Origin: Alphaproteobacteria bacterium
GTDB lineage: Bacteria; Pseudomonadota; Alphaproteobacteria; Micavibrionales; Micavibrionaceae
Length of the DNA: 64,000 bases
Assembly (NCBI GenBank): GCA_002690045.1
Contig: NZDE01000007.1
Location: 18,387-82,386 of the forward strand
Reading direction: 5' to 3'
Shown here: one piece after another, positions 1 to 64,000 of the stretch
How the letters are laid out: the number at the start of each line of letters is the position of its first letter
How positions within the stretch are numbered: position 1 is the stretch's first letter
Notes under the pieces: generated by a model
Seen by the model: the letters and a program-made list of their open reading frames with translations, nothing else
Databases searched by the model: none
What the model was told of the DNA's origin: nothing
Program-made: the position numbers and the translations under genes

Positions 1-117
1 GAAAAGGATTCCAAAGAACGGTTCGGCGAAGCCTGGGATGATTACGCCGCGCATGTTCCGGCCTTTATTCCCAGATTTTCATCAAAACCAGCCTCTCAGA
101 AAGGAGCAAAATCATGA
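1..117 (+). CDS. C-terminal end of an isoprenylcysteine carboxyl methyltransferase-like membrane protein (partial)
   Basis: An open frame enters from the left edge and stops with TGA at 115-117. The 38 visible residues contain RFGEAWDDYAAHVPAFIPRF, which resembles the conserved tail of small ICMT/phospholipid-methyltransferase-like membrane proteins (G-E-x-Y-x-x-Y-x-x-x-V-P-x-F-I-P). Only the tail is visible, so the family call rests on this motif alone. The stop overlaps the ATG of the next small gene (ATGA), which suggests translational coupling and one operon with the copper genes. Confidence 0.5.
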   Translation, partial: EKDSKERFGEAWDDYAAHVPAFIPRFSSKPASQKGAKS

Positions 118-293
118 CGCATCACGACCATAAACAAGGTGGTTGCTGTGGCGGTGATAAACACCACGAGCACAGCCCTCCGAAACAAGAAGCGGAAAAA
201 GAAAAGGACGGTTGCTGCGACAGCAAAGACCAAAAGCCTGAAAAGGAAAAAACAGAAAAACAAGGCGGCTGTTGCGGCGGCGGCCATAAGTAG
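114..293 (+). CDS. Small Cys/His-rich putative metal-binding protein (59 aa)
   Basis: The ATG at 114 is preceded by GGAG and overlaps the previous stop as ATGA. The 59-residue product is very hydrophilic, starts MTHHDHK and has three Cys-Cys pairs in GGCCGG, DGCCDS and GGCCGGGH contexts, separated by Lys/Glu-rich linkers. There is no signal peptide or membrane segment, so it should be cytoplasmic. The CC and HH clusters and its position 15 bp before a copper P-type ATPase suggest a soft-metal (Cu+/Ag+) buffer or chaperone. That role is inferred; I do not recognise a named family. Confidence 0.75.
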   Translation: MTHHDHKQGGCCGGDKHHEHSPPKQEAEKEKDGCCDSKDQKPEKEKTEKQGGCCGGGHK

Positions 294-308
294 AAAGAGA
301 GAAAAGAC

Positions 309-2570
309 ATGACCTCACATCAACATGGCCAGACCAAAAAAGCCGAAGATCATTCCGGCTGTTCCCATCACGGCGATCACCATCACAAATCTGGCGGTGA
401 GCCGGTAACCGGTGGAAAGTATGACAAAGTGCCGGAAGGTTTTACCGGTACGGTTTATATTTGTCCGATGCATCCTGAAGTGCGCAATCCGGGTCCGGGG
501 TCATGTCCGATCTGCGGGATGGGGCTTGAAGCTGATACATCGACTGGCACGGGTGATGAAGGTCCGAATTTGGAGCTGATCGATTTTCCCCGCCGTTTTT
601 GGGTCGGTGCAGTGTTGACGGTGCCGCTGCTTATTTTAGCCATGTCGCCCTATGTTGGATTGGGCGCAATCAGGGAGTTTTTCGGCGAACGTACGACACT
701 CTGGATTGAATTACTGCTGGGCACGCCCGTGATCCTCTGGTCGGGCTGGCCATTCTTTGAGCGGGGGTATCATTCCTTCCGCACGATGAATTTGAACATG
801 TTCAGCCTGATCGGCATGGGTACGGGTGCGGCTTATATTTTCAGTATCATTGCGGTGATTATGCCCGAAATCTTCCCTGACGGTTTCCGTGACGCCGAAG
901 GTCATGTCGGGGTTTATTTCGAAGCAGCGGCTGTGATTGTCACGCTGGTTCTTCTCGGGCAGGTTATGGAGCTTCGGGCGCGCGAACGTACCGGTTCTGC
1001 CATTAAGGCGCTGCTGGATATGGCAGCTAAAACCGCACGCGTGATCCGCGAAGACGGCAGCGAAGAAGAGATTCCTTTAGAAGATGTGCAGGTTGGTGAC
1101 AAATTGCGCGTGCGCCCCGGTGATAAGGTGCCGGTGGATGGTGTTGTGCTCGAAGGCCGCTCTTCCATCGATGAATCCATGATCTCCGGTGAACCTGTCC
1201 CTGTTGAAAAAGTAGAAGGTGATAATGTGACCGGTGCGACGATCAACGGCACGGGCAGCTTGATTATTGAAGCGACGCGCGTGGGTTCAGATACCATGCT
1301 CTCCCAGATCGTTGAAATGGTGGCCAATGCGCAAAGATCGCGCGCGCCGATCCAGAAATACGCTGATATGGTCGCCGGGTATTTTGTGCCCGTGGTTATT
1401 CTAGTTGCGATTGCTTCATTCATTTCCTGGGCAATCTGGGGACCGTCCCCGGCGCTCTCCTATGGCCTTGTTTCTGCTGTGGCGGTGCTGATTATCGCCT
1501 GTCCCTGCGCTTTGGGGCTGGCTACGCCGATGTCGATTATGACGGCGACCGGACGTGGCGCGCAGGCTGGTGTTTTGATCAAGAACGCCGAAGCGCTGGA
1601 GCGTTTTGAAAAAGTCGATACGCTGATCGTCGATAAGACCGGCACATTGACCGAAGGCAAACCAAAACTGGTGGCCGTACTTCCCGAAGAGGGGCATGAC
1701 GAGGCTGAAGTGTTGCGCCTGGCCGCATCGCTTGAGCGCGGCTCTGAGCATCCCTTGGCTGAGGCTATAGTAAACGGCGCGGAAGAGCGCGGCGTTGATA
1801 TGGCAGATGCAACGGATTTTGAAGCGGTTACCGGTAAAGGCGTGAAAGGCGTGGTCGATGGCCGCGCTGTGGCGCTCGGCAATGCCAAGCTGATCTCTGA
1901 TATGGGGCTGGATGGTGGAAAGCTTTCTGAAACCGCCAATGCAAGGCGTGATGAAGGTGAGACGGTGATGTTTGTCGTGCTTGATAATGCGATTGCCGGA
2001 CTGGTCAGTGTGGCCGATCCGGTCAAGGAGACAACGCCTGCGGCTCTGAAAGAGTTACACAGGCTGGGCTTCCGGATTATTATGGCGACCGGTGATAATG
2101 AACGCACAGCCAAAGCCGTGGCGGCAAAGCTGGGCATTGATGAGATCCGCGCTGATGTTCTGCCCGAGGACAAAGCCCGGATTATCCGCGAGCTTCAGGA
2201 ACAGGGTTTCAAGGTTGCCATGGCCGGTGATGGGGTCAATGATGCGCCTGCACTGGCACAGGCCGATGTGGGTATTGCTATGGGCACCGGCGCCGATGTG
2301 GCGATTGAAAGCGCGGGCTTTACCCTGATCAAAGGCAATTTGGATGGCATTGTCCGTGCCCGCCGCCTGGTGCGCGCCACGATGCGCAATATCCGTCAGA
2401 ATCTGTTCTTTGCTCTGGTTTATAACGCTTCGGGCGTGCCGGTGGCGGCAGGGCTTTTGTTCCCATTCTTCGGCATTTTAATCAGTCCGATGTTTGCTGC
2501 TTTTGCCATGAGCGCATCTTCGATCTCGGTTGTCCTTAATGCGCTGCGTTTGCGGCGGGTGAAAGTATGA
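309..2570 (+). CDS. copA: Copper/silver-translocating P1B-type ATPase
   Basis: This inner-membrane pump exports Cu+ (or Ag+) at the expense of ATP. The 753-residue product begins with a His-rich stretch ([12 protein letters not shown]) and a heavy-metal-binding domain near residues 50-78 (YICPMHPEV...CPICGM), which replaces the usual MxCxxC HMA domain. Further on are the actuator motif SGEPVPVEK, the transmembrane metal site CPCALG near residue 397, the phosphorylation motif DKTGTLT near 440, the P1B marker SEHPLAEA near 481, and [10 protein letters not shown] near 640. Length and order fit the CopA/SilP type with an HMBD N-terminus. It follows the Cys-Cys protein and leads the island. The copper oxidase and CopB genes lie about 18 kb downstream on the same strand. 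Copper versus silver specificity cannot be settled from sequence. Confidence 0.95.
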
Positions 2571-2581
2571 GGAGATAAGCC

Positions 2582-3355
2582 ATGACAACGGATGTGCTTA
2601 AAGGAAAGAAAGGCTTGATCGTTGGCATTGCCAATGAACATTCAATTGCCTGGGGCTGTGCAAAAGCCTTCCATGGTGCCGGAGCGGAGCTGGCGATTAC
2701 GTACCTCAATGAAAAGGCGGCGCCTTATGTGCGCCCGCTGGCCGAGCAGGTTAATGCTCCGATTATTGTGCCGCTGGATGTGACCAACGAGACGGAAATG
2801 CAGGGGCTGTTCGAGATGATCGGCAATCAATGGGGGAAGCTGGATTTCTTGCTGCACGCCATTGCTTTTGCGCCAAAGGAGGATCTGCATGGAAGGGTGA
2901 CGGATTGCTCGAAAGAGGGTTTTCTCACGGCAATGGATATTTCCTGTCATTCCTTTGCGCGGCTGGCGCATCTGGCCGAACCGCTGATGGTTGACGGCGG
3001 CTGCCTGCTGACCACCACCTATTACGGTGGCGAGAAAGTCGTTGAGCATTACGGCGTGATGGGTCCGGTGAAGGCGGCGCTGGAAGGCATGGTGAAATAT
3101 ATGGCCGCCGAGCTGGGCGAAAAGAAAATCCGCGTCAATGCCTTATCACCTGGACCAGTGGCCACGCGCGCGGCGGGCGGGATTGCCCATTTTGATAAAT
3201 TGCTGGAAGAAGCGCGCGAACAGTCGCCTGCGCATGAATTGATCTGCACGGATTGTGTGGGCGCGTACGCAAGATTTCTGGTGAGTGATGAAGCGCGGCT
3301 GGTGACCGGCAGCACGGTTTATATCGATGCGGGCTTTAACATTATGGCGGCGTAA
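2582..3355 (+). CDS. fabI: Enoyl-[acyl-carrier-protein] reductase (NADH), FabI type
   Basis: It reduces trans-2-enoyl-ACP in the last step of type II fatty-acid elongation in the cytoplasm. The 257 residues match FabI length. A nucleotide-binding segment VGIANEHSIAWG lies at 14-25, the active-site Tyr-x6-Lys is Y157/K164, with Y147-Y148 also conserved, and GSTVYIDAGFNIM is at the C-terminus. The ATG follows GAGGAGATAAGCC. Its place between a metal ATPase and an enoyl-hydratase/phosphotransacetylase fusion suggests an accessory copy serving the island rather than the main FabI, but I cannot see the rest of the genome. Confidence 0.92.
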   Translation: MTTDVLKGKKGLIVGIANEHSIAWGCAKAFHGAGAELAITYLNEKAAPYVRPLAEQVNAPIIVPLDVTNETEMQGLFEMIGNQWGKLDFLLHAIAFAPKEDLHGRVTDCSKEGFLTAMDISCHSFARLAHLAEPLMVDGGCLLTTTYYGGEKVVEHYGVMGPVKAALEGMVKYMAAELGEKKIRVNALSPGPVATRAAGGIAHFDKLLEEAREQSPAHELICTDCVGAYARFLVSDEARLVTGSTVYIDAGFNIMAA

Positions 3356-3366
3356 GGAATGAGAAG

Positions 3367-4818
3367 ATGAACGGCATAATCCAAAACAAAATTTTTGATG
3401 AGATCGATATCGGCGATACCGCTTCGGTCGAACATATGCTGACGCAAAAGGATATCCAGCTTTTTGCCGTCATGTCCGGCGATGTTAATCCGGCGCATCT
3501 GGATGAAGAATATGCAAGAAGCGATATGTTTCATGAAATCATCGCCCACGGCATGTGGGGCGGCTCGCTGATTTCAACCGTGCTGGGCACGCAACTGCCG
3601 GGTCCGGGCACGATCTATCTGGGTCAGACCTTCCGGTTTTTAAAGCCTGTGGGCATCGGCGATACGGTAACGGCGCGGGTCACGGTCAAAAGCAAGGATG
3701 AGAAGAAAAAACGTCTGATACTGGATTGCGTCTGCCTCAATCAGGATGGTAAGGAAGTGATTACGGGCGAAGCGGAAGTCATAGCGCCTACCGAAAAAGT
3801 TAAGCGCAAACGGATCAGATTGCCGGAAATCGAGTTCAAGGATGAAGAATGTCCACACCATCATCAGGCGATTTGCATGGTGCACGGGCTGGAGCCTTTA
3901 AAAACTGCTGTGGTTCATCCGGCTGATGCCGTGTCCTTAAGGGGCGCTGTTGAAGCCACGGAAGACGGTATTATCGAAGCTGTGTTGGTCGGGCCGGAGG
4001 ATAAAATTAGAGCGGTGGCGGAAGAGGAAAATATAGACCTTTCGCCCTATACCATCATTCCCACACCGCACAGCCATGCGGCGGCGGAGATGGCCGTGCA
4101 AATGGTGCATGAGGGTAAGGTGGAAGCCCTGATGAAAGGCAAGCTCCATACTGATGAGCTGATGCTGGCGGTGATGGATAAACAAAAAGGACTGCGTACA
4201 GGGCGGCGGATGAGCCATGTCGCCATGCTCGATATCCCGAAATTCCCCCGGCCTCTATATGTGACGGATGCGGCGATCAATATTCAGCCCAATCTAACAC
4301 AGAAAGTCGATATTGTTCAAAACGCCATTGATCTGTTTTTAGCAGTAAACAAGACGGTGCCGCGCGTGGCTTTGCTCTCGGCGGTGGAAACGGTTAATCA
4401 GGATATTCCCTCCACGCTCGATGCCACGGCCCTGTGCAAGATGGCCGAACGCGGACAGATTACCGGGGCATTGCTGGATGGCCCGCTGGCCTTTGATAAT
4501 GCGATTTCCGAAGAGGCCGCCGATATCAAGGGCATCCGCTCCCAGGTAGCAGGCAAGGCTGATATTCTGGTCGTGCCCGATCTGGAATCCGGCAATATTT
4601 TATTCAAGCAACTTGTCTTGCTGTCCGGTGCGCATATGGCTGGAATCGTCATGGGGGCGCAGGTGCCGATCATCCTGACCAGCCGCGCCAGCAGTGCCAT
4701 TGCCCGTAAAGCCTCCTGTGCGCTGGCACTTTTAACGGTGCGGGATAGTAAAGGTCAAAAACAAGGAACCGAATGCCATCATGATACTGCGCCGAACGTG
4801 GTAGAAGGAGGATGGTGA
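3367..4818 (+). CDS. Bifunctional MaoC-like enoyl-CoA hydratase / phosphate acetyl(butyryl)transferase
   Basis: A 483-residue fusion. Residues about 10-145 form a MaoC/hot-dog hydratase domain (VMSGDVNPAHLDEEYAR, then IIAHGMWGGSLIS). Residues about 165-470 form a phosphotransacetylase/phosphotransbutyrylase domain (ALMKGKLHTDELMLAV, and near the end ARKASCALALLTV). The Pta half interconverts acyl-CoA and acyl phosphate. The MaoC half could hydrate enoyl-CoA to (R)-3-hydroxyacyl-CoA, the monomer for the PHA synthase encoded downstream. Acetate kinase starts one base after its stop, so the two are surely co-translated. Known as a fused family in proteobacteria; substrate chain length is not evident here. 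Confidence 0.92.
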   Translation: MNGIIQNKIFDEIDIGDTASVEHMLTQKDIQLFAVMSGDVNPAHLDEEYARSDMFHEIIAHGMWGGSLISTVLGTQLPGPGTIYLGQTFRFLKPVGIGDTVTARVTVKSKDEKKKRLILDCVCLNQDGKEVITGEAEVIAPTEKVKRKRIRLPEIEFKDEECPHHHQAICMVHGLEPLKTAVVHPADAVSLRGAVEATEDGIIEAVLVGPEDKIRAVAEEENIDLSPYTIIPTPHSHAAAEMAVQMVHEGKVEALMKGKLHTDELMLAVMDKQKGLRTGRRMSHVAMLDIPKFPRPLYVTDAAINIQPNLTQKVDIVQNAIDLFLAVNKTVPRVALLSAVETVNQDIPSTLDATALCKMAERGQITGALLDGPLAFDNAISEEAADIKGIRSQVAGKADILVVPDLESGNILFKQLVLLSGAHMAGIVMGAQVPIILTSRASSAIARKASCALALLTVRDSKGQKQGTECHHDTAPNVVEGGW

Positions 4819-4819
4819 T

Positions 4820-5977
4820 ATGCGCATTCTGGTTATCAATGCAGGCAGCTCCTCGGTCAAGTTTGGTGTTTTTGAGGGTGGCGCGCATGTCTTTAAACAC
4901 TCGCTGGACGGACTTGAGCATATTGAACCGGCGCTGGAAAAAATTCCCGGTATTCTGAAAGAAAACGGTTATAAGAATTTTGATGCCATAGGCCACCGTA
5001 TTGCCCATGGCGGTGAGGTTTTCCGAGAGGCCTGTATTATTGACAGCAAGGTGATCAGCGCCATTGAAAGCTGCGTGCCGCTGGCGCCGCTGCATAACCC
5101 GCCCAATCTGACTGGTATCCGCATTGTGCAGAAAACCTGGCCGGATTTACCGCAAGTGGCCGTGTTTGATACGGCCTTTCACCAGACCATGCCGCAAAAA
5201 GCGATCACATACGCCGTGCCGCAGGAGTGGCGTGATCTGGGCTTGCGGCGTTACGGGTTTCACGGCACATCGCATAAATATGTGATGCAGCGCGTAGCGG
5301 AAGAGCTAAGCAAAAGTCCGGAAGATTTGCGCATCATTAGCTGCCATCTGGGCAATGGTGCATCGATTTGCGCGATTGATAAGGGGATGTCGGTCGATAC
5401 CTCGATGGGCATGACGGCGCTGGAAGGCCTGGTAATGGGCACGCGCTCCGGCGATGTCGATCCCGGCCTGTTTGCTTTTCTTTACCGCACGCAAGGCTTA
5501 ACAGCGGATCAGATCGAAAAAAGCCTTTATAGCGAGAGCGGCCTGAAAGCGCTGGCCGGAAGCAATGATATGCGCGTGATTGAGGATAAAGCAGCGGATG
5601 GCGATAAAAAAGCGCAGTTGGCGCTTGATATCTATGCCTACCGCGTCCGTAAATATATCGGTGCCTATGCCGCCGTGATGGATGGCGCTGATGTCTTGGC
5701 CTTTACAGGTGGCATTGGCGAGCATTCCGCCGCCATGCGCAAACGCATTTGTGAGGGTCTGGATTTTATGGGGCTGGACTTTGATGAAAAGAAAAATGCA
5801 GCTGTTAAGCTTGACGGTTTTGAAGCGCCGCAAATTCAAAAAGATAATGCGAAAGTCAAAGTCATTGTCACGCAAACCCGTGAGCAATGGATGATCGCCA
5901 GAGAGGCTGAAAATATTCTGCGTAGCAAAGCTGTAACCAATATAGACAAGGAGATGCGTCATGGCACAGGCCGTTAA
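4820..5977 (+). CDS. ackA: Acetate kinase
   Basis: It transfers phosphate between acetyl phosphate and ADP, giving acetate and ATP. The 385-residue product begins MRILVINAGSSSVKFGVF, the canonical N-terminal phosphate-binding motif. It also carries GHRIAHGG, FDTAFHQTMP, RRYGFHGTSHKYV, HLGNGASICAI and FTGGIGEHSAAMR, all acetate kinase signatures. It is preceded by AGGAGG and sits one base after the MaoC-Pta gene. Its end overlaps the next start by 17 bp. With phosphoketolase 7 kb downstream it forms a substrate-level ATP-generating branch. Confidence 0.96.
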   Translation: MRILVINAGSSSVKFGVFEGGAHVFKHSLDGLEHIEPALEKIPGILKENGYKNFDAIGHRIAHGGEVFREACIIDSKVISAIESCVPLAPLHNPPNLTGIRIVQKTWPDLPQVAVFDTAFHQTMPQKAITYAVPQEWRDLGLRRYGFHGTSHKYVMQRVAEELSKSPEDLRIISCHLGNGASICAIDKGMSVDTSMGMTALEGLVMGTRSGDVDPGLFAFLYRTQGLTADQIEKSLYSESGLKALAGSNDMRVIEDKAADGDKKAQLALDIYAYRVRKYIGAYAAVMDGADVLAFTGGIGEHSAAMRKRICEGLDFMGLDFDEKKNAAVKLDGFEAPQIQKDNAKVKVIVTQTREQWMIAREAENILRSKAVTNIDKEMRHGTGR

Positions 5978-7736
5978 GAAGAAGGAAAAAACCAAGGTGA
6001 AGATCAAAAAACCAGAGATCAAACAGGATAACGCACCGGCTTCTCTTTTTAAAGCCAAGGAAGAAGACAAGACGGATGATCAGGCGGCTTCCCCGTTCGG
6101 TGTCTGGAGTGATTTGATGGAGTATCAGATTGATGCTTTTCAGCGCTCTGTGTTGTTTTTCGATACGCTGCGCCAGCGGGCTGACAATATGCTGGAGCAT
6201 GAAAAGGCCGGAATGCCGCCGCTGCTGGATTTCAAGTATGAAACGGTTCTGGATGCCAGAAAATTTGAGCGTCCTGCCAATTACGCGCTTTTGAAAATAA
6301 CCGAGGCAGGCGAGGATTGTCTTGAAGACTGCCTTGATCCCGACAAACCGCCCGTGATGATTGTCGATCCACGCGCCGGGCACGGCCCCGGTATTGGTGG
6401 ATTTAAAAGGGATTCTGAAGTAGGCATAGCTCTGCATGAAGGTCATCCGGTTTATTTCGTTATTTTCTATCCCGACCCGGAGCCGGATCAGACAATGGGC
6501 GATGTGTTGGCGGCTTTGCGCAAATTTGTCGAAGAGGTTTCCGCCTGGCACGATAACAAGCCGCCCGTTCTGTACGGCAATTGTCAGGCCGGATGGATGC
6601 TGGCTTTGCTGTCGGCGGATTGTTCCGGGCTGGTCGGTCCCGCTGTGATGAACGGCTCGCCTTTATCCTATTGGGCTGGCGGTGAAGAGATGAACCCGAT
6701 GCAGGTGCGGGGCGGCTTGTCAGGGGGTGTCTGGCTCACCCGGATGATGAGCGATATGAGCAATGGCATTTTTGACGGGGCGTGGCTCGTGCATAATTTC
6801 GAACAGCTTAATCCTGCCAAAGCGATCTGGGATAAATATTACAATCTGTTCGCCAATGTTGATAAAGAAAGCGAGCGGTTTCTATCCTTCGAGCGTTGGT
6901 GGAACGGGTTTTATTCCCTCAGTGAAGAGGAAATTACAGCCACGGTCGAAAATTTGTTTATCGGCAACAAGATCGAGCGCGGCGAGATGGTGCTGGACGA
7001 GCATTGCGCCATTGACCTTAAAGACATTAAAAACCCGCTGCTTATCTTTGCATCGGAAGGCGATGAGATTACGCCGCCGCGTCAGGCATTGCACTGGATA
7101 CGCGTCGTTTACCCCGACACCAAAGCGCTCAAAAAGACCGGACAGCGCATTGTCTATCTGATTAATCCGCATGTCGGCCATCTGGGGATTTTCGTTTCGG
7201 CCAAGGTCGCTAAGCTGGAGCACCGTGCCATTCTTGAAAACACGGCGGATATTGAAAGTCTTAAACCGGGGCTTTACGAGATGATCATCGATAATCCGAC
7301 AGGCGATCCCGATTGCAGCCGCGATCAATATGAGGTGCGTTTTGAAGAGCGCCTTGTCGAGGATATCTGTGAGAGCGTGCCGCAAGACTCTTTTGAGGCG
7401 GTACGCAGCGTATCGGAAAAGAATGATGAGCGTTACAAACAGTTTGCGCGGCCTTTTGTAGAGGCTTTCGCCAATCCGTTAACGGCTGAAGTTTTGAAAA
7501 CAGCGCCCCCGATGCGTGCCAGCCGCAAGATATTTTCAGAGCAGCTCAATCCGGCCATGCTGCCCCTGCCTCTTGCCGCCCAGACTGTCAGAGATAACCG
7601 CAAAGCGGCGGCAGAAGATAACCCGTTTAAAGAGATGGAGCGGCAGACGGCTGAGCGCATTGAAGCCACCATCGAAACCATGTCGGATTACCACAAAAAA
7701 TGGCAGAACGCTGTGTTCAAGGCCATTTACGGATAG
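5961..7736 (+). CDS. DUF3141 family protein (alpha/beta-hydrolase-like, PHA-associated)
   Basis: The 591-residue product starts with a Lys-rich segment (KKKEKTKVKIKKPEIK) at 5-20. An alpha/beta-hydrolase-like core follows, with VMIVDPRAGHGPGIGGF and a nucleophile-elbow-like GNCQAGWMLALL near residue 212. This agrees with DUF3141, a family related to class III PHA synthase subunits. The elbow is G-N-C-Q-A-G, so Cys could be the nucleophile. The ATG overlaps the end of ackA and has AAGGAG upstream. Its function is not established. The adjacent PHA synthase suggests a role in polyester synthesis or granule metabolism, which is inference. Confidence 0.85.
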   Translation: MAQAVKKKEKTKVKIKKPEIKQDNAPASLFKAKEEDKTDDQAASPFGVWSDLMEYQIDAFQRSVLFFDTLRQRADNMLEHEKAGMPPLLDFKYETVLDARKFERPANYALLKITEAGEDCLEDCLDPDKPPVMIVDPRAGHGPGIGGFKRDSEVGIALHEGHPVYFVIFYPDPEPDQTMGDVLAALRKFVEEVSAWHDNKPPVLYGNCQAGWMLALLSADCSGLVGPAVMNGSPLSYWAGGEEMNPMQVRGGLSGGVWLTRMMSDMSNGIFDGAWLVHNFEQLNPAKAIWDKYYNLFANVDKESERFLSFERWWNGFYSLSEEEITATVENLFIGNKIERGEMVLDEHCAIDLKDIKNPLLIFASEGDEITPPRQALHWIRVVYPDTKALKKTGQRIVYLINPHVGHLGIFVSAKVAKLEHRAILENTADIESLKPGLYEMIIDNPTGDPDCSRDQYEVRFEERLVEDICESVPQDSFEAVRSVSEKNDERYKQFARPFVEAFANPLTAEVLKTAPPMRASRKIFSEQLNPAMLPLPLAAQTVRDNRKAAAEDNPFKEMERQTAERIEATIETMSDYHKKWQNAVFKAIYG

Positions 7737-7762
7737 GGATACATCGAAAAAAGGAGAAGACC

Positions 7763-8242
7763 ATGTTTCGTTTATTGATTATTTTAGCCGCGCTTTCACC
7801 GTCTCTGGCCTGGGCCGGACATGGAGAGGAGAATAAAAGTGCCGATCCTTCAAAACCGCAATATGAAGGGCGGGAGCTGGAAATCAGAAAACACGATCTC
7901 AATGAAGATGGCGTATTGCAGCTTGAAGAGCGCCGCTCTGTGATGATGAAAAAATTTGAAGAGGCCGACCGTAATCAAGACAGCCAGATCTCTTATGACG
8001 AAACCAGAGACACGGTCTCGCGCTTTGAGGAAAAAGGCGATCATTTCGGCAAATGGGTTGATCACCATGGCGTGCATCTGGGTAAAAAAATTAAGGCTGT
8101 GGATCTCGATAAAGACGGGATGGTTTCGCAAGCAGAATATCTTTCCTATTTCAGCGCCCATTTTGAACGGATGGATCACAATGAAGACGAGCAAATTACC
8201 GTGAAGGAGTATATGCAGCATACTTCCCGATTAAACAAATAG
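7763..8242 (+). CDS. Secreted EF-hand calcium-binding protein
   Basis: I start at the ATG at 7763, preceded by AAGGAGAAGACC, because it gives a clean signal peptide (MFRLLIILAALSPSLAWA, cleavage before GHGEE). The 159-residue protein has three EF-hand-like loops: DLNEDGVLQLEE near 39, DRNQDSQISYDE near 63 and DLDKDGMVSQAE near 112. A weaker DHNEDEQITVKE lies near 136. Acidic ligands at loop positions 1, 3, 5 and 12 are present in most. It is probably a periplasmic Ca2+-binding protein of unknown partner. It lies between the DUF3141 and PHA synthase genes. Confidence 0.85.
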   Translation: MFRLLIILAALSPSLAWAGHGEENKSADPSKPQYEGRELEIRKHDLNEDGVLQLEERRSVMMKKFEEADRNQDSQISYDETRDTVSRFEEKGDHFGKWVDHHGVHLGKKIKAVDLDKDGMVSQAEYLSYFSAHFERMDHNEDEQITVKEYMQHTSRLNK

Positions 8243-8258
8243 GGCCGGACAGATTTGG

Positions 8259-10094
8259 ATGACAAAAACCGCAAAACAAAAACAAAGTAATATTTCCAGC
8301 TTCCCTGCTGAAAACAAGGACGCCGCAGCGGAGCATACATTTTGCGGCCCGCATATGAAACTGCCGCCAATGCCTGTGGCCGAAGATGTGCCGCTGGCTG
8401 ACCGCATGCTGCATGCCGGGATGAGCAAGATTTCCGGTCTGTCTCCGACTTCGCTGGGTCTGGCTTATGCCGATTGGCTGACTCATCTGGCGCTGTCTCC
8501 CGGGCGGCAGGCGGAGCTGGCGCGCAGCGCAGCAGACAGAGCCGCGCTTTTTGCGTCTTTTATCCGTTGTCAGATTTCAGGACATGATCATGCGGAATGT
8601 TGTGCCGAGCCATTGCCGCAGGATCACCGCTTTAAAGGAGAAGATTGGGATGAATGGCCTTACAGCCTCTATAAACAGGCGTATTTGCTGACCGAGCAAT
8701 GGTGGCAGGAAGCCACAGATGTGCGCGGCGTAACTCGGCATCATGAAGCCGTGCTGCCCTTTATGGCGCGGCAAATGCTGGATATGTTCTCACCGCTCAA
8801 TTTCCCGCTGACCAATCCGCATGTTGTCAAAGCCACCACCGAACAAGGCGGGTTTAATTTTTTCAGGGGCGCTCAGAATTTCATGGATGATTGGATGCAG
8901 CAGATAACCGGCCAGCAAGCTGCCGGGATGGAAGACTATAAGGTCGGTGAAAATATAGCTGTGACCAAGGGCAAGGTGGTTTATCAAAACCGCCTCATTG
9001 AGTTGATCCAGTATGCACCGGCCACAAAAGAGGTCTATGCCGAGCCTGTGCTGATCACTCCGGCTTGGATCATGAAATATTACATTCTCGATCTCTCCCC
9101 GGAAAATTCTCTGGTCAAATATCTGGTCGATCAGGGCCATACAGTGTTCATGATTTCATGGAATAATCCCGGCGCTGAAGAGCGCGATCTCGGGTTTGAG
9201 GATTATCTTGAGTTGGGCATTATGGAGGCGCTTAAGGCCATCAAGACAATCGTTCCGGATCAGAAAGTGCATCTGGCGGGCTATTGCCTGGGTGGGACGC
9301 TGGCCGCGATTGCGGCGGCGGCATTGGCGCGGGATGATGGGGATTCCCTAAAATCCCTGACCCTGTTTACCACGCAGGTTGATTTTGAAGAAGCGGGCGA
9401 GCTTTCGATGTTCACTGATGAGAGTCAGCTCGCATGGCTGGAAGACACCATGTGGGAAAAAGGCTATCTGAGCGGCAAGCATATGGCCGGAACCTTCCAG
9501 ATGCTGCGCTCCCGTGATCTCATCTGGTCGCGGGCTGTGGAGAATTATATGCTGGGGGAACGCAGGCCGCCGAATGATTTGATGGCCTGGAATGCCGATG
9601 TCACGCGCATGCCTTATAAGATGCATAGCGAATATTTGCGCAGCCTGTTCCTGAATAACGATCTGGCCGAAGGCCGGTTTGCAATTGAGGGCAAGCCGGT
9701 TGCGCTTACCGATATTCGTGTGCCGGTTTTTGCTGTTTCCACGCAGCGCGATCATGTCGCGCCGTGGCGCTCGGTCTATAAAATACACCTGTTTGCCGAT
9801 ACCGATGTCACCTTTGCTCTAGCCAGCGGCGGGCATAATGCGGGGATCGTCAGCGAACCGGGACATCCACGCCGCACCTACCAGATTGCTACACAAAAGA
9901 ATGCGGACAAGTTTACGCCGCCCGATGAGTGGTGCGCGGAAACGCCCTCCCATGACGGCTCATGGTGGCTGGAATGGCAAAAATGGCTGGCGGGACACTC
10001 CGGCGATAAAGTTAAGCCGCCGTCTATGGGCGCGGCCAAAAAGGGTTACAAGCCTTTGCGTGATGCACCGGGCGACTATGTTTTGATGAAATAA
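8259..10094 (+). CDS. phaC: Polyhydroxyalkanoate synthase (PhaC-like)
   Basis: It polymerises (R)-3-hydroxyacyl-CoA into polyester. The 611-residue protein has the PhaC N-terminal region and an alpha/beta-hydrolase core, with the lipase-box variant GYCLGG near residue 341 (Cys nucleophile). The putative Asp is in STQRDHVAPW near 497 and the His in ASGGHNAGIVSEPG near 525, so the triad is complete. Typical PhaC motifs ending in HPRRTYQ and PPDEW are present. The length fits class I, which works without PhaE. No phaA/phaB thiolase-reductase pair is seen nearby. The upstream MaoC domain could supply monomer. Confidence 0.9.
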   Translation: MTKTAKQKQSNISSFPAENKDAAAEHTFCGPHMKLPPMPVAEDVPLADRMLHAGMSKISGLSPTSLGLAYADWLTHLALSPGRQAELARSAADRAALFASFIRCQISGHDHAECCAEPLPQDHRFKGEDWDEWPYSLYKQAYLLTEQWWQEATDVRGVTRHHEAVLPFMARQMLDMFSPLNFPLTNPHVVKATTEQGGFNFFRGAQNFMDDWMQQITGQQAAGMEDYKVGENIAVTKGKVVYQNRLIELIQYAPATKEVYAEPVLITPAWIMKYYILDLSPENSLVKYLVDQGHTVFMISWNNPGAEERDLGFEDYLELGIMEALKAIKTIVPDQKVHLAGYCLGGTLAAIAAAALARDDGDSLKSLTLFTTQVDFEEAGELSMFTDESQLAWLEDTMWEKGYLSGKHMAGTFQMLRSRDLIWSRAVENYMLGERRPPNDLMAWNADVTRMPYKMHSEYLRSLFLNNDLAEGRFAIEGKPVALTDIRVPVFAVSTQRDHVAPWRSVYKIHLFADTDVTFALASGGHNAGIVSEPGHPRRTYQIATQKNADKFTPPDEWCAETPSHDGSWWLEWQKWLAGHSGDKVKPPSMGAAKKGYKPLRDAPGDYVLMK

Positions 10095-10108
10095 AAAGGA
10101 GAAAAAAC

Positions 10109-10552
10109 ATGCATATAAAAAAAACGTTCAATCCTGAAAAAAATCAGCTGTTTCTGGCGATTTTTTTGACATTATTTCTAGCTTTTTCCTTCCCCGCTTT
10201 GGCGGAGACAGGAGCGGGCACTGAACACGCGCACTCTTCTTCCAAAGCCTATGAATATAGCTGGTTAGAAAAAGTTGAGCCGGAATATGTTTGCATGGTG
10301 AATGACCAGAAATTTCCCAATGTACAAATCCCTGTCGAAGTGAACGGGAAAACCTATTACGGCTGCTGTCAAATGTGTAAAGCCAAACTTGAAAACGTCC
10401 AAGAAATAAGAGAGGGCAGAGATCCGATTAGCGGCGACATTGTTGACAAGGCCATTGCCGTGATTGGTTCGGGGCCTGACGGCGCAGTTTATTATTTTGA
10501 AAACGAACAAAATCTGAAGCTGTTTGATACACAAATGGCTGATCAACAGTAA
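10109..10552 (+). CDS. Secreted TRASH/YHS-like metal-binding protein
   Basis: The 147-residue product has an N-terminal hydrophobic export signal (LFLAIFLTLFLAFSFPALA, about residues 13-31) and a His-containing linker (EHAHSSSKAYEY). It then has a Cys motif in the arrangement YVCMVNDQ...GKTYYGCCQMCKAKL, which resembles the TRASH/YHS class of soft-metal-binding treble-clef modules. The ATG follows AAAAGGAGAAAAAAC. The likely location is the periplasm or outer face of the inner membrane, and a copper-binding role fits the neighbourhood. The family resemblance is by motif only. Confidence 0.75.
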   Translation: MHIKKTFNPEKNQLFLAIFLTLFLAFSFPALAETGAGTEHAHSSSKAYEYSWLEKVEPEYVCMVNDQKFPNVQIPVEVNGKTYYGCCQMCKAKLENVQEIREGRDPISGDIVDKAIAVIGSGPDGAVYYFENEQNLKLFDTQMADQQ

Positions 10553-10573
10553 GGCACAAGAAAGGAAAAAACC

Positions 10574-10849
10574 ATGGACCAATTTACAGGCGATATAGCT
10601 GCCATGCTGGAAATCGCGCTGATCGGCGCGGGGCTGGTAGTGCTGTATTACGCGGGCAAGGAAGGCTCGAAGCTGATGAAGGTTGGCGCGTATGTCATGC
10701 TAATCGGCGGCATTCTGGGGTTGATTTGCACGGGCTACTGGTGGTTCAAATATCACGAGGCCGGTGTTTTTTACAGCCCTGTAAACAAGACCATCCATCT
10801 GATGCAGCATAATGCCGATGATGCTAACCATCATATCTTTCCTGAATAA
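10574..10849 (+). CDS. Small membrane protein of unknown function (91 aa)
   Basis: The ATG at 10574 follows AAGAAAGGAAAAAACC. Two predicted hydrophobic helices cover about residues 9-27 and 36-56 (VGAYVMLIGGILGLICTGYWW), with a His-rich tail (HLMQHNADDANHHIFPE). No family recognised. It sits between the secreted metal-binding gene and nhaA with short gaps, so it is probably co-transcribed. The C-terminal histidines may bind metal; that is conjecture. Confidence 0.75.
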   Translation: MDQFTGDIAAMLEIALIGAGLVVLYYAGKEGSKLMKVGAYVMLIGGILGLICTGYWWFKYHEAGVFYSPVNKTIHLMQHNADDANHHIFPE

Positions 10850-10859
10850 GTGAGGGTTG

Positions 10860-12068
10860 ATGCAAAAGCGTAAACGCCATTTTGCTATAGCGGGTAAAAC
10901 CGCCAGCGCCGATCAGTGGGCCGCGCTCATGATGATCGGCGCGCTCGGCATTGCGTTGCTGTGCGTGAATTCGCCGCTGAAACTCGCTTACGATATTTTT
11001 CACCACACGCCTGTCGTGATCAGTTTCGGGGACTTTATCCTGCAAAAGCCGCTGGTGTTCTGGATTAATGAAGGGTTGATGGCGTTTTTCTTTTTGGCTG
11101 TGACCCTTGAAATCAAGCGCGAGATACTGGACGGCCATCTCTCCGGCACAAGGCAAATACTCCTGCCCGCTTTTGCGGCTTTGGGCGGGATGGTGGTTCC
11201 GGCAGCCTTTTACCTGTTTTTCAACCGGGATAACCCTGAGCTGATGCAGGGCTGGGCCATTCCGACAGCCACCGATATTGCGCTTAGCCTCGGCGTACTC
11301 TCATTACTTGGCAAACGTGTGCCGGTTGAATTGAAACTGTTTCTGGCGGCGCTGGCCATATTTGATGATCTGGGCGGCATTCTGATCATCGCATTATTTT
11401 ATGGCAGCCATCTGACCGTGAGCGTTCTTCTCTTCTCATTGCTCGGCATTGCCGCCTTATTTGTGCTCAACCGTTTCGGTGTCACCCATGCCTCGCTCTA
11501 TATCGTCATGGGCATCGTGTTATGGGCGACCTTTCAGGAATCCGGTATTCACCCGACCATGGCCGGTATGGCAGTCGGATTGGCTCTGCCGCTGCGGCTT
11601 AAAAAATCATGCGCCTATATCCCGCTGCGCTTTGTCGAGGATGGGTTGCATCCGTGGGTGGCGTTTTTCATTGTGCCGCTTTTTGCCTTTTTTAATGCCG
11701 GGATCGTCCTCACCGATATTTCCCCGCATCATCTGGGATCATCGCTTTCGCTGGGCATCATCGCCGGGCTGGTTTTGGGCAAGCCGCTGGGTATTTTTAC
11801 CTTTGCATTTCTGGCGCATCTGTCCGGCTTGGCGCGTCTGGCTGACCATATCAACTGGCGGCAGATCTTTGGTGTAGCGCTTCTGGGCGGGATCGGTTTT
11901 ACCATGGCGCTGTTTTTAAACACGCTGGCTTTTCCCCATAACGGCAATCCGGAAATCGGCAGACTGGCGATCTTGATTGCCTCGCTGATCTCTGCCGTTG
12001 CCGGATATATCTGGCTGCATTTGAGCCTGCCAAAGTCCGAATATAATCCCGTAAAAGTAAGGAGTTAA
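10860..12068 (+). CDS. nhaA: Na+/H+ antiporter NhaA
   Basis: This inner-membrane antiporter exchanges Na+ for H+ to control pH and sodium. The 402 residues match the family length. It shows the GTRQILLPAFAALGGMVVPA segment, TATDIALSLGVLSLLGKRVP and the ion-binding double Asp in AIFDDLGGILIIALFY. The C-terminal half carries GIGFTMALFLNTLAF. I start at the ATG at 10860; a TTG one codon upstream is possible. GAGGG precedes it. It may help pH homeostasis while acetate is made, which is an inference from its neighbours. Confidence 0.93.
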   Translation: MQKRKRHFAIAGKTASADQWAALMMIGALGIALLCVNSPLKLAYDIFHHTPVVISFGDFILQKPLVFWINEGLMAFFFLAVTLEIKREILDGHLSGTRQILLPAFAALGGMVVPAAFYLFFNRDNPELMQGWAIPTATDIALSLGVLSLLGKRVPVELKLFLAALAIFDDLGGILIIALFYGSHLTVSVLLFSLLGIAALFVLNRFGVTHASLYIVMGIVLWATFQESGIHPTMAGMAVGLALPLRLKKSCAYIPLRFVEDGLHPWVAFFIVPLFAFFNAGIVLTDISPHHLGSSLSLGIIAGLVLGKPLGIFTFAFLAHLSGLARLADHINWRQIFGVALLGGIGFTMALFLNTLAFPHNGNPEIGRLAILIASLISAVAGYIWLHLSLPKSEYNPVKVRS

Positions 12069-12072
12069 AAAC

Positions 12073-14523
12073 ATGCAGGATCAATTAACAAGCACGCAGG
12101 AAACGGTTTCAGAAAAAGAGTGGTTTGAGGGCTACGGGGTTATTGCGCATTCTGCCGAAACCCGCAAGCGTATTGCTGAGATGGCGGCAACGCTATCGGC
12201 TGAAAACACCGCCGGGGACGGCGTAGCTTTTTATGATGTGCTGGCGGCGGCAGACCGGATTGCCAATGCGGCAATGTGGCTTGCGGTCAATCAGACTTAT
12301 GCTGCCCATATCTATACTGATGGCCGCGATTTAAAGACGGATGATTTCAAAAAAGACCCGCAAGGCCATCTTGGCGGTTCGCTCAATATGATCCCGGCCT
12401 ATGTCGGATACATGCTAGCCAATGCGCTGACGGGCACAACGCGCAGCTGGGTGATGGGGCAAGGCCATGCCGTGGCGGCCATCGATAGCGTTAATTTATT
12501 GCTCGGCAATATGACGGAGGAACATGCGGCGCGTTATGCTTTAAGTGAAGACGGCTTAACCCGTTTTGCGCGCGATTTTTATTCCTACAGCCTGAATGAA
12601 GACGGAAGACAGGACTCGCCGCTGGGCAGTCATGTCAATCCGCATACGGGCGGCGGGCATTTGGAAGGCGGCTATCTTGGTTTTGCCTCGGTTCAATATG
12701 CGCATATGCCGCTGCCCGGTGAATCTCTGGTGGCGTTCTTAAGTGACGGCGCATTTGAAGAACAACGCGGCGCGGATTGGACACCGCGCTGGTGGCGGGC
12801 TGAGGATTGCGGAGATGTTGTGCCGATCATGATTGCCAATGGCCGCCGCATCGATCAGCGCACCACCATGTCGCAGGAAGGCGGCGTGGAATGGTTTATC
12901 AAGCATCTTGAATTGCACGGGTTTGAACCGCTTGTGTTTGATGGGCGCGATCCGGCGGCTTTTGCCTGGGCGATCTGGCAACAGGAACGTCGCTTGCGCG
13001 AATATGCCGCCAATCTGGACTCGGTTGCGCATTATCATGTGCCGGTGCCCTATGGCATTGCCGTTGCGCCTAAAGGCGCGGGGTTTTACAATGAAGGCAC
13101 GAATTACGCACATAATCTGCCTTTGGTCGATAATCCGCATATCAATGAAGTGGCGGCCAAGCGTTTTAATACTCACGCCAAAAAACTTTATGTGCCTTTT
13201 GCTGAGTTGCAGGACTCTGTTTCCCTGTTTCAACATCACGAGAAATCAGATCGCGTGAAAGAGCGGGAACATCCGGCCGGCAATCGTGATGTCCGCTTAA
13301 AAACCCTTCCTGATCTGAATTTTAAGGCCATCACTTCACAAACAAACGACCCGCAAATTTGGGAAGAGATCAGCCCCATGGATGCGATTGATGAAGGGTT
13401 TTTAAAGACTGTTAAAGCCAATCCGCATCTCAGACCGCGCGTTGGTAACCCCGATGAAATGCTGTCCAACCGTATGGATGATACGCTGGAGGCTTTGGAG
13501 TTTCGCGTAGTGGATGCGGAGGAAGGATTAGAGGAATCTACGCTGGGCAAAGTGATCACAGCGCTCAATGAAGAAGCGGTGGCCGGAGCGGCGTTCGGCA
13601 ATAAAGGCGGCATTAATATGATTGTCACCTATGAGGCGTTCGGCGCCAAGATGTTCGGCGGTGCGCGCCAGGAGGTGATTTTTTCCAAACACCAAAAAGA
13701 TATCGGCAAACCGGCCGGGTGGCTGTCCGTGCCCTTGGTATTGACATCCAACACATGGGAGAACGGCAAGAACGAACTTTCCCACCAGGACCCGTCTTTA
13801 GCGGAAAGTATGCTCTCGGAAACATCCGATATTTCCCGTGTTTTATTTCCGGCTGATTATAACAGCGCCGCTGAAACGCTTGCCCGGCTGTATCAAACGC
13901 AAGGGCAAATCTGGACGCTGGTCATCCCGAAACGCGCAATGCCGGTTTTGTTTTCTGAAGAGGAATCGCAAAAGCTGCTGAATGATGGCGGCATCCAGAT
14001 CAGCTGGGCCGGGCATGAGGCGGATAAAGCCGAGATAGGCCTGGTGGCGATTGGTGCCTATCAGCTGGTCGAAGTTTTAAAAGCCTCTGCGCGTTTGAAA
14101 GAGCGCGATATTGCCCACAGCGTTTCCTATTTGATTGAGCCTGGGCGGTTCCGCACGCCGCGTAATGACGGTGAAGCGGAACATATCGTGCCTGAGGCCG
14201 TGCGTGATGTCATTGTTCCGCCTGCAAGCCGTCATATATTGATGATGAGCCATACCCGCCCGGAAGTGATGCTGGGGACGTTGCAGCCTTTATGGTCTGG
14301 AAAAAGTGTAAAAGCTCTAGGCTTTATCAATCAGGGCGGCACGCTGGATGTTGAAGGCATGCATTTCGTCAATGGCTGCAGCTGGGCGCATATTCTGCGC
14401 GAAACCGCAACGCTGCTCGGCATCAATGAAGAGAATATTTTGAGCGATGAGGAATGTCAGGCTCTGAATGGAACCCGTTCACCGGATGGTGTGATTACAA
14501 AAACAAATAATAAGGAGAGTTAA
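12073..14523 (+). CDS. xfp: Phosphoketolase (xylulose-5-phosphate/fructose-6-phosphate)
   Basis: A thiamine-diphosphate enzyme that splits xylulose 5-phosphate (or fructose 6-phosphate) with phosphate into acetyl phosphate plus an aldose phosphate. The 816-residue product has the family signatures GHLGGSLNMIPAYVGYM near 97, GQGHAVAAIDSVNLLLG near 130, the ThDP region GESLVAFLSDGAFEEQRGAD near 215-235 and SHVNPHTGGGHLEGGYLG. The C-terminal region has QGGTLDVEGMHFVNGCSWAH. It lies 4 bp after nhaA and abuts the beta-CASP gene. Acetate kinase in the same cluster would turn its acetyl phosphate into ATP, and the Pta half of the fusion would give acetyl-CoA. Confidence 0.95.
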   Translation: MQDQLTSTQETVSEKEWFEGYGVIAHSAETRKRIAEMAATLSAENTAGDGVAFYDVLAAADRIANAAMWLAVNQTYAAHIYTDGRDLKTDDFKKDPQGHLGGSLNMIPAYVGYMLANALTGTTRSWVMGQGHAVAAIDSVNLLLGNMTEEHAARYALSEDGLTRFARDFYSYSLNEDGRQDSPLGSHVNPHTGGGHLEGGYLGFASVQYAHMPLPGESLVAFLSDGAFEEQRGADWTPRWWRAEDCGDVVPIMIANGRRIDQRTTMSQEGGVEWFIKHLELHGFEPLVFDGRDPAAFAWAIWQQERRLREYAANLDSVAHYHVPVPYGIAVAPKGAGFYNEGTNYAHNLPLVDNPHINEVAAKRFNTHAKKLYVPFAELQDSVSLFQHHEKSDRVKEREHPAGNRDVRLKTLPDLNFKAITSQTNDPQIWEEISPMDAIDEGFLKTVKANPHLRPRVGNPDEMLSNRMDDTLEALEFRVVDAEEGLEESTLGKVITALNEEAVAGAAFGNKGGINMIVTYEAFGAKMFGGARQEVIFSKHQKDIGKPAGWLSVPLVLTSNTWENGKNELSHQDPSLAESMLSETSDISRVLFPADYNSAAETLARLYQTQGQIWTLVIPKRAMPVLFSEEESQKLLNDGGIQISWAGHEADKAEIGLVAIGAYQLVEVLKASARLKERDIAHSVSYLIEPGRFRTPRNDGEAEHIVPEAVRDVIVPPASRHILMMSHTRPEVMLGTLQPLWSGKSVKALGFINQGGTLDVEGMHFVNGCSWAHILRETATLLGINEENILSDEECQALNGTRSPDGVITKTNNKES

Positions 14524-15891
14524 ATGAAACTAACATTTTTAGGCGCAACCGGCACGGTGACCGGATCGAAATATCTGCTCGAAGACGGCGGCAAAAAGAT
14601 CATGATTGATTGCGGATTGTTTCAGGGGCATAAGGAGCTGCGCCTGCGCAACTGGAAAGGCTTGCCGGTCAATCCGCGCGATATTGATGCCTTGCTCCTG
14701 ACACATGCCCATCTGGATCATAGCGGCTATATCCCCAAGCTGGTCAAGGCGGGGTTTAAAGGCCCGATCTATTGTTCCGAAGCCACGTTTGATCTGTGTA
14801 AAATCCTGCTGCCCGATAGCGGCCATATTCAGGAAGAGGATGCGGAGCGCGCCAACCGTTATCACTATACAAAACATAAACCCGCTCTGCCGCTTTATAA
14901 TGAGAAAGAAGCGCGTGATACATTTCAGTATTTCAAACCGGTTGATTTCGGCCAGCCCTGCAAACTGACTGAGGAGCTTGAATTTACCCTGCACCGCGCC
15001 GGGCATATTCTGGGCGCGGCTTTTGTCCGGATCAGCGATACAGGCGGCACATCTATATTATTTTCCGGCGATATCGGGCGACTTAACGATCCGGTGATGA
15101 AGGCGCCTGCGAAGATTCAAGATGCCGATTATCTGGTTGTTGAATCGACCTATGGCGACCGGCTGCATGACAAGGACGATCCGACCGAGGATATTGAGCG
15201 CATTGTCAATGAAACGGCGGCACGCGGCGGCACCGTTGTCATCCCGGCTTTTGCTGTCGGTCGGGCACAAGCCATCATGTTTTATATTCACAAGCTCAAA
15301 ACCGAAGGGCGCATTCCCTCAAGTCTTCCCGTTTTTCTGGACAGCCCTATGGCAATCAGCGCTTCGGACTTATTGTGCAAGCATTTAAACGATCACCGTA
15401 TGCCGCATGATTTATGTATGGATGTGTGCGGCATTGCCACCTATACCCGCAAGGTCGAAAAATCCAAGGCGATTTATAACAAGAACAACAACATGCCGAA
15501 AATTATTATCTCAGCCAGCGGCATGGCGACAGGCGGACGGGTTCTGCACCATCTCAAACATTATATCGGCGATGAACGCAATACGGTTCTTTTGGCCGGA
15601 TTTCAGGCAGGCGGCACGCGCGGCGACCGGCTGGCACGGGGCGAGAAGGAGATTAAAATCCACGGCCAGATGTTTCCTGTCAAAGCGCAGATCGAGAAGC
15701 TGGACAATATGTCAGCCCATGCTGATTACGGCGAGATCTTGAACTGGATGGAGAATTTTAACAACCCGCCGCGCAAAGTCTTTGTTGTCCACGGTGAAGC
15801 CAGTGCTGCACAAAGTATGAAGGACAGGATCGAGAAAAAATTCGGCTGGCAGGCGGACGTGCCCGAATATGCACAAACGGAGGAGCTTTAA
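14524..15891 (+). CDS. MBL-fold beta-CASP RNase-like hydrolase with RNA specificity domain
   Basis: The 455-residue product opens with GATGTVTGSKYLLE and the zinc motif THAHLDHSGY (HxHxDH) near residue 60. The phosphate-site Asp lies in SGDIGR, and the beta-CASP motifs appear as SASGMATGGRVLHHLKHYI near 335 and SAHADYGEI near 397, with a final VVHGE. This is the family of CPSF-like RNases found in bacteria and archaea, cytoplasmic and two-zinc. ATG starts directly after the phosphoketolase stop, and its own stop overlaps the next ATG. The RNA target is unknown; its position suggests post-transcriptional control linked to this cluster. Confidence 0.92.
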   Translation: MKLTFLGATGTVTGSKYLLEDGGKKIMIDCGLFQGHKELRLRNWKGLPVNPRDIDALLLTHAHLDHSGYIPKLVKAGFKGPIYCSEATFDLCKILLPDSGHIQEEDAERANRYHYTKHKPALPLYNEKEARDTFQYFKPVDFGQPCKLTEELEFTLHRAGHILGAAFVRISDTGGTSILFSGDIGRLNDPVMKAPAKIQDADYLVVESTYGDRLHDKDDPTEDIERIVNETAARGGTVVIPAFAVGRAQAIMFYIHKLKTEGRIPSSLPVFLDSPMAISASDLLCKHLNDHRMPHDLCMDVCGIATYTRKVEKSKAIYNKNNNMPKIIISASGMATGGRVLHHLKHYIGDERNTVLLAGFQAGGTRGDRLARGEKEIKIHGQMFPVKAQIEKLDNMSAHADYGEILNWMENFNNPPRKVFVVHGEASAAQSMKDRIEKKFGWQADVPEYAQTEEL

Positions 15892-17411
15892 TGCAACAGG
15901 ATAGACCAAAACCCATATTGAAACTGCGCCGCCTGGGCATCGACACCTATAAGGAAGCCGTCATTTACATGCGCGAAGATTGCCATGTCTGCCGCGCTGA
16001 AGGCTTTGAGGTGCAAACCCGCGTGCTGGTGAGTTTAAACGGGCAATCTATGATCGCCACGCTGAATATGATCCGGGACGGCCTGTTGAAGCCCGGTGAA
16101 GCGGCTCTGTCGGAATATGCCTGGGCGAAACTGGGGGCAAAAGACGGCGATGATATTCACGTTTCGCACGCCCCGCCTGTGCATTCGCTCAGCCATATGC
16201 GATCCAAAATTTACGGCAATGAATTGCAAGGCGAGCAGCTCCAGTCGATTGTCGATGATATTGTCGCCGGATATTATTCGGATATCCATGTCTCTTCCTT
16301 TCTTACCGCCTGCGCGGGCGGGCGGCTCAATGAGCAAGAGATCGTTCACCTGACCCGTGCTATGGTTGATAGCGGCGATAGGCTGGATTGGGGGCAAGAT
16401 CTGGTTGTCGATAAGCACTGCGTTGGCGGTTTGCCGGGTAACCGGACAACCCCGATTGTGGTGGCGATTGTCGCGGCGCACGGCTTGATCATGCCCAAAA
16501 CATCATCGCGCGCCATTACCTCCCCTGCAGGCACGGCGGATACAATGGAAGTGCTCACCACTGTTGATCTGGATGTGCCGCTCATGCGCAAGGTCGTGGA
16601 GCAGGAACAGGGCTGCGTGGTCTGGGGCGGCTCTGTCTCTTTAAGTCCGGCGGATGATCTGCTGATCCGCGTGGAAAAGGCGCTGGATCTTGATAGCGAA
16701 GGGCAACTTGTGGCTTCTGTTTTGTCCAAGAAAATTGCCGCCGGATCTTCACATGTTTTGATTGATATGCCAGTTGGCCCGACCGCCAAGATCCGCAGCA
16801 TGGATATGGCGGAGGATTTATCACGCTATCTGGAGCAAACAGGCGCGGCGATGGGTGTTGGCGTGCGTGTTCATACCAGTGACGGCAGTCAGCCGGTCGG
16901 GCGCGGTATTGGTCCGGCACTGGAAGCGCGTGATCTGGTGGCTGTTTTGCAAAACACCAAGGATGCACCGCAGGATTTGCGGGAACGAGCGCTGGATCTG
17001 GCCGGACACATTCTGGAGTTTTCGTCGGATGTGAAGAACGGGCAAGGCCGGATATTGGCGGCAGAGCTTTTAAATAGCGGCAAAGCCTGGGCGAAGTTCC
17101 AGGCAATCTGTGATGCCCAGGGCGGTATGAAGGACATACCAAGTGCCAAATATACCCACGTCATTGAAGCGGATAAAGCGGGACAGGTCACAGCCATTGA
17201 TAACCGCCGCATTGCCCGCGTGGCCAAACTGGCCGGGGCGCCTGCCGATAAAGTGGCGGGTGTTGATCTTCATACGCCTGTCGGCACTCATCTTGAAAAA
17301 GGCGCGCCGCTTTTTACCGTCCATGCTCATTCGCCGGGCGAACTTGATTATGCGCTTGGCTATCTCGAAGAGCAGGACGGGATCATAGACATAGAAGGAG
17401 AACCATCATGA
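15891..17411 (+). CDS. AMP phosphorylase / thymidine phosphorylase family protein
   Basis: This 506-residue nucleoside or nucleotide phosphorylase is longer than DeoA (about 440) and matches the archaeal-type AMP phosphorylase length with its extra N-terminal domain (about residues 1-85). The phosphorylase core carries VVDKHCVGGLPGNRTTPIV near 170 and SRAITSPAGTADTMEVLT near 205. It would release base and ribose 1-phosphate or ribose 1,5-bisphosphate. The ATG overlaps the previous stop and the end overlaps prs by 4 bp. No RuBisCO or R15P isomerase is in the window, so an AMP-to-RuBP route is not supported here. A nucleotide-ribose salvage role feeding phosphoketolase is plausible. Confidence 0.88.
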   Translation: MQQDRPKPILKLRRLGIDTYKEAVIYMREDCHVCRAEGFEVQTRVLVSLNGQSMIATLNMIRDGLLKPGEAALSEYAWAKLGAKDGDDIHVSHAPPVHSLSHMRSKIYGNELQGEQLQSIVDDIVAGYYSDIHVSSFLTACAGGRLNEQEIVHLTRAMVDSGDRLDWGQDLVVDKHCVGGLPGNRTTPIVVAIVAAHGLIMPKTSSRAITSPAGTADTMEVLTTVDLDVPLMRKVVEQEQGCVVWGGSVSLSPADDLLIRVEKALDLDSEGQLVASVLSKKIAAGSSHVLIDMPVGPTAKIRSMDMAEDLSRYLEQTGAAMGVGVRVHTSDGSQPVGRGIGPALEARDLVAVLQNTKDAPQDLRERALDLAGHILEFSSDVKNGQGRILAAELLNSGKAWAKFQAICDAQGGMKDIPSAKYTHVIEADKAGQVTAIDNRRIARVAKLAGAPADKVAGVDLHTPVGTHLEKGAPLFTVHAHSPGELDYALGYLEEQDGIIDIEGEPS

Positions 17412-18292
17412 GTCTTTTATTTAGCTATCCGGACTACGAAGAACAGGCCGTATTGCTGGCCAAAGAAGCGGGATATGAGCTGGGGGCAATAGACATCCAT
17501 CATTTCCCCGATGGTGAAACCCTTCTACAGTTGGAAACGGATGTTAAAAACCGGGACGTGATTTTGTTTTGTTCCCTCAATCAGCCCGACAGCAAGGCGA
17601 TGACGATCATGTTCTTTGCGAGGACGGCCAAAGAGCTGGGCGCAAAATCGGTCGGGTTGATTACGCCTTATCTGGGTTATATGCGCCAGGATAAGCGTTT
17701 CCATGAAGGTGAAGCCATAACCTCCAATATCTTTGCAGCCTTTCTTTCGCAGCATTTTGACAGTTTGATCACCGTCGATCCGCATTTGCATCGCCATAAA
17801 GAGATGAAGGAAATTTACACCATCCCGGCACAGGTTATTCACGCGGCGGACGCGATTGCGGACTGGATTAAAGACAATATAGACAAGCCTGTTCTGATCG
17901 GCCCGGATGAGGAAAGCGATCAATGGGTATCGGATGTGGCACAGCGCGCCGGAGCGGCCTATACGGTGCTGACGAAAACCCGCCATGGTGATAAGGATGT
18001 CGAGGTTTCCGTGCCGGATGTTGATCAATACGCGGATCATACGCCCGTGCTGGTCGATGATATTATCTCCACCGCCCGGACCATGATTGCCGCCGCCGGA
18101 CATTTAAAGGACGCCGGAATGAAGCCGCCAGTTTGTATCGGTGTTCATGCCGTCTTTGCGGGTGATGGCTATGAAGCCCTGCAGAAAGCAGGGGCGGGAA
18201 AGATTGTGACCTGCAATACGATTTTGCATCCGACCAACGCCATTGATCTGATCCGTTTGCTCGCCGAACATCTGAAAGAAAGGGAAGGATAA
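17408..18292 (+). CDS. prs: Ribose-phosphate pyrophosphokinase (PRPP synthetase-like)
   Basis: It makes PRPP from ribose 5-phosphate and ATP. The 294 residues are slightly shorter than housekeeping Prs (about 310). Motifs seen are DGETLLQLETDV, TPYLGYMRQDKRFHEGEAI near 80-98, the metal-binding TVDPHLHRH near 121, GPDEESDQWV and the PRPP loop VLVDDIISTARTMI near 215. Translation starts inside the end of the phosphorylase gene (ATGA overlap). Together they look like a ribose/nucleotide module. It is likely a paralogue of the housekeeping enzyme. Confidence 0.92.
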   Translation: MSLLFSYPDYEEQAVLLAKEAGYELGAIDIHHFPDGETLLQLETDVKNRDVILFCSLNQPDSKAMTIMFFARTAKELGAKSVGLITPYLGYMRQDKRFHEGEAITSNIFAAFLSQHFDSLITVDPHLHRHKEMKEIYTIPAQVIHAADAIADWIKDNIDKPVLIGPDEESDQWVSDVAQRAGAAYTVLTKTRHGDKDVEVSVPDVDQYADHTPVLVDDIISTARTMIAAAGHLKDAGMKPPVCIGVHAVFAGDGYEALQKAGAGKIVTCNTILHPTNAIDLIRLLAEHLKEREG

Positions 18293-18295
18293 CCC

Positions 18296-18982
18296 ATGTG
18301 CATGTCCGAACCCGTCAGTTTTGTGGCCGGAGGCATGCTGCTCGCAGGCGGAGCTTATGCAGCGTGGAAAGCCTATAAGATCAATATGCGCTATTTTCCC
18401 GTGGCGCTGATGCCGGTGCTGGCAGGCATCCAGCAGATGATGGAAGGGCATGTGTGGATGGGCTTAAACGATGCCGACCCGGATATGGTCTGGTGGGGGG
18501 CGATGGGTTTTATCTTTTTCTCATGGCTGATGTGGCCAACCTGGATTCCCTTTGCCATTTATTTTCTGGAGCCGCCCGGCAGCAAGCGTAAACGAACGCT
18601 TTTGATGTTTGCACTGTCCGGGCTGGCGCTGGGATTGACCTTGTATATCCCGCATCTGGCCAATCCCGATTGGGTTAAGGTCGCCATCAACAATCACTCC
18701 ATCGCCTATGAAGATACGATGTTTCTGGATTATTTTATCCCGCGTGAGCTGACCTATCTGATTTACGTGTTTCTGATTGTTACGCCGCCGCTGATTTCGA
18801 CCTATTTGCATATGCGGCTGTTTGGTCTGACGCTGATTGCCGTCATTGCGGTGGTCTGGATATTCCTGTCCTACGCCTATATCTCGTTTTTCTGCCTGCT
18901 GGCGGGCGTGGCGACCCTGCATCTGATTTATATCATCGTTCACAATAAATGCTGCCGGGAATGCCCGGAGATCTTCAGGTAG
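18296..18982 (+). CDS. Integral membrane protein, DUF6629-like
   Basis: The 228-residue product starts MCMSEPVSFVAGGMLLAGGAYA, which resembles DUF6629 proteins (MCFS.xASF.xG starts), then PVLAGIQQMMEGHVWMGL. It has about seven hydrophobic segments and a Cys-containing tail (HNKCCRECPEIF). Function unknown. The ATG at 18296 lies 3 bp after prs and follows GGAAGG. A Cys at position 2 and the CCREC tail could contact metal, which is speculative. Confidence 0.75.
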   Translation: MCMSEPVSFVAGGMLLAGGAYAAWKAYKINMRYFPVALMPVLAGIQQMMEGHVWMGLNDADPDMVWWGAMGFIFFSWLMWPTWIPFAIYFLEPPGSKRKRTLLMFALSGLALGLTLYIPHLANPDWVKVAINNHSIAYEDTMFLDYFIPRELTYLIYVFLIVTPPLISTYLHMRLFGLTLIAVIAVVWIFLSYAYISFFCLLAGVATLHLIYIIVHNKCCRECPEIFR

Positions 18983-18987
18983 GGGCG

Positions 18988-19470
18988 ATGGTAAGCATAA
19001 TAGAAAACAAAAATGAGTTTTACGCCTGGCTGAGTTTCATGCGGCGCTATTTTCTGGTGATCGCGCTTGGTAATCTGGTCTGGGAGGCGCTGCACATGCC
19101 GCTTTATACAATCTGGTACGAGGGGACATGGAAACAAATCCTTTTTGCAGTGCTGCATTGTACGGGCGGGGATATTCTCATTGCTCTGGCCAGTCTAATG
19201 TTGGCGCTGGTTGTTGTTGGTAATAATTGCTGGCCTCACAAAGGCTACAGGGCTGTGGCGATTTGGGCGATAGTCTTTGGCCTGGCTTACACGGTTTATA
19301 GCGAATGGTTGAATGTTTATTGGCGTGAAAGCTGGGCTTATGCCGATCAGATGCCCGTACTGCCTTTTGCAAGCTTTGAGATAGGTCTGACCCCACTTTT
19401 GCAATGGTTGGTTATACCGCTGGCATCATTCTGGTGGGCACGAGGGAGGATGAATAAAGATCATGCTTAA
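18988..19470 (+). CDS. Integral membrane protein of unknown function (160 aa)
   Basis: I choose the ATG at 18988 (AGGGGCG upstream) rather than in-frame ATGs at 18949 and 18961, which would run back into the preceding gene. The product begins MVSIIENKNEFYAWLSFMRR and has four hydrophobic segments, with Trp/Tyr-rich loops (WYEGTWKQ, YSEWLNVYWRESWAYAD). Not recognised as a named family. Its stop overlaps the ATG of the csoR remnant, so the original operon placed it just before a copper-sensing repressor. Confidence 0.75.
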   Translation: MVSIIENKNEFYAWLSFMRRYFLVIALGNLVWEALHMPLYTIWYEGTWKQILFAVLHCTGGDILIALASLMLALVVVGNNCWPHKGYRAVAIWAIVFGLAYTVYSEWLNVYWRESWAYADQMPVLPFASFEIGLTPLLQWLVIPLASFWWARGRMNKDHA

Positions 19471-19545
19471 AGACAATAAAAAAGCGGCTGCAATATCACG
19501 TCTCAACCGCGCTCAAGGTCAGATCAAAGCGGTTGGTAGATATGT
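19463..19545 (+). pseudogene. csoR: csoR/frmR-family metal-sensing repressor, N-terminal remnant
   Basis: The ATG overlaps the upstream stop. The first 27 or so codons read MLKDNKKAAAISRLNRAQGQ then IKAVGRY. This matches the start of CsoR/RcnR/FrmR repressors (R-L-x-R-x-x-G-Q-(I/V)-x-G/A-(I/V)-x-R). The frame then runs into IS3-type sequence and stops at 19628-19630 after 55 codons, before any metal-ligand Cys/His residues of the family appear. The gene is therefore broken. The junction lies near 19541-19546. Confidence 0.8.
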
Positions 19546-19728
19546 CGGGAGCTTGGCGTGTCGGATGCGACCTATTACAAATGGCGCAAGGAGTATGGCG
19601 GGATGGGCATGGATCAGGCGCGTCGTTTAAAGGAACTGGAGACCGAGAATGCGCGGCTTAAGCGGGTTGTGGCTGATCTCAGTCTGGACAATCAAATCCT
19701 GAAGGATGTTGCTTCGGGAAACTTCTAA
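19543..19728 (+). pseudogene. IS3-family orfA, 5'-truncated
   Basis: The frame reads CRELGVSDATYYKWRKEYGG, then an orfA leucine-zipper region ending LDNQILKDVASGNF and a stop at 19726-19728. This is the second half of an IS3-family (IS407/IS51-like) OrfA; the N-terminal recognition helix is missing. The final codons carry a frameshift heptamer into orfB. Confidence 0.8.
19716..19722 (+). promoter_or_regulatory. Programmed -1 ribosomal frameshift heptamer (G GGA AAC)
   Basis: The heptamer GGGAAAC lies in the orfA frame as G-GGA-AAC, a correct X-XXY-YYZ slippery site two codons before the orfA stop. A -1 slip enters the orfB frame (K-L-L-S-T-E-R-K-R), the standard OrfAB join of IS3 elements. 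The site is seen directly; activity is inferred. Confidence 0.65.
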
Positions 19729-20648
19729 GCACGGAACGTAAGCGCCAAAGCGTTATTTATGCGCAGCAACGATATGATGTATCTGAGCGCCGTGCGTGCC
19801 GTGCTCTTGATATAAACCGTGATAGTGTTCGCTACCGGCTGCGCAAAGGTCATGACGAAGAGGCTTTGCGAGAGGATATTCTACGTCTGGCATTGAAGTA
19901 TGGTCGGTATGGTTATCGTCGAATTACAGCACTTCTGCGCGCCGAAGGCTGGCATGTAAATCACAAGCGTGTTGAGCGCATCTGGCGTGAAGAAGGCTTA
20001 AAAGTGCCGCAAAAGCAGAAGAAACGTAAGCGTCTTTATCTGAATGATGGCTCATGCATACGTCTTCGCCCGCACTGGAAAAACCATGTTTGGAGCTATG
20101 ACTTTGTGGCGGATCGCCTGAGCAACGGTAAGAAAATCCGCATGCTCACCGTGATTGATGAGTTTAGCCGCAAATGTCTGGCGATCCGTACCGAGCGCGC
20201 TTTAAAGTCAGATGATGTGCTGGAAACGCTCAGTCATTTGTTTATCACTGAAGGGCTGCCGGATTACATTCGTTCTGATAACGGCTCCGAATTTACCGCT
20301 AAAATCTTGCAGGACTGGCTGCATAAATTGAAGGTGAAAACAGCCTTTATAGAGGCAGGCAGTCCGTGGGAGAATGGCTACAACGAGAGCTTTAATGGGC
20401 GTTTGCGCGATGAATGCCTGAATGGCGAGATGTTTTACAGCCTCAAAGAGGCGCAAGTCATTATTGAGGACTGGCGACGACATTATAATCACATCAGGCC
20501 ACACAGCTCACTGGGTTATAAACCGCCCATACCGATGATGCATGTAAGGGGAGATATTTGCTCCGCTACGCTGCTCAAACATCTCCCCTTACACCAGAAC
20601 AACTGCGAACATTACGAACTTACAACTGGATTAAAAAATGGGGGTTGA
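19719..20648 (+). CDS. IS3-family transposase OrfB (DDE integrase core)
   Basis: The orfB frame is open from the frameshift site; an independent initiation codon could be TTG at 19866. Catalytic residues are visible: the first Asp in WSYDFVADRL, the second in IRSDNGSEFTA and Glu in GYNESFNGRLRDECLNGE, followed by HYNHIRPHSSLGYKPP. A long tail after GYKPP (about 36 residues) is unusual for the family and spans a 12-bp inverted repeat. The core appears intact, but the element has lost its left end, so it could act only in trans. Confidence 0.85.
   Translation, partial: KLLSTERKRQSVIYAQQRYDVSERRACRALDINRDSVRYRLRKGHDEEALREDILRLALKYGRYGYRRITALLRAEGWHVNHKRVERIWREEGLKVPQKQKKRKRLYLNDGSCIRLRPHWKNHVWSYDFVADRLSNGKKIRMLTVIDEFSRKCLAIRTERALKSDDVLETLSHLFITEGLPDYIRSDNGSEFTAKILQDWLHKLKVKTAFIEAGSPWENGYNESFNGRLRDECLNGEMFYSLKEAQVIIEDWRRHYNHIRPHSSLGYKPPIPMMHVRGDICSATLLKHLPLHQNNCEHYELTTGLKNGG
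20545..20593 (+). repeat. 12-bp inverted repeat near the 3' end of orfB
   Basis: GTAAGGGGAGAT at 20545-20556 is perfectly complementary to ATCTCCCCTTAC at 20582-20593, giving a 12-bp stem with a 25-base loop. It falls inside the extended C-terminal codons of orfB. Function unknown; it may be a terminator-like or end-processing structure of the IS. Confidence 0.6.
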
Positions 20649-20822
20649 CCAATCGCCGAACAACAATATTCTTTGAGCGTTATGGAGTTTCAGGGTGTTT
20701 TGGATGCGCAGCGCGTTTTGCTGGAGTCCGAAGATCAACATGAGCGGGCGCGATATGAAACACTGGCGGCACGCATCGAATTGTTCAAAGCAATGGGCGG
20801 CGGATGGAACGAAGATATTTAA
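20649..20822 (+). pseudogene. RND-efflux outer membrane factor (CusC/NodT-like), C-terminal remnant
   Basis: Right after the IS the frame reads AEQQYSLSVMEFQGVLDAQR, then LLESEDQHERARYETLAARI and ELFKAMGGGWNEDI before the stop. This is the typical TolC-family tail (QQY..G...F..VLDAQR.LL..ED, then ALGGGW). The N-terminal roughly 400 residues are gone. It was probably part of a Cus-like Cu/Ag tripartite exporter, now destroyed by the same event that truncated csoR. Confidence 0.8.
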
Positions 20823-20892
20823 AAAATGGATATAGTCCAGGACAAAACGGAACCATATCCATCTGTTAACGTTGAATATAAAGAGGATTTTT

Positions 20893-22677
20893 ATGAGCAC
20901 ACTTACAAAAAATAATTTGTCGCGTAGACAGTTTTTAGGCGGCGTAGCCGGTGGTATATTTGTTACGGGGATACAAGCGGCCTTGCCGCTTCCAGCATGG
21001 GCGGTAACATCTCCGCGCAATATTCATGAAGGGGTTACCAACTATCCGGCTCAAAACTATTTTGATCTAAATTTCCGATATTCGCCTTTGGTTGTGAACG
21101 GAAAGACAGGTCGCTCGACGGCTATTAATGGAACTGTCCCTGCGCCGCTCGTGCGCTGGCGCGAGGGTGAAGAAGTTACAATGGATGTAACTAATCACTT
21201 AGAAGATACAGAGCACGCTTCAATTCATTGGCACGGTATATTGGTGCCGTTTCGTATGGACGGCGTACCGGGCGTGAATTTTGATGGTATACAGCCCGGT
21301 GAAACATTTCGCTATAACTTCAAAGTGCAGCAGGCCGGAACCTACTGGTATCATAGCCATTCTAAATTTCAGGAACAAACAGGCGCATACGGCCCTATCA
21401 TTATTGACCCTAAAGACGGTGAGCCGTTTCACTATGATCGCGAGCATGTGATTGTCTTATCTGATTGGACATTTGAAAACCCGGATACAGTCTTTCGCAA
21501 TATCATGCTCGATCCGGAATATTATATTTATTACAAGCGCACGGTTTTTGATTATTTCGACAAAATAGAAAAAGATGGTTTTGCAGATGCTAATGCCGAA
21601 CTCCTCCCGTTCCGCAAGATGAATATGAGTCCGCGTGATCTCTCGAATGTTACAGGATCGCTTTATACCTATCTCATGAATGGACATTCGCCGGATATGA
21701 ACTGGACAGGGCAGTTTAAACCGGGCGAAACTGTACGACTGCGGGTGATTAATGCGTCAGCCATGAGTCATTTTGATGTGCGTATTCCTGGGCTTGATAT
21801 GAGCGTTGTAATGAAAGACGGTAAAGCGGTTCGGCCAGTAGATTGTCACGAATTTCGCATCGGTATTGCAGAAACTTACGACGTTATAATCAAACCGAGA
21901 GAAGAAAAAGCATACACAGTCTTTGCTGAAAGCCTTGATCGCAGCGGCTTTACACGCGGTACATTATCGCCTGCAGCGGGCATGAGTGCGCCTGTGCCGC
22001 GCCGTCGCCAGACACCTGACCGAAAACTTGAAGATATCGGCATGGGCATGATGAAAGGAAAATATTTTGGCGGTATGGATGAGAAGATGATGAAAAAAAT
22101 GCATCATAAGCGCATGCAGATGCAAGATTCAAATATTCCCGGTCCTAAAGGCCCAATGCCATTTATGCTTGATAAAACTAATCCAGACGTTGCTATGGCT
22201 GTTATGGACCCGAAGCAGCGCATGGATGATCCGGGAATCGGCCTTGGTAAGGACGGATGGAAGGTGCTGACCTATAAAGACTTGGTGTCTGCCGAGCCGC
22301 AACCTTATAAGGCTGAAGTTGATCGCGAACTGACTATTAATGTCACTGCCAATATGGAGCGCGGAATTTTTTCACTTGATGGTAAAAAATACACCGAGCA
22401 TCCGGGGCCATATTTATTTCGTCATAATGAACGATTGCGCTTATATATGGTCAATCACACCATGATGGAACATCCCATGCATTTACACGGCATGTGGATG
22501 CAACTGGAAACAGGGCGCAGTAATGAAGAATTACCTTTTGTGCATACATATTTATTAAAGCCCGGCGAGGTCGCTTCCTTTTTGGTTACACCAATCGAAA
22601 AAGGTGATTGGGCATTCCACTGTCACCTTCTGTATCACATGGAAGCAGGTATGTTCCAAGTTGTACGCGTGGCTTAG
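20893..22677 (+). CDS. copA: Multicopper oxidase, CopA/PcoA copper-resistance type
   Basis: A periplasmic cuprous oxidase. I start at ATG 20893 (AAGAGG upstream), which gives a Tat signal with NNLSRRQFLGG. The 594 residues have the copper-site motifs HWHG near 113, YHSH near 157, HPMHLHGMWMQ near 535 and HCHLLYHMEAGMF near 578. A Met/His-rich insert (MGMGMMKGKYFGGMDEKMMK followed by KMHHKRMQM) around 382-410 is typical of copper-loaded CopA. It is co-directional with copB, 13 bp downstream. Its metal theme matches the ATPase at the start of the window. Confidence 0.95.
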   Translation: MSTLTKNNLSRRQFLGGVAGGIFVTGIQAALPLPAWAVTSPRNIHEGVTNYPAQNYFDLNFRYSPLVVNGKTGRSTAINGTVPAPLVRWREGEEVTMDVTNHLEDTEHASIHWHGILVPFRMDGVPGVNFDGIQPGETFRYNFKVQQAGTYWYHSHSKFQEQTGAYGPIIIDPKDGEPFHYDREHVIVLSDWTFENPDTVFRNIMLDPEYYIYYKRTVFDYFDKIEKDGFADANAELLPFRKMNMSPRDLSNVTGSLYTYLMNGHSPDMNWTGQFKPGETVRLRVINASAMSHFDVRIPGLDMSVVMKDGKAVRPVDCHEFRIGIAETYDVIIKPREEKAYTVFAESLDRSGFTRGTLSPAAGMSAPVPRRRQTPDRKLEDIGMGMMKGKYFGGMDEKMMKKMHHKRMQMQDSNIPGPKGPMPFMLDKTNPDVAMAVMDPKQRMDDPGIGLGKDGWKVLTYKDLVSAEPQPYKAEVDRELTINVTANMERGIFSLDGKKYTEHPGPYLFRHNERLRLYMVNHTMMEHPMHLHGMWMQLETGRSNEELPFVHTYLLKPGEVASFLVTPIEKGDWAFHCHLLYHMEAGMFQVVRVA

Positions 22678-22690
22678 AAGGAGATTAAAA

Positions 22691-23560
22691 ATGAGAAAAA
22701 CTTTAGCATTACTACTATTATCTGCTGCCTTTATTTCACCGGCTGCTTATGCTGACGAGCGCAACCCGGAAATTCCGCATCATCATCAGGGAAAAGAACC
22801 ACTCCCTGATGATTATCATTCACCTGCTGCGCCGCCCCCAGAAGGCGCGAAGGTTCGTAAATACGCTTTAGATGAACCCGGACTGACCGCTAAGAACTTT
22901 GGCAAGACAGTTGTTCATGATAATAAATTATTCTGGCAGGTGTTGGGAGACCGCCTTGAATATCGCACAAATGAGGATAATGATATTCTTTTATGGGATG
23001 GCGATGCTTGGATTGGTGGAGATTATAATAAACTCTATCTTGAATCAGAAGGAGAATACAATTTCCGCAGCGATGAACTTGAAACCATATCTACCGAACT
23101 TTTTTGGAACCGCGCTATCCGGCCTTTCTGGGATACCCAGTTAGGTGTTAGGCACGATTTTGTGCCTGATGAGGATGATCGCACATTTCTGGCAGCCGGA
23201 GTACAAGGCATGTCACCCTATACATTTGAAGTGGACGCCACTGCATATCTGAGTGATGAGGGCAAAGCCTCTGCGGTGCTGGAAGTTGAGCGCAGTTGGT
23301 ATTTCACGCAAAGGCTTGCTCTCCAACCAAGATTTGAAACTGAACTCGCGGTGAATGATGCAGAAGATTATAATATCGGTTCTGGCATTACCGGGTTTGA
23401 AACGGGCTTGCGCGCCCGCTATGAATTTAGCCGTAAATTTGCACCTTATATAGGTGTCAGCTGGGAACAAAATGTTGGGAAAACCGCCGATTTAATCGAA
23501 GAAGATGGCGGCGATAGCAGCAATACCTATTTTTTAACAGGGGTAAAGTTCTGGTTTTAG
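22691..23560 (+). CDS. copB: Copper resistance outer-membrane protein CopB/PcoB
   Basis: ATG at 22691 follows AAGGAGATTAAAA and gives a signal peptide ending in AAYA. The 289-residue product has a His-rich N-terminal region (EIPHHHQGKEPLPDDYHSP). It then has the CopB beta-barrel signature (WQVLGDRLEYR near 76, WDGDAWIGGDYNKLYLESEG near 96) and ends in FLTGVKFWF with a terminal aromatic. It is probably an outer-membrane copper-binding barrel acting with the oxidase. No copC/copD is seen in the window. Confidence 0.93.
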   Translation: MRKTLALLLLSAAFISPAAYADERNPEIPHHHQGKEPLPDDYHSPAAPPPEGAKVRKYALDEPGLTAKNFGKTVVHDNKLFWQVLGDRLEYRTNEDNDILLWDGDAWIGGDYNKLYLESEGEYNFRSDELETISTELFWNRAIRPFWDTQLGVRHDFVPDEDDRTFLAAGVQGMSPYTFEVDATAYLSDEGKASAVLEVERSWYFTQRLALQPRFETELAVNDAEDYNIGSGITGFETGLRARYEFSRKFAPYIGVSWEQNVGKTADLIEEDGGDSSNTYFLTGVKFWF

Positions 23561-23625
23561 AAATGATGCAAAGAAGAAATTAAATTTTATAACTAAGCCA
23601 ATTTAGAGGTTACATAGGTTATTAA

Positions 23626-23805
23626 CCTAAAGAATTCAACACACTTAGTGATTTCGTTAATGTCTACACTGATGGTGCAGATACAGTTATTGCGACCGTA
23701 CAAAATGGAAATGAAAATTATCAGGATGTCGTTCGTCTAGATGGAACAGCGACGACAATTGATGAATTGGTCGACTTAACAGCCGGTAATAACTTTTTAG
23801 CCTAG
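23626..23805 (+). pseudogene. C-terminal remnant of a type I-secreted RTX-like protein
   Basis: An open stretch with no start codon reads PKEFNTLSDFVNVYTDGADT, then VIATVQNGNENYQDVVRLDG and TATTIDELVDLTAGNNFLA before the stop at 23803-23805. This resembles the extreme C-terminal export domain of large RTX/T1SS adhesins (DTV...G...D...L.G...T..ELV..GN). A TAA lies immediately upstream in frame, so it is a detached tail. It points to loss of a large adhesin gene here. Confidence 0.55.
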
Positions 23806-24177
23806 TAAATCATTTTCGTAATTAATTTTTTAAAAAAGAAAAATACAGCCATTGGGGGGGGCTATAGGCTATATTAAATCTCTAATAGAATTATGTTTAA
23901 CTGGTGCTGGATATAGTCTGCAATCTATACTGCGATTACGTTTTTGTCTAGCCGGTATCACCATTCTCTACGTGGTCATTGGACTGCCACACTATTGCTT
24001 TGGAGGCTTCGGTTCCCTCAAAATGTGATCCGCAGTTTGAAAGTTACTTGTCCAAAATATAACGATCTTTTTTCTGCATCATTCATACCGGGTTTAACCG
24101 AAAGCTTTCGTCCCGGCTGGGACAAAACGTAATCTCATGCTTTCATTTACAAGACTACAAAACTTGTCTCTTACATC
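23806..24177. other. Non-coding stretch flanking the IS110-type transposase (possible bridge-RNA side)
   Basis: No convincing gene. It contains an 8-G tract (23854-23861) and, near 24099-24123, two abutting palindromes: CGAAAGCTTTCG, then GTCCCGGCTGGGAC. It lies downstream of the transposase on its strand. In IS1111-type members of the IS110 family the guiding RNA is encoded on that side, so this is a candidate, but element ends cannot be fixed from one copy. Confidence 0.3.
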
Positions 24178-25221
24178 TTACGCATATACAGCCCTTTCTC
24201 CGGTTGCAGGGTTGAAGCAAAACAACTCGCCTGTTTGCAACATCTGGTGCATGATGACAGCCAGTTTTCGTGCAACAGCAATTCTTGCCTTTTTCATACC
24301 AGAGCGTTTGGCAATCCTCAGCCCCCATGCTTGAAGGGAAGAGGGCTTTTTCACGCGTGTGAGGATGGAATTGGCTGCCTCATAAAGCTGATGCCTGATA
24401 ACCCTATCACCGCGCTTTGATATTCGGCCATTGTAGTCCATGTCGCCGGATTGCCTGCGTCTTGGCGTTAAACCAAAATACGCACCCACACTTTTTGATT
24501 GCTTGAACCTGTCAGCATCATAGACGGCCAGCACAAAGTTTGCGGCCGTCATTGGGCCAACACCTGGAATACTCATCAGGATACGGCATTTTTGGCAAGC
24601 GTAAGCGTGATCGAGAACCAGCTCATCCAGATCGTCTATTTTCTGCTTAATCATACGCAACATATCAAGCTGGATTTGAAGAGGAGGGGCAATGGCCGTG
24701 CCTTCATCAATGATTTCCTGAATGCGGTTTTCAAAACTGACGCCCGCAATACCTTTAATTAGAATGCCAAATGTTTTAAGCATGCCGCGGATCTGGTTGA
24801 CAACATCGGTGCGCATGCTGACCAAGTTGCTCCGTGTCCGGAACAAAGCACGAGATTCATGGTTCCCGAAGCTCTTGATGGTGACTTCTTTATACCAGTT
24901 GCAGCGCATAATCTGGGCAATGCCGTGTGCGTCGTTTTTATCGGTTTTGTTCATCTGCAGGCGCAAAACACCGTGCGCATGGTAGGCATCAATGCAAATG
25001 GCCGGCAATCCCATATCTGTCAGGCCATGCCAGTGCCACGTTGAAAGATGACCGCTCTCAAGGCCTATTTTTACAGCTTCAGGAGCATGTCTTTTGACTG
25101 CTTCACCAATTCCTTCCGGTGTTGAGGGGCAGTTGCCTTCCCAGATTTTGTTTCCATCACGATCAACGACACAAATATGAGTCTCGTCTTGTGAAACATC
25201 TAAGCCTACATATTGATCCAT
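24178..25221 (-). CDS. IS110-family transposase (DEDD, IS1111-like)
   Basis: I start at the ATG at 25221, with GGAG eight bases upstream, giving 347 residues starting MDQYVGLDVSQDETHICVVD. The N-terminal RuvC-like DEDD domain shows GLDVS near 5, GLESG near 58 and NKTDKNDAHGIAQIM near 100. The C-terminal transposase_20 domain has SIPGVGPMTAANFVLAV near 215, then SVGAYFGLTPRRRQSG, with the catalytic-Ser region nearby. Length and motifs are normal, so it is probably functional. It inserts by RNA-guided recombination in characterised relatives. Confidence 0.93.
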   Translation of the reverse strand: MDQYVGLDVSQDETHICVVDRDGNKIWEGNCPSTPEGIGEAVKRHAPEAVKIGLESGHLSTWHWHGLTDMGLPAICIDAYHAHGVLRLQMNKTDKNDAHGIAQIMRCNWYKEVTIKSFGNHESRALFRTRSNLVSMRTDVVNQIRGMLKTFGILIKGIAGVSFENRIQEIIDEGTAIAPPLQIQLDMLRMIKQKIDDLDELVLDHAYACQKCRILMSIPGVGPMTAANFVLAVYDADRFKQSKSVGAYFGLTPRRRQSGDMDYNGRISKRGDRVIRHQLYEAANSILTRVKKPSSLQAWGLRIAKRSGMKKARIAVARKLAVIMHQMLQTGELFCFNPATGERAVYA

Positions 25222-25261
25222 TTTCTTATCTCCATTTATCATTTAACAGGTTGTTTAAACT

Positions 25262-25295
25262 GACAATATTCTATCCCGAAGGGGTAGTAATTGTC
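25262..25295 (-). repeat. Long hairpin upstream of the IS110 transposase
   Basis: GACAAT at 25262 pairs with ATTGTC ending 25295, and an inner stem TATCCC/GGGGTA closes on a GAA loop. The 34-base structure is in the 5' flank of the transposase. It may be part of the element end or of a structured RNA; a role as transcription terminator cannot be excluded. Confidence 0.5.
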
Positions 25296-25361
25296 ATACT
25301 TCGCACCTATTAAGCTAAATGTGATAATATATCTTATGGGAAATAGACCCTATTATTGGTT

Positions 25362-25661
25362 TTATGAAGATAAATGTTTCACAAAGTCCATACTACCATG
25401 AAGTATTCTGACGATAACAATATCTGTTTCTGTTACGTCATAGAATATAACATGGCTTTCAAAATCTAAACGCCTGATTGCAGGATTTACTCTGGTATCT
25501 AATCGCCCAATTTCTGGGTTACGACAAAGAGTTTCAAGAACAAGATTCTTCACTTTTTCAGAATAAATATCTGCCTGGTCTTCACCAAAATTGATAAGAC
25601 CATAAAGATAAATCTCGTCAATATCACGAGAGGCCTGTTGTGAAAATTTTAGATTTTTCAT
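25362..25661 (-). CDS. parE: ParE/RelE-family toxin
   Basis: The 99-residue product begins MKNLKFSQQASRDIDEIYLY and carries NPEIGRLDTRVNPAIRRLDF and the C-terminal VIVRILHGSMDF, typical of ParE-type toxins (RxL(P/D)...H..FY....D.I.I.RILH). Its start overlaps the antitoxin stop by 4 bp. In studied ParE members the target is DNA gyrase. The operon lies next to an IS, a usual setting for toxin-antitoxin genes. Confidence 0.9.
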   Translation of the reverse strand: MKNLKFSQQASRDIDEIYLYGLINFGEDQADIYSEKVKNLVLETLCRNPEIGRLDTRVNPAIRRLDFESHVIFYDVTETDIVIVRILHGSMDFVKHLSS

Positions 25662-25903
25662 TTTGATTTTTTGGCTTTTGCTTTGGCCGATGCGAAGATT
25701 TCATCTGCGCAGCGTTCATCAATTCCGCTATTACGTCCTATTTCAATAGCAGCACGAAACGCTAGCACCTTTTCCGTTTCGGCCTGATCTTTACGAATTA
25801 AATCTCTGATATACTCACTAGCGTTGTGATATAGGCCTGCGTCAATTTTCCCTTCGACCCAATTTTTCATTTGATCCGGCAATGAAACATTCATAGAAGT
25901 CAT
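25658..25903 (-). CDS. parD: ParD-family antitoxin
   Basis: I start at 25903 (MTSMNVSLPDQMKNWV), with GAGG placed seven bases before, rather than at the in-frame ATG at 25915. The 81-residue product shows the ribbon-helix-helix N-terminus and the ParD pattern GLYHNASEYIRDLIRKDQ, then an acidic/Lys tail that would wrap the toxin. It lies upstream of and overlaps parE, the usual antitoxin-first order. It probably represses its own promoter in the AT-rich region 25916-26040. Confidence 0.9.
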   Translation of the reverse strand: MTSMNVSLPDQMKNWVEGKIDAGLYHNASEYIRDLIRKDQAETEKVLAFRAAIEIGRNSGIDERCADEIFASAKAKAKKSK

Positions 25904-26089
25904 TTGTAACCTCATTAAATTAAAAAATTTATCTTATATATGTTATCAATCATGGCAACAAATGTCAATAAATGGCATAAAGCGCATTTTGTAAAAAACT
26001 CTATTATTCAACAAAATTTTTGTTTAATAAATTGTATTGGATAGACAATATTATTGCTTAAAACTATTTATAACAATGGACATATCACT

Positions 26090-26659
26090 ATGAAACTAAC
26101 TGCTGCGCTTTTAACTTTTACTGTACTAGCTTCTCTTGTTACCTCACCTTCTGTACATGCGGAAAACTATATAAACGACACTGATAAAGCAAAAATCGTC
26201 ATGTCGCATCCATTTTTAGGTATAGAGCCTGATGGTTCATTAAACACAATATTGGCGTTTTTTGAGCGTATGGGATACGAAAAAACTGAAGATAAGTTTG
26301 ATGAAGTCGCAAAATCCCGAGTTGCCACGTTTCAGATTAGACGACCACCTCAACTCATAAAGATTGTAATTACTGATTCAGAAGAGCTGGGAAAGCGTAC
26401 GATACAATTTAAAGGCTCTAATCCGGATAAAACATTTTTAGAACAAGTTACAGATATTATTGTGAATGATCTATGTGACGGAGAGCTTGAAAAGAAACGT
26501 GCGCCAGACAATAATGCGGCATTGTCATGCACTACTCGTCCGAAAGATATGACAGCAGTAAAAGCAAAAACAAAAGATGGCAATGGAGTAAAATATAATT
26601 TGAGTTTCATACGTCGTGGCGATAAAAAAATGCATCTTATCTATTACCGTGAGAAGTGA
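26090..26659 (+). CDS. Secreted protein of unknown function, paralogue A
   Basis: Start at ATG 26090 because it gives a signal peptide (LLTFTVLASLVTSPSVHA, cleaved before ENYIND). The mature protein has about 165 residues. No known domain. It shares its layout with the next gene: a helix-rich middle (LNTILAFFERMGY), then VTDIIVNDLCDGELE, a Cys after about 17 residues, and DGNGVKYNLSF before the end. Two conserved cysteines could form a disulfide. Low G+C and a position between parDE and IS30 suggest an accessory locus. Confidence 0.7.
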   Translation: MKLTAALLTFTVLASLVTSPSVHAENYINDTDKAKIVMSHPFLGIEPDGSLNTILAFFERMGYEKTEDKFDEVAKSRVATFQIRRPPQLIKIVITDSEELGKRTIQFKGSNPDKTFLEQVTDIIVNDLCDGELEKKRAPDNNAALSCTTRPKDMTAVKAKTKDGNGVKYNLSFIRRGDKKMHLIYYREK

Positions 26660-26712
26660 TTAATATCCTGCTATTCACATAGTAGGAAAACGCTAATGAA
26701 AGGATTTTCACA

Positions 26713-27276
26713 ATGCGTATTTTATGCATGTTCTCCGTCTTTTTGGTATTACTGACCAACGTCGCTAAAGCAGATGATCGGCCGTTTACATCCGATAATA
26801 CGCAAGCTGAATATTTGAAGACTTTGGAGTTTTCTGGGATATTACTCAATGCTTCAGTAGACGAGTTAATCGAGCATTTTAAGGCGCAAGGCTTTAGCAA
26901 TATACAAGATATGCCTCTTGGCTTAAAAGGTCGCAATGTGAGTATGAGAAACCCTGATGCAATGGGGAGTTCTGTTACGATCATGGATGTTCCTTCTACA
27001 GGCGTGCGTAATGCCACTATTGGCCTTCGTAGCGCCAGCAAAGGTAAAACGTGGAAAGTCATGCCTTACGGCTCAGACTTGCAGGGTATTGTAGACACGT
27101 TGTGTGATGGTAAGATTGAGCAAGAAAGCTCTCAAACTGAAGCTATTCATTGTGCCGAAGATAGCGGTATTCTTTATATTTTCGCGCATGTTACCGACGA
27201 CTCTGGTGTGAAATATCGCCTGAATGTTATGGCTACTGCAGCCTCTATGCTGCGCGTTTCTTACTCTCATAATTAG
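26713..27276 (+). CDS. Secreted protein of unknown function, paralogue B
   Basis: The 187-residue product starts MRILCMFSVFLVLLTNVAKA (signal peptide) after AAAGGATTTTCACA. It matches the neighbour upstream: VDELIEHFKAQGF parallels LNTILAFFERMGY, GIVDTLCDGKIEQ parallels DIIVNDLCDGELE, and DDSGVKYRLNV parallels GNGVKYNLSF. The pair probably arose by tandem duplication. Periplasmic or secreted location expected; function unknown. Confidence 0.7.
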   Translation: MRILCMFSVFLVLLTNVAKADDRPFTSDNTQAEYLKTLEFSGILLNASVDELIEHFKAQGFSNIQDMPLGLKGRNVSMRNPDAMGSSVTIMDVPSTGVRNATIGLRSASKGKTWKVMPYGSDLQGIVDTLCDGKIEQESSQTEAIHCAEDSGILYIFAHVTDDSGVKYRLNVMATAASMLRVSYSHN

Positions 27277-27374
27277 GAGATTATAAAGAGCTTCTTGATT
27301 TCATCATAATATCTAGCCATTTCATTTTTTTCATATACCAGAAAACTTTCCTGTTTGTATTGTAAGTTCTAACC

Positions 27375-27384
27375 GAAGTGCGAC
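27375..27384 (+). repeat. IS30 left inverted repeat core
   Basis: GAAGTGCGAC, matched by its complement at 28599-28608 beyond the other end of the transposase gene. Confidence 0.7.
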
Positions 27385-27421
27385 TTTTTAGTTCTCTGAT
27401 GTTAGATGACAGATTTAATGA

Positions 27422-27457
27422 AGTAAAGAGAGTGCCTTGCGAGGCACTCTCTTTACT
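27422..27457. terminator. Perfect 15-bp-stem terminator inside the IS30 element
   Basis: AGTAAAGAGAGTGCC pairs perfectly with GGCACTCTCTTTACT across a six-base loop. TTTT follows on the plus side, and AA and an A-rich context on the other, so it could stop transcription in both directions. It sits after the transposase gene and would shield it from, or stop it reading into, the upstream secreted genes. Confidence 0.75.
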
Positions 27458-27553
27458 TTTGCGTCATATCTTCGTGGTTTCATTTTATTCAAGGCATAGC
27501 TAAGCAACTACGAGCCAAGACTCGCAGGTGTTTAGAAGGTTGTTGTTCTGAGA

Positions 27554-28561
27554 TTAGGCAGCTTGAAGCTGCTGCTTAAATGCCTGTTCTGGGCTCAGAT
27601 ACCCCAGACATTTTCTGGGTATGCTGTTCAGGTGGCGATAAAGCAGATAAATATCATCATCGGACACCTCATTTAAGTTAGTTTCTCGCGGTAGATAGCG
27701 CCTTATGCGCTTATTGGTGTTTTCGACTGTACCTTTCTGCCACGGTGCACGTGGATCGCAGTAATAGCTTTTTAGTTGAGTATGCTTCGTCAGGACATGA
27801 TGCTGTAGAAATTCAGACCCACGATCAAAGGTCACCGTCCTACGCGCATAAGAGGGGAGTTCTATCAATGCATGGCGTATGCCGCGCATCACGGGTGTGC
27901 TATGACGGCTTTCATTTTTCAAGAGCACCGTATAGCGCGTTTTACGCTCCGTGAGCGTTGTTATATTGGCTTTGCCATGCTCTCGTTTAAAGATCATCAG
28001 ATCAGCCTCCCAATGTCCAAACTCTTTACGGCCATCGACGCTATCTGGGCGCGCCTTAAGCAGCATATTCTTCGGCAAGCCTTTTAATGAACGTGGCATA
28101 CGCATATAACGCCGTGCACGATGCTTTCTTGAGCGATAAAGATACTGGTATAGCTTCAGCTCTTTACCGGCCGTGCTGTAAATATAGCGGTATATTGTTT
28201 CATGACAGACATAAGCTATGTCATCTCGATGATACTTTATAACGCCTGAGATTTGTTCTGGCGACCAACCACAGCGTAATTGCTCTCGAATATAATCTAT
28301 GATTTCAGGATAACGCTCTAGCTTTTGTAGCTGTTGACGGCGTTTGTGATAGTAATGATGTGCTGTTGTGTGGAAGTAGCCGCATATCTGCTTATCTTCA
28401 TGCTGGATCGTATTGCGGCGTAATTCACGGTATAAAGTTGACTTATGCCGTCCCAAACGGCGCGCTATTTCTTCTATGCCAAGCTTTTCTTCACGCCACA
28501 AATGAATCTTTCGTCTTTCATCAAAGCTCAAATGTCTATAAAATCTTCCCATATTTGACAT
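27554..28561 (-). CDS. IS30-family transposase
   Basis: A 335-residue DDE transposase. An N-terminal helix-turn-helix pair appears as HLSFDERRKIHLWREEKLGI then EEIARRLGRHKSTLYRELRR. Catalytic residues are Asp in FGHWEADLMIF near 185, Asp in VTFDRGSEFLQHH near 247 and Glu in WQKGTVENTNKRIRRYLPRE near 285, the last being a family signature. Length is normal and there is no frameshift, so it is probably active. Confidence 0.95.
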   Translation of the reverse strand: MSNMGRFYRHLSFDERRKIHLWREEKLGIEEIARRLGRHKSTLYRELRRNTIQHEDKQICGYFHTTAHHYYHKRRQQLQKLERYPEIIDYIREQLRCGWSPEQISGVIKYHRDDIAYVCHETIYRYIYSTAGKELKLYQYLYRSRKHRARRYMRMPRSLKGLPKNMLLKARPDSVDGRKEFGHWEADLMIFKREHGKANITTLTERKTRYTVLLKNESRHSTPVMRGIRHALIELPSYARRTVTFDRGSEFLQHHVLTKHTQLKSYYCDPRAPWQKGTVENTNKRIRRYLPRETNLNEVSDDDIYLLYRHLNSIPRKCLGYLSPEQAFKQQLQAA

Positions 28562-28598
28562 CCTTTCATAGCCCTTAATAGGGCATAAATTAAAGAAT

Positions 28599-28608
28599 GT
28601 CGCACTTC
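28599..28608 (-). repeat. IS30 right inverted repeat core
   Basis: GTCGCACTTC on the plus strand, reverse complement of the core at 27375-27384; it lies just upstream of the transposase start. Confidence 0.7.
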
Positions 28609-28684
28609 AGAATAGAATCCACCTATCGATTATTGCAGGATGGATAATATTAATTATGACAACTTAAGGCGATTTACAAAAAAC

Positions 28685-30283
28685 TTATCTCTTCGCAAAC
28701 TCTTTAATGGCAGGATTTATTGGGCTTGATGGCTGCACCATATTTAGATCAATAAACGCAGGTTCACGGTCAGACAGCGGCTTTGTTGATAGTATTTTGA
28801 TCTTATCGCCTGCTTTAAATTCCTGTCCGGCAAGACGGAATTCATTAGTTAGTCCAGATGACGATAAGTCCAGAATAAGCGGTTCTTGGTTATTTATTTG
28901 GATCATCGCGGCGCCGCGCGCGCCATATTTATAAGGTATGCCTGCGCGGAAGCTTGTGAGTATACCGTTTTTAGAAACAGTTGCCTCATATTCATAGAAC
29001 TTGCCTTGTTTTGTCGGGTTGGCTTTGACCAAACGTTGTCGGTCTACAAATGGCTCTGTTGGGTTAATATTGGCATTTTCTTTTGTCCATTTAACCATTT
29101 GATTAAGTAGGTCTGCAGCTCGCTGTGGTTGGATCACCCCTGCACCACATTCATTGGTCATTTCTATGCCTGCAACATTAGTAAAAATCTCAGCATAGCT
29201 TGATTTGCCAAAATTAAAGAAACTATCTTCAACCGTGTCTTTTTCGTTATTCAGCAGCTCTTTCTTGGCCGTTAACATTAAGGCCATTAAGATGTCATCA
29301 TGCGTCACGCCTTCTGGGAATGCGGCTGAACGTGCAAATTTATCAGCTAAATTACGTTCAATTGCGGCAGCTGCCGGGGCGGTGAAAGATGTACCTTGAA
29401 AATGGCTGCCCCGCTCGGCGAATGGCAGCGCCGCGCAGAATGTTGGGCGTAAATTGCTATATGGGCGATGGGCATATGTGTCTTTATCTTTATATTCAAC
29501 CGCGCCGACCCGCACCATTTTGCGATAGTGAAAATACGCACCGCTATCTTGGCTAGAAAACGTTATACCATCGACCGTCACAATAGGGTCTAACCCTTCA
29601 TTGCCGGCGCTATTATAATAAACGAAATTGCGTTTATCCATACGGTATAAATCATCTAAATCATAATTATATCCATATTCATAAGCACCCCAACGCGTTC
29701 CCATAGAGCTAGAAACAATAAGGTAATCATCATTATTATTGTTTAGCAATGTGGTGAGGTGGTTGTCTGAATAACCAATTGCGCTTTCGGCAATGCCGAT
29801 AATGTTTTTACTATTACTCTGATTTGTTCCAGATTCCGTGATTGCTATATCAACCCCAAGGGCGACATGGCTTGTATTCTTATGATGCGCCGCAGAGCCC
29901 CAGTTTAATGTAGGGTGCTCCGCAACCAATAATGTAGGTGATATGGCATTATCTGGTAGGCCATATGACGTATAGCTTATTGGGGTATACATATCAAAAT
30001 GTGACCTCTTATAACGCTCAGTTGGGACATTAATAATCGGCGCACCAGAGGCAATAAGCTGTGCTTCATAGATATCTGCGCTTGTATAATATTCTTCATC
30101 ACTTGGTAGTGATTCCGCATCAAAATACTTTATATACGGAGCGCGGTTTTGGGGCGATATATAGCTTAAAGCGTGGCGCCCTTTTGCGTCATATGGATCA
30201 GGGCTTTTATCATATTTTTGAAGATAAGACAGAAGTTCTTCATTTTCATTAAGTACCGCGAAATGATATAGGCTGATGCCTGT
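28685..30283 (-). pseudogene. Subtilase-like (S8) C-terminal part of a lipoprotein protease, cut off by an in-frame TGA
   Basis: The frame is open from just after a TGA (30284-30286) to 28685; the first ATG inside gives 435 residues (from 29992). Before that ATG it reads TGISLYHFAVLNENEELLSY, an ankyrin-like unit, then IASGAPIINVPTERY. The protease part shows NTSHVALGVDIA (His-motif-like), YYNSAGNEGLDP (oxyanion Asn) and GTSFTAPAAAAI (Ser motif). The catalytic Asp is not obvious. A C-terminal beta-rich region follows (LVKANPTKQGKFYEYEAT). The upstream gene is in the same frame, so the two were one gene of about 825 codons. Loss of function is likely unless the TGA is read through or is an error. 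Confidence 0.75.
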
Positions 30284-31159
30284 TCACGTATCTTTCAAAA
30301 TTGAGAAATCTTTAGTAACGGCATTTATCACAGCAAAGAAATCATCGATCTTTTCAGGTGAAATGTCGTTAATGTTCTGCGTGATATAATCAAATATAAG
30401 GTCAGGCTCATTGGCAAGGAATTGGATGTCATAGCCGTAGCGTTTATATAGCTCTAAGAAAATTGCAAAGGCTCTGCTCTCACCCTCTTCTTCTATCAAG
30501 ATCTCACGAAGGGTTTGACCGTCTTCATTTTTTGCGTACATATTGGCGCCATATTGTATGGCGATGAAAATATTTTCTGTGACATGCACTTCAGCTGAAT
30601 AAAATAGAGCTTGATTACGAATAGCCTGACGAGCCTCTGCGCTTAGGCCTTGTTCTTTAAAATATTCCTCATGCTTACGAACCTCATCTTCATCACGATA
30701 ATAAACATCGTGTTCATAATCGCTTGATATGTCCCTATATTCTTCTGGCACTGGAATATATCTGTTTTGATTTTTGGTAGGTATATCCAGATATTTCTTA
30801 GCAAAGCGTTGCTGGGCTTCATCTGGGACATTACAAACAACACCTTCGTGCGGACTATTGCATATTAGTTCGCCGCCTTCTGTGACGTTCACAGTAACAA
30901 AAGTTAAAGGGGACTGTTTTGTTGCATCTGGCGCGTTATCCTGGTCTTCGTTAGGTATGCGGCACACCACGTTTTCGTCGGAGCTTTCGCAGATATAGCG
31001 CCCGTCTTCCGTTTGACGCAGCGTAACATAGGTTTTCTCGGCCCGATCGGTTTTACTTTCAAGAAATGGGAATGTCGTTTCGCCATTATCATTAGAAAAA
31101 TTACAACCCGTCAGCGGTAACAAGCCAAACCCAGCCATAACCAAAAACTTATTTTTCAT
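30284..31159 (-). CDS. Lipoprotein with Cys-paired repeats and ankyrin-like region (N-terminal part of the split protease)
   Basis: I use the second Met (31159, MKNKFLVMAGFGLLPLTGC), whose LTGC lipobox predicts a lipid anchor. Residues about 40-125 hold two copies of a roughly 30-residue repeat: VTLRQTEDGRYICESSDENV ending VCRIP, and VTVNVTEGGELICNSPHEGV ending VCNVP. Each has two cysteines about 11 residues apart. The later part has ankyrin-like segments (ENIFIAIQYGANMYAKNEDG). The frame ends at TGA 30284-30286 after FSILKDT and is open again directly beyond it. So this is either a stand-alone lipoprotein or, more likely, the front of a broken protease. Confidence 0.75.
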   Translation of the reverse strand: MKNKFLVMAGFGLLPLTGCNFSNDNGETTFPFLESKTDRAEKTYVTLRQTEDGRYICESSDENVVCRIPNEDQDNAPDATKQSPLTFVTVNVTEGGELICNSPHEGVVCNVPDEAQQRFAKKYLDIPTKNQNRYIPVPEEYRDISSDYEHDVYYRDEDEVRKHEEYFKEQGLSAEARQAIRNQALFYSAEVHVTENIFIAIQYGANMYAKNEDGQTLREILIEEEGESRAFAIFLELYKRYGYDIQFLANEPDLIFDYITQNINDISPEKIDDFFAVINAVTKDFSILKDT

Positions 31160-31282
31160 GCGTATATACACGTAACCTACTCAAAGCTAACTGTTAGATC
31201 GAGCATAATAACAATATGGTTTACATAAGTCAAGATTGTTGTGTTGTTATGGGTTTACGACAAACCTGTATCGGGGTATGTT

Positions 31283-31711
31283 CTATTCAGGCATACTCTC
31301 TTCTACGTACAAAACATCAGGGTCTTCTGCACTATCATCTGGCAACATTCTTTCTATTGTTTCAATGAAAGTATTGTCAGAGATTTTTAATTTAGACACG
31401 ACTTCATTTGCCCCTAATTTTAGTGCCTCTTCTTCAGTTATAGCTGTTTTAAAACCTGTCAAAGCCAAGATAGGTGTATTTTTGTCTATTAGACGAATAC
31501 CTTCGATGGTTTTGGGGCCCATACTATCGGGCAAATTAAGATCCGATATTATCAAGGAAAAAGGCACTTTCCGCAGCTTATCGTAGGCCTCTCTAATACG
31601 ATGCACAGTTGTTATATTATGGTCTGGAAAGACCGTTTTTAAACGATGGTTTATTACAAAAGCATCTGTTTTACTGTCTTCAATAAGCAATATGTTGATT
31701 TCTGTACTCAT
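31283..31711 (-). CDS. Single-domain response regulator (CheY-like receiver)
   Basis: 142 residues, receiver domain only. E11-D12 form the acidic pocket (LLIEDSKTD), D57 is the predicted phosphoacceptor (LIISDLNLPDS), T85 lies in ILALTGF and K107 in VVSKLKIS. A short acidic tail follows (DDSAEDPDVLYVEESMPE). There is no output domain, so it acts by protein contact. No histidine kinase lies next to it. The LuxR-type regulator on the same strand just upstream may belong to the same circuit, which is an inference. Confidence 0.9.
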   Translation of the reverse strand: MSTEINILLIEDSKTDAFVINHRLKTVFPDHNITTVHRIREAYDKLRKVPFSLIISDLNLPDSMGPKTIEGIRLIDKNTPILALTGFKTAITEEEALKLGANEVVSKLKISDNTFIETIERMLPDDSAEDPDVLYVEESMPE

Positions 31712-31805
31712 ACTATATACCCAAATATTATTCTGTATTCTAGTTATAGCATAGGGAAATAAAATAACCGTTAATCATAAAATGTTGATGAGGCATTACA
31801 TACGG

Positions 31806-32060
31806 TTAATCAATCAAACTCATAAGCGTTGCACGTGCAATCTTTGCCGCGTCTTCATGAGAAACTGGAAAATCATCTTCCACATTTTTTTTGCGGGCTT
31901 CAATAAGCTTATAACAACTTTCAAGTATGGATGCGCTGAAATGATCTTCCGCACTTTTGGCATGCAAAACAAGAACATCTAAAGCCCTCAGCAAAACAAG
32001 ATATTCGGCCTGATCTTCAGCAAGAGATGAAATTGGTGTGGGTCCTGATATTATGTTCAT
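31806..32060 (-). CDS. Small protein of unknown function (84 aa)
   Basis: I take the internal Met at 32060 (MNIISGPTPISSLAEDQAEY), with AAAGGATGCC upstream on the minus strand. The longer form starting at 32114 would begin inside the luxR stop region. The product is mostly helical (LRALDVLVLHAKSAEDHFSA) with no membrane segment. It follows the LuxR-type gene by 50 bp and may be in its operon. No family recognised. Confidence 0.6.
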   Translation of the reverse strand: MNIISGPTPISSLAEDQAEYLVLLRALDVLVLHAKSAEDHFSASILESCYKLIEARKKNVEDDFPVSHEDAAKIARATLMSLID

Positions 32061-32110
32061 ATGGCATCCTTTATTACCATATATTACTATAATCTGTTTT
32101 ACGATACACC

Positions 32111-32869
32111 TCACCCATTTGAGTGAGGGCTAGATATAATATTATTTGGCGTTATAAGCCCTAATAACAGGGCTTTTGTTATTGCATAAGCGCGGTTATT
32201 CACCCCAAGCTTGCGATAGCAACCTTTCAAATATGTTTTGACTGTGTCAACGGATATACCCAATATCACCGCAATATCGTCATTATTTTTTCCTTCTGCA
32301 GCCCAAGACAGAACATCCTTTTCTCGTTCCGAAAGATTTGGCAGTTGATGTGCTGTATCCTGTAAATATAGTGTTCGGAATTTCTGATGAAAATGGGTGG
32401 AAAGCAAATAAGCATCTGCCAAGAAGTGGTAGTCTTTTTCTTTGTCTTTGTCTGTGCGCGCTAGTCCTATGCCAACAACTTCACCCGCTTTACCAATAAG
32501 TGGGATGCCTATGCCATCATTTAAGCCAGCATCGCTCCCTTGCTGCATAATGCTTTGTGCAATATTAGACATACTTTCACGCTGACCCAACTCATCCCAA
32601 AAAAATGGCGTAGCGCCCTGAAAAACTCGCGTGACAACGGGATCATGGTCTAAGTAATTTTGTTCGTTATAGAACTTTATCCAGTCTTCTGGATAACTAG
32701 AAGCCAAACCATGATATTTCTCTAGACCAAGGGAGTGGTGGTCGGTCAATAAGCTATAGACGACCTTATCATACCCATTTCGGGCCATAACAGTACAAAA
32801 ATACGCAAAGGCTTCATCAATGGACTGTGCGCTGCTAATAAACTGAATATGGCTGGCGAGATCTTTCAT
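32111..32869 (-). CDS. LuxR-type transcriptional regulator with autoinducer-binding domain (solo)
   Basis: 252 residues. The N-terminal domain keeps the acyl-homoserine-lactone pocket residues at the right spacing: W63, Y67, D76, P77, W91 and G121, corresponding to TraR W57, Y61, D70, P71, W85 and G113. The C-terminal GerE helix-turn-helix is present (LSEREKDVLSWAAEGKNNDD, then ISVDTVKTYLKGCYRKLGV). No luxI-type synthase is in the window, so it appears to be a solo here and may answer to signals made elsewhere or by neighbours. Confidence 0.92.
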   Translation of the reverse strand: MKDLASHIQFISSAQSIDEAFAYFCTVMARNGYDKVVYSLLTDHHSLGLEKYHGLASSYPEDWIKFYNEQNYLDHDPVVTRVFQGATPFFWDELGQRESMSNIAQSIMQQGSDAGLNDGIGIPLIGKAGEVVGIGLARTDKDKEKDYHFLADAYLLSTHFHQKFRTLYLQDTAHQLPNLSEREKDVLSWAAEGKNNDDIAVILGISVDTVKTYLKGCYRKLGVNNRAYAITKALLLGLITPNNIISSPHSNG

Positions 32870-32920
32870 AAATATCCAAGCTTTTATATACCCTAAGTTT
32901 AGTGGCCTATAGTATAATAT

Positions 32921-33526
32921 TTAAGCAATACCGCGCAAGAAAGTTTCGACCAAAATATTGACCATCTCTTCAATGCTTGACTGATTTGTCATTAAAATAA
33001 GCTTATCGGTCTCTTGTAAAAAGCATAGCCCATGGACGGATGACCATAAGATACGCGTGGCGATTTTACGCTCCTTAATTTGGCTGTCCCCATAGAATGG
33101 AGTTAAAAGCTGTTCAAGCGGCAAAAAAAGCCGCTCAACCTTATCATGATACCACCCTGCATCACTGCGGTGCTCGGTAACTTTCAAGTTAAACAGCATC
33201 AGCCAGAAGGCTCTATTTTCATCGGCAAAATGCATATAATCAAGCGCCATTTTCTTCATATTTTGCGCGGCCTCATCTTTGGATGATGCGCGCGCAAACA
33301 AACTCAGCCTATCGTAAAGTAGGTCGAGTGTTTTAGAATTCATTTGTAAATACAAATCATCCATTGAGTCATATAGATTATAAATCGTACCTGGCGCATA
33401 CCCTATCGCTTTGGCAATACGCCGCGCAGTGAGTGCTTCAAACCCCTCTTCTGCAACAATTGTCCATGCGGCATTAAAAACTGATTCTTTTAATTCTTCG
33501 CGTGTGTGGTCGCTACGGCGTGCCAT
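32921..33526 (-). CDS. TetR-family transcriptional regulator
   Basis: 201 residues. The N-terminal helix-turn-helix is typical (FNAAWTIVAEEGFEALTARR, then IAKAIGYAPGTIYNLYDSMD). The ligand-binding half contains HFADENRAFWLMLFN and WSSVHGLCFLQETDK, as in the group with a WHG-type C-terminal domain. It is divergent from the lipase-like and acyltransferase genes. Two TGAAC-N3-GTTCA palindromes sit in the 120-bp shared promoter, so autoregulation and control of the lipid genes is likely. The ligand is perhaps an acyl-CoA or fatty acid; that is a guess. Confidence 0.93.
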   Translation of the reverse strand: MARRSDHTREELKESVFNAAWTIVAEEGFEALTARRIAKAIGYAPGTIYNLYDSMDDLYLQMNSKTLDLLYDRLSLFARASSKDEAAQNMKKMALDYMHFADENRAFWLMLFNLKVTEHRSDAGWYHDKVERLFLPLEQLLTPFYGDSQIKERKIATRILWSSVHGLCFLQETDKLILMTNQSSIEEMVNILVETFLRGIA

Positions 33527-33565
33527 GACTATCTCCTTAATAACCGCACTATTATCTCACCATAA

Positions 33566-33578
33566 TGAACGATGTTCA
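33566..33578. promoter_or_regulatory. Palindromic operator 1 (TGAACGATGTTCA)
   Basis: TGAAC-GAT-GTTCA, 39 bp upstream of the tetR start. It matches, in inverted orientation, the site at 33623-33635, including a shared TATTT flank. It is a likely TetR binding site. Confidence 0.7.
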
Positions 33579-33622
33579 ATATTTATCTTGCTTTTAAAAA
33601 ATACTTATGCCAATATAAATAC

Positions 33623-33635
33623 TGAACATCGTTCA
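33623..33635. promoter_or_regulatory. Palindromic operator 2 (TGAACATCGTTCA)
   Basis: TGAAC-ATC-GTTCA, 29 bp before the lipase-like start. It is the exact reverse complement of operator 1, whose spacing is 57 bp. It is placed to repress the rightward promoter. Confidence 0.7.
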
Positions 33636-33664
33636 AAATATGTTTTTTGATGGGGGCAAAAGGA

Positions 33665-34330
33665 ATGAATTTAGCAGAAACCGTTATCTTGTTGCACGGT
33701 ATAGGACACACTAGCATACATATGCATGGTGTTGAGCGCACCTTAAAGGCGCAAGGATATATTGTGTTTAATGTGACTTATCCTTCCCTTCAAATGGATA
33801 TAGAGTCTTTGGCGCGATGGCTTGACTATAAGTTAGAGGCGTTAAATATTTGGACGGTGAGCGACAAAGTTCATTTTGTTACGCATTCTATGGGGGGATT
33901 AGTTTGCGGGTGTTATTTAGAGCACGCCCTGACGTTTATTCCTAAACATAAAATGGGGCGCGTTGTCATGTTGGGTACGCCGCATGGTGGCAGTGAAATA
34001 GCAGATAAACTAAAAAACTTTTGGCTCTATAAGCTTATCTTTGGCCCCGCAGGACAGCAGCTCACAACAGATGCGCGCAGCAATATGCAATTAACGCCAA
34101 ACTATGAATTGGGCATCATCGCGGGTACAAGAAATTGGCTCTACCCTATGGGGCGTATATTGATTAAACGCCCGCATGATGGCTGCGTTAGTGTTGAAAG
34201 CACTAAACTTAGAGGCATGAAAGACCATATCATTTTACCTACACTTCATGGATTTATGGGGTGGTCATCAAAGATACATACACATATAATATATTTCCTA
34301 CAGAATGGAGTATTTACCCATGAAATCTAA
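33665..34330 (+). CDS. Alpha/beta hydrolase, lipase-like
   Basis: The ATG at 33665 has AAAAGGA upstream; an ATG six codons earlier lacks one. 221 residues with ETVILLHGIGHTSIHMHGVE (HG oxyanion motif), the nucleophile elbow THSMGGL (Ser) near 83, GTPHGGSEIAD near 110 and a likely His in LPTLHGFMGW. This resembles small esterase/lipases of the PGAP1/LipA type. Its end overlaps the acyltransferase start by 11 bp, so the two are translationally coupled, suggesting work on the same lipids (for example deacylation before re-acylation). Confidence 0.88.
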   Translation: MNLAETVILLHGIGHTSIHMHGVERTLKAQGYIVFNVTYPSLQMDIESLARWLDYKLEALNIWTVSDKVHFVTHSMGGLVCGCYLEHALTFIPKHKMGRVVMLGTPHGGSEIADKLKNFWLYKLIFGPAGQQLTTDARSNMQLTPNYELGIIAGTRNWLYPMGRILIKRPHDGCVSVESTKLRGMKDHIILPTLHGFMGWSSKIHTHIIYFLQNGVFTHEI

Positions 34331-37300
34331 TCAATTCTCTTTACTTGGGCAGAAACGCTTCTTGCCTTTATTCATCACCCAGTTTCTAGGCGCGTTTCAC
34401 GACAACGTTTTCAAGAATGCTTTGGTGGTTTTGTTACTTTATGCGGTAGGCATCAACGCACCGAAGAACCCTGAAATGCTTGTAACATTGGCTGCGGGAT
34501 TATTCATTCTACCTTTTATTTTGTTTTCCGCAATGGGCGGCCAGTTAGCTGATAAATTTCCAAAGCAAAAAATTATTCGCGTCATAAAACTCGCAGAAAT
34601 CGCCATCGCAGCATTAGGTACGGCCGCTTTGTTTACGGGGTCAATTGAGCTGTCCTTTGTGACTCTATTCGCATTAGGTACGCAATCTGCCTTTTTCGGG
34701 CCAAGTAAGTATTCCATTCTGCCCGATCATTTGAAATCAGATGAACTTATTAGTGGTAATGCGCTGCTCAACACAGGGTCATTCCTTGCTATTCTATTCG
34801 GTACAATTGCCGGCACAGTGTTAATCGCCATGCAGGGTGGTGCCTTAATTGTGTCATGCTTATTAGTTGGCACAGCTTGCGCAGGCTATGCAGCGGCGTG
34901 CTTTATACCGCCTACTGTGTCCAAAGCACCGAATTTAAAGATCAACTTTAACCCCATTACTGAAACTTACAGCATTCTAAAACATGCTTTCATGCAAGAC
35001 CGCAAAGTCGTGCGCTCAATTGTTGGCGTCGCTTGGTTTTATTTCCTTGGCGGCATGTTTATGGCGCAGTTCCCTAATTTTACGCGCGGAACATTAGGCG
35101 CAAACGAACATGTATTGGCGCTTTTCCTTGTCATGTTTTCAATCGGCATTGCGTTTGGTGGCTTACTGAATAATCGCTTGTTACGCGGTCGCGTTGAAGC
35201 GGTATTTGTCCCCCTCGCCATTTTAGGGATCACGATTTTCTCTATAGACCTATATTTCGCGAGCAATCTGATCGTTGGCGCAGAACTTATTGGTTTAAAA
35301 GACTTTGTCACCAATTCCGCGCATTGGCGCATCTTGTTTGATGTGTGTATGATATCCATATGCGGCGGTTTATTTGTTGTGCCCCTTAATGCAATTATTC
35401 AGCATTTCACCGAACAGCGTCACCGCGCCCGCATCATTGCTGGTAGCGCGATTTTGAACGCCGTGTTCATCTTTGCATCATCTATATTCTCCGCCGCCAT
35501 ACTCACGAAGGGGTTAGAGGTTCGTGATATTTTCTTAACCTTCGCGTTGGTTAATGTTGCCGTGGCGCTTTATATTTGTTGGTTGCTGCCAGATTATCTA
35601 TTCAAAAGTGTCCTGCAAACTATACTTAAACTCGTTTATAAAGTTGAAGTACGCGGCCTTGAGAATTTTGAGAAGGCAGGCCCACGCGCCGTTATCGTGA
35701 GTAACCATGTGGCCTTGCTAGACCCTCCATTACTGGCGGCTTTCTTGCCGGGTAAGCCTATGTTTGCCGTTAATAGTCGTGTCGCGCAATGGTTCTGGGT
35801 TAAACCGTTTTTGAAACTGGTGGATGCCTTCCCTCTTGACCCCACTAACCCGTTTTCGATTAAGTCGCTTATTAACGAAGTGCAGAAGGACAAACATTGC
35901 GTCATATTCCCCGAAGGCCGCCTAACCGAAACTGGCGCGCTGATGAAGGTTTATGAAGGCCCAGGCATGGTTGCTGATAAAGCAGACGCCATGATACTCC
36001 CTGTACGTCTTGATGGCGTGCAACACACACCTTTTGCACGTCTAAAAGGCAAAGTGCCGTTAAAAAGCTTCCCGAAAATCACCATCACTATTTTGCCGCC
36101 GCGCAAATTTAAAATTGAAGACGGCTTATTAGGCCGCGCGCGCCGCGCCGCCGCTGGACGTCAGCTGTATGACGTGATGGAAGAAATGATGTTCATAACA
36201 AGTGACCGTGAACAAACATTATTTGAAGCACTGCTTAAAGCGCAGCACGTAAACGGCAAAGACTCTATCATTGTCGAAGATGCTGAATTTAAACCACTTA
36301 AATTCAAAAAGCTTCTGCTTGGCGCATCCATTCTGGGTGATAAACTTGCTAAGCGTAGCGCGCAAAAAGAGAATGTCGGCGTATTGCTGCCAAACTCAGT
36401 CGGCGCCGTCGCAACATTCTTCGCGCTTCAAGCCTATGGCCGCGTTCCAGCAATGCTGAATTTCTCAGCCGGTGCAAAAGCGATATGTTCAGCCTGTGAG
36501 ACGGCTAAGGTTAAAAAGGTCCTTACATCGCGCCGTTTCATTGAATTAGCGCGTATGGATGATGTTCTGGCTGAAATAGAGAAAGTGGCCGAAATCGTCT
36601 ATCTCGAAGACGTCAAAGCCAGCATCACATTTGGTGATAAGTTACGTGGCCTAATGAGTAACCCTGCACGTTTACACAAAAAGCATAAGGTTGCGTCTAG
36701 CGCCCCTGCATTAGTGTTATTTACATCCGGATCAGAAGGCGTACCGAAAGGCGTTGTCCTTTCCCATGCGAATGTGATGAGCAATATTGTGCAGCTATCT
36801 AGCCGCGTTGATTTCAACCGTCAGGATATTGTCTTTAACTGTCTACCAATGTTCCACTCATTTGGTTTAACAGGCGGCACATTGCTGCCAATATTATCGG
36901 GCGTAAAAACCTTCCTCTACCCTAGTCCATTGCATTACCGCATTGTGCCAGAACTTGTCTATGCCACCAACGCGACAATTATGTTTGGCACAGACACTTT
37001 CCTAAACGGCTATGCCCGTATGGCGCATCCTTATGATTTTTATCGTATGCGTTATATTTTTGCTGGTGCGGAAAAAGTTAAGGACGAGACCCGCCAAATA
37101 TACATGAACAAATATGGCGTACGTATCTTGGAAGGTTATGGCGCAACGGAAACCGCCCCTGCTCTTGCTCTAAATGCGCCTATGCATTTAAAAGCAGGCA
37201 GTGTTGGCCGTTTACTGGCTGGCATTGAATACCGTCTAGAAGATGTTCCTGGCGTTGATGTGGGTGGGCGCTTATTCGTCAAAGGTCCCAATATTATGCT

Positions 37301-37727
37301 TGGTTATTACCGCGCAGATAATCCGGGTGTTTTAGAGCCACCTGCCGAAGGGTGGTATGACACAGGCGATATTGTTGATGTCGATGATCAAGGCTATGTC
37401 ACTATTCTAGGACGCGCCAAACGCTTCGCCAAAATTGCGGGGGAAATGGTATCCTTAACAAGCGTTGAAGCGATGGTACAGAAGGTTTACCCCGACGCGC
37501 ATCATGCTGTTGTTGCAGTACCTGATGCCAAAAAAGGTGAACAGCTGATTTTTGTAACAACGCAAAAAGACGCTGATAAAAAGGCGCTTTCTGCCTATGC
37601 AAATGCAAACGGTATAAGCGAGCTATCTGTGCCGAAAACCATTATGACGCTTGATAATATTCCTGTCCTAGGAAGCGGTAAAACGGATTATACCACCCTT
37701 CAAGACATGGTTCAGAAGGCTGCTTGA
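34320..37727 (+). CDS. aas: Lysophospholipid transporter / acyltransferase / acyl-ACP synthetase fusion (LplT-Aas)
   Basis: A 1135-residue three-part protein (ATG at 34320, GGAG upstream). Residues about 1-415 are an MFS transporter like LplT (FLGAFHDNVFKNALVVLLLY at the start). About 435-620 is a PlsC-type acyltransferase with NHVALLDPP (H-x4-D) near 461 and FPEGRLTETG near 532. About 640-1135 is an AMP-forming acyl-ACP synthetase with LFTSGSEGVPKGVVLSH near 800, YGATETAP, and a C-terminal YDTGDIVDVDDQGY. It flips lysophospholipids inward and re-acylates them. The gene order follows from a TetR-controlled operon. Such full fusions are known in proteobacteria. Confidence 0.95.
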   Translation: MKSNQFSLLGQKRFLPLFITQFLGAFHDNVFKNALVVLLLYAVGINAPKNPEMLVTLAAGLFILPFILFSAMGGQLADKFPKQKIIRVIKLAEIAIAALGTAALFTGSIELSFVTLFALGTQSAFFGPSKYSILPDHLKSDELISGNALLNTGSFLAILFGTIAGTVLIAMQGGALIVSCLLVGTACAGYAAACFIPPTVSKAPNLKINFNPITETYSILKHAFMQDRKVVRSIVGVAWFYFLGGMFMAQFPNFTRGTLGANEHVLALFLVMFSIGIAFGGLLNNRLLRGRVEAVFVPLAILGITIFSIDLYFASNLIVGAELIGLKDFVTNSAHWRILFDVCMISICGGLFVVPLNAIIQHFTEQRHRARIIAGSAILNAVFIFASSIFSAAILTKGLEVRDIFLTFALVNVAVALYICWLLPDYLFKSVLQTILKLVYKVEVRGLENFEKAGPRAVIVSNHVALLDPPLLAAFLPGKPMFAVNSRVAQWFWVKPFLKLVDAFPLDPTNPFSIKSLINEVQKDKHCVIFPEGRLTETGALMKVYEGPGMVADKADAMILPVRLDGVQHTPFARLKGKVPLKSFPKITITILPPRKFKIEDGLLGRARRAAAGRQLYDVMEEMMFITSDREQTLFEALLKAQHVNGKDSIIVEDAEFKPLKFKKLLLGASILGDKLAKRSAQKENVGVLLPNSVGAVATFFALQAYGRVPAMLNFSAGAKAICSACETAKVKKVLTSRRFIELARMDDVLAEIEKVAEIVYLEDVKASITFGDKLRGLMSNPARLHKKHKVASSAPALVLFTSGSEGVPKGVVLSHANVMSNIVQLSSRVDFNRQDIVFNCLPMFHSFGLTGGTLLPILSGVKTFLYPSPLHYRIVPELVYATNATIMFGTDTFLNGYARMAHPYDFYRMRYIFAGAEKVKDETRQIYMNKYGVRILEGYGATETAPALALNAPMHLKAGSVGRLLAGIEYRLEDVPGVDVGGRLFVKGPNIMLGYYRADNPGVLEPPAEGWYDTGDIVDVDDQGYVTILGRAKRFAKIAGEMVSLTSVEAMVQKVYPDAHHAVVAVPDAKKGEQLIFVTTQKDADKKALSAYANANGISELSVPKTIMTLDNIPVLGSGKTDYTTLQDMVQKAA

Positions 37728-37748
37728 GCATAATAATCTAGATATACG

Positions 37749-37783
37749 CACCCTGCCGATTTAAACATCGAAATGTCAGGGTG
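37749..37783. terminator. Hairpin between convergent aas and zntB
   Basis: CACCCTG pairs with CAGGGTG, with an inner ATTT/AAAT extension. It is the only structure in the 63-bp gap between two convergent genes, so a shared terminator is likely, though T-runs are poor. Confidence 0.5.
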
Positions 37784-37790
37784 TTGTGCA

Positions 37791-38825
37791 TCACACCCAC
37801 TTTAAAAGCTTTAAAACGAATATCTGCAACACAACAAGGCCACCAAGAATCGCAAGGAACGCCCCAAACGCCATATCATTATCCGCACCAGGTATGCCAC
37901 CAACATTTATGCCGAGCAAACCCGTCAAGAATCCTAATGGCAGGAAGATCATCGAGATAATCGACAATATATATAAGTTGCGGTCTGTGCGCGCCGACAA
38001 AAAGGTCGTTAACTCTTCGGTCGCAATCAAAGTCCGTTCTTTATATGAGTCTAAATCTGCAATATATCTTATGATAAGGTCTAAGCTCTCTTGCAAGCTA
38101 CGCTTGTTCAACGCCTTAACCCAATGCAGTTCACTACGTTTAAGCTGCATAATAATTTCGCGTGTCGGTACTAAGTACCGTTTAAAAGCGATACATCTTT
38201 TGCGGTTAATAGTTATTTCCCCACGAATAGATTTATCAGGTCGATCAATTAATAGCTGTTCTATGTCATCAAGCTGATCATCTAGACTCGACAGAACTGG
38301 CGCCATGCGCTCCAGTAAGCGTCCAAGCAACATGGAAACAAAGTCGCCAGAATTTTTAGGGCCTTTACCGTCTAATAATTTTTGATGAACATCTGTAACC
38401 GTGCGCAGTTCGCGGCGTTGCAAGCTAACTATACGTTCTTCATCGACCCATAAACGTAGCGATATCATATCTTCTGGCGATGCATTGGCGTTCAAGTTAA
38501 CGCCACGTAAAATCATTAAGCAGCCTGTTCCATGCTCAATAATACGCGGCGTGGTTTCTTCCGCCAATAATGCATCAAGAATGATATCATCCAAATATGG
38601 CACATGTTCATGTAGCCATTCACGCGTATCATCATGCGTGGCGTCAAGATGCACCCATGCTAATTTCTGCTCCCTTAAAGCGGCAGCGATCTGCGCATCC
38701 TCAGTTAGATCTACGCCACCACCGTGGCCATTGAACGCTAAAGAAAAAATAATGTGATGATCTTGTGTCAAAATATCAATTCCGTGTAAATTTATTGTAA
38801 CGAACGACTTAGAATAGTCTATCAT
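37791..38825 (-). CDS. zntB: Zinc transporter ZntB (CorA family)
   Basis: I use ATG 38825 (MIDYSKSFVTINL); a TTG two codons earlier is possible. 344 residues: a large cytoplasmic N-domain, a long helix region (LLERMAPVLSSLDDQLDDIE) and two C-terminal membrane helices. The pore-loop motif is GINVGGIPG (GxN). The GINVGGIPG form separates ZntB from CorA (GMN). ZntB couples Zn2+ movement to H+ in studied members. It is convergent with aas. Confidence 0.9.
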   Translation of the reverse strand: MIDYSKSFVTINLHGIDILTQDHHIIFSLAFNGHGGGVDLTEDAQIAAALREQKLAWVHLDATHDDTREWLHEHVPYLDDIILDALLAEETTPRIIEHGTGCLMILRGVNLNANASPEDMISLRLWVDEERIVSLQRRELRTVTDVHQKLLDGKGPKNSGDFVSMLLGRLLERMAPVLSSLDDQLDDIEQLLIDRPDKSIRGEITINRKRCIAFKRYLVPTREIIMQLKRSELHWVKALNKRSLQESLDLIIRYIADLDSYKERTLIATEELTTFLSARTDRNLYILSIISMIFLPLGFLTGLLGINVGGIPGADNDMAFGAFLAILGGLVVLQIFVLKLLKWV

Positions 38826-38860
38826 ACTCAAAAATAAACACGAACTATATTGGTATCTAA

Positions 38861-39817
38861 ATGTCTAATTTCATGATGCGGCTCATCCGCCCAAGCGGCA
38901 AGCAAGCTAAATGGCTTACGCTAATATTATTAACTTTGATTGTTGGATTAGGGTCAACAGGGCATTTTGATATTGTCAAAGCCTATTTAGATGCTGAACA
39001 GTTCACCTATAAAATAGGCGAATACCAAGTCAGCCTATATGGTTTATTGCGCGCTATTCTCGTATTAATCCTCATTTTCTGGTCAACTGCTATTTTCACC
39101 GACATCATAGAAAGCCGCGTAAATAGCCTTAAAAAAGTTAAAAAAGCAAACAAGATCCTCATTACAAAACTACTTAATATCGGGCTTTATGTTCTCGCAG
39201 GATTAGTTTCGCTCGATATAATTGGTATAGATTTAACCACTTTAACGGTTTTTAGTGGTGCGTTAGGGATTGGCTTAGGTTTTGGCTTGCAGAAGATTGC
39301 CTCTAACTTTATTAGCGGGCTCATCCTAACATTTGAACGCTCCGTCGAAGTCGACGATATGATTGAGCTATCAGACGGCATTGTCGGCCATATTCGTAAA
39401 GCTAGCGCGCGCTACACACTTATCGAAACCCTTGATGGCAAAGAAATCCTTGTTCCTAACGAAGATCTTATAACAAGCCGCGTTGTCAATTGGACGTTCA
39501 CCAACAAACGCGGGCGCGTTGAAATTCCAATTGGCGTCTCTTATAAATCTGATATAGACAAGGCGGAAGCCCTGATCCTTGAATGCGCAACCGCCCACCC
39601 ACGATGCATCAAAGACCCTGAGCCGCGCTGTTACCTTAGAAACTTTGGCGATAGCTCAGTCGATTTTATACTCCACTTTTGGGTGGATGATATCACAGCT
39701 GGTCGCTGGCAACCACAAAGTGAAGTCATGCATGCCATTTGGAATGCCTTCAAAGAGCACAATATTGAGATTCCATTCCCACAAAGAGACGTGCACATTT
39801 TCCAAGAACAGGCTTAA
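38861..39817 (+). CDS. Small-conductance mechanosensitive channel (MscS family)
   Basis: 318 residues. Three to four membrane helices are followed by the MscS pore helix SGALGIGLGFGLQKIASNFI near 130-150 and the beta domain (FERSVEVDDMIELSDGIVGH), then the alpha/beta domain ending EIPFPQRDVHIF. This pore signature (GxGxGFGLQ.IA.N..SG) is definitive. It releases solutes on osmotic downshock. The ATG at 38861 lies 35 bp from the divergent zntB start. It overlaps the end of the carbonic anhydrase gene by 4 bp in convergent orientation. Confidence 0.93.
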   Translation: MSNFMMRLIRPSGKQAKWLTLILLTLIVGLGSTGHFDIVKAYLDAEQFTYKIGEYQVSLYGLLRAILVLILIFWSTAIFTDIIESRVNSLKKVKKANKILITKLLNIGLYVLAGLVSLDIIGIDLTTLTVFSGALGIGLGFGLQKIASNFISGLILTFERSVEVDDMIELSDGIVGHIRKASARYTLIETLDGKEILVPNEDLITSRVVNWTFTNKRGRVEIPIGVSYKSDIDKAEALILECATAHPRCIKDPEPRCYLRNFGDSSVDFILHFWVDDITAGRWQPQSEVMHAIWNAFKEHNIEIPFPQRDVHIFQEQA

Positions 39818-40548
39818 GCGGCATCACTCGCGCAGCAGGCTTTGTTTTTAATGAAGAAATCAAGGCCGTTTTGTGCCGTAAGAAGCGCTTTATCCTGGCC
39901 AGTAACATCCACCGTATCAAATATACCGCGATCAGGTTGATACTCATATAACTCACCTTGCTGCATATCAAAACACCAGCCGTGGATTTTCAAAACATTG
40001 TCATCACATCGACTTTTAATCCAAGGGAAGCTTAATAGGTTATGCAGCGAAACAATCACCGCCGCTTGTTCTAGCGTGCTTATTTTATATGCTTGATCCG
40101 CATCTGGCATTTCGGCATCGATGCGTTCTTTAGCGTGACGGGCAATATCCAACCACTTCTCGATGAACTCAAATTCTGTATTCGGTTCAACTTGATAATT
40201 CCCAGTCGCAAGCGCATTTATCCCGCCGCAACCTGCATGACCAAGGACAACAATATGTTTTACGCCAAGCGCCCGCACAGCATATTCAATAGCCGCACTC
40301 ACGCCGTGCAAATTGTCTTTTTCTCCATAAGGGGGAACGAGCGCCGCCACGTTACGTATGGCGAAGAACTGACCAAGGTCACTATATGTTAGTAAGGCTG
40401 GATCTATACGAGAATCAGAGCACGCAATAACCAAGGTTTCAGGGCGCTGTCCCTCTTCTACTAATTTCTGGTAATCAGCATTTACTTCCTTGCCAAAGAA
40501 ATCACGTTTAAACGCATCAAAACCTTTGATTAATTTTCTATATGTCAT
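39814..40548 (-). CDS. Beta-class carbonic anhydrase
   Basis: 244 residues. Zinc ligands are in VIACSDSRIDP (Cys, and the Asp-Arg dyad) near 42-48 and VLGHAGCGGINAL (His and Cys) near 103-107. The length is that of bacterial Can/CynT-type enzymes. It interconverts CO2 and bicarbonate in the cytoplasm. A Cys-rich end (KNKACCASDAA) is unusual. A near-perfect palindrome lies 23 bp upstream of its start. Confidence 0.94.
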   Translation of the reverse strand: MTYRKLIKGFDAFKRDFFGKEVNADYQKLVEEGQRPETLVIACSDSRIDPALLTYSDLGQFFAIRNVAALVPPYGEKDNLHGVSAAIEYAVRALGVKHIVVLGHAGCGGINALATGNYQVEPNTEFEFIEKWLDIARHAKERIDAEMPDADQAYKISTLEQAAVIVSLHNLLSFPWIKSRCDDNVLKIHGWCFDMQQGELYEYQPDRGIFDTVDVTGQDKALLTAQNGLDFFIKNKACCASDAA

Positions 40549-40570
40549 TACAGCCTCTATCTCTTAATCT

Positions 40571-40587
40571 TATATACGGCGTATATA
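40571..40587. promoter_or_regulatory. Palindrome upstream of the carbonic anhydrase gene
   Basis: TATATAC-GGC-GTATATA: perfect 7-base arms around a 3-base centre, 23 bp before the start codon on the minus strand. It could be an operator or overlap a -10 box. It is a single site without other copies seen. Confidence 0.4.
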
Positions 40588-40707
40588 ATAATGCAGAACA
40601 TAAAAAGCGCAATATTTTAAGATAGAGAGCTAAGGCCCATTTACATCAGCACAGAAATTGTCAACATTACTACGCAAGTTTACCGCGTGTTTAGAAGGCA
40701 CTGCTTA

Positions 40708-41160
40708 TTATTCTTGATAATACGCACCAACACCTAATATAAAGCCATCTACATTAATGACATAGCTCTTCTTAGGTAGGATTTTCTTGGTTACGGGGTG
40801 CGGCCATTTATAAGGCACCCAGCCTTCACTCTCTACTTCTGTGAAATGCTTAATCAGCGGTGTGCCTTCAACGTCTTTCAACGCAATCATATTCTTACCA
40901 ACAAGCGCGGGCTTAATCGGATGCGATAAAAACACCCCTTCTTTATCAACCGCAAAAACATATAGGTCGTTATGAATAAAGTCTGATTCTGGTTTGTTAA
41001 ACTCTTCCGCCGCCGCTTCTGCGCCATTAGCACGCACGAATTCCGCAGCCTTCTCGGCCATAGCCTTAGCTTCATCTGGCGATGAGTCCTCTGCATAGGC
41101 TGGTGAAACAGACACACATGCAATAACAACAAGCAAAGAAAGAAGCCTCTTGGCTTCCAT
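40708..41160 (-). CDS. Periplasmic Cache-domain protein
   Basis: I start at 41160 (MEAKRLLSLLVVIACVSVSP, signal peptide, cleavage after AYA). The 150-residue product is almost only a single Cache domain (AAEFVRANGAEAAAEEFNKP, then DLYVFAVDKEGVFLSHPI, ending VDGFILGVGAYYQE). It has no membrane anchor beyond the signal and no output domain, so it is a free periplasmic sensor or solute-binding module. Its partner is not in view. Confidence 0.85.
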   Translation of the reverse strand: MEAKRLLSLLVVIACVSVSPAYAEDSSPDEAKAMAEKAAEFVRANGAEAAAEEFNKPESDFIHNDLYVFAVDKEGVFLSHPIKPALVGKNMIALKDVEGTPLIKHFTEVESEGWVPYKWPHPVTKKILPKKSYVINVDGFILGVGAYYQE

Positions 41161-41276
41161 AAAATAACACATAAAAAACTCCTACATACAAGCTGGGAAT
41201 GGCAATATATTAGATTAATCTAATTATATTAAAATACCCTTAAAATCAACGCGCGCAATAGCCTATAATCATAATA

Positions 41277-42959
41277 TTAAGGGCTAGGTTTTTGCCCCTG
41301 TTGACCAGCTCTTGGTTTAATCAAATCTTGCAAATTGCTTATCAGAACTGTTGGCAGGTCTTCATCTGCTTTAAAGTTAAAGTGAATTGATGTTTTCAAT
41401 TTATCACCTACTGTGAATTCATGCCCTGTTGTGGTGTTAATCAGCGTATCCCGCGCAGCATTCATTTGATATGATCCCGCTGGCAACTCACCCATTCTTA
41501 GGGTTGTCATATAATTACAATCAGCGATAGATAGGCGTACCCCGCCCTTGTCATTGACACTTATAATTTCAGCGTCCAACTCTTGCCCCTGTTTGCCGAC
41601 AAGGTAATTCATAGTGTAACGCTTACGTGCCTCTTTACCTGCCGCATCATTGCGACGTTCATTATCCGCACTTAGGTCTAAATCTGTCTTTGCTGTCGCC
41701 TCATCAAGCGCATAGCCTGCAGCCAAGTTATAAACTGCTTTGATATTGCGATGTACCATTAAATCTGGATAACGGCGAATAGGCGATGTAAAATGCGTAT
41801 ATCCTGCTAGAGCCAAACAGAAATGCCCAATATTATCGGCGCTATATGTTGCCCGTTCTTGCATTCGTAAAATCAACCCACGGGCATAATTCGGGTCTTT
41901 TGATCCATCAGCCTCACGCAGCAAATGTACAAAATCTTTTTGTGACAAAGTGTCACCTTCTTTTAACTTCTTCGCTGACTTAACCCCTAGTTTCGTCAAC
42001 ATTTTAGCGGTATATAATTTCTTCACTTCAGGGACATCTTGCACGCGATAAACACCAGCATCACAGCTATTTTCTTGCTCTCTCGCTGCACTTATATTTG
42101 CGGCAATCATCGCTTCTTCAATCAGTGCGCGGGCATCATCGCCTGTAATCAAATTGAACACAGGCCCTTTTCCACCTTTTGGATCAGCATGAACGGACAA
42201 CTCATTATGCCCAAAATCAACTGCATTACGTTTAACACGCGCACCAGCCAATGTTTTATAAACATTATGCAGCGGCACAATCAAACTAGAGAATATTGGC
42301 TGCGTAGTCGCGTCCATGCGCCCTTCAAGGGCATCAAGAACTTTGGTGTATGTTAAGCGCGCACGGGATTTAATCACCCCTGTCGTGAACTTATAATCCA
42401 ACACTTTGCCTTCGCCGCTGATTTTTAATTTATATGCCGATACAGCGCGATGCTCTTCTGGCTTTAACGAACAAAGACCATTAGATAACTCTTCTGGCAA
42501 CATCGGGACAACTTTACCCGGTAAATATACCGACGTGCCACGCAATTTTGCTTCCTTATCCGTAGCTGATCCTGGGCGTACATAATGCGAAACATCTGCA
42601 ATCGCCACCCATAATATATGCCCACCCTTATTGCCACCGTCAGGGTCAGGATAGGCATAAACGGCGTCATCAAAATCACGGGCATCTTCACCATCAATCG
42701 TAACGAATGGTAACTGCGTTAAATCCTCACGCTCAGGATCACTCAACAAGACTTTAGGGTCAGGCTCACGCGCGACAATCTGTTTAACCTCATCAATCAC
42801 AGCTTGCGGGAATTCATCAGGAATGTTCATTTCGCGAATAACATCACCATCAATATCATTACTTTGATATTTCACAAGCGCATTCTGTGTGAAATTTGGT
42901 GACAGTGAATTTCTCTTTTGCGGCGCATTACGGCGCCCTTTCGCGTTTTTCCGACCCAT
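41277..42959 (-). CDS. RNB-domain exoribonuclease (RNase R/II family), short form
   Basis: 560 residues. The RNB catalytic domain starts near 75 with TIDGEDARDFDDAVYAY, whose closely spaced Asp residues bind Mg2+, and includes HYVRPGSATDKEAKLRGTSV and YTHFTSPIRRYPDLMVHR near 400. A C-terminal S1-like region follows (LDAEIISVNDKGGVRLSIAD). The first 60 residues are basic and low-complexity, and the two cold-shock domains of RNase R/II (usual total 640-800) are missing. It digests RNA 3'-5' if active. It is probably a specialised paralogue of RNase R. Confidence 0.88.
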   Translation of the reverse strand: MGRKNAKGRRNAPQKRNSLSPNFTQNALVKYQSNDIDGDVIREMNIPDEFPQAVIDEVKQIVAREPDPKVLLSDPEREDLTQLPFVTIDGEDARDFDDAVYAYPDPDGGNKGGHILWVAIADVSHYVRPGSATDKEAKLRGTSVYLPGKVVPMLPEELSNGLCSLKPEEHRAVSAYKLKISGEGKVLDYKFTTGVIKSRARLTYTKVLDALEGRMDATTQPIFSSLIVPLHNVYKTLAGARVKRNAVDFGHNELSVHADPKGGKGPVFNLITGDDARALIEEAMIAANISAAREQENSCDAGVYRVQDVPEVKKLYTAKMLTKLGVKSAKKLKEGDTLSQKDFVHLLREADGSKDPNYARGLILRMQERATYSADNIGHFCLALAGYTHFTSPIRRYPDLMVHRNIKAVYNLAAGYALDEATAKTDLDLSADNERRNDAAGKEARKRYTMNYLVGKQGQELDAEIISVNDKGGVRLSIADCNYMTTLRMGELPAGSYQMNAARDTLINTTTGHEFTVGDKLKTSIHFNFKADEDLPTVLISNLQDLIKPRAGQQGQKPSP

Positions 42960-43057
42960 TCTTCCCTGCTTTCTTTTATGTGTGGAAATAGAGTTGCACT
43001 ATTTTCATATAAAAAACAAGGTAAATTTGTCTTATAGACAGTAAAACGCTGTATAAC

Positions 43058-43495
43058 TTAATATTTTTTTATGTTGCGTTGCGGCGGTTTTTTCAAAAGC
43101 AATAAGCCAAACAAACAAGCCGTAAAGATCCACAAAGAATACCCGACCGCATAATCAAACACACTTAATTTGTATTGAGGGAGCTGTTCAGGTAACAAGC
43201 CCGCCTTCTGCGCGTATTGAATTTTATCGGCAGGGGGCATAGGGAAATATCCCTTTTCATCACCACGCACGCCAATAACATAACCTTTATCCTTAACATG
43301 CACACCCAAGCCGAAGAATTTTGTCTCAACCAAATAGCCTATATATAGTGCCTCACCAGCAGGGCCTTGCAACTGCACATCTTTAATTTTTATAACCTTT
43401 TCATCTTTGCCAAAGCGAAAACTGCCCGCTTCCGCCACTGAAGCTGAACCGATATAAATAACGGATAACATAAGAAACATAAGAACAAACTTCAT
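43058..43495 (-). CDS. Exported membrane-anchored protein of unknown function
   Basis: Start at the internal Met 43495 (MKFVLMFLMLSVIYIGSASV), which has GGGGGTACC upstream; the ORF could be extended to 43564 without an RBS. Signal peptide, then a basic periplasmic domain (GSFRFGKDEKVIKIKDVQLQ) and a C-terminal membrane helix (AVGYSLWIFTACLFGLLLLK). No family recognised. It is downstream of the amine-catabolism genes on the same strand with a 77-bp gap. Confidence 0.75.
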   Translation of the reverse strand: MKFVLMFLMLSVIYIGSASVAEAGSFRFGKDEKVIKIKDVQLQGPAGEALYIGYLVETKFFGLGVHVKDKGYVIGVRGDEKGYFPMPPADKIQYAQKAGLLPEQLPQYKLSVFDYAVGYSLWIFTACLFGLLLLKKPPQRNIKKY

Positions 43496-43572
43496 CACGG
43501 TACCCCCATTTGTAGATGATAAAGCCACACACCCCAGTGTTGCATAATTCAGCGCAGAATACAACTTATGAA

Positions 43573-44334
43573 TTAAGTCAAATTGTTACGGGACATAATA
43601 TAATTAAAATAATGCGCACGAATAAGGTCAGGATCAAGCACGTCTTCATCTTTAATCCATTCAGGATGCCACTGGATGCCCAAAACATAAGTATCAGGGC
43701 GATCAAGCCAGACAGCTTCAATCACGTCATCCTCGACCGCGCGGGCCTGCACAACCAAACCATCACCTAAATCTTTAATCGCTTGATGATGGATTGTGTT
43801 AATTTTTTGATTTAAGTTATTTTTATAGATAGTTGATAAAACAGTATTTTTAAAAATATTAACCTGATGGTGCAGTCCGTCATAAACCTCCCCATCACGG
43901 TGAATAATTGCGCCATCGCGCTGCGTATATGTATCCTGATAAAGCGTTCCGCCTAGCGCCACATTAATTAATTGATGTCCGCGACAAATACCCAATATCG
44001 GCATATTCTTTTGAAGCGCTGTGTTAAACAGCTTAACTTCATAAACATCACGCGCGGCATCGCCCGACCACTCAGGACGCAATGGCTCCTCACCGTAGCT
44101 CCGCGGACAAACATCTGCGCCGCCACTAAAAACCATGCCATCAAATTCATCAAGATAGGCATCCAAATCCACATCATCAGGCAGTGGCGGAATAAGGCAC
44201 GGCACTGCGCCCCCTGCCACTAACCATTGTAGAAGCTCAACCTCGCCATACATCAAGGTTTTAGGCGGATAAGCTGCGCGCGCTTTATCCGGATAAAAGA
44301 AATTTGCCGAAACAGCAATACGCAGCTTACGCAT
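43573..44334 (-). CDS. Class I glutamine-amidotransferase-like gamma-glutamyl hydrolase (PuuD family, C26)
   Basis: 253 residues. Nucleophile C117 lies in ILGICRGHQLINVALGG, and the His/Glu pair is in GIQWHPEW. The short N-terminal part (FSGGADVCPRSYGEEPL) supplies the oxyanion loop. PuuD-type enzymes cleave the gamma-glutamyl bond of the oxidised intermediate. It is last in the set of GS-like ligase, ALDH, ADH and hydrolase genes, with gaps of 2-22 bp. Substrate is inferred only. Confidence 0.9.
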   Translation of the reverse strand: MRKLRIAVSANFFYPDKARAAYPPKTLMYGEVELLQWLVAGGAVPCLIPPLPDDVDLDAYLDEFDGMVFSGGADVCPRSYGEEPLRPEWSGDAARDVYEVKLFNTALQKNMPILGICRGHQLINVALGGTLYQDTYTQRDGAIIHRDGEVYDGLHHQVNIFKNTVLSTIYKNNLNQKINTIHHQAIKDLGDGLVVQARAVEDDVIEAVWLDRPDTYVLGIQWHPEWIKDEDVLDPDLIRAHYFNYIMSRNNLT

Positions 44335-44346
44335 AGACTTTATCCT

Positions 44347-45531
44347 TTATGCCGCTTGGCGCGGTTCAACAAGTTGACCATGCACCGCTTGAACAAACAG
44401 CTCTGCATATTCATCCACGCTTAACGAAATTGGGTTGCCGCCAGCTGATGGGTCATTAAATGACAACACGCCAATCTGCGCCGCATCTTCATCATTAATG
44501 CCAATCTCAGCTAGTGTATGTGGTACAGATAACGCTGCGCGCAAATCAAGCACCCAATTATAAACCGCATCAAAACCATTAGCGCCATCAAGGTCAAGGA
44601 AACGCGCCAATAAGTCCATACGCACTGCAATCGCTTCACGGTTTTTAAGCATCACATATGGCAATAAAATCGCGTTTAACAAACCATGATGCTTGTCATA
44701 CATACCACCTAGAGAATGCGCCAATGCGTGCACGCTGCCCAATCCCTTTTGGAAGGCCGTCGCCCCCATTGATGAAGCAACAAGCATGTGACTGCGTGCC
44801 TCAATATTCGTGCCATCTTTATATGCTGTAACCAAGTGTTCCTTAATTAAGCGCATACCTTCGAGCGCGACGCCATCTGCCATAGGGTGGTAACCCGGTG
44901 CACAATAGGCTTCAAAACAATGAACAAAGGCATCAATGCCCGTTGCCGCGGTTAAATGTGCTGGCAAACCCAATGTCACTTCAGGGTCAGCAATCACGAT
45001 TGCCGGTAACATTTTTGGATGGAAAATGATTTTCTTTTCATGCGTGTCTGCATTTGAAATCACACTTGCGCGGCCAACTTCTGAACCCGTACCTGCTGTC
45101 GTTGGCACAGCAACAATTGGCGCAACGCCCGCTTCATTAACGCGCGTCCAGTTATCGCCAACATCTTCAAAATCCCAAAGCGGACGATCTTGTCCAACCA
45201 TCAGCGCCACAGCCTTCGCTGCATCAATGCCGCTGCCGCCGCCAAAGGCAATAACGCCATCATAGCCACCATCTTTATAAGCCTGAACGCCCGCCATAAC
45301 GTTTTCACCGGTTGGGTTACCCTTAACGCCCGCAAATAAACCTGCAGGCATATTTGCCGCCGCCATAATATCAAGGCTTTTCGAGACAATTGCACTGTCT
45401 TTAAGCCCTTCATCAGTGATAAGTAACGGCTTCGCCATACCAAGTGCCGCGCATTTTTCTGGCAACTTCGCCAAAACCCCTGCCCCAAAAACCATTTGTG
45501 TTGGATAATTCCAATTTCCTGCTAATGTCAT
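44347..45531 (-). CDS. Iron-containing (group III) alcohol dehydrogenase
   Basis: 394 residues. A Rossmann-like N-terminal domain has GGGSGIDAAKAVAL near 97-110 and TTAGTGSEVGRASVIS near 140. The metal-ligand His residues occur in GIDAFVHCFEAYCAPGYHPM near 200 and ALAHSLGGMYDKHHGLLNAI near 265. These are standard Fe-ADH signatures. In this operon it would oxidise the hydroxyl of a gamma-glutamylated amino alcohol, or reduce an aldehyde in the reverse direction. It starts 2 bp after the ALDH stop. Confidence 0.93.
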   Translation of the reverse strand: MTLAGNWNYPTQMVFGAGVLAKLPEKCAALGMAKPLLITDEGLKDSAIVSKSLDIMAAANMPAGLFAGVKGNPTGENVMAGVQAYKDGGYDGVIAFGGGSGIDAAKAVALMVGQDRPLWDFEDVGDNWTRVNEAGVAPIVAVPTTAGTGSEVGRASVISNADTHEKKIIFHPKMLPAIVIADPEVTLGLPAHLTAATGIDAFVHCFEAYCAPGYHPMADGVALEGMRLIKEHLVTAYKDGTNIEARSHMLVASSMGATAFQKGLGSVHALAHSLGGMYDKHHGLLNAILLPYVMLKNREAIAVRMDLLARFLDLDGANGFDAVYNWVLDLRAALSVPHTLAEIGINDEDAAQIGVLSFNDPSAGGNPISLSVDEYAELFVQAVHGQLVEPRQAA

Positions 45532-45533
45532 GC

Positions 45534-46949
45534 TTATATCTCCTTAACATGATAACTTTTGGGACGTGTAAGTGCGTCAAAGCCAATTGAAGACAATGTG
45601 CAGCCACGCCCTGAATTTTTAATGCCTGTCCAAGCCAAAGCTGGATCAAGATAATCGCAGCGGTTAACAAAAACTGTGCCGCTTTCGATTTTGTCAGCAA
45701 GCACTAACCCCGCATCACAATCCTGCGTCCAGATAGACGCGGTTAGGCCATAGTCGCTATCATTCATTAAACGCACGGCTTCCGCGTCATCTTGAACCTT
45801 CATAATACCAACTACAGGGCCAAAGTTTTCTTCGGTCATGATGCTCATGCTATGGTCAACATCCACCAAAACTTGCGGCGCCAGATAGGCTGTGCCCTCT
45901 TTGCTCATAGGGAATAGCGTTTCATCAATCAATGCTTTTGCGCCTTGATCAACGGCCTTTCTCACCTCACTGCGCACAAAATCCGCAGCTTCTTTACGCA
46001 CCATAGGACCAAGATTTACCCCTGCATCCAGCGGGTTGCCCAATTTATATTGCTTGGTCATCTCCGCGAATTTCACGACAAACGCGTCATATAATGATGC
46101 GTGCACATAAATACGCTCAATCCCGCAGCAAGACTGCCCTGAATTAAAGAACGCCCCATCAACCAAGTTTTCAACCGCATTATCCAAATCCGCATCAGCG
46201 CGCACATAGGCAGGGTCTTTCCCACCAAGTTCTAACCCTGCATTAATGAACTTATTACTGATTGCTTGCTGAATGGCATGCCCGCCCTTAACAGACCCTG
46301 TGAAGTTCACAAAACTTACGCGCGGGTCAGCGACAAAGGCCGCCGTGTCATCATGCGATAAATCAAGCGTTTGGAACAAACCTTCAGGTAAGCCTGCCGC
46401 CGCAAAAGCTTCCGCGTAGCGGTCAGCCACTAATGGCGTTTGATGCGAATGTTTCAAAACAACTGCATTGCCCGCCAACAAGGCAGGGAATATGCCATTG
46501 ACTGATGTTAAATAAGGGTAATTCCAAGGCGCAACAATCGCCACAACACCAAGCGGCACACGTTTAATAAAACGCTTAAAACCGTCTTTCTGTTCAGGCA
46601 CAACATCCGCCAAAGCTGATGGTGCAATATCCATCATATAGCGCGCGCGCTCTTCTAGGCCACGCAATTCACCTGCAGATTGTGATATTGGGCGTCCCAT
46701 TTGCTGTGTGATTTCACGCGCGATAGCATCTTTATTAGACAATAACGCATCTAATGCTTTCTCAAGGTACTGGGTACGCGTCGCAAGCGGCACATCTTGC
46801 CACTTTTTCTGCGCAGCTTCTGCTGCCGATAAAACGGCGTTTATATCGCCTAAATTATCCAACTCACGTTCGGTATAAACACCGCCGTCAATTGGTGAGA
46901 TTGTGCGTACAACAGATTTTGTTGCCAATTGATTTAAGACTTGAGCCAT
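45534..46949 (-). CDS. Aldehyde dehydrogenase (semialdehyde type, NAD(P)-dependent)
   Basis: 471 residues. The catalytic Glu is in NAGLELGGKDPAYV near 243 and the catalytic Cys in GAFFNSGQSCCGIERIYVH near 275-282. The N-terminal cofactor site is in VVAIVAPWNYPYLTS near 135-150, and the C-terminal EENFGPVVGIM is near 377. This best fits the succinate-semialdehyde or gamma-glutamyl-aminoaldehyde dehydrogenase group. It starts 22 bp after the GS-like gene and precedes the ADH by 2 bp. Confidence 0.93.
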   Translation of the reverse strand: MAQVLNQLATKSVVRTISPIDGGVYTERELDNLGDINAVLSAAEAAQKKWQDVPLATRTQYLEKALDALLSNKDAIAREITQQMGRPISQSAGELRGLEERARYMMDIAPSALADVVPEQKDGFKRFIKRVPLGVVAIVAPWNYPYLTSVNGIFPALLAGNAVVLKHSHQTPLVADRYAEAFAAAGLPEGLFQTLDLSHDDTAAFVADPRVSFVNFTGSVKGGHAIQQAISNKFINAGLELGGKDPAYVRADADLDNAVENLVDGAFFNSGQSCCGIERIYVHASLYDAFVVKFAEMTKQYKLGNPLDAGVNLGPMVRKEAADFVRSEVRKAVDQGAKALIDETLFPMSKEGTAYLAPQVLVDVDHSMSIMTEENFGPVVGIMKVQDDAEAVRLMNDSDYGLTASIWTQDCDAGLVLADKIESGTVFVNRCDYLDPALAWTGIKNSGRGCTLSSIGFDALTRPKSYHVKEI

Positions 46950-46971
46950 GATGAGCCCCCTTCCTTAACAG

Positions 46972-48435
46972 TTAAATGATTTCAAAATAGCGGGAAAGCT
47001 CCCAATCAGTGATTGCTTTGCGGAACTCACGCTCTTCCCACTCACGCGATTGCGCAAAATGATCAACAAATGCATCCCCAAACAAGCTGCGTGCTGCGTC
47101 TGATTGGCGCAAACGCCCTGCAGCTTCAAAAAGCGTTGCCGGAAGCGCCAATTCAGGGTCTGTTTCAACCTCATAGGCATTACCTTTAATCGGGTCAGCT
47201 GGCTCAATCTTGTGCTCAATTCCCCAAAGGCCAGAGCCAATCGCCGCAGCAAGGGCAATATACGGGTTAATATCCGCTGCACCGATACGGTATTCAACGC
47301 GCTGCGCTTTCTCTCCGCCCGATATTGCGCGCAAGGCGCAGGTGCGGTTTTCCACGCCCCAAGTCGCCGCTGTCGGCGCCCAGAAGCCCGGAACAAGACG
47401 GCTGTAGCTATTGACTGTTGATGCAACCATCGCCAGCAATTCAGGCATTAATTTTTGCTGACCGCCAATAAACCAGCGCATTTCATCCGACATATCCATG
47501 GATTTACCATCATCATAGAATACGGCACGGCCAGTTTTCTTATCCTTGAAGGAAATATGCATATGACCAGATTGTCCCGGCCAATCATTAGACCATTTCG
47601 CCATGAATGTCGCCATTTTCCCCTGACGCTGCGCCATGACTTTTGCAAAAGTTTTAAACAGCGCCGCGCGGTCAGCAGACTCAAGCGCTTCATCATAGAG
47701 CAGCGCGCCTTCAATAACGCCCGGCCCAGTTTCAGTATGCAAACCCTCTAATGGGAAGCGCATTGCTTCACAGAGATCCAACAGCTCATGATAAAATTCG
47801 GAATGCACCGAATTACGCAGCACCGAATAGCCATAAAAGCCCGGCGTCATGTTTTCTAAATTCTGGTAATTTTTATCGCGCACGCTATGCGGCGTTTCTT
47901 CAAACATAAAGAATTCAAATTCACAAGCGGCCTGCGCAACATAACCCATATCCGCAGCTTTAGCGAGCACACGGCGCAACACACCGCGCGGACAGATTTG
48001 CTCTGCCTCGCCCGTAAACTCACCCATTACAAGGATTGAGTTTTCTTCATACGGCAAAACGCGCGCTGTTTCTGGCAACAAACGGACATGCGCATCTGGA
48101 TAAGCCGTATGCCAACCTGTAAACGTTGATTGATCATATAGTTGGTCATTCGAATCCCAACCTAAGACAACGTCACAGAATCCAAAGCCGCCTTTAAGGG
48201 CACTGATGAATTTATCACGCTTCATATATTTACCGCGCAATATGCCATCCATATCAAACACACCGACCTTGACGAAGTCTACGCCCATATGTTCAAGGCC
48301 TTTGCCTATCGTCTTTGGGTCGTTTGATGCAAAAAGATCAGAAAGCTCTTCGCCACGTTTTTTATGATTAATTATATTGTCTTGCTCATCAGCAATATCC
48401 GCGTAAGCGCGCGGCGCGGCATTTGAAATCGCCAT
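46972..48435 (-). CDS. Glutamine-synthetase-like gamma-glutamylamide synthetase (PuuA/GlnA3-4 type)
   Basis: 487 residues. A GS catalytic domain with AACEFEFFMFEETPHS (metal Glu site), GVIEGALLYDEALESADRAA near 240, GQSGHMHISFKD (His) near 290 and NRTCALRAISGG then VEYRIGAADINPY near 370-400. It lacks the adenylylation-type C-terminus of GlnA. GS-like members of this kind ligate glutamate to amines. With ALDH and ADH below it makes the first step of a gamma-glutamylation route. Which amine is used is unknown; see findings. Confidence 0.92.
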   Translation of the reverse strand: MAISNAAPRAYADIADEQDNIINHKKRGEELSDLFASNDPKTIGKGLEHMGVDFVKVGVFDMDGILRGKYMKRDKFISALKGGFGFCDVVLGWDSNDQLYDQSTFTGWHTAYPDAHVRLLPETARVLPYEENSILVMGEFTGEAEQICPRGVLRRVLAKAADMGYVAQAACEFEFFMFEETPHSVRDKNYQNLENMTPGFYGYSVLRNSVHSEFYHELLDLCEAMRFPLEGLHTETGPGVIEGALLYDEALESADRAALFKTFAKVMAQRQGKMATFMAKWSNDWPGQSGHMHISFKDKKTGRAVFYDDGKSMDMSDEMRWFIGGQQKLMPELLAMVASTVNSYSRLVPGFWAPTAATWGVENRTCALRAISGGEKAQRVEYRIGAADINPYIALAAAIGSGLWGIEHKIEPADPIKGNAYEVETDPELALPATLFEAAGRLRQSDAARSLFGDAFVDHFAQSREWEEREFRKAITDWELSRYFEII

Positions 48436-48534
48436 AATTCAATTCCCTGTTTGTATATATGTTTTTTTATTATAATGGCGCTATTCTAGGATGAATTTAT
48501 AAATGTTCAACTAAAATTGTAATTTCATCCGCTA

Positions 48535-49812
48535 TTATTCAACGTCTGGCTTTTTCAGCTCGCTCTCGCGGAACTCTTGACGTGGGTCAAGGTCAACCAA
48601 CCCAAAACTTGCACTAGTTTTTGGGACAGACACAAACGGATCACTTGTTTCTTTTGGAATTTTACGACCTGCAGCAATACGCATAAGCGCAAAAATGAAC
48701 ACAATCAAATTCACAGTAAACATATATTGGAACAAGCCACTACTGCCCATCAGCCCCATCATATTCGATGCAAATATCGGCCCCGCAATAGCGCCAAAGG
48801 CGTGGAATATAATCAAACCACTACTTGCCTTAATAACTTGGCGCGGCTTAAGGAAGTCATTAGCCAGTGAAATAAACAAGGAATAGAGCGTGTAAGCAAA
48901 TCCGCCAAGAAAGAATGACAGCGCCATCAAGCCATAACTGATTTCACTCACATGATCACGAACAAAAAACGCAAAAACAAAGGTCACCAAGGTCATCGCT
49001 GCTAACACCGTCGCAATGACTTTACGGCGATCAAAGCGGTCAGAACATATACCAATCGGCCACTGGAAGACCAACCCACCAAAGAAGGTTAAAGATATAA
49101 GCGTTGCCACATCATGCGCAGGCAGACCAATTTTTGTGAAATAAACACCTGAGAGCCCCCAAAATGCACCAGAGCTCAGCCCCACCGAAATGCACCCTAT
49201 AGTCGCCAAAGGTGAAATTTTGAACAATTCTTTGAAACTTAAATGCTCAGAGTTCATAACTTCTGGCGGCTTAGCTTTAGTCAAGCTCAGCGGTACAAGT
49301 GAAAGCGAGATCAGAACAGAAACAACAGCAAACAAGATATATTCCGTAGGCTCGGCCATAAATACAAACATTTGCCCACAGGATAGCGCAAGAAAGTTTA
49401 CAGTCATATAGGTAGATAGTACACGACCTCGATTGCTCTTTTTAGACAAGCCGTTTAACCAACTTTCAACCACCATATAAAGGGCGGTCACACAGAAACC
49501 ATAGGTCACACGCAGCAAAATCCACGATATTTCATTAATATACATGACATGCAACAGGGATATTGCCGAAGCAATCGAAGCAAACGCCGCAAAAGCACGT
49601 ATCTGCCCAATAATCGGAATAATCCGCGCACAATATAATGCGCCAAGCACTGAGCCCACGAAATACCCCGATGTCATTACACCCATAACCCAATCAGGAT
49701 AGTTTTCCAAGGTGGCACGCATAGACAGTACGGTGTTGTTCAGGCCGTGCCCCAAACATAAAATGGCCACGCTAACTAATAATGCTGAAATGGAATAAAT
49801 GGTTGATAACAT
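48535..49812 (-). CDS. MFS permease, candidate importer for the amine pathway
   Basis: 425 residues with 12 predicted helices and a short cytoplasmic C-terminal tail (DLDPRQEFRESELKKPDVE). The MFS motif is visible in SDRFDRRKVIATVLAAMT near 260. It resembles YcaD/sugar-phosphate-like MFS carriers, whose substrates are poorly known. It is the first gene of the minus-strand run (99 bp before the GS-like gene), so it may import the amine or control its level. Assignment to transport of the substrate is positional only. Confidence 0.85.
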   Translation of the reverse strand: MLSTIYSISALLVSVAILCLGHGLNNTVLSMRATLENYPDWVMGVMTSGYFVGSVLGALYCARIIPIIGQIRAFAAFASIASAISLLHVMYINEISWILLRVTYGFCVTALYMVVESWLNGLSKKSNRGRVLSTYMTVNFLALSCGQMFVFMAEPTEYILFAVVSVLISLSLVPLSLTKAKPPEVMNSEHLSFKELFKISPLATIGCISVGLSSGAFWGLSGVYFTKIGLPAHDVATLISLTFFGGLVFQWPIGICSDRFDRRKVIATVLAAMTLVTFVFAFFVRDHVSEISYGLMALSFFLGGFAYTLYSLFISLANDFLKPRQVIKASSGLIIFHAFGAIAGPIFASNMMGLMGSSGLFQYMFTVNLIVFIFALMRIAAGRKIPKETSDPFVSVPKTSASFGLVDLDPRQEFRESELKKPDVE

Positions 49813-50045
49813 TTATAATCCTCTAAAACCTGAAAAACCGCTTAGTTCCTCTTAGCAAAAGATAATTTTACTGACAACCCCTACGCGCGATGATGTACTT
49901 TATTTATGTTGAGTTGTACACAGCCTCGCATCAAGGTGTCTTTACTAAAGACGAAATTTTTGCTAACACATACGTAAATAAAAAATAATAAAGAGTAGCT
50001 AAAACGTGCAAACGCTGAACATAGCTGCATGCAGGGAGAACAAAT

Positions 50046-51875
50046 ATGTCGCGTAAAAAGGCAAATGCCGCATGGGCGGATAAATCGAACTTACCTCAAG
50101 CATATCCACAAGGTGTAGAGTGGGATATTAATATTCCTCACATCAATTTATTAACCTTGCTAGATCAAACTATAGTCCGTTTTAGCCGCCGCCCTGCAAT
50201 TGACTTTATGGACAAAAAAATCACCTATGAAGAATTCGGCCAGATGGTCAATAAAGCCGCCAAAGGCCTGCAAGATATGGGCGTCCGCCCCGGCCAGAAA
50301 GTTGGCTTATATATGCCCAACACACCATATTATCCTATCATGTTTTTTGCCGCACTGCGCGCAGGTGCTAGCGTTGTCAATTTCAGCCCGCTTTACACGC
50401 AAGAAGAACTGGAAAACCAGTGTAAAGATAGCGGCACCGATGTAATGGTGACAACAGAACTCAAAGAATTTTACGACAAAACGGTAAAACTGCGCACGGA
50501 CGGTCATGTTAACCAAGTCGTGCAATGCCCAATCTATGATATGTTGCCAACATTCAAAAGCTACGGCTACCGCATGCTTAAACGTAAAGAAATCGCGTCC
50601 CCAGTTACAAGCGATTCCGCCCATGGTTTAAATAATACACGCCGCTTTGTTACATTTGGCGAACTGGTTGACAATGCAGGCGATTACACCGCTATAAACT
50701 CTGCCCCAGACAGCCCTGCGGTCTTCCAATACACAGGCGGCACAACAGGCGTTCCAAAAGGGGCAATGCTCTCACACTTCAATTTAGTGGCCAATACGTA
50801 CCAAATCCAAGAATATTTTGGCACAAACCCTAAACGCGAAAACCCATATGAAGCTTTGCACGAAGGGCGCGAGAAGGTCTTAGCTGCCATACCGTATTTC
50901 CATGTATTCGGCATGATGGTCGCCATGGTTGGCAGTATGAAATTAGGTGGTGAGCTTATTATCATGCCTAATCCGCGTGATACCAAAGAACTTCTTAAAA
51001 CTATTGAAAAGAAGCAGCCTACACTCTTCCCTGCTGTGCCGCGTCTATTACAGTCGATCACGGAATATCCAAAAGTCAAAAATTACGACCTTACCAGCCT
51101 TGAAAATGTTATTTCAGGCGGCGCAGCGTTACCTGACAATGTGAAACAAGACTTTGAAAAAGCCGTCGGCAAAAAGGATATTATTATTCAAGGCTACGGC
51201 CTGTCGGAAACATCGCCCGTTGCCGCCAGTAACCCGCCAGAAGGTAAGCCGAATTTAAGCGAAACCGTTGGCATGCCCTACCCGAAAACAGAAATCCGCA
51301 TCGTAGATCCAGATAACCCGAACAAGGTCAAGGCGATTGGCGAAGTCGGTGAAATTTGTATTCGCGGCCCGCAAGTTATGCTTGGTTACCACAACAAGCC
51401 TGAAGAAACGGCGCAAGTGCTCACTGATGATGGTTGGTATTTAACCGGCGATCTCGGCTTCTTGGATGAAGCCATGTATCTCAAAATAGTTGACCGTAAA
51501 AAACGCATGATTATCGTCAATGGACACAATGCCTACCCAAGCCAAATTGAAAGCGCCCTATGCAAGCACCCAAGCATTGCTGAAGCTGTAGTTATCGGTA
51601 TTCCAGATGACCGTTCTGGCGAAGCGGGTAAAGCCTTTATAAGATACCGTCCTGACCTGCCAAAAGATGAGCGCCCTGATGCAGATTACTTGCGCGCCTT
51701 CTTAGCAAAGTCATTGAATAAACTGGATATTCCGAAAATTTTTGAAGTCCGCGAACAAGAATTACCAAAAACAAGTATTGGTAAGCCTGACTTCAAAGCA
51801 TTAGAAGAAGAAGAGCGTATAAAACGGGAACAGCAAGGGCTAAACAATAATAAGCCTAGCGCCCCTTCCCCTTAA
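50046..51875 (+). CDS. fadD: Long-chain fatty-acid-CoA ligase
   Basis: 609 residues, ATP-dependent AMP-forming ligase. The P-loop YTGGTTGVPKGAMLSH is near 232, IQGYGLSETSP near 378 and the hinge motif GWYLTGDLGFLDEAMYLKIV near 460, with the C-terminal catalytic Lys region PKTSIGKPDFKAL. It activates fatty acids for beta-oxidation. ATG at 50046 follows GGGAGAACAAAT. It is the first gene of a three-gene operon with thiolase and a HAD-ECH fusion. Confidence 0.94.
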   Translation: MSRKKANAAWADKSNLPQAYPQGVEWDINIPHINLLTLLDQTIVRFSRRPAIDFMDKKITYEEFGQMVNKAAKGLQDMGVRPGQKVGLYMPNTPYYPIMFFAALRAGASVVNFSPLYTQEELENQCKDSGTDVMVTTELKEFYDKTVKLRTDGHVNQVVQCPIYDMLPTFKSYGYRMLKRKEIASPVTSDSAHGLNNTRRFVTFGELVDNAGDYTAINSAPDSPAVFQYTGGTTGVPKGAMLSHFNLVANTYQIQEYFGTNPKRENPYEALHEGREKVLAAIPYFHVFGMMVAMVGSMKLGGELIIMPNPRDTKELLKTIEKKQPTLFPAVPRLLQSITEYPKVKNYDLTSLENVISGGAALPDNVKQDFEKAVGKKDIIIQGYGLSETSPVAASNPPEGKPNLSETVGMPYPKTEIRIVDPDNPNKVKAIGEVGEICIRGPQVMLGYHNKPEETAQVLTDDGWYLTGDLGFLDEAMYLKIVDRKKRMIIVNGHNAYPSQIESALCKHPSIAEAVVIGIPDDRSGEAGKAFIRYRPDLPKDERPDADYLRAFLAKSLNKLDIPKIFEVREQELPKTSIGKPDFKALEEEERIKREQQGLNNNKPSAPSP

Positions 51876-51922
51876 ACAGTTTTGAACAATATTAATTATA
51901 TACATTAGTGTGGAGAAATATA

Positions 51923-53119
51923 ATGACAAATAGAGCCGTAATCGTTGACTATGCACGTAGTGCCTTTGCAAAAGCATCAACCCCTAAAAAGCCTGGTCAA
52001 TTATCAGACGTTGACCCATTGGACTTGATCGTCCCTGTTATTAACACATTGGTTGAACGCAGCGGCGTTGATGTAAAGCATGTGAAGAAAGTCCTTATGG
52101 GCAGCGTCCACCAAGAAGCGCAGCAAGGCTTAAACATTGCGCGCATGGCGGTATTACACAAAGACTGTAAGCTTGATAACGACATTACAGGCGGTACATC
52201 TGTTGACCGTTTCTGTGGTTCATCGCTTGAAACAATCGCTATGGCTGATGCTTTCCTTGCCCGCAACCCTGACGAAGTATATATCTGCGCTGGCGTACAA
52301 AGCATGAGCGCCATCCCAATGGGCGGCTTAAACCCAATGCTGAACGTTAATGTACAGGACGGCAATGCCGCAGGCTTTATGAATATGGGCATCACGGCTG
52401 AAAACTTGGCCGAGATTTACGGCATTTCCCGTGAAGACCAAGACGGTTTCGCCGTTGAATCCAACCAAAAAACAGCTGCGGCACAAGCCAAAGGCCATTT
52501 CAAAAATGAAATCGTACCAATAAACGGCGTTGATGCTGATGATGGCGCGCGCGCCGACAGTACAGTTGAAGGCCTTGGCAAATTACGTACCGTATTCAAA
52601 GACGTGAAAGAAGGCGGCACAGTCACCGCGGCTAATGCATCGCAAGTCACTGACGGCGCATCGGCTGTCATGGTTACATCAGAAGCCTTTGCTGAAGCGA
52701 ATAGCCTACCAGTTAAAGCGATTATTCTAGGCTACGGCGAAGCATCGCTCAAGCCAGAGATTATGGGCCTTGGCCCTGTTGATGCATCGAAAGAGGCATT
52801 ATCACGAGCAGGCCTAAAAATGTCAGACATTGATGTGGTTGAGCTGAACGAAGCTTTTGCCGCACAATCTATCGCTGTCCTTAAAGAATTTGAAAAGCAA
52901 GGCCATAAAATTGACCCCGCAAAAGTCAACTTAGATGGCGGCGCGATTGCGATGGGGCACCCACTTGGTGCATCCGGCGCACGTATTGTTGGCCACTTGG
53001 CAGAGGTTCTACAGCGTGAAAACAAACGTTACGGCCTTGCCACTATGTGTATTGGTGGCGGTCAAGGCGTTGCGATGGTGATTGAAAACCCAGCTGCTGC
53101 ACCAAAACCAGCTGTTTAA
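51923..53119 (+). CDS. fadA: Acetyl-CoA acyltransferase (beta-ketothiolase)
   Basis: 398 residues from ATG 51923 (TGGAGAAATATA upstream; five codons earlier is a weaker alternative). The acyl-enzyme Cys is in TSVDRFCGSSLETIAM near 94, the His in AMGHPLGASGARIVGH near 350 and the second Cys in ATMCIGGGQGVAMV near 381. It has the usual thiolase fold and length. It follows fadD and precedes the HAD-ECH fusion, completing the thiolysis step of the spiral. Confidence 0.95.
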   Translation: MTNRAVIVDYARSAFAKASTPKKPGQLSDVDPLDLIVPVINTLVERSGVDVKHVKKVLMGSVHQEAQQGLNIARMAVLHKDCKLDNDITGGTSVDRFCGSSLETIAMADAFLARNPDEVYICAGVQSMSAIPMGGLNPMLNVNVQDGNAAGFMNMGITAENLAEIYGISREDQDGFAVESNQKTAAAQAKGHFKNEIVPINGVDADDGARADSTVEGLGKLRTVFKDVKEGGTVTAANASQVTDGASAVMVTSEAFAEANSLPVKAIILGYGEASLKPEIMGLGPVDASKEALSRAGLKMSDIDVVELNEAFAAQSIAVLKEFEKQGHKIDPAKVNLDGGAIAMGHPLGASGARIVGHLAEVLQRENKRYGLATMCIGGGQGVAMVIENPAAAPKPAV

Positions 53120-53156
53120 TCAAACTGAAAACAACAAAAAATAAGGGAGATTAAAC

Positions 53157-55841
53157 ATGAGCAAAGAGATCAAAAAAGTTGCCGTTATTGGCGCAGGTGC
53201 AATGGGGCGCGGCATAGCCGCGCAAGCTGCAAATGCTGGTTATGAGGTTGTTTTACTCGACCTCAACCCCGACCAACCACAAGAGTCCATCGACTTTATG
53301 CTGAAGGCCAAACCCGGCCCAGATGCAGGGTTTATGGACGCCCGTAATGCAAAGCGCATTAAAACCGGCGGCACATTAACCGACATGCACCTGATCGAAG
53401 GCGCAGATTTAGTTATCGAAGCCATTGTTGAGCGCGTGGACATCAAACAAGCGGCCTATAAAGAAGCCGTTAAATACGCATCACCAGATGCCATCATCAC
53501 ATCTAACACGTCAACTATCCAAATCCAGAAATTGATGGATGGCATGCCAGATGACATCAAAAAACGCTTTATGAATACGCATTTCTTCAACCCACCGCGT
53601 TTCATGCGCCTTTTGGAATTGATTGACGGCGTGGATACCGACCCTGAAGTGTATAAGAAAATGGAAGCCATTGGCGACCAAGGCTTCGGTAAAAAAGTCA
53701 TTCGTTGTAAAGATACACCAGGCTTTATTGCCAACCGTATTGGTGGATATGCCATTTACCGCGCCATCACCGAAGGCATCGCCCAAGGCAACAAAATCGA
53801 AGATATCGACGCGATTATGGGGCCAAGTTTTGGCTTCACCAATATGGGTTTGATGAAACTTTCGGACTTTGTCGGCATTGACATCATGCACCATGTTGGC
53901 CTAAACCTGAAAGACGGCTTAGCCGCGGATGATGACTTCCACAAAATTTACAAGCCGCAGCTTGTCGAAGATATGGTTAAAAACGAATATCTCGGCAACA
54001 AGAAAAATGGTGGCTTCTATCGCGTTAAGAAAGACGAAGACGGTAATGTCATTAAGGATGAAAAAGGCAAACCCGTTAAAGAAGCGCTTGATTTGCAAAC
54101 CGGACAATATCGCGACGCGGTCAAAAGCCGCTACTTTAAAAAGAACTTCCGCAAAGAATCTAAAAGCTTTGCCAAATTCTTTAAACGTGGTGACGAAGCC
54201 GCCAATTATTCATGGCCTGTCTTACGTGACGTGCTCGTCTACACACTGAATAATGCTGAACAAATGGCCTATGATATTCAATCTATTGATGAAGCCATGC
54301 AAGCTGGTTACAACTGGAAATACGGCCCGTTTGAAATGCTCGACCAGTTTGGTGTTGAATGGTTCACCAACAAGCTCAAAGAAGATGGCGTTGCTGTGCC
54401 AGAACTTCTAGCCAAAGCCAATAACCGCCCATTCTACCGTGTGGATAGTGGCAAAAAGCAAGTTCTCGACTTCACAGGCAACTACGTTGACGTTAAGCGC
54501 GAAGACGGCGTTATGAAGCTTGAAGACATCAAACGCGCTGACAAGCCAATTTTAAGTAACGACTCTGCGTCACTTTGGGATATTGGCGATGGCGTTGTTG
54601 CAGTCGAATTCCACACAGTTAAAGGGGCAAACGCCCTAGACCCTGCTGTTTTCGAACTTCTTAATGACAGTATCAAGCTAATCAATGGCAGCAACGGCAA
54701 ATACAAAGCCATGGTGCTTTATAACGAAGGCAAGCATTTCTCAGTTGGCGCGAATATTGGCTTAGTTGATCTATTTGCCCAAGTTTCTGGTAAATTGCCT
54801 TTCGGTCTTGGCAGCAAGAAGCTTAACAACTTTGTTGATGACCTCATCTATACTGGCCAAGCCGTATATAAAGCCCTGCGTGAAGCCCCATTCCCAGTTA
54901 TTGGTGCGCCAAATGGCATGGCGCTTGGCGGCGGCTGTGAAATTTTGATGCATTGTGATGCCGTACAATCCGGTCCTGAGGTTTACACCGGCCTGGTTGA
55001 GGCTGGCGTCGGCATTATCCCAGGCTGGGGCGGCTGTGCACGCCACCTTGAACGTTCACAAGGCGCAGCAAAACTCGCCGGTCCTATGCAAGTTATGGCG
55101 AATTCCGCTATGGCGATTGCGCAGCCTATGCAAGCGATCTCAACATCAGGTCAGAATGCAATCTCAAAGCTATGGTTTAGCCGTAACTCTCAGGTTTCAA
55201 TGAACTCGGACCGTGTTTTGGCGGATGCAAAGTCGCGCGCCCTTGGTATGGTCGATGGCTATCAACCACCTGTTGAGCCGACATATCACCTACCGGGCCT
55301 TTCTGGTCAAGGCGGCCTAAATATGCAGGTTGATGCATTCTACCTTTATGGCGGCGACCCAAGCAAAACCGCCGTAAACCATGTTGATGTCGGCGTAATG
55401 ACCTGCCTTGGCAAAGCGCTTAGCGGCGGGGATTATATTTCTGCAGCGCAAATTCGTGACCATATTGCTGGTGATACATCCGTTTATGAAGCACTTGCCG
55501 CTTCACGCGCCGATGGCAAGATTGCCGTCAATGCATCTATTCCATTAACGGAAGGCCGCATCCTTCAGATGGAACGGGATAACTTCTTAACCCTGTTCAA
55601 TCGTGAATCGACAAAGGCACGCATGCATTATATGGTGCAGAAAAATAAGCCGCTACGTGAGGATTATCCTGAGAATCGTCCAACGCCGAATGACATTCGG
55701 GGCAGTATTGAATGGGTCGAAGCCAAGCATCGCACACCGGATGGCAAACCATTATCCGGCGCAGATGAAAAACGCTTGAAGGAAATGTCCAAACTAGCAC
55801 AGCGCACCATGTGGGGTCTCAAAAAGCTCGGGATGGTTTAA
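53157..55841 (+). CDS. fadN: 3-hydroxyacyl-CoA dehydrogenase / enoyl-CoA hydratase fusion, HAD first (FadN-like)
   Basis: 894 residues, ATG 53157 after AAGGGAGATTAAAC. The N-terminal Rossmann domain has AVIGAGAMGRGIAAQAANAG at 9-28, the HAD catalytic region NTHFFNPPRFMRLLELI near 141, and a C-terminal HAD domain to about 450. The enoyl-hydratase half starts near 475 (SLWDIGDGVVAVEFHTVKGA) with GMALGGGCEILMHCDAVQSG near 585. This order is the reverse of E. coli FadB and the same as Bacillus FadN; the protein is longer than either (about 715 and 790). It converts trans-2-enoyl-CoA to 3-ketoacyl-CoA for the thiolase upstream. No acyl-CoA dehydrogenase is in the operon. Confidence 0.93.
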   Translation: MSKEIKKVAVIGAGAMGRGIAAQAANAGYEVVLLDLNPDQPQESIDFMLKAKPGPDAGFMDARNAKRIKTGGTLTDMHLIEGADLVIEAIVERVDIKQAAYKEAVKYASPDAIITSNTSTIQIQKLMDGMPDDIKKRFMNTHFFNPPRFMRLLELIDGVDTDPEVYKKMEAIGDQGFGKKVIRCKDTPGFIANRIGGYAIYRAITEGIAQGNKIEDIDAIMGPSFGFTNMGLMKLSDFVGIDIMHHVGLNLKDGLAADDDFHKIYKPQLVEDMVKNEYLGNKKNGGFYRVKKDEDGNVIKDEKGKPVKEALDLQTGQYRDAVKSRYFKKNFRKESKSFAKFFKRGDEAANYSWPVLRDVLVYTLNNAEQMAYDIQSIDEAMQAGYNWKYGPFEMLDQFGVEWFTNKLKEDGVAVPELLAKANNRPFYRVDSGKKQVLDFTGNYVDVKREDGVMKLEDIKRADKPILSNDSASLWDIGDGVVAVEFHTVKGANALDPAVFELLNDSIKLINGSNGKYKAMVLYNEGKHFSVGANIGLVDLFAQVSGKLPFGLGSKKLNNFVDDLIYTGQAVYKALREAPFPVIGAPNGMALGGGCEILMHCDAVQSGPEVYTGLVEAGVGIIPGWGGCARHLERSQGAAKLAGPMQVMANSAMAIAQPMQAISTSGQNAISKLWFSRNSQVSMNSDRVLADAKSRALGMVDGYQPPVEPTYHLPGLSGQGGLNMQVDAFYLYGGDPSKTAVNHVDVGVMTCLGKALSGGDYISAAQIRDHIAGDTSVYEALAASRADGKIAVNASIPLTEGRILQMERDNFLTLFNRESTKARMHYMVQKNKPLREDYPENRPTPNDIRGSIEWVEAKHRTPDGKPLSGADEKRLKEMSKLAQRTMWGLKKLGMV

Positions 55842-55958
55842 AACTAGATTTACTTTGAATGGCTTAATTTTATTTTAGAACAAGCCTAACGGAGCGAAGC
55901 CTATGAACATAGGTGAGCGACATAAGGTGCAGAAATAAAATGAAAGAAAGCCATTTAA

Positions 55959-56033
55959 GCGGGTGTAGCTCAGGGGTAGAGCATCAGCTTCCCAAGCTGA
56001 GGGCCGTGGGTTCGAAACCCATCACCCGCTCCA
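55959..56033 (+). tRNA. tRNA-Gly (anticodon CCC), CCA encoded
   Basis: The acceptor stem GCGGGTG pairs with CACCCGC. The anticodon arm is TCAGC-TTCCCAA-GCTGA, so the anticodon is CCC (reads GGG). The T arm is GTGGG-TTCGAAA-CCCAT, followed by discriminator T and CCA. The D arm GCTC...GAGC is present. The cloverleaf is complete. Confidence 0.95.
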
Positions 56034-56038
56034 GTTTC

Positions 56039-56070
56039 AAAAACAGCCTCCATCATTTGCGGGCTGTTTT
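56039..56070 (+). terminator. Rho-independent terminator after tRNA-Gly
   Basis: AAAACAGCC pairs with GGGCTGTTTT a dozen bases later, with the T-run built into the 3' arm. It ends 2 bp before the convergent hisG-like stop, so it may serve both. Confidence 0.65.
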
Positions 56071-56071
56071 C

Positions 56072-56815
56072 TTATGCATAACAAAGATTGTCGACCTTAA
56101 TCTCGGGCTGAAATACAGGCGGAGCTGTTTGCTTTACAGTTTCTTTCTGTGTCAAGCGGTTAATAAAATCCTGCGCTAACATTGCATTCGGAGATAACTT
56201 ATATGACGATGATGCAACCAAAACAGCCTGAACATTATAAGCAAACAGCTTCGTTTCCAATCCATTATCAATGAGCGACTGACCGCTATCGACAATCTCG
56301 AAAATTGCATCTGCGCTACCATCGCGCACTTCGTCTTCGCTATCCCCATCACATTCAATAATTTCTACATTCTGTACATCTTGCGCAGATAGCCACGCCT
56401 TCAAGCTATAAGGAAATGCTGTTGCAATCGTCTTGCCTTCTAAATCAGCGGCACTTTCTATGCCCAAAGATGGTTTCGCTGCAATATACATACGGCAGGC
56501 CGCACAGTTAAAATCCGCCACCGCAGACAAACCAAAACGTTCACCTGTTAACTCCGCCTTACATTTTGCTTCAATAAATTTATCAACGCCCATCACTGCT
56601 AAATCAGCCGCGCCAGATTTTAACTTACGCAGCGCATCAAGCGGTTTGCGCTCTGCTGCATCAATAACTGGCAAATCACCACGCTCATCAACACAAACAC
56701 CATATGCATGACGTGATTTTTCGCGTGAGAAATGCAGATCAGCCGCCGCCATGATTGGCGCGAAAGCCTCTCTTAACCGTTTCTGCTTTGGTAAAATCAC
56801 CGTCAAATCTTGCAT
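56072..56815 (-). CDS. hisG: HisG-like ATP phosphoribosyltransferase, short form, divergent
   Basis: 247 residues. Similar to HisG in LTVILPKQKRLREAFAPIMA at the start, LKSGAADLAVMGVDKFIEAK near 67-86, and the PRPP-binding region ECDGDSEDEVRDGSADAIFE then IVDSGQSLIDNGL near 155-190, where the family has E-x-x-G-S-V-E...L-A-D-A-I-(V/F)-D-L/I-V-x-(T/S)-G. There is no HisG_C regulatory domain, so it is short-form and would need HisZ, which is not in view. First step of histidine synthesis if active. It is downstream of, and very close to, a TrpR/YerC-like gene. Confidence 0.8.
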   Translation of the reverse strand: MQDLTVILPKQKRLREAFAPIMAAADLHFSREKSRHAYGVCVDERGDLPVIDAAERKPLDALRKLKSGAADLAVMGVDKFIEAKCKAELTGERFGLSAVADFNCAACRMYIAAKPSLGIESAADLEGKTIATAFPYSLKAWLSAQDVQNVEIIECDGDSEDEVRDGSADAIFEIVDSGQSLIDNGLETKLFAYNVQAVLVASSSYKLSPNAMLAQDFINRLTQKETVKQTAPPVFQPEIKVDNLCYA

Positions 56816-56826
56816 AATACACCCCT

Positions 56827-57099
56827 TTATGCGTTTTGGGTTAGCCGTTCAATAATGCGTAAATAACCTTTATTATTCTCCTGTTGTAAGAAACGCGCGA
56901 CACGGCCAATCGTTGTTGTACTTGCCCCTGTCTGCGCGCTAATCTCGCGATAAGAGAGCTGCCCCTCATAAAGCAAATTTGCAATCAACCAACGTTCACG
57001 CATAGCGTTAAGCTCCGCCGGCGTGCATAAATCCCCCATAAATGCAGCGCATTCATCTTCGCTTCCTAGGGACAATATTGCTTGATATAAATCGATCAT
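56827..57099 (-). CDS. TrpR-superfamily (YerC/YecD) transcriptional regulator
   Basis: 90 residues. It matches the YerC/YecD pattern: LCTPAELNAMRERWLIANLL (helix before the HTH), then YREISAQTGASTTTIGRVAR (helix-turn-helix) and FLQQENNKGY. A relative in Firmicutes regulates histidine genes, and here the gene sits 11 bp upstream of a hisG-like gene, supporting control of histidine metabolism. DNA target sites are not identified. Confidence 0.88.
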   Translation of the reverse strand: MIDLYQAILSLGSEDECAAFMGDLCTPAELNAMRERWLIANLLYEGQLSYREISAQTGASTTTIGRVARFLQQENNKGYLRIIERLTQNA

Positions 57100-57213
57100 T
57101 TACACACTAACCTCATAAATTTGTATTATCGTATTAACACAGTAACACAATAAAGTGCAAGGAAAATATGCATTAATAAAAGCAAATTTATAATTTAGGA
57201 TAAAATAGAGCGC

Positions 57214-60200
57214 CTACAGACAGCCATCAGCACACTTCTTAAAGTCGATATAGAAGCGATAGAAATTCTTACCGTTCGGTGTCAGCATCATCTTGTTGTC
57301 GATTATGATTTTCTGTGCCGCATTAATTGTAACCGAAGCACCATTTGCGCCGAGTTTTTCAACTTTGAAGTCTTTAATGATATGCGGTTTACTGTTAATC
57401 CAGCTTTGCATAGCTTGCCAATCAACATCTTGGATTTCTAGTGTGACCTGTTTACGGTCCGATTGTTCCCACGTGCGGATAGCCGTCGGAGCGGAAAGAT
57501 CCAGAACAACACGAAGTTTATCTGAATACTCCCCGATCCGAACTTTGCTAACGCGGACACCGGATGTGCCCTTGTAGGTAGGAATGGCTTGGATACCGGA
57601 TGTATCCTTACCGGTCTTAGAGGCGGCTTGAACACCGGATGTGTCCTCGCCTTTAGTGATTAGAGCTGGCTGTTGCACCCCAGCAACAGATGTATCCTCA
57701 TCATGGCAAATTTGGGTTATTCCGCCATCTAAGTTGGATACATCGCATGCCGCTTCCGCAGCCTGCTCTAAGGTTTGAAGGTCTATCCCAAACTGGAATA
57801 GTTCTTCGGAAGTCACCGAGACGGATCTCGGTGGGATGGAAACTTGTGTGATTTCGGGATCAACTTGAACGATATAATCCCCCGGACGGACATATTCGAA
57901 ACTGTAATAGCCGTCAAAAGCTGCGCGCGTCTCGTCAAGCAGCTGATTATCTTGATCTAACAATTGAACTTTTATAGACGCAATACCGCCCTGATGATCG
58001 CTAACGATCCCTTCAACTATTCCCGTACGAATAACAGGGAAATCAAAATTGTTATATTGCCCAGCCCGCAGCACAGTCTTGAACTGTTCACTATTAGGCA
58101 CAACATAAGGCTCAGGAACTGAGGATACATCAACGCTAAGTGCTTCATAGTCATTCTTAGAACTACCTATATATGAGAACCCGCCATCTTCATTTGACAC
58201 ATCGCTACTGCGGCGTCCTATTTTTACGTTGGCTCCCTGTATGGGCTCATCACCTTCACTAAAAATACCATCATAATCATTATCAAAGAAAATACGCCCT
58301 GATAGCGCCGTACGATTAGTAAGATTTTGGTTCGACATAATATATTTAGAATTCGCACCAAATGGGGCGAGAGAGAAACGTGAACGAAGCAACGCACGTG
58401 CCCCGCTCTCACTATCCCAGTCCACATCAACACTGGCATGCATATGCTCAAAATCGTAACCCACTTGCGCGCCAATCTTAGAACTTTCATTTTCGAAATT
58501 CCGATTAACATCAAATGCCGCCGTTAATCCATCGCGGTTTTTATACCTAAGCTCCGCAAAGACGTCTCTTAATGAATATTCAGGATATATGTCATACCTG
58601 CTAAGCGCACGTAGCTTCCAATTTCGGTCTATACTATATTGAAAATTCAAAGTGCCATATGTGTATTGATGCTCAACTTGGTTAAATGAAGACTTTGTGC
58701 TATTTGTAAACCTAAATTTCTTGAAAGATAGAGATTGTGAAGAATCAAAACGCGTACGTGACGTCTTGTCTTTATAACGTTCGTAATCCCAACCTAAACT
58801 TAACCCCAAACCACCGAATGGCGTTTGAAACGAACGGCTAGCTGACGCATTCGCGTTTAAAATATCTGCTCTATTGCCATAGCCGATATATTCACTTTCG
58901 AAATCATTAAGTAACGCCGCGCGGAAATTTAAATTTGTTCCTTTAAAATTACGTGCCATAGAAAAATCTATCGCACTACCACCCTCTAAGCTCCTATACG
59001 CCTCAACTGCACCTATCGCATCGAAAAGAGAGAATTTTAGCCCCAAAGACGCGTAACGCTGTGCACCTGAGTTCGTCGGCATATCCGTCAGCGTAGAAAA
59101 CAATGTCGCAGTACGCGACAAACCATAATTTATATTAATGTTTTTCGCAAAACCGCGCGGCTGTTGACTGACTTCATCCTGACCAATTGACAACAAGTCA
59201 CGATCTGCATCTAACAAGCCGACTTCATAGTTAAGCTGCCCTGGTTTAAGCCGATCCCGCGAGATATTATAGACATCTTCGCGCGTTTCAATTTGCCCTT
59301 GTGGCCCGTATAAAACAGTTTTAATAACTGTACGGTTATAATTAAGCTGTACATTTTCAAAACGATATTCACCAGTATCACTGGCAATTTGGAACCCCAA
59401 AAGTTCAGTATTACGATAAAGCTCAACCTCCCAACCTGGCTCAGTAACGCCCTCAACAACTAATGTATCAAATTCAACCGTTCTTTTCGTATCACGGTTT
59501 GTAAATAAAATTCCTCGCCCGCGAATAGACCCATCAACAAGACGTGAAGGACGCACCGTTACATCACCCGCCTGGAATAAATTCAAATCCGCAGGCAAAT
59601 CACCATCATCATAAGCACGTTTAGTATAGGTAACGCGCACATTATCAAGCCCCTTGTCACCATCTGGTGCATTTACTAACTGTGCATTATAATTCACTTC
59701 ACCATAGGCAAAGTCGTTACGCCCAGAGAAGTTAACATTTTCTCTATGCTGACTATCTTGTGCCTGATATTGCAATGTCGTATTCACATCAACAACGGGC
59801 AGGCTAAACATTTTCGGCTTGTTAGGTAATTTTAAGACGCCTTCATCATCATATTTCTGCGCATCTTTTTGTTGTTTTCGCAGAAGACGAGTCGTACGGC
59901 GTGCCTCACGTTTTTGTTGAATTTGATAGAGAAGTTTGTCTTTTGTATTGATATTTAAACGCGCTTGTAAATAGTCGAGTTCAAAATCTAGATTCCATAG
60001 CTTGTTCAGGAAATCTACTGTGGCAAAAACCTCTTTGACTCCATAACCAAGCTCATACACAAAGAGCTCATCCTCACTATAAGGATAAGTTCTGCCTTTA
60101 ACCATATATGTACCCTGCGCCAGATCCACAGCAAAGGGGTTGGATTCCACAAATCGGAAACCATCAAACTTGCCTACATCAAAATCAGCATCCAAAGCGA

Positions 60201-60435
60201 CACCAACAATGCGCGCAAGCTCAACCACCGGAAGAAAGCGTGTCTCACCTTTCTCAAGTCCGATAATCGCGTTGGACAACATCTTCCCTTCGTGCTTAAC
60301 CCCCAAAATAAGGTCATACACTTCCTCTGAGCCGACATCATCAGCCCATGAAGAGGGTACAAAACACCCCAGAAAAACGGCGCACGCAAGCAACGCGCAC
60401 AACGCCCGCTTTAAAAAATTGCCATTATGATTCAT
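57214..60435 (-). CDS. Usher-like outer-membrane protein with unusual C-terminal SdrD-B/AMIN modules (1073 aa)
   Basis: Signal peptide about 1-31 (ALLACAVFLGCFVPSSWA). Residues about 36-165 form an N-terminal usher-like domain (GLEKGETRFLPVVELARIVG), then a basic linker (QQKREARRTTRLLRK) near 170-195. About 210-700 is barrel- and plug-like: FQAGDVTVRPSRLVDGSIRG near 285, and EPGWEVELYRNTELLGFQ then GEYRFENVQLNYN, the DVYxNG/FELxxLP-type plug arrangement of ushers. About 705-780 is SdrD-B-like (GRIFFDNDYDGIFSEGDEPI), 800-870 carboxypeptidase-regulatory-like (GIVSDHQGGIASIKVQLLDQ), 905-960 carries DTSG repeats, and 963-1065 is AMIN-like (GEYSDKLRVVLDLSAPTAIR). It would export subunits brought by the PapD-like chaperone upstream. 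Ordinary ushers end in beta-sandwich CTDs, not AMIN, so this layout is unusual. Confidence 0.75.
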   Translation of the reverse strand: MNHNGNFLKRALCALLACAVFLGCFVPSSWADDVGSEEVYDLILGVKHEGKMLSNAIIGLEKGETRFLPVVELARIVGVALDADFDVGKFDGFRFVESNPFAVDLAQGTYMVKGRTYPYSEDELFVYELGYGVKEVFATVDFLNKLWNLDFELDYLQARLNINTKDKLLYQIQQKREARRTTRLLRKQQKDAQKYDDEGVLKLPNKPKMFSLPVVDVNTTLQYQAQDSQHRENVNFSGRNDFAYGEVNYNAQLVNAPDGDKGLDNVRVTYTKRAYDDGDLPADLNLFQAGDVTVRPSRLVDGSIRGRGILFTNRDTKRTVEFDTLVVEGVTEPGWEVELYRNTELLGFQIASDTGEYRFENVQLNYNRTVIKTVLYGPQGQIETREDVYNISRDRLKPGQLNYEVGLLDADRDLLSIGQDEVSQQPRGFAKNININYGLSRTATLFSTLTDMPTNSGAQRYASLGLKFSLFDAIGAVEAYRSLEGGSAIDFSMARNFKGTNLNFRAALLNDFESEYIGYGNRADILNANASASRSFQTPFGGLGLSLGWDYERYKDKTSRTRFDSSQSLSFKKFRFTNSTKSSFNQVEHQYTYGTLNFQYSIDRNWKLRALSRYDIYPEYSLRDVFAELRYKNRDGLTAAFDVNRNFENESSKIGAQVGYDFEHMHASVDVDWDSESGARALLRSRFSLAPFGANSKYIMSNQNLTNRTALSGRIFFDNDYDGIFSEGDEPIQGANVKIGRRSSDVSNEDGGFSYIGSSKNDYEALSVDVSSVPEPYVVPNSEQFKTVLRAGQYNNFDFPVIRTGIVEGIVSDHQGGIASIKVQLLDQDNQLLDETRAAFDGYYSFEYVRPGDYIVQVDPEITQVSIPPRSVSVTSEELFQFGIDLQTLEQAAEAACDVSNLDGGITQICHDEDTSVAGVQQPALITKGEDTSGVQAASKTGKDTSGIQAIPTYKGTSGVRVSKVRIGEYSDKLRVVLDLSAPTAIRTWEQSDRKQVTLEIQDVDWQAMQSWINSKPHIIKDFKVEKLGANGASVTINAAQKIIIDNKMMLTPNGKNFYRFYIDFKKCADGCL
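57550..57710 (-). repeat. DTSG(V/I) short tandem repeats in the usher-like gene
   Basis: Four degenerate units DTSVAGVQ, DTSGVQAA, DTSGIQAI and GTSGVRVS occur at roughly 15-20-residue spacing, with the nucleotide core ACACCGGATGTGTCC repeated with variants. This is a likely linker between the carboxypeptidase-regulatory-like and AMIN-like parts and a possible site of unit-number change. Confidence 0.6.
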
Positions 60436-60550
60436 CGCTCAGAATAGAGCCTTAGAAAATTAGCAGAATAACCCACCACAATTGTAACAGAGGCCTGTAA
60501 ATAAAAAAGAATATATCAAACTATTCCACAGGTTATCCCGAGAATATTCA

Positions 60551-60584
60551 CAAAAAAAAAAAAATGCCGCAAAATTGCGGCATT
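60551..60584 (-). terminator. Minus-strand terminator between chaperone and usher-like genes
   Basis: AATGCCGCAA and TTGCGGCATT form a perfect 10-bp stem around AA. On the minus strand it is followed by a run of about 13 T. It lies 26 bp after the chaperone stop and before the usher-like start, so most transcripts should end here, with limited read-through or a separate promoter for the usher. Confidence 0.85.
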
Positions 60585-60609
60585 CATAAAAAATTAACAA
60601 ATCAAAGCT

Positions 60610-61479
60610 CTATCTGCTCACTGCACCCGTGGCCAATACCTTTCCCTGCAAGGGGTCGTCCATATGCCCAACAATCTCCACACGCATATTGCTGCAATTT
60701 TTTCCAGCCTTTGACGGGTTTACAGGTATACGCTCAGCGCGCGAACTTGCCTCAGCATATACCGCAAAAAGCTTAGACGCTGTATCAATACGCACATCAC
60801 CACAATACGCATGCGCATACGCAATCACACTTCTGTTACCGGTCTTACCAACGCGCACCTCAACAAAATAAGGGATCTGCGCACGCCGCTTGGGCTCAGG
60901 ATGCGGAACAAGACTTGCTGATAAAAGCTGAACACTCACATCATTTTTACCCTTACGCACATATACTGGAATAGCGCGCGAAACCAAAAGCTTCACACCA
61001 ACAGCCGCATTACCATCCCCAGACAGCCCTACATCATCCTCAGCCGCAGGCAGCTGCTCTATCACAAAGTGACTTCTATACTCCCCATCTGGCAAGCTCG
61101 CGGGACGACGAACAAGCATAGATATACGCTGTGTCTGCCCCGGCTCCAAGGTCGTTCGACGCGGTGAAAAACGCACCAAATCATCCGCCGCCTTATACAA
61201 AGGAACATCAGGCGCGCCTTCGTTATCAACATTCACCACATCACCATTAGTCGTCATCGCCAAATGCCGCCAACCAAAACGGTACGCAACCTTATGCGGA
61301 GTGGAATTCTTAATATACAAATACTGCATATTAACACCATCCTCAAACACCAAACGTGGCGGCGAGATCTTCATAGCGTACGCAGTTTCACCCGCAAAAC
61401 AAAGCGATAAAACAACCAACACAAGAGCCAATATAATCTTATTAAACCCTCCATCAAAACCTATACGCATATTCGTCAT
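60610..61479 (-). CDS. PapD-like periplasmic pilus chaperone
   Basis: 289 residues, start 61479 (AAAGGAAAAAAT upstream). Signal region (IILALVLVVLSLCFAGETAY). The N-terminal immunoglobulin-like domain begins MKISPPRLVFEDGVNMQYLY then IKNSTPHKVAYRFGW near 35-70, with the chaperone pattern (P-x-R-x-x-x...-x-x-N-x-x), then RFSPRRTTLEPGQTQRISML near 110 (the proline-rich Q-x-x-R strand). A second domain follows. Divergent from FimC/PapD. It lies between subunit genes and the usher-like gene. Confidence 0.8.
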   Translation of the reverse strand: MTNMRIGFDGGFNKIILALVLVVLSLCFAGETAYAMKISPPRLVFEDGVNMQYLYIKNSTPHKVAYRFGWRHLAMTTNGDVVNVDNEGAPDVPLYKAADDLVRFSPRRTTLEPGQTQRISMLVRRPASLPDGEYRSHFVIEQLPAAEDDVGLSGDGNAAVGVKLLVSRAIPVYVRKGKNDVSVQLLSASLVPHPEPKRRAQIPYFVEVRVGKTGNRSVIAYAHAYCGDVRIDTASKLFAVYAEASSRAERIPVNPSKAGKNCSNMRVEIVGHMDDPLQGKVLATGAVSR

Positions 61480-61498
61480 ATTTTTTCCTTTAATTCAC

Positions 61499-62014
61499 TT
61501 ACGGAATAGCCGTAACTATTACTTGAAAACTTGTGCTATAAGAGCCAGAAGGCTCGCCCAAGCCAAAACGCAGACGCCCCCCGACGCGAAAAACATGGTT
61601 TGGGTTAATAGAGCTCGCATTAAATGTATAAGCATTTAGCTGTGAGCCGCCCGCCGTCTGAATCAGGTAATTATCCAAAGTCACCTGCCCCGCCCCAACT
61701 TGATTGTCCATCGTCACAGCTGGGGACGCAAACGTTACACGCACATCTGACGCAGCAGTCGCCAATGTCGTCCCGATTGTACAAATCGCCGGCATGGGTG
61801 ACGCCATAACTTGACTATGACAGCCATTATTTGCCGTATTACTCGCGGCCGTACCCCGCACAGTGATCGTCCCATTACAAAGCGGTATTATACGCCCAAA
61901 TGTAATATTACGCGTACAACTAATTGTTGGCGCCGCCATAGCCGCACGGGCAGGCATCGACAAAAAAGCGACGGCAGAAACCAAAACTGTAACTTTGCTT
62001 TTTCCATGAAACAT
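61499..62014 (-). CDS. DUF4402-like fimbrial/surface subunit 2
   Basis: Start at ATG 62014 (GGAATG upstream; a TTG one codon before is an alternative). 171 residues with a signal (VLVSAVAFLSMPARAAMA). It begins the mature part SCTRNITFGRIIPLCNGTIT with several cysteines and ends HVFRVGGRLRFGLGEPSGSY then STSFQVIVTAIP, which matches DUF4402 tails (V-G-G-x-L-x-...-P-x-G-x-Y-x-x-x-x-x-(V/I)-x-V). It is likely a minor or tip subunit. It starts 118 bp after the first subunit stop. Confidence 0.75.
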   Translation of the reverse strand: MFHGKSKVTVLVSAVAFLSMPARAAMAAPTISCTRNITFGRIIPLCNGTITVRGTAASNTANNGCHSQVMASPMPAICTIGTTLATAASDVRVTFASPAVTMDNQVGAGQVTLDNYLIQTAGGSQLNAYTFNASSINPNHVFRVGGRLRFGLGEPSGSYSTSFQVIVTAIP

Positions 62015-62078
62015 CAAAACATTCCTAACTGCATAATACTAACTATAGAGCGCCACAAATCTAATGCAATCAATACAC

Positions 62079-62109
62079 AAAAAAACCCACCATATTCTGG
62101 TGGGTTTTT
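62079..62109 (-). terminator. Minus-strand terminator between the two subunit genes
   Basis: CCCACCA pairs with TGGTGGG around TATTC, with A-runs on the plus strand left side and T-run on the right side. On the minus strand it ends in about seven T. It lies 23 bp after the first subunit gene. This position would make the first subunit message the most abundant. Confidence 0.85.
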
Positions 62110-62131
62110 ATTAAATCTATTCAACAATAAC

Positions 62132-62710
62132 TTAAGGAACGTCGTTAATATTAATTGTGAACGTACCTGTGTTATATGTACCAACGTTTGGCGTACCTGA
62201 GAACGCGATACGACCACCAACACGCACGTCAGTCGCACCACCACCTGCGAAACTTGCCGCCGCGCCAGTCGCACTTGCCGCAACCGCAACAGTTGCGCCC
62301 ATACCTGGGCCGCCAAATGTCAATTGGTTCACAATAATATCACCCGCGTTGTACGAAATCGGTGCACTTAATGTGATTTCAACACTTGCCGCATCATCAC
62401 CAGCTGCAATGTTGAACGAACCAGGCGAACCAGCGTTAATCACCGTCGCGTTTGTCGCCACTGAGGTAACACCCAGAGGTGACAATGTGTGGTTACCTGA
62501 AATAGCACCTGTTGTTGCAATCGCCAAGCGACCGAAATCTAGTGGCGTTGTTGTGTCCAACGCGATAGCTGTCACAACTTCTAGACTCACGTCAACAGAC
62601 GCCGTGCCAGCGACAGCTGTGTTTGATACTGGTGGTACAAAACCACTCATTACTGCTAATGCGGAACCCGCAATAAGCGTCTTTTTCATGTCAAGTTTGT
62701 TAATATCCAT
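62132..62710 (-). CDS. DUF4402-like major fimbrial/surface subunit 1
   Basis: 192 residues; ATG 62710 has AAGGAGTGAGAT upstream, a strong RBS. The signal is MKKTLIAGSALAVMSGFVPP after seven extra residues. The mature part reads ASVDVSLEVVTAIALDTTTP then LDFGRLAI, and the tail DVRVGGRIAFSGTPNVGTYN then TGTFTININDVP is typical of DUF4402. It lacks cysteines after the signal. High Ala/Thr/Gly/Ser. Strong RBS and a following terminator suggest it is the most abundant subunit. Confidence 0.8.
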   Translation of the reverse strand: MDINKLDMKKTLIAGSALAVMSGFVPPVSNTAVAGTASVDVSLEVVTAIALDTTTPLDFGRLAIATTGAISGNHTLSPLGVTSVATNATVINAGSPGSFNIAAGDDAASVEITLSAPISYNAGDIIVNQLTFGGPGMGATVAVAASATGAAASFAGGGATDVRVGGRIAFSGTPNVGTYNTGTFTININDVP

Positions 62711-63031
62711 ATCTCACTCCTTGGTTTATGGTCTTTAGGGATATAATAAGGGACAATTAATTAAGAATTTGCCGGGGAAAATTGGCAACTTAGCTACAAG
62801 ACTAGCATAAAATTTCTTTTTTAAAAAGCCCTATTATTCATTGCTGCTGTAATCAGGAATCCATCCATCAAATCAGCGCTAATATTTTATATTACTTATA
62901 TTACTAATCAACTTTAACACGTTAAAGCTTAACTATTGGTTAACAGGGCAAAGCCCCTTTACTCGAATCAATCCTATAAGTAATGTATTTACTGTAACAT
63001 AATTTGATTAATTAAAAAAGGACTGAAATTT
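62711..63031. other. Divergent intergenic region between subunit 1 and the TPR gene
   Basis: 321 bp, AT-rich, no gene seen. It holds paired TTAAC/GTTAA half-sites near 62912-62943 and a small GGGC-AAA-GCCC hairpin at 62946-62956. It must carry the promoters for the fimbrial locus (minus) and the TPR gene (plus). Confidence 0.6.
62912..62943. promoter_or_regulatory. Two TTAAC/GTTAA inverted repeats in the fimbrial promoter region
   Basis: CTTTAAC-AC-GTTAAAG at 62912-62927, then TTAAC-TATTG-GTTAA at 62929-62943. Four alternating half-sites of the same type in 32 bp look like a bipartite operator, although AT-rich DNA gives such matches by chance fairly often. Confidence 0.45.
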
Positions 63032-64000
63032 ATGTGTGCGCAACCAGCTCGCCCAAATTACAAAAGCAAAAATTATGAATTGCCCGTTGAAGAAGCGCTA
63101 GAACTCGCGCGCGGCCACCACATGATTGGTAATTTTACGCTAGCGGAGCGCACATATAAAGATATATTGAAAGCTGTTCCAGACAATGCGACCGTTCTTC
63201 ACCTGCTCGGCGCATTATACTACCAGCTTAGCAATTATGATCTTGCCCTTGAATACATGGAAAAATCAATTGAGATCAGCCCCCAGGAAGTAAGCTATTT
63301 AAATAACTACGCCAATGTATTGGCCGTCTCACAACATTTTGCTGAAGCCATTATCCAGTTTGACAAAATACTATCGCTCACCCCCCAAAACATAGAGGCT
63401 TTAAATGGAAAATCCAACACATTATGGAGCATGAAAGACTTTGAAAACGCCGAAACTGTTGCACGTGAAAGCCTTAAAGCTGCTCCCAACAATTTAGAGG
63501 CACTGTTAGCTCTTGGCCTAAGCCTTGCAAGCCAGAAAAAGTTTGAAGAGGCAAATGAATCATTCCAAACAGCTATGGAGCATTACTCCCAAGATTCACG
63601 TGTGTTTAGCAACGCCGCAAATATGCTGCGTGAGATGCATAAATACGGCAAAGCAGAAGACGCCGCGAGAAAAGCCCTAGAAATTGATAAAAACAATATT
63701 GAAGCCCTTAACAATATGGGCTGTATCCTATCCGATACAGGGCGCTATGCTAATGCCGTAGAATTTTTTACAAAGGCAACAGATATTAGCCCTAAGTTCT
63801 ACCAAGCGCATTTAAACAAAGCATTAGCCCTCCACAACAATGGTGAAAATGCCGCCGCCGCAGTTTCTGCGCGCTACGCTGTTGATTTTAAACCAGACTA
63901 TACAGACGCATATAACGCTCTCAGCTCATCCCTGTGCCGCCTTGGCGAATATGACCAAGCGCAATTTGCCCTGCAAAAGGCTTTACAACTCAACCCAGAT
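63032..64000 (+). CDS. TPR-repeat protein (partial, runs off the right edge)
   Basis: ATG 63032 follows AAAAAAGGACTGAAATTT. 323 codons are open to the window end with no stop. The protein is made of tetratricopeptide repeats: GNFTLAERTYKDILKAVPDN, LGALYYQLSNYDLALEYMEK, NMGCILSDTGRYANAVEFFT and SSLCRLGEYDQAQFALQKAL. It probably has at least eight repeats in view and may carry a catalytic C-terminal domain beyond the edge (as in TPR-sulfotransferases or glycosyltransferases); this cannot be seen. It is divergent from the fimbrial locus and could be unrelated. Confidence 0.9.
   Translation, partial: MCAQPARPNYKSKNYELPVEEALELARGHHMIGNFTLAERTYKDILKAVPDNATVLHLLGALYYQLSNYDLALEYMEKSIEISPQEVSYLNNYANVLAVSQHFAEAIIQFDKILSLTPQNIEALNGKSNTLWSMKDFENAETVARESLKAAPNNLEALLALGLSLASQKKFEEANESFQTAMEHYSQDSRVFSNAANMLREMHKYGKAEDAARKALEIDKNNIEALNNMGCILSDTGRYANAVEFFTKATDISPKFYQAHLNKALALHNNGENAAAAVSARYAVDFKPDYTDAYNALSSSLCRLGEYDQAQFALQKALQLNPD

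Follow-up and report, generated by a model that had tools for sequence, protein, structure and literature searches.

Positions 57,214 to 62,710 of the window (the whole stretch of 64,000 nt that was analysed) hold a chaperone-usher fibre locus of a Micavibrio-like alphaproteobacterium, a system that is scarcely visible to sequence models. The locus probably encodes a system for fibre assembly with an usher tethered to the peptidoglycan. Computation shows an usher fold, an AMIN fold, two types of subunit, linkage of the genes, and recurrence of the wall-binding AMIN and SPOR families both in cis and in trans. Pili of the chaperone-usher type are well known from textbooks, and we are aware of no mechanism attributed to ushers that sets their place on the cell. 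The AMIN-tailed usher suggests that the bacterium may choose the site of its fibre, and the finding of two different septal-wall modules on one usher family makes usher placement directly testable.

Predicted fold of the usher and its AMIN tail

The initial annotation described four minus-strand genes, and all of the open reading frames are present where it placed them (Table 1); that of D1 begins 3 bases earlier, at a TTG, in the open-reading-frame list. In the AlphaFold2 model of the 1073-residue protein (pLDDT 83.7) the N-terminal domain, the barrel with its plug and the C-terminal domains of a FimD/PapC-type usher are recognisable (Foldseek E 1.8e-28). The structure prediction that had been proposed as a check on the usher assignment found both barrel and plug, the plug of FimD also being placed after strand 6. 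It had further been claimed that SdrD-B-like, carboxypeptidase-regulatory-like, DTSG-repeat and AMIN-like modules replace the usher C-terminus. The modules are there and the protein does have an AMIN tail, but replacement is ruled out: model residues 202-888 align on FimD residues 131-833, residue 888 pairing with FimD 833 at the end of the alignment, and since the SdrD_B/CarboxypepD_reg region (807-859) aligns with the FimD C-terminal domains, these appear to have been kept. According to the model, then, the linker and AMIN domain are additions beyond the ordinary usher C-terminal domains. The DTSG repeats of the linker are confined, in an alignment of 12 ushers, to the window usher and its two congeners.

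Table 1. Features of the locus and predicted domains of the usher
Feature	Position	Strand	Details
DUF4402 subunit D2, signal peptide and N-terminal extension	62132..62710	-	192 aa; PF14352
Terminator-like hairpin after D2 gene	62081..62109	-	-20.1 kcal/mol for a 51-nt stretch, z -4.85
DUF4402 subunit D1, signal peptide, without N-terminal extension	61499..62014	-	171 aa from ATG; PF14352
PapD-like periplasmic chaperone	60610..61479	-	289 aa; PapD_N in homologues
Terminator-like hairpin between chaperone and usher genes	60562..60585	-	-14.9 kcal/mol for a 61-nt stretch, z -4.06
Usher with AMIN tail	57214..60435	-	1073 aa; predicted structure
N-terminal periplasmic domain, residues 39-162	59950..60321	-	model secondary structure; assigned by position
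Beta barrel, residues 214-690, plug inserted past six long strands	58366..59796	-	model and structural alignment
Plug domain, about residues 318-376	59308..59484	-	model; approximate boundaries
C-terminal domains, residues 710-888	57772..58308	-	alignment up to FimD residue 833; Pfam SdrD_B/CarboxypepD_reg 807-859
Disordered linker with DTSG repeats, residues 892-957	57565..57762	-	pLDDT <50
AMIN domain, residues 958-1068	57232..57564	-	match to AmiC (4bin) and profile match
Linked TPR-sulfotransferase gene	63032..64000	+	extends past window end; 805 aa in L021

Among the first 18 structural alignments listed, whole-chain TM-scores against FimD and PapC were low (0.27-0.38 by query length) and identity was 10-12%. 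In a separate structural comparison the rmsd over long alignments was large, at 8.9 Å over 550 residues and, with the translocation domain of FimD, at 5.2 Å over 389. Because of these low scores and large deviations over long alignments, the usher claim is restricted to the fold. The window protein has the predicted architecture of an usher and yet lies, by score, outside the Pfam usher family PF00577, for which it gave no match. The sole match in 38 genomes, that of a congener's usher (E 1.2e-5, 24.1 bits), fell under the curated cut-off of 27.1 bits, which none of the 38 genomes exceeded. Searches of the PDB with the single sequence and of NCBIfam showed no usher for the window protein, and a profile of 29 ushers matched only SdrD-like domains, and no usher, in the PDB; the NCBIfam fimbrial usher model gave a sub-cutoff match (E 0.049) in one plasmid homologue among six proteins searched. 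The family is also hidden by annotation: plasmid records call these ushers 'carboxypeptidase regulatory-like', 'SdrD B-like' or 'hypothetical', with neighbours labelled 'DUF4402' and 'molecular chaperone' or 'fimbria/pilus periplasmic chaperone' in several of five such records. Given this annotation beside hidden ushers and chaperones, DUF4402 gains a likely pilin function across several proteobacterial groups.

The AMIN-like module predicted on the usher was confirmed by two lines of comparison. The tail matches the AMIN domain of AmiC (4bin) with Z 15.0 and an rmsd of 2.3 Å over 110 residues, and a profile-profile comparison with 16 AMIN domains from related genomes gave E 5e-25, the proteins behind those domains being AMIN plus Amidase_3 amidases in all eight cases checked. 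These two results rule out a chance match, which the weak-looking Pfam score of the window usher (E 0.035, under the cut-off) had raised; among usher homologues, PF11741 was matched at E ≤0.1 in 9 of 29 (best 7.7e-7). With AmiC-type amidases the window usher shares the AMIN fold and profile but not the amidase domain, none being detected in it by Pfam. PilQ secretins of type IV pili likewise form an outer-membrane fibre pore with a periplasmic AMIN, by analogy only: PilQ is a secretin with an N-terminal AMIN, whereas the window protein is an usher with a C-terminal one. The AMIN tail would quite probably bind peptidoglycan.

Subunits, chaperone and conservation of the locus

Both genes read as DUF4402 subunits match PF14352 above the cut-off (D2, E 5.6e-9; D1, E 1.7e-11). 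The D2 model, with its N-terminus unpaired, matches chaperone-usher pilins at Z 6.2-7.6, among them the CupE, Csu and EcpA pilins of archaic and alternative pili (Z 6.6, 6.2 and 6.3, respectively). We know of no wall-binding usher tail in archaic or alternative chaperone-usher pili. By Foldseek alone the D2 match was weak (best E 0.058), and two archaeal cannula rows ranked above the pilins in the structural comparison, in which pilin Z-scores stayed below 8; the model thus argues moderately for a pilin-like fold, and less strongly than for the usher and AMIN folds. Pairs of one subunit with and one without an N-terminal extension occur in 27 of the 34 loci where two DUF4402 genes, no more and no fewer, could be scored. 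Only subunits for which a cleavage site was predicted entered this count, and the G-handle loci L021-L036, as duplicates of named records or of the window, were left out. The scoring misplaces some cleavage sites, and L061 was scored 'same' despite holding orthologues of the window pair. We propose that D2, which looks like a polymerising pilin, carries a donor strand, and that D1, which looks like a tip or first subunit, carries none.

The PapD-like chaperone was borne out by its homologues, 14 of 26 having PapD_N at E ≤0.1 (best 9.4e-7), while the window copy itself lies under the cut-off (E 0.087). In a profile comparison WxL-interacting proteins of Gram-positive bacteria (E 0.0034) outranked PapD (0.3) and FimC (0.4). 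Taken together, the locus shares with the classical type 1 (FimD/FimC) and P pilus (PapC/PapD) systems a predicted usher fold, with barrel, plug and periplasmic N- and C-terminal domains, as well as a PapD-like chaperone and an N-terminally extended subunit with a pilin-like model; it differs from them in its DUF4402 subunits and in the linker and AMIN domain past the C-terminal domains. Archaic chaperone-usher systems extend into alphaproteobacteria (PMC4654587).

Fold and gene linkage support the system as the initial annotation had framed it: chaperone-usher-like, with DUF4402 proteins as subunits and AMIN at the tail of the usher. It had also held that the claim would fail if usher homologues occurred without these partners. 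Such loci do exist, but are rare: among the 27 complete window-clade relatives with at least 6.5 kb upstream in the fetched stretch, a chaperone is present in 24 and a DUF4402 gene in 25, L066 and L075 having neither and L089 no detected chaperone.

AMIN and SPOR in the usher family

The window clade comprises 38 loci, from which 34 complete ushers were drawn (L094 and L095 have a broken usher frame, L096 and L097 are truncated at contig ends, and the second cluster of L070 was not counted). AMIN is fused to the usher in 29 of the 34. In a tree of 74 ushers (quick method, LG+G4, SH-aLRT only) all 30 AMIN-tailed ushers, the window's included, fell in a single clade of 35 with an SH-aLRT of 100; the tree carried warnings of meeting long branches (L113 with L121, L105 with L124) and, for 28 rows, of uneven composition. 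A separate AMIN protein is also encoded in the fetched stretch of 8 of the 29 fused loci and of two of the five unfused ones, being absent from that of the other three. The order also contains 15 distant usher loci (L039-L053), and 9 of them have a separate AMIN protein. No AMIN was found in the 25 complete ushers from named loci that are more distant nor, by profile, in the seven ushers that a phylum-wide sample contributed from the window's class; Pfam scans of two of these seven showed no SPOR either. Since AMIN is missing from 5 of the 34 window-clade ushers and from distant ones, assembly does not depend on the tail. Judged by sequence, the usher family extends well past the window's order; two further candidates of the phylum sample (G357 and G038) were rejected as ushers from length and coverage, their matches being limited to frames of 3901-4824 aa.

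Two unrelated wall-binding families, AMIN and SPOR, accompany these ushers. SPOR occurs in cis above the Pfam cut-off in 3 of 12 phylum-sample ushers (E 1.2e-6, 3.3e-9 and 4.7e-8) and in one Pseudoalteromonas usher (E 6.7e-5), and in trans, also above cut-off, in two Glaciecola loci, one Psychromonas locus and two genes within another Pseudoalteromonas locus. Pfam scans of other neighbours of more distant ushers, a selection picked by position, gave no wall-binding match: there was no match of any kind at L105:10541, L124, L099:4906, L116, L128, L113, L100, L126 and L103, a FlgT domain at L105:11198, unrelated families at L108, L102 and L132, and nothing in two neighbours in the second Pseudoalteromonas record.

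Within the window's order, some distant ushers probably end in a SPOR-like tail, as suggested by profile comparison. All 12 tails of these ushers together gave 11.8% (E 0.0025) against SPOR, whereas seven tails selected post hoc for their visual similarity gave 84.5% (E 6.9e-6), and 61-87% on leaving out one tail at a time. The seven-tail profile scored 34.3, and none of 20 column shuffles of it scored above 13.3. The 12 tails plus three from outside Alphaproteobacteria gave 90.0% (E 1.7e-6), and Pfam SPOR was matched in one of eight tails (E 0.19). The difference between the 12-tail and the picked seven-tail profiles is why these tails are named SPOR-like rather than SPOR.

Proposed assembly and possible uses of the tail

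By analogy with FimD and PapC, from which both the working cycle and donor-strand exchange are inferred, the two DUF4402 subunits would be exported by Sec and capped by the PapD-like chaperone, and the chaperone-subunit pairs would be received at the usher's periplasmic N-terminal domain, with its C-terminal domains holding the growing chain. The subunits would be linked through donor-strand exchange, the extension-less one entering first to become the tip and the extension-bearing one polymerising. Beyond the normal C-terminal domains, the AMIN domain at the end of its flexible linker (about 66 residues) would dock on the peptidoglycan, so that the usher might be placed at the division site and hence at the new pole. 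That the usher instead exports DUF4402 proteins as a surface coat or for release, and builds no fibre, is very improbable: the moderate pilin match of D2 and the higher-ranking cannula rows would fit such export, but the extension/no-extension pairs in most two-subunit loci speak against it, as do the plug, the N- and C-terminal domains and the chaperone, which are parts for fibre assembly.

Both AMIN and SPOR are known as readers of septal peptidoglycan in known proteins (PMC10653833, PMC6895207), SPOR binding denuded glycans that are enriched at the septum (PMC6895207), and PilQ, through its AMIN domains, recruits the type IV pilus apparatus to the septum and the cell poles (PMC5285504, PMC10653833). 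As both families recognise the septal wall, placement of the usher at the division site or new pole is the most likely use of the tail, and this placement, drawn by analogy, has a chance we put close to even. AMIN could instead be a mechanical anchor only, one that selects no site but ties the usher to peptidoglycan anywhere, to resist the pull of the fibre or to keep a set spacing from the wall. We regard this as rather unlikely, even though both families bind the wall in general, the 66-residue linker would give reach and three species have PilQ AMIN without polar pili (PMC10653833), AMIN thus not always being paired with polar pili; against a plain anchor stand the septal recognition by both families in known proteins and the lack of OmpA-like or LysM general anchors in Pfam scans of 29 ushers, scans that covered few neighbours. 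It is improbable that the tail tunes assembly without binding the wall, through contact with another protein such as the separate AMIN protein or a regulator of amidases. AMIN does occur both fused and separate, with eight loci carrying both forms, but the swap for the unrelated SPOR in relatives is more easily explained by a shared ligand, the wall.

Returning to septal placement, we tentatively suggest that a branch of chaperone-usher systems positions its fibres. Unrelated septum-reading modules would have been added to the usher, or next to it, on several occasions: AMIN in Micavibrio-like bacteria, and SPOR in non-alphaproteobacterial relatives and probably also in another set of ushers of the Micavibrio order. 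The pore would then lie at the division site and the fibre would be polar. Searches of the open-licence literature found nothing on DUF4402 or on chaperone-usher systems with an AMIN domain, and, among the papers listed, nothing relevant on ushers in Micavibrio or chaperone-usher systems in Sphingomonas and Alphaproteobacteria, no wall-binding usher and no relevant SPOR-usher report. Micavibrio includes known predators that attach to their prey (PMC6145908); a polar fibre, if real, would be a candidate prey-attachment organelle, which is speculation. The linked TPR-sulfotransferase is a possible accessory to the fibre system, and sulfation of the product by this enzyme would add a further layer in the window's clade.

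Recognition of the locus and predicted structure of the usher

The positions of the four genes proposed in the initial annotation were borne out in the window. The proteins of both subunit genes, D1 and D2, scored above the Pfam cut-off for DUF4402. The PapD_N match of the window chaperone was below the cut-off (E 0.087), and PapD_N was found in 14 of 26 chaperone homologues at E ≤1e-1 (best 9.4e-7); judged by sequence, the third gene product is a PapD-like chaperone. For the usher, no Usher match was obtained in Pfam or NCBIfam, and among the 38 related genomes PF00577 gave a single match, to a congener's usher and below the cut-off (E 1.2e-5). A sequence profile of 29 ushers recovered no usher from the PDB, so that the identity of the usher depends on structure.

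An AlphaFold2 model was built with 51 sequences from the window and its relatives (pLDDT 83.7, pTM 0.62). Each of its top 19 Foldseek matches was a FimD or PapC structure (E 1.8e-28 to 1.2e-9), and VIA-align gave Z scores of up to 20.7, with model residues 202-888 superposed on FimD residues 131-833; the model and these matches support a usher-like protein with a plug. The superposition also means that the SdrD_B and CarboxypepD_reg matches fall within the usual C-terminal domains and that the part after residue 888 is extra. The C-terminus, earlier thought to be replaced, is therefore kept, and a tail has been added. VIA-align superposed the last domain on the AMIN domain of AmiC from E. coli over 110 residues (Z 15.0, rmsd 2.3), and in profile comparisons the usher tails matched 16 AMIN domains of related genomes at 99.6% (E 5e-25), the AMIN-type tails matching SPOR at 1.3%. 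Eight of the 16 reference proteins were checked, and all eight were AMIN plus Amidase_3 amidases. The AMIN-like module proposed for the usher is thus upheld by both structure and profile.

Features of the usher protein (AlphaFold2 model), the window and related loci
Feature	Location	Remarks
Usher N-terminal domain	residues 39-162	
Usher plug	residues ~318-376	preceded by six long strands
~18-19 further long strands	from plug to residue 690	
Beta-rich domains	up to residue 888	
Disordered linker	residues 892-957	
Last domain	residues 958-1068	pLDDT mostly ~90
TPR + sulfotransferase gene	window 63032-64000 (+); L021:11419-13836	805 aa in L021; divergent from pilin gene
~405-aa protein	L025:10673-11884; L029:4085-5308	examples
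Separate AMIN protein	G000:C13:139142-139492 (L057)	343 aa; window's own genome
Second cluster without AMIN	L070:13479-18442	
Split usher gene	L094:7866-10838 (also L036)	482 + 444 aa
FlgT middle-domain protein	L105:11198-12226	E 7.3e-13
IS6-flanked cluster	L187 (NC_007950.1 62268-74649)	Polaromonas plasmid
Trp-repressor-like protein	window 56827-57099 (-)	E 4e-22
HisG-like protein	window 56072-56815 (-)	E 3e-25
tRNA-Gly (CCC)	window 55959-56033 (+)	sole tRNA detected in window

Distribution of AMIN and SPOR domains and proposed role of the tail

A complete usher was present in 34 of the 38 window-clade loci (L061-L098), and 29 of these ushers carry AMIN. Within the fetched stretches of the 27 such loci with at least 6.5 kb upstream, a chaperone was found in 24, DUF4402 in 25, the TPR-sulfotransferase gene in 21 and the ~405-aa protein in 15; the fetched stretches of L066 and L075 contained neither chaperone nor DUF4402. 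Among more distant named loci (L099 on), AMIN occurred in none of 25 complete ushers, and 17 of 25 loci had both chaperone and DUF4402. In a quick tree of 74 ushers, all 30 AMIN ushers fell within one clade of 35 (SH-aLRT 100), and the distribution of AMIN requires four changes, e.g. one gain and three losses.

AMIN also occurs in trans. A separate protein with C-terminal AMIN was encoded in the fetched stretch of 8 of the 29 fused-usher and two of the five unfused window-clade loci, and in nine of the 15 distant usher loci of the window's order (L039-L053). Four of six such proteins scanned passed the Pfam AMIN cut-off, and many show, by eye, a lipobox-like motif at the N-terminus along with a stretch that looks helical and a spacer rich in proline. 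With 0-3 AMIN matches per genome (19 genomes), we estimate that a separate AMIN gene would lie within 10 kb of the usher by chance in a few percent of cases, for genomes of ~2 Mb. In the window's own genome, one separate AMIN protein is encoded on a contig other than that of the usher.

The tails of seven distant ushers of the window's order are SPOR-like at profile level. Eight of the ten tree rows of the clade with such tails are among the nine loci with a separate AMIN gene; the remaining distant rows of the tree (L041, L043 and L044) do not belong to these nine. When 398 genomes sampled across the phylum were searched, 15 matched at E ≤1e-15, leaving 12 with a usher after removal of the window's own genome and two set aside. 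In three of the 12, the C-terminal domains are followed by a SPOR domain that passes the Pfam cut-off (E 1.2e-6, 3.3e-9 and 4.7e-8); another two end in short tails without SPOR by Pfam, which match the SPOR profile when combined with a Pseudoalteromonas tail (70.1%, E 4e-5). All five come from outside the window's class. The seven ushers inside the class showed no AMIN with our own profile, and the two of them scanned by Pfam showed no SPOR. SPOR was above the cut-off in a Pseudoalteromonas usher (E 6.7e-5) and below it in a Psychromonas usher (0.004). SPOR genes lie downstream of the usher in two Glaciecola loci, whose ushers form, on the tree, the sister group of the SPOR-like-tailed clade (98), and upstream in a Psychromonas locus; another Pseudoalteromonas locus has two, one of which overlaps the usher gene at its end. 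These matches in other groups lend independent support to the SPOR-like tails of the order's distant ushers.

That two unrelated families of septal readers sit at one position in a single usher family points, by analogy, to tails that would serve placement of the usher and not anchoring alone. PilQ AMIN domains direct the type IV pilus machinery to the poles and to sites of future division (PMC5285504; PMC10653833), and denuded glycan, enriched at the septum, is the ligand of SPOR domains (PMC6895207). The main rival reading is that the tail is an anchor only, and three species break the AMIN-polar correlation (PMC10653833). No DUF4402 fibre system and no AMIN- or SPOR-tailed usher was found described in the open-licence literature searched; since chaperone-usher assembly is already known, what is new is a variant within chaperone-usher systems.

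Subunits and terminator-like hairpins

The D2 model (pLDDT 77.8) has an unpaired N-terminus. It matched chaperone-usher pilins at Z 6.2-7.6, below its two best structural rows, which are archaeal cannula proteins (Z 8.5 and 7.9), the tool warning that Z <8 may reflect just a common arrangement; the best Foldseek match (E 0.058) was a type 1 pilus subunit. A D2 resembling chaperone-usher pilins thus has moderate support from modelling. Across loci, the predicted distance from signal cleavage to the FG motif is mostly 22-29 residues in one subunit and mostly 10-14 in the other, and a pair made up of one of each is present in 27 of the 34 loci in which two and only two subunits were scored; we read the former as the putative polymerising pilin and the latter as the putative tip. 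Terminator-like hairpins lie 3′ of the D2 gene and 3′ of the chaperone gene in the window, and would fit a supply decreasing stepwise from pilin to tip and chaperone to usher.

Linked genes and further loci

The TPR-sulfotransferase had 17 strong matches (E <1e-149) among the 38 related genomes, 12 of them within ~10 kb of a usher by coordinate comparison; the putative enzyme could sulfate a fibre subunit. The ~405-aa protein, often encoded between DUF4402 genes and absent from the window locus, gave no convincing Pfam match (two scanned) and shows, by eye, a SET-methyltransferase-like motif.

L070 has a second, diverged DUF4402-chaperone-usher cluster after the first on the same contig. The usher gene of L094, in two frames, is either a pseudogene or an assembly error. 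In L105, a gammaproteobacterial assembly, usher and DUF4402 genes flank the gene of the FlgT middle-domain protein. An assembly labelled as a Thermoplasmata archaeon (L129, PWHR01000044.1) contains DUF4402, chaperone and usher genes, probably on a contaminating contig. Two IS6 transposase genes flank the L187 cluster on a plasmid typed as conjugative, so such clusters can be mobile; further plasmid copies occur in Sphingopyxis, Novosphingobium and Pseudoalteromonas, and the annotation of the plasmid records fails to identify these ushers as such.

The window comes from a draft genome of 2.88 Mb that is taken as Micavibrio-like (order Micavibrionales), since its closest named relatives, all assembled from metagenomes, include several that bear the label Micavibrio. 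Downstream of the usher gene lie the Trp-repressor-like and HisG-like genes, at whose site a congener (L022) has similar-sized frames.
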